A stretch of DNA of 25,606 bases, from the IMG/VR virus record IMGVR_UViG_3300045733_000385, positions 1 through 25,606 of that record, one strand, 5' to 3'. Below the pieces are notes generated by a model. That model did no database searches, was not told the origin of the DNA, and was given only the letters and a program-made list of their open reading frames with translations. Position numbers and translations under genes: made by a program. The stretch comes from a virus. Of this stretch, positions 1 to 25,606 are shown one piece after another. The number at the start of each line of letters is the position of its first letter. The stretch's first letter is position 1.

Positions 1-750
1 AGAATATGCCAACGTCGATTTATTCGCATACACTAGCAGCGATCCGCCAGACCTAACTAAAGACAAAACAACCTCCAGTCCCCCGTATGTGGATACAAAA
101 CCCGATAAGATAATCTGGTAGTAATTACTGATCGGATCCCCGGAAAGATTGATGTATAGGTCAGATCCGGCCAAACTAACTGCTACAGAACCTTTTCCGG
201 CCGATCCAACAACACTACTGATAGCAATAATGTGAGGATTTCCTGATATGGTTGTGGGGATTCTAGCACGGATTGAAATCGTTACGTCATTCGTTCCAAT
301 GTTCATCCCCGGAATCCACGCCGTCCCCCGTTGCCCACTCGTCACCCCATCAAACTTGACATGCCCTTGGGCGGACCACTGGCGGGCGAGAACTTCACTG
401 TTGGAGGGAACATCGAAAGCTGTGCGTGCAAGAGGAGCCGTGATTTGACCCGAACCACCAAGCGTAATCGGAACAACACCAGCAATTCCAGCATAACGTG
501 CATCCGCATCCGCACGGGTGGGGACACTCGTAGCAGCCCCCACTCCAAGCAACCGCTTCGTAAAAGCTGCTGCTCCCGTTTGCTCCACCAACCCAGCCGT
601 TGCATTCAATCCAGCGAGTGCCGTCAACTCTGCATCAACTGGTTGCTTTTCGGTATCCAGTTCGTTAATGGCTGCTTGAACTGTGGTGGCGGCAATAGCA
701 CCCGCTGGCGTATTCGTAACCTGTGTTCCAAGAAGAGGAGGAGCAATCAT
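1..750 (-). CDS. Tail fibre/adhesin with LamG-like domain (partial, runs off left edge)
   Basis: The frame is open from ATG at 750 to the left edge, 250 codons without a stop, so the C-terminus is missing. The N-terminus is Ala/Thr-rich (MIAPPLLGTQVTNTPAG) and continues into a stretch typical of phage tail fibres (ELTALAGLNATAG, then a TRADADARYAG segment). From about residue 135 there is beta-rich sequence with the LamG/concanavalin-type pattern, ending near VVLSLVRSGGSLLVYANKS, which resembles the strand where such domains carry a 'VALVRDGGTLRLYVDG' motif. The expected role is receptor binding at the tail tip. The leader AACTGAATTGATTTT before ATG has no Shine-Dalgarno site. It is the last gene of the leftward operon visible here, 9 bases after the lipoprotein stop. 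The tail fibre assignment is by pattern recognition and the exact fold is unproven. Confidence 0.7.
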   Translation of the reverse strand, partial: MIAPPLLGTQVTNTPAGAIAATTVQAAINELDTEKQPVDAELTALAGLNATAGLVEQTGAAAFTKRLLGVGAATSVPTRADADARYAGIAGVVPITLGGSGQITAPLARTAFDVPSNSEVLARQWSAQGHVKFDGVTSGQRGTAWIPGMNIGTNDVTISIRARIPTTISGNPHIIAISSVVGSAGKGSVAVSLAGSDLYINLSGDPISNYYQIILSGFVSTYGGLEVVLSLVRSGGSLLVYANKSTLAYS

Positions 751-759
751 AAAATCAAT

Positions 760-864
760 TCAGTTAGAATATTCCACTGGTGGAAGTTCAATTTGCACTT
801 TCGGCTGGGGTGTGGCACATCCGGCGAGGATCACGACGGCGGCAATGGCGAGGATACGTCTCAT
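760..864 (-). CDS. Small lipoprotein, possible outer-membrane spanin (Rz1-like)
   Basis: A 34-residue protein starting MRRILAIAAVVILAGCATPQ. It has two arginines, a short hydrophobic segment and a lipobox (LAGC, Cys16), followed by an 18-residue proline-containing tail. The ATG overlaps the stop of the upstream gene (GTATGA), so it is probably translationally coupled. A tiny proline-containing lipoprotein in a block of small membrane genes fits an o-spanin, which joins the outer membrane to an inner-membrane partner during lysis. This role is inferred from form and position only. It is too short for ordinary ORF cut-offs. Confidence 0.6.
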   Translation of the reverse strand: MRRILAIAAVVILAGCATPQPKVQIELPPVEYSN

Positions 865-1304
865 ACGACAAGGATGAACAGACGTTGGCACTCTTCTTCG
901 CTGAGGGTGAACCCCATTTGTGTCTGTGGCTCCCATTCAACCAAGACAGGTTCTCCGTTACGCTCAACAATCACTGGATTAAACTCATGCCGAATGCCAT
1001 CGTCCCGGTCGTAAATGCACCATCCAAGTGGCAACCCGGTAGCCGCAGCAGTCGGAGTGCGAGCGTGCATTGCCGCCGCCTGTGACCATGCGTGCCTTCC
1101 CCACTTGTCACAATCCTTCTTGTTCGCCTCGTAGCCGTCAATTCCCATCGCTACCATGTTGCGTTTGAACGTCGGACCAAACGTGTTCAGCAACCATGAC
1201 TCAGTTGGAACTTGATAGACGCCATCCAACAGGACGAATCCCCGTTCCGGCTGCAAGTAACGCCGGGCGAGGATGTCAACGACCTGTTGGAGCGTGAGAA
1301 TCAT
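861..1304 (-). CDS. Putative papain-like/MOA-lectin-related peptidase
   Basis: A 147-residue protein. After about 50 helical residues comes DGYEANKKDCDKWGRHAW (Cys65), then RHEFNPVIV (His106), then EWEPQTQM (Glu125, Gln127). The order Cys in a D-C-D turn, His before an N, then E-P-Q resembles the C-terminal papain-like domain of Marasmius oreades agglutinin and its phage relatives, which are annotated as lectin MOA-related. If that is right it would be a cysteine peptidase or an inactive relative. The family link is from memory. It overlaps the upstream gene by ATGA and the downstream lipoprotein likewise, so the three genes form a coupled chain. A role in lysis or host-surface attack is possible but not shown. 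Confidence 0.5.
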   Translation of the reverse strand: MILTLQQVVDILARRYLQPERGFVLLDGVYQVPTESWLLNTFGPTFKRNMVAMGIDGYEANKKDCDKWGRHAWSQAAAMHARTPTAAATGLPLGWCIYDRDDGIRHEFNPVIVERNGEPVLVEWEPQTQMGFTLSEEECQRLFILVV

Positions 1305-1486
1305 GTCGGGGGCAACGGGCCATGAATTTTCCAGGCGGGAGACGCGAACATAGCGTTCTTTGCGGCGTCAAACGCTGCCACCTGTTCCGGGGTCCATTCG
1401 TTCGTGCGAACCGCTTCGTTACGAATGGCTGTGGCCAGATCAAGCAACTGCGGGAGTGCTCCCAAAATCAGCATTGCGAGAGGCAT
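1301..1486 (-). CDS. Small protein with hydrophobic N-terminus, lysis-region candidate
   Basis: A 61-residue protein. The N-terminus (MPLAMLILGALPQLLDLATAI) is hydrophobic. The rest is amphipathic, with an EWTPEQVAAFDAAKNAM segment like that in many short phage proteins encoded near lysis genes. It starts 3 bases after the stop of the upstream lipoprotein-like gene and its stop overlaps the next ATG (ATGA). It could be a holin-related or membrane-associated protein, but no family can be assigned. Confidence 0.6.
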   Translation of the reverse strand: MPLAMLILGALPQLLDLATAIRNEAVRTNEWTPEQVAAFDAAKNAMFASPAWKIHGPLPPT

Positions 1487-1489
1487 AGG

Positions 1490-1924
1490 TTACTTCACTT
1501 TCTTTTGTTGGGCTTGTGCTTCGGCGAGATGTTTGTTGGTTTCATCAATGCCAGTTTGGAGAACCGCGAGAGCGGTCAACAAGCCGGCCTTGTTATCAGG
1601 CGTTCGGTTGGCTCGGTAAGTATCAACAAGGGCCTGGACGGTATTGATCCATCCGGGAGCGTCTCGGCGCACAGCATCAGCGGCCGTTCGCACAGCCTGA
1701 CCAAGTTCACCTTTGCTGTTGTGGACGTCCTCGTATTGAACGAACGCGTCCGTTACAGACTTGCCAATGGCGAGAGTCTGCTCACCACGAATCAACACAG
1801 GATCACCATGAAGATTCGCACAACCAGACGAGCATCCGGCGACGATCACAACAGGGGCGATGTAAGTGGTGGGGATAACGACGGCCAGAAGAACAGCACC
1901 AATGATTGCTCTGAGTTTGTTCAT
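1490..1924 (-). CDS. Exported helical protein, probable lipoprotein
   Basis: A 144-residue protein. Residues 1-31 form a basic start and a long hydrophobic segment ending in a lipobox-like VAGC, then SSGCANLHGDP. The remainder is almost entirely predicted helix, rich in Ala, Gln and Lys, and ends AEAQAQQKKVK. Signal plus helical rod is the layout of a spanin or other periplasm-spanning phage lysis protein, but the sequence matches no family I recognise. The leader AACTGAAATCATTTAACATC before ATG lacks an SD site. Confidence 0.6.
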   Translation of the reverse strand: MNKLRAIIGAVLLAVVIPTTYIAPVVIVAGCSSGCANLHGDPVLIRGEQTLAIGKSVTDAFVQYEDVHNSKGELGQAVRTAADAVRRDAPGWINTVQALVDTYRANRTPDNKAGLLTALAVLQTGIDETNKHLAEAQAQQKKVK

Positions 1925-1961
1925 GATGTTAAATGATTTCAGTTAGCGTTTGTGAAGCAGG

Positions 1962-2426
1962 TTATTGGACAAGTTCAATTTCCAGCATAACCTTCATCGC
2001 GTGAACTGGCAAGTTGCACAACGTCTGGCCGGCGGGCAATCCCAACACCAATCCCAGATCATTCAGCGTCTTGGTAGCCCAGTTGTCGGGATAGGCAACA
2101 GGCAAGGACAGGCCGGCACAAAGTTCAGCCGCCCGGTTCTTGGTAGCTGAATTCGGAGGCAAAACAGCCACCTGAGCAATCGCGTAAGCCAGCAACTTGC
2201 CCATTGTCTGATCCTCCGGGAGTTTCAAAACCTTTGCCATTTCCGTCAACATCTTGGTAGCCCAATTTTCCAAAGCATCCCCTTGAAGGTTCATGCCTGT
2301 TTCAATCACTGGGGAAACTCCTTGTGTTGGAACTGGAGGAACAACAGGCCCCACATCTGTCGCCTTCTGTCCCAAAATTGAATGAGATTTTGCCCGTGTG
2401 ATTTGTTCAGCCGTTGGTTTCTTCAT
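1962..2426 (-). CDS. Unknown protein with two internal repeats
   Basis: A 154-residue protein of unknown function. A 50-residue Pro/Val-rich N-terminus is followed by two similar segments, roughly residues 54-88 and 115-149. Both begin NWATK and continue with a leucine-rich helix and a LPxxQT motif (LKLPEDQT and LGLPAGQT). The repeats suggest two copies of one small helical domain. There is no signal peptide or membrane segment. The ATG follows the leader AGTAACAGAATCT, one of the G-poor leaders common in this genome. Confidence 0.6.
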   Translation of the reverse strand: MKKPTAEQITRAKSHSILGQKATDVGPVVPPVPTQGVSPVIETGMNLQGDALENWATKMLTEMAKVLKLPEDQTMGKLLAYAIAQVAVLPPNSATKNRAAELCAGLSLPVAYPDNWATKTLNDLGLVLGLPAGQTLCNLPVHAMKVMLEIELVQ

Positions 2427-2434
2427 AGATTCTG

Positions 2435-2809
2435 TTACTTTATTTGTTCAATGGGACCTACCAAAGGACCGTCTTTTGCACGCTCAATCGCAACAGTCGC
2501 GTCCACCTTTTCCTTAAAATCAACTGCTGCCAATCTCTGAACTAGTGTTGCATTCGCCTTGCTGATCTCCAATACCTGTGCTGTGAGTTCCGTGATCTTA
2601 TTGTCCAGAGCCGTCTTGGAACTATTCACCGCAACGTGGATCTTCGTCAGTTCCTCAGTCGCTCTCTTCGCCTCCGCGTTGGCCTTGGCCATGAAAATTC
2701 CGATGACGCTGGGGACGGCCAATCCCAAAATACCAACCAACGCCATCAGAACAGGATTCCAATCAGTTGGAACCGTCTTGATGTATTCAATGACAGCGTT
2801 GGTGCTCAT
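2435..2809 (-). CDS. Single-pass membrane protein with coiled coil (holin or inner-membrane spanin candidate)
   Basis: A 124-residue protein. Residues about 18-42 are one hydrophobic segment (PVLMALVGILGLAVPSVIGIFM), followed by a long heptad-like helix rich in Ala, Glu, Lys and Leu to about residue 110. One N-terminal transmembrane segment plus a coiled coil is the architecture of inner-membrane spanins and some holins. The basic residues after the membrane segment (AKANAEAKR) favour a cytoplasmic C-terminus, which argues against a spanin. It lies 8 bases upstream of the repeat protein gene. Confidence 0.6.
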   Translation of the reverse strand: MSTNAVIEYIKTVPTDWNPVLMALVGILGLAVPSVIGIFMAKANAEAKRATEELTKIHVAVNSSKTALDNKITELTAQVLEISKANATLVQRLAAVDFKEKVDATVAIERAKDGPLVGPIEQIK

Positions 2810-2852
2810 GTACGCGACTCTACATGAGACGGAAGAAACCGCAAGAACTCTT

Positions 2853-3236
2853 CTAATTGCCTTGGATTTCGCTGACAGGAAGCTCCACTTTCGGAACGAA
2901 CTTCCGTAAGACTATAAATGAAACCATCAACTTTTCAGAAGCCTCTTGGTTCATTCCCGTTGCATCCTGAACCTCCGCAAGAGTCGCCAATTCATTCAAC
3001 CCGGCTCCCATCATTTTTAACGACTCCCCAACCAACTGATACTGGTGGCACATGTTTACAAATGAATCCGTCAAATCTTTGTATCCGTTGCTTGTGGTGG
3101 AAAGCACTGTAGCCACTTGACTCCGAAATTGACGGTCCAGTTCCTCCACACTGACATTGAGCTTTTTGGCAATGACTTGATCCGGGATCCCCGCCCTCTT
3201 CGCTTTCATCATGTAGCCCACATCTTGGTCGCTCAT
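2853..3236 (-). CDS. Unknown small helical protein with HTH-like start
   Basis: A 127-residue protein. Residues 12-37 (KAKRAGIPDQVIAKKLNVSV) read like a helix-turn-helix, followed by a long mostly helical region. No family recognised. Its ATG overlaps the stop of the glycosyltransferase gene upstream (ATGA), so it is coupled to the end of the glycan cassette. It could be a small structural or chaperone protein; the HTH resemblance alone does not prove DNA binding. Confidence 0.55.
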   Translation of the reverse strand: MSDQDVGYMMKAKRAGIPDQVIAKKLNVSVEELDRQFRSQVATVLSTTSNGYKDLTDSFVNMCHQYQLVGESLKMMGAGLNELATLAEVQDATGMNQEASEKLMVSFIVLRKFVPKVELPVSEIQGN

Positions 3237-4051
3237 GGTGTTCTCAGTTTTGTAATTGAATCCAGCAAGATTTCCTTGTTCCTGTTTGCTACCGCAGGAT
3301 CCCTATTCGCTGACTTGGGATGCCAACGATGGATCAAAGCAAGCCATTCATTGAGATCCAAAAGATCGCGTGCTTTGGGACGTGCAATTTCATCTCGGCA
3401 ACGTTGCGTGACATTCGCCAAAGTCAATGGACCAGGAAGCGGGTCCATTCCTAATCGCTGTTTTTCCAAAGCGTAAAGCTGCTGGTAGTCCTCCCAACCC
3501 CAACCATGAAAACGAGAATCACACCCACCCATTGCCAAGTAATCCTCCCTCCGACAAATGAAATTGGATCCTCCCAAAGCACCCATCATATTCAAACAAC
3601 TTTGGCTTTGAACAATATCTTTGTAAACAGATTCAGTTAGTGGCATCCCACTTTTCGTCAAGAGTGCATTGCTCACAGATTGCCCCGCGTAAAACATCCC
3701 ACCATTAAACCACTCTCGCGGCTTCGCTATTGCCAAACGCAAATACAATTCCTTGAAATACCGGACATTGGGAAGACAATCCACATCCATCTTCATGATC
3801 CATTCCGTGTTCGCCAACTCCACACCTATATTGTGGTAATAGCCTATGGAACGACCAGAAGGCCCCTGGCATCGAATCACAGAAACATCAAATGGATTCA
3901 TTTCCTCTTCCCACCCAAGAGGCGGTTGCTCGCCTACGAAGAAAACAAGGTGACGAACTTCTGGAATAGATGCTCCCTTGATGGCGGCACTCCAAACGGC
4001 AAGAGCCTCTGCACGTCCCCAAAACGGCGTGATGGTGGTGAGGAGAGTCAT
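3233..4051 (-). CDS. Glycosyltransferase, GT-A fold (GT2/GT7 C-terminal type)
   Basis: A 272-residue protein. The start MTLLTTITPFWGRAEAL suits a nucleotide-binding GT-A domain. A metal-binding DxD appears as MDVDCLP at residues 88-94. Residues 172-188 (AMGGCDSRFHGWGWED) match the galactosyltransferase-type C-terminal motif, in which a G-W-G-x-E-D stretch helps bind the acceptor and donor. Enzymes of this kind transfer a sugar from a nucleotide donor; the substrate is unknown. Its ATG overlaps the epimerase stop. It is the last gene of the glycan cassette. Confidence 0.85.
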   Translation of the reverse strand: MTLLTTITPFWGRAEALAVWSAAIKGASIPEVRHLVFFVGEQPPLGWEEEMNPFDVSVIRCQGPSGRSIGYYHNIGVELANTEWIMKMDVDCLPNVRYFKELYLRLAIAKPREWFNGGMFYAGQSVSNALLTKSGMPLTESVYKDIVQSQSCLNMMGALGGSNFICRREDYLAMGGCDSRFHGWGWEDYQQLYALEKQRLGMDPLPGPLTLANVTQRCRDEIARPKARDLLDLNEWLALIHRWHPKSANRDPAVANRNKEILLDSITKLRTP

Positions 4052-5031
4052 TTCGTCATTTCGTTATAGATCCATTCATAAGTTTTCTGAAGTCCATCCT
4101 GTAACTTGATGCTGGGCTCCCAGTTCAATCGCTCCTTGATCATAGTGTTGTCACTGTTCCTTCCGGCAACGCCATGGGGAGCATTGAGATTATAGATCCG
4201 ATTCAACTTCACCCCAGCAATCTCTTCCACTATGGACACCAATCCATTGATCGTCACCAGCTCTGAACTTCCTAGATTGATTGGTTCAGTGATGTCACTA
4301 TTCATGATCAACTGAATCCCTTTAATGCAGTCATCAACATACATAAAGGATCTAGTTTGATTCCCGTCACCCCAAATCTCAATCACATGTTTGCCACTCT
4401 TCTTAGCCTCAATCACCTTCCGACAAATGGCGGCTGGTGCTTTCTCACGTCCACCCTGGTAAGTCCCAAGTGGGCCGTATGAATTATGGAAGCGAGCAAC
4501 CCGCGTCTCCAACTTGAAATCTTCCCTGAAGTGCCTGCACATCCGCTCACTGAATAGTTTCTCCCACCCATATCCATCTTCCGGCATGGCGGGATAGGCG
4601 TCACTCTCCTTCAACGCCGTGACGTTAGGATCCGTCTGTTTGTCTGCGGAGTACGTGCACGCACTAGAAGAAAAGAAGAATCTATTTACATTTTGTGATC
4701 TTGCCGCCATGAGCATGTGAGTGTTGATCAAAACTGACAACATGCAATGTGCCTTGTGTGTTTCGATATACCCCATCCCGCCCATATCCGCCGCGAGATT
4801 GTAAACATAATCAACACCTTCACACACTTCCAAACAATTATCAGCGATGCGAAGATCCCTCGAAATATTCACCACCCCTTCCGCGGAATGGTCTTGGCAC
4901 CAGTCATGGATTGGTTTGATGTCAACTGCAAGGACATAGATAGGGGTCTTTCCCTGATTTCGCCGGATCAAATCAGCAATGAGATGACCCCCGAGAAAAC
5001 CCCCTGCACCCGTCACAAGAATTCGTTTCAT
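4048..5031 (-). CDS. GDP-mannose 3,5-epimerase-like NAD-dependent sugar epimerase
   Basis: A 327-residue short-chain dehydrogenase/reductase-type epimerase. The NAD-binding motif TGAGGFLG is at 7-14. The sequence follows plant GDP-mannose 3,5-epimerase closely, as I know that family: AADMGGMGYI (80-89), SSSAC with catalytic-type Cys125, YGWEK (Tyr154, Lys158), FHNSYGP, GGREKAPAA with Lys197, WGDGNQTRSF (220-229) and GRNSDN (290-295). The Cys and second Lys pair are hallmarks of this enzyme and not of ordinary GDP-mannose dehydratases or UDP-glucose epimerases. The reaction is GDP-D-mannose to GDP-L-galactose (and GDP-L-gulose). With the GT11 gene upstream it suggests an L-galactose-containing glycan. 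Plain leader GGAAATGAATCT before ATG. Confidence 0.88.
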   Translation of the reverse strand: MKRILVTGAGGFLGGHLIADLIRRNQGKTPIYVLAVDIKPIHDWCQDHSAEGVVNISRDLRIADNCLEVCEGVDYVYNLAADMGGMGYIETHKAHCMLSVLINTHMLMAARSQNVNRFFFSSSACTYSADKQTDPNVTALKESDAYPAMPEDGYGWEKLFSERMCRHFREDFKLETRVARFHNSYGPLGTYQGGREKAPAAICRKVIEAKKSGKHVIEIWGDGNQTRSFMYVDDCIKGIQLIMNSDITEPINLGSSELVTINGLVSIVEEIAGVKLNRIYNLNAPHGVAGRNSDNTMIKERLNWEPSIKLQDGLQKTYEWIYNEMTK

Positions 5032-5035
5032 AGAT

Positions 5036-5659
5036 TCATTTCCTTACATACAAAGCATCACCCCAGTTAGCTCCGGTCCATTTTGTTTCCACACGAATGA
5101 ATCCTGCTATTGCAAGAAATTCATCTATCTCCCCAACAAGAGAGCACCCGATATACAGAGGTTCCCTGTTGATTTCGATGTAAACAAAATCGAATCTACC
5201 TAGCAAGTTTCCCATCCCTCGGAGGGCCAAAAGCTCAACGCCTTGGAGATCCAGGTTGGCGAATCCCCCAGCCTCCAATTCAATTCCTTTCAACAGCGTA
5301 TCCACCCGCACTGTCTTCATCTGGAGGTCCTCCACGAACTTTACGGTAGGATGCTCCTTTGCATGAGTCCCAAAATCCAGGAACGATGAGCTTTGTGACT
5401 CGTTGCTGGCACGATGGAAAGTGACTTCCTCCCCGTCCACATCACTCACACATGCACAAAAGGTAATATGCTTGGGATACTTGGCGATATTCTTGACCAG
5501 TTGTTCGTAGATGTCCGGCAACGCCTCCACCCAAATCACCTTCTTGATTCCTTGCGCTTCATAGGATTCTCGCTCCTGTCCTACGGACGATCCTAAATGA
5601 AGCACATGCGTCGGCTTGATCTTGTGCTTTGCGAACAACTCCTTGAATGGGATTAACAT
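5036..5659 (-). CDS. FkbM-family methyltransferase
   Basis: A 207-residue SAM-dependent methyltransferase. The glycine-rich SAM loop is HLGSSVGQE near 21-29, with an acidic strand end VEALP near 44. The FkbM-type signature is clear: VRVDTLLKG, then NLDLQGVELLALRGM, then FVYIEIN. Family members methylate hydroxyls of sugars or polyketides; here the likely acceptor is a glycan built by the neighbouring transferases. The ATG follows AACTTAATCCATTTATC, a leader motif (AATCCATTTA) that recurs elsewhere in the window. Confidence 0.85.
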   Translation of the reverse strand: MLIPFKELFAKHKIKPTHVLHLGSSVGQERESYEAQGIKKVIWVEALPDIYEQLVKNIAKYPKHITFCACVSDVDGEEVTFHRASNESQSSSFLDFGTHAKEHPTVKFVEDLQMKTVRVDTLLKGIELEAGGFANLDLQGVELLALRGMGNLLGRFDFVYIEINREPLYIGCSLVGEIDEFLAIAGFIRVETKWTGANWGDALYVRK

Positions 5660-5669
5660 GATAAATGGA

Positions 5670-6212
5670 TTAAGTTACAATGAAGTAGCAGCCAGCATCC
5701 TCCATTTTATCCTCAGGCAAAAGTTGCAAATCAAACCCATGAAGTTTGCAGAATCCAGTTACGGCCTCCTTCACACCATAGGATGGATTCTGGAAATCAT
5801 GACACCCTATACATCCACCCTTCTTTACTTTGGGGACCCATGCCAACAAATCAGCCATTACCCCCATGTAGCTGTGATCCCCATCAAGATAGAGCAAAGC
5901 CAACGACCCATCAGGAACATACTTGGCCATCTTCACCGAGTCCCCCCGAAGAAACACAGCACGCTTCCCAAACTTGGCGACCCGTAATTGAGCCTCCCCA
6001 AAATTCTTGTCATGCCACGCCTGAGAATTGGCGCTGTCCCCTTTCATGCCGGGAACAGACTCCCAACGGTCCACCATGAAATGTCGCAACAATAAACAGT
6101 TACTCCACGAAAGGATGTCCGCACTAAAGAAGCCCTCTGCAACTCCGATCTCGGCAGAGTCGCCTTGGACGGTGACGATTTTGCCCAAGTCTCTTCGATG
6201 TCGAATGATCAT
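5670..6212 (-). CDS. Class I SAM-dependent methyltransferase (Methyltransf_24-like)
   Basis: A 180-residue protein. SAM-binding motif I is AEIGVAEGFFS (residues 20-30). Later motifs are LRGDSVKMAKYVPDG, LLYLDGDHSYMGV and WVPKVKKGGCIGCHDF, the layout of the class that includes cephalosporin hydroxylase-like and sugar O-methyltransferases. It lies between a glycosyltransferase and the FkbM gene and probably methylates a sugar. A separate and only distantly similar methyltransferase lies at 7906-8529. Confidence 0.8.
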   Translation of the reverse strand: MIIRHRRDLGKIVTVQGDSAEIGVAEGFFSADILSWSNCLLLRHFMVDRWESVPGMKGDSANSQAWHDKNFGEAQLRVAKFGKRAVFLRGDSVKMAKYVPDGSLALLYLDGDHSYMGVMADLLAWVPKVKKGGCIGCHDFQNPSYGVKEAVTGFCKLHGFDLQLLPEDKMEDAGCYFIVT

Positions 6213-6234
6213 ACTTTGTTATCCCCGGATCACG

Positions 6235-7152
6235 TCAAAGTTCTCTACGGAACATGTAATTCATATAATCGAATCCATCTGTTCCTTTGGTGTATCTGGC
6301 AGAACGATAGATTTTCACATTGATCACGCACATCGCCAGTTCATAAAGCAAAATAGAAAACTGGGTTTCCGGAGCAAACAAATACTCATTGCCTTTGTGG
6401 ATCGTGTTGTAACTTCGATCTGCAATAAGCCCCATCCTGTCTAACTCAGGGAACAATCGTGCCGCCGTGCCCCGATAAGAGAACCAACAGAATTCATCCG
6501 CCCACTCCATGGGATCCCGACGAAAACTCCCAAGCACGTAAAGATAACTGGGATCCTGATTCAGATAGTAATGAGAGAGAACAAGCGGTGATGGGGCGAT
6601 GAAATCCAGGCGGGCACGCACCACAAAATCATATTTGAATCCATTTTCCTGCTCAAACTGCTCCATCATTTCGTAGCACCGCTTGACATGATGATACTGG
6701 TCAATGACACATCGAATGTTGTTGTTTTCTGGATCTGTCACATCCCCGCCAAATGGAGCCGGCTTTCCCAACACCACACTTTGCCTGCGAAATTGATTAA
6801 CAAGATCCATCATTTTCTTTCCATCCGCCGCCGTGTGTGCTTGGTATTCCGGCATGTCATTGATGAAACGAATGTCCTTCAGCCGATCCCCAAACACTCC
6901 ACGAATGATGGCTACATCCTCGTTCGTAACCAATCTGGATGTATCCCGAACCATTGTCCGCGCCTTCTCCGCCCAAGTCTTGGCGTCATCAGAAAACAAG
7001 ACATCCGTGGATGGAGCCTTCCGTCGCATGTTATAACGGGATGTCAGAATGAAAACATCCGCGTTATTGGGAAGAACCAGATTCGCCATCAAGGAAGCGA
7101 TGGAGTCGTAGAAGTTGTAGGCGGTCCCGGAAAACAGAATTGCGGTTCTCAT
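6235..7152 (-). CDS. Putative glycosyltransferase (GT-A-like, DUF7796-type)
   Basis: A 305-residue protein starting MRTAILFSGTAYNFYDSIAS. The centre has YDFVVRARLDFIAPSPL, matching the V-x-R-x-R-x-D segment in which poorly characterised viral and bacterial sugar transferases place their metal-binding acid. An aromatic C-terminal region follows (FCWFSYRGTAARLFPEL). The family assignment is from memory and the sugar is unknown. Its ATG overlaps the upstream GT25-like stop by 4 bases, and it sits within the glycan cassette. Confidence 0.65.
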   Translation of the reverse strand: MRTAILFSGTAYNFYDSIASLMANLVLPNNADVFILTSRYNMRRKAPSTDVLFSDDAKTWAEKARTMVRDTSRLVTNEDVAIIRGVFGDRLKDIRFINDMPEYQAHTAADGKKMMDLVNQFRRQSVVLGKPAPFGGDVTDPENNNIRCVIDQYHHVKRCYEMMEQFEQENGFKYDFVVRARLDFIAPSPLVLSHYYLNQDPSYLYVLGSFRRDPMEWADEFCWFSYRGTAARLFPELDRMGLIADRSYNTIHKGNEYLFAPETQFSILLYELAMCVINVKIYRSARYTKGTDGFDYMNYMFRREL

Positions 7153-7922
7153 TTCCTTCCAGCCTCAGCCCAATTGAAAGTAGATGGATCAAAATTGTTC
7201 ATGTTATCCTGATACCAGTAAGGCCCCAACTTGGCGAAACCAGAGAAACGAGTGATCCCAAGCCCAATGTCGCTCTGCCCGTCATACTGCGTTATTGCCC
7301 CGGGCACGAAAGCAAACGTCTTGAGAACTGGCTGGATCTGGATGAAAGCATAATCAATCCCGATGCTGGTAGGAAGTTGCTGCTCCAACATGTTCAACAC
7401 TTTTGGCAAACTGAATCTATTTACGATGTAGGCGTAAGTGCAAAAGGCCCCGTAAGTGCGGATCATACGCGGGTTGTCTGTCAACTCCGCATCCCTTCCT
7501 AAATCCTTCTTGTGCCACCAAGGCGGATTGACATGAAAAGTGCCACCCAACCAAATCACATCCCATTCATGTGTATCCGTGAACTCCTTGATAATGTCCA
7601 TCCGCGCCGCGAAGTCCTGACAGAAAACAAGATCGTCCTCCATCACCCATGCGTGTCGGTCCAACCGCAACGCAAGTTCCATGATACTGACTTGGCTGAA
7701 ATGACACCCAATCGCGCCTTTCTGCGGCCTCGCCAGCATGGCCTTAATCCGATTGAGATCCCCTTTATATTCTGAGGGCAACATTCCCCGCTGGCGTATA
7801 ACAGGCAATCCAGCATTCTTCAAAGTCTGCTCCATCCGTCTCAACCTATCCGTGCGTAAATCTAAATTCACGAAGCTGATGTAAGATCCCTGAACTAATC
7901 CATTTTCAGATAAGTTTTGCAT
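7149..7922 (-). CDS. Glycosyltransferase family 25-like (LPS glycosyltransferase type)
   Basis: A 257-residue protein. The GT25 pattern is visible in order: NLDLRTDRLRRME (19-31), QKGAIGCHFSQVSI (67-80), HAWVMEDDLVF with the EDD metal site (95-97), and TYAYIVNR later. GT25 enzymes add galactose or glucose to lipooligosaccharide or collagen-like acceptors. Here the acceptor may be a virion or host-surface glycan. The start codon lies 17 bases inside the upstream methyltransferase; a shorter start is not obvious. Confidence 0.82.
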   Translation of the reverse strand: MQNLSENGLVQGSYISFVNLDLRTDRLRRMEQTLKNAGLPVIRQRGMLPSEYKGDLNRIKAMLARPQKGAIGCHFSQVSIMELALRLDRHAWVMEDDLVFCQDFAARMDIIKEFTDTHEWDVIWLGGTFHVNPPWWHKKDLGRDAELTDNPRMIRTYGAFCTYAYIVNRFSLPKVLNMLEQQLPTSIGIDYAFIQIQPVLKTFAFVPGAITQYDGQSDIGLGITRFSGFAKLGPYWYQDNMNNFDPSTFNWAEAGRK

Positions 7923-8529
7923 AGAAAGTTTTCCTCACCCACCAAATCCCACATTCCTTTTTAGTTGGAAGGACATGAAGCACTGTCTCTGGCACAAAGA
8001 CACGATCTGGAATGTCTGTCCTTGTAACCATTTTCGGGATCACTTCATCCACGGCCATTTTCACTTCTCTACCTTCACCGTCGTTGTAGTCGTGTCCCGC
8101 CAAAACACAATTCTCCTTAACCTTACGATGCCATAACCTCACGTCAGCCTTGGTCAACTCGTATCGGTGAGAAGCATCAATGAAAACGAAATCGAAATGG
8201 TTGTCTGGAAACTCACAAGATGCTTCCAAGCTATTTTTGGGCATGATCTCCACATGTTGAAGAAGATCCGCATTTCGTAGATTCTTCCACAACTCCCGAT
8301 ACTGTTTTCCTCCACCGTAAGAAAGATCGTCTATTAAGTAAAACTGAACGGTCTTGCCAAGATTCAAGATAGATTCAGCCAGATAGATAGCGGAAGCACC
8401 ATCTGCAACGCCCACCTCCGCAATAACGGAATTATCCGGAAGAGACTGAGCAATGGATTCGTAGAACGATTCAAAATCAAACATCCTCTTAGACATCGTT
8501 TTATGATACTCTCTCATAGACGAATCCAA
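7906..8529 (-). CDS. Class I SAM-dependent methyltransferase
   Basis: A 207-residue protein. Motif I is VIAEVGVADGASAIYLAES (35-53), with an acidic IDDLSYGGG after the second strand, then FVFIDASHRYELTKADVRLW and AGHDYNDGEGREV. These are typical of the Methyltransf_24-like group. ATG at 8529 would overlap the GT11 gene by 16 bases; the in-frame ATG four codons later (MREYHK) is an alternative that nearly removes the overlap. Likely sugar or small-molecule methylation within the cassette. Confidence 0.8.
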   Translation of the reverse strand: MDSSMREYHKTMSKRMFDFESFYESIAQSLPDNSVIAEVGVADGASAIYLAESILNLGKTVQFYLIDDLSYGGGKQYRELWKNLRNADLLQHVEIMPKNSLEASCEFPDNHFDFVFIDASHRYELTKADVRLWHRKVKENCVLAGHDYNDGEGREVKMAVDEVIPKMVTRTDIPDRVFVPETVLHVLPTKKECGIWWVRKTFYAKLI

Positions 8530-9260
8530 TTTTCAGGAACAATATCGCTGACATCTAAACCCCCGTGGCCCGGAACAAACCACAAACGAGGCATTATCAT
8601 CCGCTTCTTAGGGTTCTGATTAAGATATCCTCCCCAGAGACTAAACGTGCTGGCGCTGCCAATTTGATGTTCACACCAACTCATTTCCGTAAGGTCTTGA
8701 AGTGGATCTTTTCGCTTGGAAAAACTGACATCCTTCCTGTGACCAAACGTCTCTTTGCAATAAGCAATATCATCCGAAAAGAAAATGAAGTGGTAGCCGG
8801 GAAACTGGCGCATTGCTTCCTCAATCCATTCCTTGGGGACAGGTGGATGCTTGTGTGTGAGTCTCAGATAATCCCCACGGCGAAGATGCACCGAAACGAA
8901 TCCATCTAGTTGCTTCCATTCCAATCCAAATGCCGCGATGACTTCCTTGCGGAACTCCTTGAAGTATTTTTCTGTCTGCCAGTATCCATCCAACACGATC
9001 TGCTTACCTTCCCATTCCAGTTTGTAAGGAAGCTCTTGGTAAGCATGTGTTCCCTCCTCAATCCTCACCACTGGAGCAGAATTGTCCCATCTGGGATTTG
9101 CCAAATGTTGAAAATAGATCGGATTATGAACTGGACTCTTGGTGTGATCAGGGACAGAAAACTCCAATCCATGCCGCCATGCGTAGCCCATAGCTGCCGC
9201 AATTTGGAAGCAGTAATTTCCTAATCTTCCGTATGTAAGCGGACGCACTATCCCCTTCAT
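8514..9260 (-). CDS. Glycosyltransferase family 11 (alpha-1,2-fucosyltransferase-like)
   Basis: A 248-residue protein with all GT11 hallmarks: GRLGNYCFQIAAA (11-23), LDGYWQTEKYF (90-100), VHLRRGDY (124-131, the GDP-fucose binding HxRRxD motif), FFSDD (160-164) and IGSASTFSLWGGYLN (200-214). Known members transfer L-fucose from GDP-L-fucose in alpha-1,2 linkage. GDP-L-galactose differs from GDP-L-fucose only by a 6-hydroxyl, and the epimerase in this operon should make it, so the true donor may be GDP-L-galactose (inference). It overlaps the GT2 gene upstream by 4 bases. Confidence 0.9.
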   Translation of the reverse strand: MKGIVRPLTYGRLGNYCFQIAAAMGYAWRHGLEFSVPDHTKSPVHNPIYFQHLANPRWDNSAPVVRIEEGTHAYQELPYKLEWEGKQIVLDGYWQTEKYFKEFRKEVIAAFGLEWKQLDGFVSVHLRRGDYLRLTHKHPPVPKEWIEEAMRQFPGYHFIFFSDDIAYCKETFGHRKDVSFSKRKDPLQDLTEMSWCEHQIGSASTFSLWGGYLNQNPKKRMIMPRLWFVPGHGGLDVSDIVPENWIRL

Positions 9261-9955
9261 TCCAATCCTTTCAATTTTCGCTCCACTTCCTTAGCGAAAT
9301 CCTTCGTTTTGTGGACATTGTTCTTGTAGTGACTGCCCGCGTGGACTCGATGAAAGTAACGAAGTCCAGGAACAATCGTCATTCGCTTTCCACCATTCAA
9401 GAGACGATATGCTTGGTAAATACTATCCGCCGTGTTGGGCTCTGCCCCATAATCCCACACTCGCAACCAATCATCCCGATGGAAGAAGTAATTGGCCGTG
9501 TTCAATGCCGTGAAAAAGTGGGGCTTGTCCGCAAACAAGTGGACATTCTCCCGTGTGATCGTCTCACCAGCAAAAGCCGTGTAATCAAAATGAGGCTCAG
9601 CATACTCCGGACAGTAAACCACGTCATCCTCCCATTTCAGCAAAGCAAACAACGTGTCCAGATACTTCACCGGCATTATGTTGTCGTCATCAAACAGAAT
9701 CACCCAAGGCCACGTAGCACGCTCAACAGCCGCATGCTTGTTCCGGTAGCAATCCAAATTCTGCTCGTTCTGGTAGAGCTTGACCTTGGGATGTGTCTCG
9801 AAAAGGGAATGCAACTTCTCGAAAGATCCGTCTGTACTGGCGTCATCTGACAACACGATTTCCCCAATCCGATCGTCCTCCAACACGAACGCCAAACACT
9901 CAGTCAAAAAGTCGTAACGATTGTAAGTGGGAATGACGAGGCTGACAGGCATCAT
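9257..9955 (-). CDS. Glycosyltransferase family 2
   Basis: A 232-residue protein with the classic GT2 start VSLVIPTYNRYDFL, the first acidic pair LSDDASTDGS (35-44) and the metal-binding FDDDN (88-92). After about residue 110 the C-terminal half is variable, with an FFHRDDWLRVWDYG segment. It is the first gene of the glycan cassette, beginning 6 bases after the MuF stop. The sugar cannot be read from sequence. Confidence 0.88.
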   Translation of the reverse strand: MMPVSLVIPTYNRYDFLTECLAFVLEDDRIGEIVLSDDASTDGSFEKLHSLFETHPKVKLYQNEQNLDCYRNKHAAVERATWPWVILFDDDNIMPVKYLDTLFALLKWEDDVVYCPEYAEPHFDYTAFAGETITRENVHLFADKPHFFTALNTANYFFHRDDWLRVWDYGAEPNTADSIYQAYRLLNGGKRMTIVPGLRYFHRVHAGSHYKNNVHKTKDFAKEVERKLKGLE

Positions 9956-9961
9956 AATTTA

Positions 9962-11839
9962 CTAGATTTTTCTAATAGATTTCTTGGATTGTTCTATGTA
10001 GGGCATCCATGAACAACGACAATTATGACTTGCAATCCCCTGTGCCATGTAATAGCCTGTTTCCGTCTCCAAATTAAAAACATGACCATGAAACGAAACG
10101 ACACCTACAGAAACTATTTGATCCAGAAACACAGGGCCGGAATCACCGCTGGAGAGCTTGCCCGCGAGTATGGTGTCACTAGCAAGGTGATTGTTCGTGA
10201 CCTTGGTCCTGAATACAGAGCCATTGGGCGTCCCGCTAAAATCTGTGCCTCTGATGCCGTGTCGGACTACGTTTCTGGAATGTCTTGTCTGGCTGTCGCT
10301 AACAAGCATGGAGTTTCCAGAACCACAATTATGAATCGACTCGCAAAAGCGGGCATCACTCCCCGAAATGCCAGCGAGGCTGAAACACTGAGATGGTCGC
10401 AAATGTCTCCTGAACAACGTGCGAACCAAGTCAAATACGCCCACGCTGCCACCCTTGGAAAAGAAGTCCCAATTGAAAGACTTTGCAAATCGGCTCAAAC
10501 AAAACAGGAGAATCCTGAATGCTTGATTTCCCCCTTGGAAACCAAACTGCAAAGCATGTTGCTTAAACGAGGGGTAAAAACTACCCCCCAAGTGGCCATC
10601 GGTCCATATAACTGCGACTTGGCCTTCGGTACCATCGCCGTGGAAGTCTGGGGCGGACATTGGCACTTCACGGGACGCCACCTTGCAAGACTCAGCGAAC
10701 GCTTCAACTACATCCTGAATGCGGGCTGGTGCCTTCTTGTTGTCGTAATTGTGAAAGGAAGATTCCCACTCAACACTGCCGTCGCAGATTACATGGCTTC
10801 CTTTTTGAAGCGTGCAAGCAGCAACCCACCGCCCATCGCAAAGTATCGGGTGATTTGGGGTGCAAATGAGTTCGCGGTTTCTGGCCGTTTTGAGAACAAT
10901 CACATCTCCATCGTACCGCCGTTTAGTGGCCGCCGTAATTCGATCACGGGCAAGTATGAGACTATCGCCTGGTAGGCAATTTACGTGCAAAGGAATTACC
11001 CCACGCGCTTCCTCAATCGTATAAATCTTTCCATCTAAAGGAGCGCAAATATCACAGACCCGATCATCTCCAACGGTAGAAAGTTCAGCTCTCAACCCCA
11101 ATTCCTCCACACCCAATCTCACAAAACTGTCAAGTTGCCCCTCTGCATGGGCAGAAATTAGCTCCGATCTGGCGATCATCAAAGCTCGTTTGAAAGTTAA
11201 TCCATCTATCGTTCTGGCCATCTCCCGAGCAATGGGAAGAACTCCACGACCATCAATCATCCCTTGGGCTAGGATTCGATTCATGTCCGCCGCCATGGAG
11301 GCCGTGACCCCTTTCAACTGCTCAAAAGCACGGGTGGCTAGGAGTTGGACCTTGGACATCATTTCCGGCTGGCCAAACGCTGTCCGAAGGAAGACTTCCA
11401 AGGATTGTTCCCCAATTCCCGCCTGTTCCGCCAAAGAGCCAGCCCTGGATGCCATGAAAGCGTTGATCTGTCCTCTTTTGTAAGCAGATTCGATGTAAGT
11501 AGCCGTCCAAGGCTGCCCAAGTGGTGTCCCGGGGGCCACCGAGAACACGCCAATTTCTATCTGTTGTTTTAGCCAGTTATTGAAGGCAGTCAGTTTCGCG
11601 GCATCCGTCAAGAATTGGTGTTCCCTTGGCTGAGGCTGTGCCATGAACACAAGAGGCTTCCTTTCCTTCATCCCCAAGGCATCCGTTTCCATGAAAAACT
11701 TGACTACCTCCCGCCGCAACTTAGCAAACCTCCGCTTCATATCTGCCATAAATGCACGGCGCAACATGGTCGTGCGTGTAGGGTCCACCCCCAAAGGGTT
11801 AAACTTTCTGGCAGCGTGAAGATGAAGAGCGTGTGACAT
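9962..11839 (-). CDS. MuF-like head morphogenesis/minor capsid protein, interrupted by an intein
   Basis: A 625-residue precursor; the frame also extends upstream to 11911. I chose ATG at 11839 because it lies one base after the portal stop (TGACATG), whereas 11911 would overlap the portal by 71 bases. The N-terminal extein (1-287) is helical and ends in the MuF signature: VCDICAPLDG (Cys262, Cys265), IEEARGVIP, LHVN. The C-terminal extein is only 19 residues, starting CRCSWMPYIE. After splicing, the two join to the family motif P-x-H-x-N-C-R-C, giving a 306-residue mature protein. MuF/SPP1 gp7-type proteins sit in the head near the portal, and the position after the portal is normal. The intein occupies residues 288-606. 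Confidence 0.92.
   Translation of the reverse strand: MSHALHLHAARKFNPLGVDPTRTTMLRRAFMADMKRRFAKLRREVVKFFMETDALGMKERKPLVFMAQPQPREHQFLTDAAKLTAFNNWLKQQIEIGVFSVAPGTPLGQPWTATYIESAYKRGQINAFMASRAGSLAEQAGIGEQSLEVFLRTAFGQPEMMSKVQLLATRAFEQLKGVTASMAADMNRILAQGMIDGRGVLPIAREMARTIDGLTFKRALMIARSELISAHAEGQLDSFVRLGVEELGLRAELSTVGDDRVCDICAPLDGKIYTIEEARGVIPLHVNCLPGDSLILARDRITAATKRRYDGDVIVLKTARNRELICTPNHPILCDGRWVAACTLQKGSHVICDGSVEWESSFHNYDNKKAPARIQDVVEAFAESCKVASREVPMSAPDFHGDGTEGQVAVIWTDGHLGGSFYPSFKQHALQFGFQGGNQAFRILLFCLSRFAKSFNWDFFSKGGSVGVFDLVRTLFRRHLRPSQCFSLAGISGSDARFCESIHNCGSGNSMLVSDSQTRHSRNVVRHGIRGTDFSGTPNGSVFRTKVTNNHLASDTILAGKLSSGDSGPVFLDQIVSVGVVSFHGHVFNLETETGYYMAQGIASHNCRCSWMPYIEQSKKSIRKI
10022..10978 (-). other. 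Intein in MuF protein (319 aa)
   Basis: It begins CLPGDSLILARD (block A, Cys1). Block B is CTPNHPILCDGRWVAA (about intein residues 39-54, with T-x-x-H). Block F/G is VFNLETETGYYMAQG followed by IASHN, with the penultimate His, terminal Asn319 and an extein Cys at +1. All residues needed for class 1 splicing are present. The region between the splicing halves (about 70-290) shows no same-strand LAGLIDADG or HNH endonuclease; instead an endonuclease is encoded on the opposite strand across the whole intein. Insertion is exactly in the conserved HVN/CRC motif of MuF, the sort of invariant site that favours homing. Confidence 0.94.
10082..10975 (+). CDS. Vsr/EDxHD-like homing endonuclease, encoded antisense inside the intein
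   Basis: From ATG 10082 the protein has 297 residues. The frame also has ATG at 10025, but those 19 codons are just the antisense of intein block F/G. Two helix-turn-helix stretches (ITAGELAREYGVTSKVIVRD near 21-40, then AVANKHGVSRTTIMNRLAKA near 72-91) lead into NASEAETLRWSQMSPEQRA, a segment seen in free-standing homing endonucleases. A PD-(D/E)xK/Vsr-like nuclease follows at about 148-231: PLETKL (Glu153), GPYNCDLAF (Asp179), AVEVWGGHWH (Glu188, His193, His195), then ERFNYILNAGWCLLVVVI. This resembles the I-Bth0305I group and DUF559/Vsr proteins. The TAG stop is the complement of intein codon 2. No SD site is visible. Probable role: cleaving intein-less MuF alleles. Confidence 0.85.
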   Translation: MTMKRNDTYRNYLIQKHRAGITAGELAREYGVTSKVIVRDLGPEYRAIGRPAKICASDAVSDYVSGMSCLAVANKHGVSRTTIMNRLAKAGITPRNASEAETLRWSQMSPEQRANQVKYAHAATLGKEVPIERLCKSAQTKQENPECLISPLETKLQSMLLKRGVKTTPQVAIGPYNCDLAFGTIAVEVWGGHWHFTGRHLARLSERFNYILNAGWCLLVVVIVKGRFPLNTAVADYMASFLKRASSNPPPIAKYRVIWGANEFAVSGRFENNHISIVPPFSGRRNSITGKYETIAW

Positions 11840-11840
11840 G

Positions 11841-13271
11841 TCACTCGCCCGCGTTGCGAGCCAAAGCTGGATTTGCTCTGGGATTCGCCGGAGCCAGATC
11901 AGGAGGAGCAAACAAACTCACCCCATCCGTTTGCGCCATCTGTTTCTCCGATGCGTCAATAATGGCCTGTGCCTCCTCATCCGTCATCCCAAGAACAAGG
12001 GTCAAGTAGTGGAAGGGGGGAAGCATCGTGTCCACACCACCCTGCACATACTTGGCGAGAGCGTTCGTCTGCTTCTCTGCCACCGCCGCCTTATCCTGAT
12101 CGGTGGGACTGTTGAAATCCGGCCACGAAATCTTAACCTGTGCCGGTTTGGGCAAAATCCCAAATGCTATCAGACGGTCCACAAACGGACGGACGATAAA
12201 CGGATTGATATACTCCACACAGCGGCGCTGAAGCCGGCGATTCCAAACCCGAATGTCCTGCTCCGATGCCAACTGACCAACCTCAACTCCCATCAAGATG
12301 CGCCACGGCACACCAATGGCCATGGCGATCAACCGCACTTGAATCTCCATGTGCGGGCGAGGGTCCGCAATCTGAATGGCCAGACTCTTCACCGTCATCC
12401 CCGTGGTGGCAATGTAACGCTGGAGTCCATCCATGTAAGCCTCCATCTGTTCCTTGGTGGCTTTCTCATCCAACTCCACCTCACCCTCAACAGGAACAGC
12501 TTCCACGGAAAGACCCGGGAATCCACCCTTCCAAAACATTTCTCCCGCGCCCCCGGCAATCTTCTTCAGATCCAAGATGCGATTGTAGATCCGTTCCAAA
12601 CGCGGACATCCATAAACCTCCGAGTTGGTTCGATTATCCGCTAAATGGATTATTCTACTCCAGTGAACCGTTTGAGAGGAAGAAAGCGTGCTTCCCTCCA
12701 TGGCCTCATCACTGAACTGAATGGAGTATTTGGTAGGTTGTCCGAAACGAGGGTTGGATGAATCCGTTTGCAATGTTCTCACCTGAATCAAGGACTCATC
12801 GAACGGACGAACGAAGAGCAGTTTCAAGTCAGTGGGGACTTGCGTGGATTCCCCCATTTCATCCAATCCCTCCACGGGTTCACTCATCGGCTTCCCGTCA
12901 TTGAGCCCCAGCAACAGCACGCCAAACCGGCCAATGCCGCTCAAAACATCCGCCCGGTGGAGGAAGTAGAAAATCCTTAATCGTTCTTGTAGACCCGTCC
13001 ACGCTTTCTCAAACTCCGTTTCCTTCTGGTCCTCTGTCTCGTAAACGACGGGATCATTGCCCCAGCATTCCTCCGGGTAGAGACTGATAATTCGTGCTGC
13101 CATGTCACCCCGTTTGAAGGCAAGTGTGTTGTCTTCAATGCTGACCTCCGAAGGATGGCCGCACTCCGATTCGATGTTCTTGCGTGTGTCCGTGAGCCGG
13201 CGCAACCACGCGGCCCGCATGGTCATCGCATTGTTGATGAAATTACTGAAAAAGTTTGCTTTCACATTCAC
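11841..13271 (-). CDS. Portal protein (DUF1073-like)
   Basis: A 476-residue protein, a normal length for the family. Recognisable segments are AARIISLYPEECWGNDPVVYE (about 57-77), DVLSGIGRFGVLLLGLNDG (107-125), the RIIHLADNRTNSEVYGCPRLERIYNRI segment and LIAMAIGVPWRILMGVEVGQLAS. The family forms the dodecameric ring through which DNA enters the head. The position between terminase and MuF supports this. The leader AACTTGTGA before ATG has no SD site. The C-terminus ends in an Ala/Pro-rich tail. Confidence 0.88.
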   Translation of the reverse strand: MNVKANFFSNFINNAMTMRAAWLRRLTDTRKNIESECGHPSEVSIEDNTLAFKRGDMAARIISLYPEECWGNDPVVYETEDQKETEFEKAWTGLQERLRIFYFLHRADVLSGIGRFGVLLLGLNDGKPMSEPVEGLDEMGESTQVPTDLKLLFVRPFDESLIQVRTLQTDSSNPRFGQPTKYSIQFSDEAMEGSTLSSSQTVHWSRIIHLADNRTNSEVYGCPRLERIYNRILDLKKIAGGAGEMFWKGGFPGLSVEAVPVEGEVELDEKATKEQMEAYMDGLQRYIATTGMTVKSLAIQIADPRPHMEIQVRLIAMAIGVPWRILMGVEVGQLASEQDIRVWNRRLQRRCVEYINPFIVRPFVDRLIAFGILPKPAQVKISWPDFNSPTDQDKAAVAEKQTNALAKYVQGGVDTMLPPFHYLTLVLGMTDEEAQAIIDASEKQMAQTDGVSLFAPPDLAPANPRANPALARNAGE

Positions 13272-13315
13272 AAGTTAGCAAAGGAATTTGGGAGTGCCTA
13301 CAAGAATGTTTCACA

Positions 13316-13681
13316 CTAACAATGCTCATCCAACAACGGAATTTGCAGATTCTTAGGACATGCTCCAAATGGATTCACTGGACCACCACTTGAACACGAA
13401 CCCATCCAGCATCCGCACTGGTAAGCACAATCATTGGTTCCGCCATGATCTCCATAGTCATGCCCTCCAAACTTTTTTGGATTCACTCGTAAAGCGTGCT
13501 TCATTCCCCCCTGCTCATGCCAAACATCATGGCCTTTACGATTCCACTTCTTCTCCACATCCTCAGCAGCCTTACGAATCCGTTTATTTTCACGATCACA
13601 CTTCTCACATCGAACAGCCAATTCTGGAGTGGGATGTTCGTGATTACACTCATCACAGATGAATCTAATAACTTGTCTCAT
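13316..13681 (-). CDS. Cysteine-rich small protein with zinc-finger-like start
   Basis: A 121-residue protein. The N-terminus has FICDECNHEHPTPELAVRCEKCD, two CxxC knuckles 13 residues apart, suggesting a zinc ribbon. A basic helix follows, then a Gly/His patch (KKFGGHDYGDHGGTND) and a Cys-rich tail (CAYQCGCWMGSC). The ATG is one base after the upstream stop (TGATATG). The function is unknown; zinc binding is inferred from cysteine spacing only. Confidence 0.6.
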   Translation of the reverse strand: MRQVIRFICDECNHEHPTPELAVRCEKCDRENKRIRKAAEDVEKKWNRKGHDVWHEQGGMKHALRVNPKKFGGHDYGDHGGTNDCAYQCGCWMGSCSSGGPVNPFGACPKNLQIPLLDEHC

Positions 13682-13682
13682 A

Positions 13683-13874
13683 TCAGTGTTTCACCGGACG
13701 GTTACGAAGACGCGATGCCTTGGCAATGGATTCCCGCTTCCGCTTCCATTTGCGTTTGGTGTCGTGCGGTTGGAAAACGGGGGCATCGTGACGGCCAGCC
13801 CCAGGCAATTCCCCAACATGACCACCCATGGCCATACCAGCCAACATTGCAGCAAGTACATTGGTTTTCTTCAT
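13683..13874 (-). CDS. Small basic phage protein
   Basis: A 63-residue protein, MKKTNVLAAMLAGMAMGGHV followed by a hydrophilic part ending in a strongly basic stretch with KRKWKRKRESIAKASR. I prefer this frame to an overlapping one (13702-13896) because it starts 9 bases after the terminase stop and abuts the next gene. Short Lys/Arg-rich proteins next to terminase genes are common in phages. The function is unknown. Confidence 0.55.
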   Translation of the reverse strand: MKKTNVLAAMLAGMAMGGHVGELPGAGRHDAPVFQPHDTKRKWKRKRESIAKASRLRNRPVKH

Positions 13875-13883
13875 ATTGTCTTG

Positions 13884-15305
13884 TTATGCCCGCCAACCGC
13901 CAATTCTGATTCTCTTTTTTGACAGGAAGTTAAAAGCCTGACTAGATGAATCTATTTGGTCCTTATACTTCCCCCTTGGGAAGAACCGCAACTCCTCAGT
14001 GTAATCCCGCGTCCATCCCCGTTTGAGCACATACACGTTACCTCCACCAACCTGAGAAGAGAACGGGTAGGCCCGCGTCTCCTTGTCCCCGGTGGGGTGT
14101 TGCGCGATAACCCGATAGCCGGCCAGATTGCGAATCGTGCTCTCCCCCGACTCCTTGCCCCCGGAACCACCCTCAAGTTCCAAAAGAATGGGAATCTCCA
14201 CCCCATCCATTTCAGCCGTGAACTTGATCTTCATTTCCCGCTTGGTGGGACTCCATCGCCCGCGCACGATGTCCAGCACCCAATAGTTCCCGTTTACATC
14301 CACTCCCATCAGCACTCCCACCGAGTAAGCACCGGCATCCGTTGACGCGGCCTTGTCCCATGACCGTGCCTTCCGAACCATCTTTACTTCCGGCTCATCC
14401 ACAATTCTTAATTCATTTACCTTAAACATGCCTCCCCCGGGAGGAACCGGCATCTGACATACTTGCGAGGCGTAACCATAATCCCCCAAATCCCTCCGCA
14501 TCGTTTCCAGCGTTTCCCTGGAAAGTCTAACTGGATCCAGCAAACCATCCTTGTAAAAAGCCGCCAGTTCCTTCGGTGCCACATCCTCCGTCAACTCCCC
14601 CGGCAAACAAATGTGACGCACCCCAACCCCCTTGGACTTCTCCAACATCTCCCCGGTGGGATCAGATTGGTGTAACCGTTGCTGAATCAGAATCGTCACC
14701 GTCACCTCCTTGTCCACCTTGCGGGAGGGAATCGTCGTCTCCATCCATCGGTTCACGGAACGAAGCTCAATCTCCGAATGGGCCTCCTCCGGGTTGATGG
14801 GATCGTCAATGATGAGGAAATGCCCATGGTATCCCGTCACCGCACCTCCGATGCCCGCCGAAAGTCTGAATCCCTTTTGTGTATTGGAGAACAGTTCCTT
14901 CATGTTCTCATCCGCCCGAAGCTCAATGTCCGGGAAACACCGCTTGTACAGTTCTGATTGGAGGATGTCCCGTGTCTTGAGCGAATCCTTCAACGCCACC
15001 TGATGGGCGTAGGACACACAGATGAACTTCGCCCCCGGCATCCTTGTCCACACCCAGGCCGGAAACATCTGGCTGCATAACGAACTTTTGGACGTTCCGG
15101 GTGGGACGTTAATAACTAAATCGTTTAATCTTGGCAATCCCTTGAAAACACGCTCCGCCACTTCCTGCAACTGTCCGCACAGATACTTGATGTGCCAGTT
15201 CATCTGGAGTTTCTCCGCGATAATCGTCCCCCAGAACTCCAACACGAAGTCATAGAACGATTCACGGCATACCGACGCCAACAGATCCTCTTTCTTGAAA
15301 TTCAT
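13884..15305 (-). CDS. terL: Terminase large subunit
   Basis: A 473-residue DNA packaging motor. The ATPase domain has a Walker A-type loop NVPPGTSKSS (66-75) and Walker B HFLIIDDPINPEE (162-174). The C-terminal nuclease domain shows the acidic residues of the RNase H-like fold: ARSWDKAAS (Asp317), LLELEGGSGG (Glu377) and KDQIDSSSQAF (Asp452). It translocates DNA into the prohead through the portal and cuts concatemers. It stands near the head of the leftward late block, after one small gene. Unusually, no small terminase gene lies beside it; the likely partner is at 22194-23039. Confidence 0.95.
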   Translation of the reverse strand: MNFKKEDLLASVCRESFYDFVLEFWGTIIAEKLQMNWHIKYLCGQLQEVAERVFKGLPRLNDLVINVPPGTSKSSLCSQMFPAWVWTRMPGAKFICVSYAHQVALKDSLKTRDILQSELYKRCFPDIELRADENMKELFSNTQKGFRLSAGIGGAVTGYHGHFLIIDDPINPEEAHSEIELRSVNRWMETTIPSRKVDKEVTVTILIQQRLHQSDPTGEMLEKSKGVGVRHICLPGELTEDVAPKELAAFYKDGLLDPVRLSRETLETMRRDLGDYGYASQVCQMPVPPGGGMFKVNELRIVDEPEVKMVRKARSWDKAASTDAGAYSVGVLMGVDVNGNYWVLDIVRGRWSPTKREMKIKFTAEMDGVEIPILLELEGGSGGKESGESTIRNLAGYRVIAQHPTGDKETRAYPFSSQVGGGNVYVLKRGWTRDYTEELRFFPRGKYKDQIDSSSQAFNFLSKKRIRIGGWRA

Positions 15306-15310
15306 GGGAT

Positions 15311-15547
15311 CTATTTATGATAATCCTGCAAAATCACCCATTCCCCAAACGAACATCCAATTTCGGTGCAAAGCACGGATGGATTGATGAATCCACCCAC
15401 CCCGATCTTGTGGGTGGACCGTAAAACGGTGATGGGATGCCCGGATGGACACGTAATCACCACCAATGCCTCCGGACTCCCCGCCCGCTCCCAGAATGGA
15501 GGTTTAGTCCGGTCCACTTCCAATTTCGGGATAGTAAATGTTTTCAT
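15311..15547 (-). CDS. Small zinc-ribbon-like phage protein
   Basis: A 78-residue protein with ITCPSGHPIT (Cys33, His37) and VLCTEIGCSFGEW (Cys60, Cys65), a plausible single zinc site within beta-rich sequence. Similar short proteins with a C-P-x-G-H start and a C-x4-C-x-F end occur next to terminase genes in many phages. It is the first gene of the leftward block. The ATG follows GAAACTAACTAA. Confidence 0.65.
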   Translation of the reverse strand: MKTFTIPKLEVDRTKPPFWERAGSPEALVVITCPSGHPITVLRSTHKIGVGGFINPSVLCTEIGCSFGEWVILQDYHK

Positions 15548-15957
15548 TTAGTTAGTTTCATATCTCCATGAATTTCGTTGTGCTCACACTCTTACTTTAC
15601 GCCCCAATCCAAATCCGCGTCAACAAGTCAAAATGCACTGGATTTTTCTATAAAATTTTAGGACCTATCGAAATTGCGGGAAATAAGGAAAAATGGAGGA
15701 AATCCCCAAAACACCCCGTATAGGACCGGATATGTGCCCATAAGGTGTGTTGTGTTTCATCACTACTATACCCATAATGTAACTAGATTTATTTTGTAAA
15801 AATTGGAGTAATGACTATGATATTTTTGGACCTTACAAAGTTGGAGTTAACCCCCACCCCTCCAAAACACCCCACCCTATTGGCCAAATCCCTTTCCAGC
15901 CGCATTCAAACGCGCCCTGGACCCTACCAGGCCCCTTCTCGCCCCCTTCCTGTAACG

Positions 15958-16019
15958 AGTCTAGTCATTGTCAATCATGAGTGACATACTAACCTAATCT
16001 ATCTATGAAAGACTAGACT
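15958..16019. repeat. Inverted repeat AGTCTAGTC / GACTAGACT, operator-like
   Basis: Perfect 9-base arms at 15958-15966 and 16011-16019, separated by 44 bases. Between them lies a smaller inverted repeat, TGTCA-N8-TGACA at 15969-15986. Close after comes CATAG-GGCA-CTATG at 16030-16043. Spaced symmetric sites in a divergent promoter region suggest binding of a dimeric regulator, but no repressor gene is identified in the window. Confidence 0.45.
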
Positions 16020-16314
16020 ATGACGCGGGCATAGGGCACTATGGCGTCTAGGATGGCATTACAGGCACGCAAGCATGGCAGGTGGGGTGATTTGATCCTG
16101 TTTACTGGAATTGGCCATTATCGTGTCTTCCTGTTCTGTCCTCGCCTATGGCTGGCAATGCTGGCGTTCCCTTGTCGTTGTCCCATCCTCAGCATCGTGT
16201 ATCGCATGCTTAGGGTCCCATGGACGATGATCATGCTCGCATGCTGGCGTTGTCCTCTGTTCTCTTGATCCCGTAATCAGGATGCGACCTAGGGCAGGCT
16301 GGCGTTGTCCATGC

Positions 16315-16332
16315 CTAGCTAGATTAAGCTAG
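16315..16332. repeat. Short inverted repeat CTAGCT-N6-AGCTAG
   Basis: A perfect 6-base inverted repeat with a 6-base loop (AGATTA), inside the iteron-like region, followed at once by TCGC-TTGCAT-GCGA. It may be a small hairpin or a protein-binding site. Confidence 0.35.
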
Positions 16333-16416
16333 TCGCTTGCATGCGATACGCTGCCCAATGCTGGCGTTGCGTTGCGTAGTGGTTACGATGGGGGGGGGAT
16401 AGACGTTCTCTGGTGT

Positions 16417-16486
16417 TTTCCTCAAATACCAATGGTTTACACTCACTGGCATTTCTTTCTCCTTTCCTCAAATACCAATGGTTTAC
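16417..16486 (+). repeat. 24-base direct repeat, two copies
   Basis: An identical 24-base unit at 16417-16440 and 16463-16486, core CTCAAATACCAATGGTTTAC, with a 22-base spacer. The next 60 bases hold a decayed third copy (TCCTCAGCTTACTCCTATGG near 16535). This is a decaying tandem array with a period near 46 bases. Confidence 0.6.
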
Positions 16487-16800
16487 GTGCAATGACGTTT
16501 ACCCTGTTCTCCACACTCTACTTACTGGCGTTCTGTCCTCAGCTTACTCCTATGGTGCATTTCCCCTGTTCCTGTTAGTTCCGCCTTGTTTTCTTCATTT
16601 CACCTACGATTTTTACACTCTCCTATCAATCTTAGTCTTGCCTATCTTTCTTAGTCTTATCTGTATTCCACCATCCTGATCCTGCTGTCCTCTTTGGAAT
16701 TCCCGCTTTCCTTCCCTTTTTCCAGCATCCTGCGATTACTAAACTCAATCCATTTACTGTCCCATTTCTGTACACTGTCTCGGGACACTCGCCTAAAATG

Positions 16801-16829
16801 TGGACACTTTACTTTAATCCATTTATCAA
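16801..16829 (+). promoter_or_regulatory. Candidate sigma70-type promoter for rightward genes
   Basis: TGGACA at 16801-16806 (one mismatch to TTGACA), a 17-base spacer, then TATCAA at 16824-16829 (four of six to TATAAT). The first rightward gene starts at 16892, which leaves a leader of about 55 bases. Based on consensus match only. Confidence 0.4.
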
Positions 16830-16891
16830 ATCCCCAATGATTTCGCACTTCTCTTTCTGGCACACTCACTGCTATGGACAGATTTACAATT

Positions 16892-17047
16892 ATGACAACA
16901 TCCTCGAAAGTCCTCAAAACCGCTGACCAAATCTGGCCGGCTGCTGACCGCGCAGCCTACTATGCCAACCGGAATGCGGGCATTGCTTGGCTTGTGGTTT
17001 CTTCACTTGCTTCTCTCCTTGGTCTTACCCTTGCCCTCGTGTTCTAA
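16892..17047 (+). CDS. Small single-pass membrane protein
   Basis: A 51-residue protein starting MTTSSKVLKTADQIWPAADR. The C-terminal half is one hydrophobic segment (IAWLVVSSLASLLGLTLALV), so it is probably a tail-anchored membrane peptide. It is the first rightward gene. The leader GATTTACAATT before ATG lacks SD. Its first 22 bases are identical to the first 22 of the next gene, suggesting a duplication of the start region. Confidence 0.55.
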   Translation: MTTSSKVLKTADQIWPAADRAAYYANRNAGIAWLVVSSLASLLGLTLALVF

Positions 17048-17069
17048 CCTCAGCTTCCCTCCACAATCC

Positions 17070-17246
17070 ATGACAACATCCTCGAAAGTCCAAACCCTGT
17101 TGCGCATTGCTTCGCATGCAACGGATGCGCGGCATGTTCGCATGCTTCGTGGACAGTTTACCAAGCTGGTCAATAACTCTGGAATGTCCTCCAGTCTTCA
17201 AGATTCTTGCAAGCGAACGTTCGAGCGGTTGATTTGCCGTGGTTAG
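17070..17246 (+). CDS. Small basic protein, unknown
   Basis: A 58-residue protein starting MTTSSKVQTLLRIASHATDA, rich in Arg and Lys, with no known family. The frame is open further upstream but would overlap the membrane peptide gene. I chose ATG 17070 because it follows the usual leader (CCTCCACAATCC) and repeats the exact start of the previous gene. Confidence 0.5.
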   Translation: MTTSSKVQTLLRIASHATDARHVRMLRGQFTKLVNNSGMSSSLQDSCKRTFERLICRG

Positions 17247-17269
17247 TCATCCCCTTTCCACTTCACCCC

Positions 17270-17515
17270 ATGAAACTTCAAATCACTAAAGTTGGATCCA
17301 ATTACGTTGTCGGCACTCTAACCATCACCCCTGCCATCGTCCTCGAAATGCGAAACTGGGCAATGGAGTGCGAATGGCTTGATTCAGACAGCCTTGATGA
17401 GTATTCGGACATCACCATCATTTCTGGCGTTAGTCGCCATTTTGACGGTGGGGTGTTCGGTTTCTTACTTGGGTGTGCTGAAAATGCACCCGTTATCGTT
17501 TCATCCCGCGAATAA
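17270..17515 (+). CDS. Unknown small protein
   Basis: An 81-residue protein starting MKLQITKVGSNYVVGTLTIT. Beta-type N-terminus, acidic middle (ECEWLDSDSLDEYSD) and a Gly-rich end. ATG 17270 is preferred over an upstream in-frame ATG (17207) that would overlap the previous gene; the leader is CCACTTCACCCC. No function assigned. Confidence 0.5.
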   Translation: MKLQITKVGSNYVVGTLTITPAIVLEMRNWAMECEWLDSDSLDEYSDITIISGVSRHFDGGVFGFLLGCAENAPVIVSSRE

Positions 17516-17554
17516 CCTCAGCTTCCTTTTCTCACTCCACAACAAAATCCATTT

Positions 17555-17704
17555 ATAAGAGCAAAAGTCAAACCGTGTAACACTGTCGGAAACGCTTTCC
17601 GTGTCATCATTACAGGAAAGTTCAAACAGGAAAAGACCATTGCACTTGGTCTTACGGAATTTGAAGCAAAGTGCCTTGCAATCCGAATCAATAAACCTAA
17701 CTAA
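17555..17704 (+). CDS. Possible small gene without an ATG start (ATA?)
   Basis: This frame has 49 codons before TAA at 17702 and reads like protein: FRVIITGKFKQEKTIALGLT, then EFEAKCLAIRINKPN. No ATG, GTG or TTG lies in frame upstream. Yet the usual leader (AACAAAATCCATTT) stands where a start is expected, followed directly by ATA. Either an AUA start is used, or a former ATG mutated and this is a recent pseudogene. It fills an otherwise empty 195-base gap. Confidence 0.35.
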   Translation: MRAKVKPCNTVGNAFRVIITGKFKQEKTIALGLTEFEAKCLAIRINKPN

Positions 17705-17710
17705 ATCAAT

Positions 17711-18223
17711 ATGACATCAACACCACAAGCAATCGCAACATGGCTCGCAAGTAACAAGTGCAAATGCTTTGACGTGCAACCCTGCGTTGTCACGATCAAC
17801 GGCGAAAGCTGGCAAGCATGCCAATATAGCCAAACTCTTGAATACACAGCAGGAATGGACTGCGTAACACGGGGCGAGAAGCAAGCTGGTGACACTTATA
17901 CCCGAACAGGCTTCTATTGTGTCGGCAGTCTTCCTTCCTGTTATCGTGGATCTAAGCGCAACAAATATCCTCAGGGCAGGGCATGCTTTCCGTTTGAAGG
18001 ATTGGACTGGTACGTTGTCTGTTATATCGAAAGGATTTCACCCCAGTTTCAAGACTCGCATCCTTTCGGCCCGAACTTCCTGCTTGCGCCATGGGACGTT
18101 CCGACAAGCAAGATCGATCAATACGAAACGAAACCCTATTCCCGGTTTACTCTTGTCGTGACTCCTGCTGTGCCAAAAGGATGGTCTGAAATCGAATCTG
18201 GCCAAGAAGTTTCCCCTGCCTGA
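17711..18223 (+). CDS. Unknown cysteine-containing protein
   Basis: A 170-residue soluble protein with seven cysteines, several near the N-terminus (CKCFDVQPC), and aromatic segments (GLDWYVVCYIERISPQF). No family recognised. The leader CTAACTAAATCAAT before ATG belongs to this genome's recurrent non-SD type. It is followed by a strong hairpin at 18243. Confidence 0.55.
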   Translation: MTSTPQAIATWLASNKCKCFDVQPCVVTINGESWQACQYSQTLEYTAGMDCVTRGEKQAGDTYTRTGFYCVGSLPSCYRGSKRNKYPQGRACFPFEGLDWYVVCYIERISPQFQDSHPFGPNFLLAPWDVPTSKIDQYETKPYSRFTLVVTPAVPKGWSEIESGQEVSPA

Positions 18224-18242
18224 TTTGTCTGTAGCGTTTCAT

Positions 18243-18272
18243 TTGCCCTAGAAGCCTCTGAGTCTAGGGCAA
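18243..18272 (+). terminator. Intergenic hairpin
   Basis: A perfect 10-base stem, TTGCCCTAGA and TCTAGGGCAA, with a 10-base loop. It lies 19 bases after the stop of the upstream gene. There is no following T-run, so it may be a weak terminator, an RNA-processing or an mRNA-stability element. Confidence 0.5.
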
Positions 18273-18312
18273 GATGAGACTCCACAACATCACATCCAAA
18301 CACAATCTAGTT

Positions 18313-18732
18313 ATGTCACTCGCATTACCCTATCCTGAAAATCCCGAACACACTGATAACCTTGCCAGTATCGCCTTGATGGAATTGGCAGGCTTCACTG
18401 GCAACGATGCCAGCCTGTCTGAATCCCTTTTTGAATATGGTTTGGCTTGGCGCGAATTGGAAACGGAATTCCTTTTCGTTTACAGGCACCCAAGCCTGCC
18501 AAATCGATTTGACCGTTGCACCATTGCCAAATCCACCATTGCCAGTAAAGAATGGAACTGGGCATTTACTCCAGACCATGCCACTGGTTTCTTTTCCTTC
18601 CTTGACGAAGATTCGGAAAGCTGGAATTCGCTTCCCTTAGTGCGCCAAGTGTCCGACTTGGTTTCCTACTGGGGGACAGAAGAAGTATTTGGGACTTCCT
18701 ATTGGCAGGGTTTCGCAATTGCCAAGGAGTAA
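18313..18732 (+). CDS. Unknown acidic protein
   Basis: A 139-residue acidic protein starting MSLALPYPENPEHTDNLASI. An upstream in-frame ATG (18274) adds 13 residues, but it lies immediately after the hairpin and the usual leader (CCAAACACAATCTAGTT) precedes 18313, which I chose. Aromatic residues cluster at the C-terminus (LVSYWGTEEVFGTSYWQGF). No family recognised. Confidence 0.55.
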   Translation: MSLALPYPENPEHTDNLASIALMELAGFTGNDASLSESLFEYGLAWRELETEFLFVYRHPSLPNRFDRCTIAKSTIASKEWNWAFTPDHATGFFSFLDEDSESWNSLPLVRQVSDLVSYWGTEEVFGTSYWQGFAIAKE

Positions 18733-18738
18733 TCCGGT

Positions 18739-18771
18739 TTCAACACAATACAGCATTCAACACAATACAGC
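18739..18771 (+). repeat. Tandem duplicated leader
   Basis: TTCAACACAATACAGC occurs twice (18739-18754 and 18756-18771), two bases before ATG 18774. The non-SD leader itself seems to have been duplicated. Confidence 0.6.
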
Positions 18772-18773
18772 TT

Positions 18774-19187
18774 ATGATCCTCCATTCTCCATTCTCCATA
18801 TCGTCAAGACTCCTGCCCTGCCTTGAAATCGGCAACGCAAGCATTCAACTCGAATACAGCACCCGTCCAGGTCGCGATGGCAGGCTACGGTATCGTTGGA
18901 CAATCGATTTGCCTGATGGCACTACCTTTTCGGACGATGATTTGCAAACAGGATGTCAGGGCGGAACGTTGCAAGATGGATTTTGCTCTTTGCTTTCCTT
19001 CCTGAGTGCATCCGCTGAATCCCGTAACTATCGGGAACGGGTCACGCGGAAAACGGAAATTGATATTGATGGAAATGAAGGACTTTTCCCCCCGGCAGTT
19101 GTGGACTTTGCATGCGCGAATTCAGATGAAATCGGTATGTTCGCATGCGAAATAGAAGAAATCGAAACCCCGTTAATCAAAGAATAA
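18774..19187 (+). CDS. Unknown protein of a phage/plasmid accessory type
   Basis: A 137-residue protein. The core LRYRWTIDLPDGTTFSDDD and GFCSLLSFLSASAES resembles hypothetical proteins I associate with plasmids and phages, with no known function. I chose ATG 18774 because upstream starts overlap the previous gene and the duplicated leader sits just before it. Acidic C-terminus. Confidence 0.55.
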   Translation: MILHSPFSISSRLLPCLEIGNASIQLEYSTRPGRDGRLRYRWTIDLPDGTTFSDDDLQTGCQGGTLQDGFCSLLSFLSASAESRNYRERVTRKTEIDIDGNEGLFPPAVVDFACANSDEIGMFACEIEEIETPLIKE

Positions 19188-19206
19188 CCCCGCGCAAGTA
19201 AACCTC

Positions 19207-19230
19207 ATCACCAATTGAATCACCAATTGA
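19207..19230 (+). repeat. Tandem duplicated leader
   Basis: ATCACCAATTGA occurs twice in direct tandem, followed by ATCACACT and ATG 19239. A near copy (CCAATTGAATCACATCATG) precedes the gene at 19930, so the same leader module is used at two genes. Confidence 0.6.
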
Positions 19231-19238
19231 ATCACACT

Positions 19239-19469
19239 ATGAAGCCGATATACTATCTATCCTCCGCTGGCCATGAATGCGGGCCTGAATTCAAGACATT
19301 GAAAGAAGCAAGGCAGGCTTTGCGCGAATTGAAACAAGCGGAAATGAAATTATGTCGCGCAAGATTTGGAAAAGCATTCTGCCATCCTTGCAATGATACT
19401 TTCATGATTACGCTGGCCAAGGATAGGCGGTCTGCTCTTTGGACTTCGGCCGGTATTGTTCAATGCTAG
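19239..19469 (+). CDS. Unknown small protein
   Basis: A 76-residue protein starting MKPIYYLSSAGHECGPEFKT, with a central basic helix (ARQALRELKQAEMKLCRARF) and two cysteines in FCHPCND. I chose ATG 19239 over 19215 because the longer start would translate the duplicated leader. No family recognised. Confidence 0.5.
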   Translation: MKPIYYLSSAGHECGPEFKTLKEARQALRELKQAEMKLCRARFGKAFCHPCNDTFMITLAKDRRSALWTSAGIVQC

Positions 19470-19505
19470 TCAACTCCACAACATCCAACAAAACAGAACC
19501 AACTC

Positions 19506-19907
19506 ATGAAGGCGACACAACGTTTAGACCATTGCAATCCTGTTTGCCGTAAATGCGGAAACCCGTTTCCACCAAGGCAACCCGGGCATTGCGGAAGTAC
19601 TGGTTACGTTACCATGTCCGATGGCTGGCGTATCTGTTATCCCTGCGCGGACAAAAACGAACGTGAGTTTTTGAAGGATAGGAGTCAGCCGTTTGTAGCC
19701 TATCTGAATTCCGATTGCTCCAGAGTGACAACGTGGACCGGGGGCGAATTGATGAGAGTGGAAAGCAAGTCATCCCGCCGCAATCCTCGGGGGATCTATT
19801 CCAGCGAAATTGTGTCCATTCGGGCAATCGATTGTCATGGGGGACGATGGCATGGCAGGGGCGGAGGGGGCGGACTTTGTATCAACTTGTTTCCTAGCAA
19901 AAGCTGA
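19506..19907 (+). CDS. Zinc-ribbon protein, phage/plasmid accessory
   Basis: A 133-residue protein. CNPVCRKCGNPFP and GWRICYPCADKNERE give paired CxxC knuckles, so a zinc ribbon is likely. A later part (SDCSRVTTWTGGELMRVES) and a WHGRGGGGG stretch follow. I recall related hypothetical proteins with the order C-x-x-C-G, T-G-Y, I-C-Y-x-C, V-T-x-W from phages and plasmids. The biochemical role is unknown. Confidence 0.6.
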   Translation: MKATQRLDHCNPVCRKCGNPFPPRQPGHCGSTGYVTMSDGWRICYPCADKNEREFLKDRSQPFVAYLNSDCSRVTTWTGGELMRVESKSSRRNPRGIYSSEIVSIRAIDCHGGRWHGRGGGGGLCINLFPSKS

Positions 19908-19929
19908 AGCTGTCCAATTGAATCACATC

Positions 19930-20370
19930 ATGAAGCAATCATCCATAAACGCGGAGCAACGGCTTTTCATCATACACTGTGACAGCGGGTTTTCCTGCCT
20001 TGGTTTTGATGTCTGCCATAAACGAGCAACGGCGCTTGCCAAGGAACTAGGCGAGTCTGCCCCGTGTCAAGCCATTGGCACTCTTGAATCTCTTGGCGAA
20101 TACAATCGCCTTGTAGAGATTGCGCGGGCGCGAAACCTCGCAACGGGATGGCGTTCTGAGTCTGAATTGATCCCGGAATTGAAGGGCTTTGAAGGCAAGC
20201 GGGTTGAAATTAGACATCAATGGAAACCGGAAAGCCCGATTGAAATTGAGCGTTACATTGTAGGCAAGTCAACCGGGTTTATCCCGTGTCACTTGGCGCT
20301 TCCCAATAAGCAAAATGGAGGGGGCGAAGCTGTTTTCCTTGGCACTATCCTTTCTGTCCGAATTGTCTAA
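19930..20370 (+). CDS. Conserved hypothetical phage/plasmid protein
   Basis: A 146-residue protein. LFIIHCDSGFSCLGFDVCHK and RYIVGKSTGFIPCHLAL match a conserved hypothetical type I associate with plasmids and phages; the function is not known. The frame is open upstream to 19810, but that would overlap the zinc-ribbon gene. ATG 19930 follows the leader CAATTGAATCACATC. Confidence 0.6.
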   Translation: MKQSSINAEQRLFIIHCDSGFSCLGFDVCHKRATALAKELGESAPCQAIGTLESLGEYNRLVEIARARNLATGWRSESELIPELKGFEGKRVEIRHQWKPESPIEIERYIVGKSTGFIPCHLALPNKQNGGGEAVFLGTILSVRIV

Positions 20371-20379
20371 AGGGATTCT

Positions 20380-20676
20380 ATGACTAACCAAGAAATCAAG
20401 ACAAGACTAACCATGGCTGCAACAGCTTTTGACCGGAGGGCGCAAGGGCGCAAGTTTTGGAATCCCTACGCATTACCCCAATACTTTCAAGCCATTGACC
20501 GCGTGATGGCGGACATTGAACGGGGGGCGACACCCCGCCAAGCGGTCCTTTGTGCGTTCTGTGACCGCTTATTGTCCGCAATGCTGAAGGGAATTGGCGA
20601 AAAAGATTTCACAATTGAAGAGCGGCATGAGGCAAACATGCGCCCAGCTTACTACACCCCTGCCAAGCCTGAATAA
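20380..20676 (+). CDS. Unknown small helical protein
   Basis: A 98-residue protein starting MTNQEIKTRLTMAATAFDRR, mostly helical. Segments include FWNPYALPQYFQAIDRVMAD and a CAFCDRLLSAMLKGIG helix. It starts 9 bases after the previous stop and ends 2 bases before the RadC-like gene, so it is probably co-transcribed. The leader CTAAAGGGATTCT has a weak purine stretch. Function unknown. Confidence 0.55.
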   Translation: MTNQEIKTRLTMAATAFDRRAQGRKFWNPYALPQYFQAIDRVMADIERGATPRQAVLCAFCDRLLSAMLKGIGEKDFTIEERHEANMRPAYYTPAKPE

Positions 20677-20678
20677 TC

Positions 20679-21173
20679 ATGCAAACACTACGCTATATCC
20701 GGGCAACCTCGCATGAATGGATGCTTGTCCCGCTCCGGGAAACCGCCCCGCCCAATTGCCTCAGTATCGGGGATCAACCCAGCTTGATTGCAGCTTATGC
20801 GAGGGCGCATTTGATGGCAGGGCCGTGCTACAAGCCCAGCGTGGAAAACTTTTGGGTTGTCCTCTTGAATACACGCAACCGTATTCTTGGGCATTTGCAC
20901 GTCTCTACAGGGACACTTAACGAGGTTTCAATCCATGCAAGGGATATTTTCAAGCCTGCCATTTTAGCGGACGCGGCGGCGATTGTGCTCTGCCATAATC
21001 ACCCAAGCGGGGATCCTTCCCCTTCAGACGCTGACATCAAAATCACGCGGGATCTGTTCAGGGCGGGGCAGGTTCTCAGGATCCAAGTCATGGATCACAT
21101 CATCATCGGTCACCCCGCCAACGTCCCGCCGTTTTCTTCAATGCGAGAATCCGGCCAATTAATGCCTTATTGA
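20679..21173 (+). CDS. RadC-like JAB-domain protein
   Basis: A 164-residue protein. The core VENFWVVLLNTRNRILGHLH (Glu56 region) and CHNHPSGDPSPSDAD (His106, His108, Asp119) form the complete JAB/MPN metal-site motif (HxHPSGDPxPSxxD). It lacks the helix-hairpin-helix part of full RadC, as is common in phage and plasmid versions. The domain is a probable zinc hydrolase or peptidase; the substrate is unknown even in bacteria. It likely acts in the early phase with the other rightward genes. Confidence 0.88.
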   Translation: MQTLRYIRATSHEWMLVPLRETAPPNCLSIGDQPSLIAAYARAHLMAGPCYKPSVENFWVVLLNTRNRILGHLHVSTGTLNEVSIHARDIFKPAILADAAAIVLCHNHPSGDPSPSDADIKITRDLFRAGQVLRIQVMDHIIIGHPANVPPFSSMRESGQLMPY

Positions 21174-21207
21174 TCCCCTAATTAAATCACAAAACAAAAT
21201 CAATCCA

Positions 21208-21402
21208 ATGAAAATCAAAACTCAAAAGCAACTTCGCGCCGCATTCTGGAAAGCGTTCCCGCAATTCGCCCCGCTGTATCAGGCCAGCAAGCGGCAGAAT
21301 GATTACTCCTGCGACATGCGAATGGCTTGGTGTAATTACGTGGAAAGCATGCGGTGGGATAACGTAATCAGCGAAGCTCTCGCGCAACGCTCAACCCTCT
21401 AG
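21208..21402 (+). CDS. Unknown small protein
   Basis: A 64-residue basic protein starting MKIKTQKQLRAAFWKAFPQF, helical, with an MRMAWCNYVESMRWDN stretch. The leader AAACAAAATCAATCCA before ATG matches that of the next gene for 18 bases including the ATG. It is followed by the strong hairpin at 21405. Confidence 0.55.
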   Translation: MKIKTQKQLRAAFWKAFPQFAPLYQASKRQNDYSCDMRMAWCNYVESMRWDNVISEALAQRSTL

Positions 21403-21404
21403 GC

Positions 21405-21448
21405 TTCCCGCTCTTCCCCTTGCTTGATTGCGAGGGGAAGAGCGGGAA
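21405..21448 (+). terminator. Strong intergenic hairpin
   Basis: A 16-base perfect stem (TTCCCGCTCTTCCCCT with its complement), extended by TGC/GCG with one G-T wobble to 19 pairs, loop TTGATT. It lies 2 bases after the stop of the 21208 gene. There is no T-run after it, so termination may be partial or Rho-independent only in the A-rich sense; processing is also possible. Confidence 0.6.
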
Positions 21449-21471
21449 ACCAAGAGAACTAAATCAATCCA

Positions 21472-21705
21472 ATGAAAACCATACAGCAAAGAGTCGAAAG
21501 GGCTTTCGCGCCCGACATCACAATTGCACGCCCGAAATGGGCCGGCGCTTTCACTTACAACTTGGTGACGCAACGCCCGCTCTTCTTTCAGCTTTGCAAG
21601 GAAGCCGAAATTGAGCGGGTCACTGAAGGAACTATTGACCGCTTCCTGAGTGCGGCGGGGGCACGGGGCTTGACGGTGGAAACCATTGACGAAAGGGAAA
21701 GTTGA
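21472..21705 (+). CDS. Unknown small protein
   Basis: A 77-residue protein starting MKTIQQRVERAFAPDITIAR, ending in an acidic ETIDERES. Helical middle (RPLFFQLCKEAEIERV). The leader AAATCAATCCA before ATG is identical to that of the gene at 21208. No family recognised. Confidence 0.5.
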   Translation: MKTIQQRVERAFAPDITIARPKWAGAFTYNLVTQRPLFFQLCKEAEIERVTEGTIDRFLSAAGARGLTVETIDERES

Positions 21706-21707
21706 TC

Positions 21708-21923
21708 ATGAAAAACAAAGAAACACAATTTGAGGCCGGCCAACGCAACGGGGCAATCCATGATTTGCTTTCCCCGTTCTGGAAAGCGGAGAATGAAAAG
21801 CAAATCCAGCGAAGCGAAAACGACATTACCATGAATTGCCAAGACTGGCTTTACTGGCGAGGGTATGCAATCGCAGCGGCGGGCCTCATGATCCAACAAC
21901 CTCAGGAAGGAGTGTCCCTATGA
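21708..21923 (+). CDS. Unknown small protein
   Basis: A 71-residue protein starting MKNKETQFEAGQRNGAIHDL, with WLYWRGYAIAAAGLMIQQP near the C-terminus. The frame also opens at TTG 21702; I prefer ATG 21708, two bases after the upstream stop and with GAAAGGGAAAG as a weak SD-like run. Its TGA stop overlaps the next ATG (ATGA). Confidence 0.5.
   Translation: MKNKETQFEAGQRNGAIHDLLSPFWKAENEKQIQRSENDITMNCQDWLYWRGYAIAAAGLMIQQPQEGVSL
21905..21922 (+). promoter_or_regulatory. Canonical Shine-Dalgarno site (unusual here)
   Basis: AGGAAGGAG followed by TGTCCCT and ATG at 21920. It is the clearest SD sequence in the rightward block, where nearly all other starts follow A/C-rich leaders. It decides the start of the 124-residue gene, inside the end of the previous gene. 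Confidence 0.55.
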
Positions 21924-22294
21924 CTCTAAATGAATTCAAAGAATCATTGCGAGCCGTCAACCCGGTACAAGCTCATCGAGACGTACAAGCCTGCAATTGG
22001 GTGACACCCGAAGGGCTTGAAGTGTTCCATGAAAGGACACGCTTTCCTTGGAGCCCTTTCAAGCCGGTGACTTCCCATTATTGGGGAAGCGTAGTTTTCG
22101 CGGACAAGTCCAAAGCGGATCAAGAGGGCAAGCAATTCGGGGGAACCGTTACAGAGTGCTTTTATTGCGACGATTCAAACCCGATGTGGTTCCTCAGCTT
22201 TGATGATTTTGACAATGCGGCGCGGCATGCGTTCGTTCATCTTCCCCAATTGCAGGAAGCGCCAGCCGCTCCGGTTGTGGTGCGACAGGAGTAA
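21920..22294 (+). CDS. Unknown protein, overlaps small terminase gene tail to tail
   Basis: A 124-residue protein starting MTLNEFKESLRAVNPVQAHR. The start is fixed by the SD site and the ATGA overlap; a longer frame to 21836 would cover the previous gene. It is rich in Phe, Trp and Asp (TECFYCDDSNPMWFLSFDDF). Its last 101 bases overlap the 3' end of the oppositely oriented small terminase gene. Confidence 0.5.
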   Translation: MTLNEFKESLRAVNPVQAHRDVQACNWVTPEGLEVFHERTRFPWSPFKPVTSHYWGSVVFADKSKADQEGKQFGGTVTECFYCDDSNPMWFLSFDDFDNAARHAFVHLPQLQEAPAAPVVVRQE

Positions 22295-23039
22295 CGTCAA
22301 TGACCCGGGCTTCCCGCAGCTTGATGGAGTCCAGAATCTTGCGGCGGGTGTCTAGGTCCAATTGAAGCTCATCAACGCGGAACCCGATTGTTCCGGTATG
22401 ATCAACCGTTGTCTTTTCCCCGTAACCCCTGTCACTGTTTACTGTCCTATTGACGAACATTATTGCACCCGGGTTCCCTTGTTCCACAAGTCCGACAAGT
22501 GCCCCTTCAAATAGATTCTTTTTATGAAATTGGATTTCTTCAACCAATTGCTGAAAAGCCAAGTCCTCCTTGCGCCAAGACTCCACTGTTGCGCGGGGGA
22601 CACAGGCAATCCGGCATGCCTCAGACAAGTTGAAGGAATTGCTTACAAGGGCATGAATGAAAATTTCTTGGCGGAGGGGTGTCGCACGGCCGTCAAGGAT
22701 GGTTTTGATCTTGTCTTGCGCGTTGGATCCTTCCGCCCAAAACTGGATTTCTTCCCAAACTTTACGAGCGTCTGGAGTCAATCGTTTGTAGATGTAACCA
22801 GCAAAGTCCGCCGTGCTTGCCCGTCTCGTAATCGCCAAGTCCCGGGCTTCCTGCAACTCCGGGAACTTTTCCAGCCATTGACTCAGGCTGGTTTGCGTAG
22901 TGCCCAAAGCCGCCGCAATTTTCTTCTCTTCCCGTTCCCGCAAAAAGGCATCGTAAACGTCAAGGATCAATCTGATTGTGACTTGTTTGGCGGGCTTGCG
23001 GGGGGCTTTGTCCCTTCCCCGGCCCTTATTGGGTTTCAT
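22194..23039 (-). CDS. Probable terminase small subunit, isolated and opposite in strand
   Basis: A 281-residue protein with a basic N-terminus (KGRGRDKAPRKPAKQ). A first helix-turn-helix is KKIAAALGTTQTSLSQWLEK; a second is NLSEACRIACVPRATVESWR followed by EDLAFQQLVEEIQFHKKNLF. The latter pattern, with the later AIMFVNRTVNSDRGYGEK, is typical of phage small terminases and related packaging initiators. It would recognise the packaging site and load TerL (13884-15305), which lies about 7 kb away. A transcriptional regulator is the main alternative. The leader TGTAAATCAATCTT before ATG is of the usual type. The C-terminal 60 residues are low in structure and overlap the + strand gene. Confidence 0.7.
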   Translation of the reverse strand: MKPNKGRGRDKAPRKPAKQVTIRLILDVYDAFLREREEKKIAAALGTTQTSLSQWLEKFPELQEARDLAITRRASTADFAGYIYKRLTPDARKVWEEIQFWAEGSNAQDKIKTILDGRATPLRQEIFIHALVSNSFNLSEACRIACVPRATVESWRKEDLAFQQLVEEIQFHKKNLFEGALVGLVEQGNPGAIMFVNRTVNSDRGYGEKTTVDHTGTIGFRVDELQLDLDTRRKILDSIKLREARVIDVTPVAPQPERLALPAIGEDERTHAAPHCQNHQS

Positions 23040-23097
23040 AAGATTGATTTACATTAGGAACCAATTGGGCGCAAGTCGAAAGAATTTGAAGATTTCG

Positions 23098-23125
23098 TTG
23101 ACAACAAACTAAAACTAGATAGATT
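23098..23125 (+). promoter_or_regulatory. Candidate sigma70-type promoter
   Basis: TTGACA (perfect -35) at 23098-23103, a 16-base spacer, then TAGATT at 23120-23125 (four of six). It drives the gene at 23149. The divergent start of the small terminase (23039) lies on the other side. The adjoining ACTAGAT word also occurs at 15784 and on the same strand near 9962 and 13939. Confidence 0.5.
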
Positions 23126-23148
23126 CATTTACAGAACAGCAAACTATC

Positions 23149-23427
23149 ATGCAAGCCATCCAAACAAAAATACTTCCGCAAACCTACACCAAGCCAACAC
23201 GGATCAAAGCCCGCTGTGACCGGGGCAGTATCACCGTTTCTTGGGATTCCATTCTGGGAACTTCCCCGGAAGAAAAACACCGCGCCGCCGTCAAACGCTT
23301 GATTGCAAAATTTATGTCGGAAGATAAAAAGGAAAGCAGGATCAACCCGGATAAAAACGTCTGGAATCGTCCTTTCGTTACCGGTGGTCTTTCCAATGGA
23401 ACTTGGGCGCACGTTTTCACTTCGTAA
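23149..23427 (+). CDS. Conserved hypothetical protein next to DUF932
   Basis: A 92-residue protein starting MQAIQTKILPQTYTKPTRIK, with a KARCDRGSITVSWD strand and a C-terminal NGTWAHVFTS. Short proteins with the K-P-T-R-I-K-A start are common neighbours of DUF932 genes on phages and plasmids (from memory). The function is unknown. It is the first gene after the promoter at 23098. Confidence 0.6.
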   Translation: MQAIQTKILPQTYTKPTRIKARCDRGSITVSWDSILGTSPEEKHRAAVKRLIAKFMSEDKKESRINPDKNVWNRPFVTGGLSNGTWAHVFTS

Positions 23428-23460
23428 ATCAATCCACAAACACAATAAACCACAAAACCT

Positions 23461-24495
23461 ATGGCACACCGCATCTTTGAATTCGATAAACAGCAGGGGC
23501 TTTCCCAAGCATGGCACTGTCTGACAGAAATCGTTCCGGCGCTTTCGCTGGAATCCAACTGGCTCACAACCTGGGATCATCAACCGCGCCCGCTCAATTA
23601 CGAGGACGGGACACCCGCCGGCTTCTCCATCCTCCACTGTTCGGACGTTCCGGAGTTGCGAATTGGCCAGCCGTACAACCCGGAAACGTTCAAGCCCATC
23701 ACAAACAAGGATTTTCTGGAATTGGTTCGCGCCAGCATCTCCGGGACTCCTCACAAAATCGTTTCAGTTGGTTCTGTCCGCAACCGGGGGCGGGTTTTCA
23801 TTTCGCTGGAATTGGCCGGCATGGAAAAGTTCAAGGCGGCGGGCCGGGACTTCGGGGCCTTCCTCAATTTCGGAAACGGTCATGACAAGTCCTCTGTTCT
23901 TTGGGTCAATACTGGCAACGTATGCACCGTTTGCGATAACACTTTCTCCATGAATCTCCTGACGGTAGAAGGCGATTCCCCGACTCAGCAGGGCAGCGTG
24001 ACCGTTGATCCCAATGTCAAGACATCGGTGCGCCACACTAAAAACGCATCGTTAAAGTTGCCGGCCTTGGCGAAACTCATTGATCAAGCAGTTGGCGTGC
24101 AAGCGGAGTTTGCCCTTGCGTTGACGGGTTTGGATTCCGTCCCGGTTGAAAAGCCCCGCGAACTGTTTGCCGGCTTCCTCAGCCGCAACACGCCCGAAAA
24201 GGAATTGGAAAAAGGGCAGAGCACCCGGGGCGAGAACACCACCAGCCGCCTTGTCGAATTGTTCCACAAGGGCAAGGGCAATTTGGGCAAGTCCCGCGCC
24301 GATGCGTTCTCCGCCGTCACCGATTACTACACTCACGAATCCAGCCGGGGGGAGGACAAGTTCAAGCAGATTCTGTCCTCAGAGTATGGCGCGGGCGCGA
24401 CGGCCAAGGCGGATTTCTGGGGCATGATCCAGAACACGGAACACGTTGATTACATGACCGAGCGCGGAACGGCGTTGATTGCTGCAACCAAGTAG
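23461..24495 (+). CDS. DUF932 phage/plasmid-like protein
   Basis: A 344-residue protein of the DUF932 (TIGR03299, phage/plasmid-like) group. Typical segments are MAHRIFEFDKQQGLSQAWHC, FSILHCSDVPELRIGQPYNP, KIVSVGSVRNRGRVFISLEL, NFGNGHDKSSVLWVNTGNVC followed by a CDNTF segment, and a helical C-terminus. The length fits the family. The role is unknown; it is often part of early regions of phages and mobile elements and may act on nucleic acid. The leader is CACAATAAACCACAAAACCT before ATG. Confidence 0.85.
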   Translation: MAHRIFEFDKQQGLSQAWHCLTEIVPALSLESNWLTTWDHQPRPLNYEDGTPAGFSILHCSDVPELRIGQPYNPETFKPITNKDFLELVRASISGTPHKIVSVGSVRNRGRVFISLELAGMEKFKAAGRDFGAFLNFGNGHDKSSVLWVNTGNVCTVCDNTFSMNLLTVEGDSPTQQGSVTVDPNVKTSVRHTKNASLKLPALAKLIDQAVGVQAEFALALTGLDSVPVEKPRELFAGFLSRNTPEKELEKGQSTRGENTTSRLVELFHKGKGNLGKSRADAFSAVTDYYTHESSRGEDKFKQILSSEYGAGATAKADFWGMIQNTEHVDYMTERGTALIAATK

Positions 24496-24504
24496 GGTTT
24501 GGTG

Positions 24505-24547
24505 TTTCACTCTCCCGGGCGCAATGGACTTCCCGGGAGAAATGAAA
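24505..24547 (+). terminator. Intergenic hairpin after DUF932 gene
   Basis: An inner stem TCTCCCGGG / CCCGGGAGA (24511-24519 and 24532-24540) with a 12-base loop, extended outward by TTTCA / TGAAA after a small bulge. It lies 10 bases after the DUF932 stop. No T-run follows. It is the third such intergenic hairpin in the rightward block. Confidence 0.55.
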
Positions 24548-24565
24548 TCCTAAATCAATCCAATT

Positions 24566-24892
24566 ATGAAAAACGTTATTTGTCTCGCTAGAAATCCGCT
24601 GGAATTGGCTCATCAATTGTTTGACGGGCACCCCTCCATTGAAGAGGCCATTAACTTTTGGTCGGATATGCCAGAAGGAAGCATAGCCTTTACGCCGCTA
24701 GGCTGGGAAATTGACAAGGAAACTGTCCTTGCCTTTGCCTCTGTTTGTCGTGTCATTTTCGCGGCAGAAAACCTTGTTTCTGACAATGGTGCATGGAAAA
24801 GCCTAAGCACGGGTGATCCCATGGACTGTCAACAGAATTGGCTCATTTCAACGGAGGCATTGCGCCAACTCCAACAAAGCCTAAACGATTAA
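24566..24892 (+). CDS. Unknown protein
   Basis: A 108-residue protein starting MKNVICLARNPLELAHQLFD, mixed helix and strand (GSIAFTPLGWEIDKETVLAF), with no known family. The leader CTAAATCAATCCAATT before ATG is of the recurrent type. Confidence 0.5.
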   Translation: MKNVICLARNPLELAHQLFDGHPSIEEAINFWSDMPEGSIAFTPLGWEIDKETVLAFASVCRVIFAAENLVSDNGAWKSLSTGDPMDCQQNWLISTEALRQLQQSLND

Positions 24893-24904
24893 ACCAATTC
24901 ATCC

Positions 24905-25138
24905 ATGAGAATCCTAATCCAAATCAGTGACGAAACGGAAACGACACTTCCTACCGGGGAGTGCGTCATCATTGACTCGCACATTGTCTGTCGGGGTGAC
25001 GCAATCCCGGAAGTCAGTATCATTTGCGTGATGAAGTCAGAGGACGGCGCGGTTGTCTCTCCTTCTGTTTGGCGACCGCATCAGGATTTCATCATCAACG
25101 AAGTCCTGGAGCATCTTTGGTTTTTCGGGACAACCTAA
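24905..25138 (+). CDS. Unknown small protein
   Basis: A 77-residue acidic protein starting MRILIQISDETETTLPTGEC, beta-rich at the N-terminus, ending EVLEHLWFFGTT. No family recognised. The leader AAACCAATTCATCC before ATG. Confidence 0.5.
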   Translation: MRILIQISDETETTLPTGECVIIDSHIVCRGDAIPEVSIICVMKSEDGAVVSPSVWRPHQDFIINEVLEHLWFFGTT

Positions 25139-25163
25139 ACCAACAAACAAAATCAATTCAACT

Positions 25164-25346
25164 ATGAAAAGTTCATTCAAGACGGTTCGCAGAATCCTTC
25201 CAATGCCAAATGCCGCAACGGAACGCTACATCATTCAATGCCAATACTCCAAGGGTGGGATAATTTTTACCATGAACAATAACGGGACAGGTTACACACT
25301 GGAGGAAGCGCAATCTGCGGTTGCTCAGATGATCAGCGGGAAGTAA
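25164..25346 (+). CDS. Unknown small protein
   Basis: A 60-residue basic protein starting MKSSFKTVRRILPMPNAATE. I chose ATG 25164 over an upstream in-frame ATG that overlaps the previous gene; the leader AAAATCAATTCAACT is typical. The C-terminus GYTLEEAQSAVAQMISGK is a helix. Function unknown. Confidence 0.5.
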   Translation: MKSSFKTVRRILPMPNAATERYIIQCQYSKGGIIFTMNNNGTGYTLEEAQSAVAQMISGK

Positions 25347-25375
25347 TTGACACCTTTCCCACGCCTCTTTACCTT
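25347..25375 (+). promoter_or_regulatory. Candidate promoter before the sigma-like gene
   Basis: A perfect TTGACA at 25347-25352, a 17-base spacer, then a weak TACCTT at 25370-25375. Transcription from it would begin almost at the ATG (25385), giving a nearly leaderless message. Based on consensus only; the -10 match is poor. Confidence 0.25.
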
Positions 25376-25384
25376 GTTTAACCA

Positions 25385-25606
25385 ATGAAACCAATAGACC
25401 CATCCTCTGCCTATCCCGAAGTCCACAAGATGCTTTGTGGGCTGTCCTGGAGGGCTGTAAACACCCATGATGGAGTTGATTTCGAAGATGCGATGGGGGA
25501 AGCGCACATCGCATTCATGTCCGCTTGCGAGGACTTCGATCCGGACCAAGGCACTCAGTTTTTGTCATGGTGCTACCAGAAGGTTCATTCCCGGTTGTCA
25601 CATTGG
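25385..25606 (+). CDS. Sigma-70-family-like protein (partial, runs off right edge)
   Basis: 74 codons are visible before the window ends. VDFEDAMGEAHIAFMSACED and FDPDQGTQFLSWCYQKVHSR follow region 2 of sigma factors (the D-x-E-D-x-x-x-E-A-x-x-G-L-x-x-A-x-x-x-F-D-x-x-x-G-x-x-F-x-x-W pattern), which binds core polymerase and the -10 element. A phage-encoded sigma would allow switching to late genes. The rest of the protein, including region 4, lies outside the window. Confidence 0.7.
   Translation, partial: MKPIDPSSAYPEVHKMLCGLSWRAVNTHDGVDFEDAMGEAHIAFMSACEDFDPDQGTQFLSWCYQKVHSRLSHW

Follow-up and report, generated by a model that had tools for sequence, protein, structure and literature searches.

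Inteins with nucleases encoded in frame are textbook knowledge. In bifunctional (large) inteins such as PI-SceI and PI-PfuI, the splicing polypeptide itself contains the nuclease as a domain between blocks B and F. The known I-Bth0305I/EDxHD enzymes are intron-borne or located beside split inteins and are not known to be encoded antisense within an intein. Antisense homing-endonuclease genes occur in nuclear group I introns (Didymium I-DsqI, Dir.S956-2; PMC9548176), where the element is an RNA intron of an rRNA gene and its peripheral insertion, which encodes a His-Cys box enzyme, need not code in sense. Another described arrangement is the ShiLan type, an out-of-frame, same-strand HNH insertion in phage methylases that has no splicing domain (PMC11855218). 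Our literature search found antisense endonucleases in group I introns only; we found no earlier description of an antisense nuclease within an intein, but as subscription papers and bioRxiv preprints were outside the search, an earlier report cannot be excluded.

In this study, we analyzed a window of 25,606 nucleotides, the whole stretch of DNA taken from the virus record IMGVR_UViG_3300045733_000385. It very probably contains a mobile intein with an antisense homing-endonuclease gene nested in its own DNA, with splicing, expression, cleavage site and homing inferred. The element resembles bifunctional inteins in its Hint halves, C1, block B TxxH, terminal HN and Cys+1, and also in having a conserved insertion site, empty and filled alleles and a nuclease gene carried within the element. 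Unlike in those inteins, the nuclease is a separate, opposite-strand protein that overlaps the N- and the C-terminal splicing half, and the sense middle for the most part lacks a confident fold. With the group I introns (PMC9548176) it shares a self-splicing element that has an endonuclease gene on the opposite strand, but here both strands must code for protein. Like the ShiLan-type insertion (PMC11855218), it is a phage element with an endonuclease hidden in another frame of a host gene that stays open; it differs in using the opposite strand, a Vsr-like nuclease and Hint domains. The likeness to I-Bth0305I is in the fold of the catalytic domain, within a protein that also has helix-turn-helix (HTH) DNA-binding regions.

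The minus-strand ORF spans 9962-11911, and the MuF gene within it likely starts with the ATG at 11839, directly after a portal gene recognized by Pfam (11841-13271). Pfam Intein_splicing matched the ORF with an E value of 6.4e-7. The gene is flanked by the portal gene and a run of glycosyltransferase genes; on the minus strand of the window at 3233-9955, glycosyltransferase, sugar-epimerase and methyltransferase genes form a run beside the phage head genes. The intein is inserted into MuF at PLHVN/CRC (slash, junction), and its junctions and motifs read ...IPLHVN/CLPGDSLIL...CTPNHPIL...GHVFNLETE...IASHN/CRCSW, with the hallmarks C1, TPNH block B, block F, terminal HN and Cys+1 all present. C1, H43 and N319 were invariant in an alignment of 31 inteins. 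An earlier note had proposed, from the letters alone, a complete minus-strand intein within MuF with no nuclease domain in its own chain. The first point proved exact, with a 319-residue intein at 10022-10978 that has the splicing motifs and the Pfam match. The second held as well: Pfam matches in the sense chain were limited to the Hint and MuF domains, and the middle of the intein was modelled mostly with low confidence. A search for a group I ribozyme in the window gave no Rfam match at the gathering threshold. The features of the locus are listed in the table.

Table. Features of the MuF-intein locus and of the gene on its opposite strand
Feature	Position	Strand	Evidence or remark
MuF (SPP1 gp7-like) minor capsid gene with intein	9962..11839	-	Pfam Phage_Mu_F, E 5.7e-10
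Intein, 319 aa, Cys1 to Asn319	10022..10978	-	Pfam Intein_splicing, E 1.2e-7 (intein part alone); modelled fold
N-terminal splicing half, intein residues 1-70	10769..10978	-	Block-mean pLDDT 85-96; intein alignment
Block B, TPNH	10850-10861	-	Within N-terminal splicing half
C-terminal splicing half, residues 285-319; block F HVFNLE from His299, HN at end	10022..10126	-	pLDDT 88-96; intein alignment
Sense middle of intein, open, mostly without confident fold	10127..10768	-	pLDDT mostly 27-62
Putative antisense homing-endonuclease gene, 297 aa and TAG stop; open from ATG 10025	10082..10975	+	tblastn, 127-132 phage records; pLDDT 89.4
Two helix-turn-helix regions, nuclease residues about 6-90	10097..10351	+	HTH_11 (E 1.4e-5), HTH_50, HTH_28; helices in model
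Vsr/I-Bth0305I-like nuclease core, residues about 148-250	10523..10831	+	Sequence profile and structure matches
Shine-Dalgarno/start site of homologues within block F	10070..10084	+	ATG kept here; Shine-Dalgarno absent (Leu codon TTG)

The plus-strand ORF (10025-10975) encodes 316 residues, and homologues align from the ATG at 10082. From there the nuclease gene lies wholly inside the intein DNA and is codon-aligned with the intein frame. The two frames have common codon boundaries, so that plus positions 1, 2 and 3 are minus positions 3, 2 and 1, and the TAG stop of the nuclease (10973-10975) is the complement of the intein Leu2 codon (CTA). Pfam nuclease families matched the antisense strand only, with MTES_1575 found in 10 and DUF559 in 3 of 35 antisense family members. 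A sequence profile of the antisense proteins matched the PDB entries 3r3p (I-Bth0305I, E 1.8e-5) and 3hrl (E 2e-4). Residues E153, Q170, Y176, N177, D179 and E188 were invariant in the nuclease alignment; in the profile alignment, 3r3p has Glu at the positions of E153 and E188 and Ala at that of D179, and judged by this alignment the catalytic residue set is not obviously identical to the canonical EDxHD set.

The AlphaFold model of the window nuclease, built with an alignment of 35 antisense proteins, had a mean pLDDT of 89.4. Structural comparison with VIA-align gave Z scores of 11.5 (127 aligned residues, 6.1 Å) and 10.8 (110 aligned, 2.4 Å) against E. coli Vsr, and of 9.7 (94 aligned, 2.8 Å) against the I-Bth0305I catalytic domain. 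With Foldseek alone the nuclease match was weak (3r3p, E 0.03); the clear ones came from VIA-align and the sequence profile. The earlier note's reading of the plus strand as a protein with two HTH regions and a Vsr/DUF559-like core is borne out by the presence of the motifs it quoted and by these matches, and the proposal survived a finding that could have refuted it, the absence of a nuclease fold. In the AlphaFold model of the sense intein (31 inteins), the two ends reached pLDDT values of 85-96 and most of the middle 27-62, apart from a short stretch at residues 81-100 (81-85). The ends matched the Hint fold of the Mtu RecA intein with a Z score of 14.1 (107 aligned, 1.6 Å). In these predictions, then, the confident fold of each strand largely lies opposite the part of the other that has no confident fold, the shared ends excepted.

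Antisense phases that are codon-aligned frequently lack stops, and the plus-strand frame could on that account be meaningless. Indeed, the same window has a stop-free, codon-aligned antisense run of 267-268 codons opposite the portal gene (11838-12644, plus), which is probably due to chance and for which there are no homology data. Because of this similar run, and because the probability of no TTA, CTA or TCA codon is about 0.007 for a nuclease of such composition, the length of the antisense ORF is by itself weak evidence. Homology carries the antisense gene far beyond chance. With the plus-strand protein alone as query, tblastn recovered 127-132 records of phages of Gordonia, Salmonella, Pseudomonas, Vibrio, Klebsiella, Escherichia, Mycobacterium and other hosts, mostly under annotated head genes. 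Among the phage and plasmid loci that we fetched, the nuclease lies, unannotated, opposite an open frame of MuF or another host gene in all but phage P1068. An HMM search of the fetched loci, including viral and genome contigs, found 115 nuclease places, some of them from the same contig. The codon-aligned sense phase was stop-free in 112 of the 115, and the other two phases had on average 20 and 9 stops and were never stop-free. The nuclease fell within the intein bounds in 64 of 74 cases, most exceptions being due to a mis-picked Cys1. For the pattern search, a profile of 24 sequences was too diverse, and smaller groups were taken. Together with the confident nuclease fold and the codon-position signature described below, by which the antisense protein is conserved beyond the sense protein, these data led us to reject a chance ORF, a reading that we regard as practically ruled out. 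Judged by homology, the antisense arrangement is a widespread family and not a one-off.

The codon-aligned register raises a further concern, since conservation of one strand yields similarity on the other. The sense middle could be the conserved domain and the antisense similarity merely its reflection through shared codons. The nearly invariant sense FHGDG in the intein alignment looks conserved in this way, and the nuclease motif VAVE is read from its complement. However, in 29 of 29 disjoint pairs changes were more frequent at nuclease position 3, which is the sense first position, than at position 1 (2879 vs 2095), and nuclease identity exceeded sense identity in every one of them. The N-extein showed the reverse codon-position bias of the nuclease region. 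Moreover, the sense middle is mostly unfolded in the models, while the antisense protein folds, matches Vsr and I-Bth0305I and is the only one of the two with Pfam nuclease matches. We therefore rejected mirrored conservation for the middle, where it is highly improbable, and to judge from the substitution patterns the nuclease frame is the selected and constrained protein there. We accepted it for the start region and for the C-terminal segment YRVI, whose codons read TPNH(PI) of block B on the complementary strand; since the codons of the splicing halves are selected in sense, conservation of YRVI and of the shared ends is not independent evidence for the nuclease.

Selection is also visible in the codons that would make stops on the opposite strand. 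In 73 distinct antisense copies, TTA or CTA was used for none of 1255 Leu and TCA for none of 1232 Ser residues, against about 446 such codons expected from extein usage. The copy in Acinetobacter phage P1068, in which the sense frame is broken or non-coding, has 12 of them. The sense frame is thus kept open, and taken together with the substitution patterns these codon statistics indicate that both overlapping frames are under selection.

Read on the complementary strand, block F (HVYNLE) typically gives GAGGTTATAAACATG. The block-F Leu is CTC, the complement of the GAG of GAGGT, in 37 of 47 cases (8.7 +/- 2.5 expected), and the block-F His is CAT, the complement of ATG, in 33 of 35 (13.2 expected). 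Two Jerseyvirus loci (L038, L039) have CTC for the block-F Leu, yet their N-extein uses this codon for 0 of 21 Leu. Going by this codon choice, the start codon of the nuclease and usually its Shine-Dalgarno sequence are written inside intein block F. We recognized no sigma-70-like plus-strand promoter upstream of the nuclease.

In-frame insertion into a gene that is also found without the intein was seen in related Salmonella and Gordonia phages. The MuF genes of Salmonella phages BPS11Q3 and PBSE191 differ by the intein, which PBSE191 lacks, and match on its two sides over 725 bp (97%) and 319 bp (90%). Among Gordonia MuF genes of about 95-98% identity, that of Brandonk123 is empty, and a single codon is the insertion site of three different inteins, those of Angelicage, Kewpiedoll and Nordenberg. 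Relatives also occupy other sites within MuF. Outside MuF, inteins with an antisense nuclease were found in Phage_min_cap2 (L051, L160), in a phage metallopeptidase (L162), within the PCxxC motif of a dCMP deaminase (L049) and in a lysin-like protein without a Pfam match (L163, L180). SPN3UB, considered as an intein without the antisense gene, was rejected because its MuF is empty and the blast match had overrun the stop.

Free-standing relatives of the nuclease in P1068 (L046, 2414-3307) and at a second locus (L092, 2306-3223) lie directly after an intact, intein-less MuF gene in convergent orientation, a plausible ancestral or derived state. They make a free-standing, MuF-targeting ancestor plausible, and the locus could accordingly be a composite of two elements, a mini-intein and a once free-standing nuclease that was inserted into it antisense and aids it in trans, rather than a co-evolved unit. 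We consider this unlikely. The arrangement is common to strongly diverged members, the start signals lie in block F and stop codons are avoided throughout, so intein and nuclease evolve as one unit today, and the two-element account may describe the origin of the arrangement rather than its present state.

We propose that the minus strand would be translated into a whole MuF-intein-MuF protein, from which the two Hint halves would fold, excise the intein and join the capsid protein, with roughly 200 residues in the middle as a tolerated linker. The plus strand of the same DNA would give the separate HTH-HTH-nuclease protein with the Vsr/I-Bth0305I fold. During co-infection, this enzyme is presumed to cut intein-less MuF alleles near the N/C insertion codon, and repair would copy the intein and the nuclease gene together. 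Both frames, their register, the selection on each, the empty and filled alleles and the predicted folds can be read from the sequences. That the nuclease mobilizes the intein is inferred from the allele patterns; cleavage and homing have not been shown. Against this mechanism stand the lack of experimental evidence for splicing, plus-strand transcription or cleavage, the lack of a recognized promoter, the absence from the window copy of the Shine-Dalgarno sequence found in most relatives, and a catalytic residue set that does not plainly correspond to that of EDxHD enzymes. With homing not shown, the nuclease might be translated for another role, for example cutting competing phages, or antisense RNA might lower MuF expression, which is conceivable given the head-gene operon on the other strand. 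We give such roles little credence, because the Vsr/I-Bth0305I fold with two HTH regions, the empty and filled alleles and the turnover at one site are what homing predicts.

The Nordenberg intein, the third allele at one Gordonia MuF site, was considered as an intact intein with a lost nuclease, and this was rejected because another nuclease is encoded antisense. In Gordonia phage Nordenberg (L211), this gene (1846-2433, minus) lies codon-aligned inside the intein (1732-2556) and encodes 196 residues with the motif AAYVAAFIDGEG. The protein matched PHROG 5046, labelled HNH endonuclease, with an E value of 2.2e-15 and is 31-32% identical to annotated phage endonucleases; its best PDB similarity, a short one, was to the LAGLIDADG enzyme I-MsoI (E 0.0013). 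From these similarities we class it as LAGLIDADG-like and unrelated to the Vsr-like family. The type occurs in nine Gordonia records. In a search for further antisense copies, a simple regular-expression scan detected Hint motifs in none of 17 PHROG 5046 genome loci, and a viral scan likewise yielded no such copy. The data suggest antisense capture of a nuclease at least twice, with thin evidence for the second. A wider reading, to which we give even odds, is that mobile inteins have a second architecture, antisense nesting, which is general and arose by convergent evolution; unrelated nuclease families (Vsr-like widely, LAGLIDADG-like in Gordonia phages Nordenberg, Lennon, Sitar and Barsten) would then lie opposite the splicing domain with shared codon boundaries, the Vsr-like family having its translation signals in block F. 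If it is general, nuclease dose would be uncoupled from expression of the host protein.

If the proposed nested arrangement is right, inteins have a second way of staying mobile, overlooked because annotation assigns one gene per stretch. Phages would offer cases in which one DNA segment carries two protein codes, selection can be measured on each, and the start signals of one gene sit inside a splicing block of the other. The annotation of many phage genomes in public databases (Jerseyvirus, Kagunavirus, Gordonia, Pseudomonas, Vibrio, Klebsiella) would have to gain a gene. The origins of the overlap become testable, as free-standing relatives adjoin the empty target gene; so do the expression of the nuclease apart from the capsid gene and the question of whether the overlap slows nuclease loss.

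Relatives with an intact intein and a broken nuclease frame, which could also have counted against the earlier note, are rare: the frame is almost always kept, and a few copies look shortened. In Rhodococcus phage REQ3 (L051) and at one further locus (L139), inteins of about 212 and 194 residues have a shortened antisense nuclease, which may be decaying in an intein that persists. At four loci (L101, L105, L110, L115), portal, MuF and intein form one continuous open frame, either because portal and MuF are fused or because the neighbouring genes share a stop-to-stop frame. Finally, at one locus (L066, 3363-4115) the Vsr-like core is replaced, as judged by eye, by an HNH-like segment joined to the DNA-binding part of the family.
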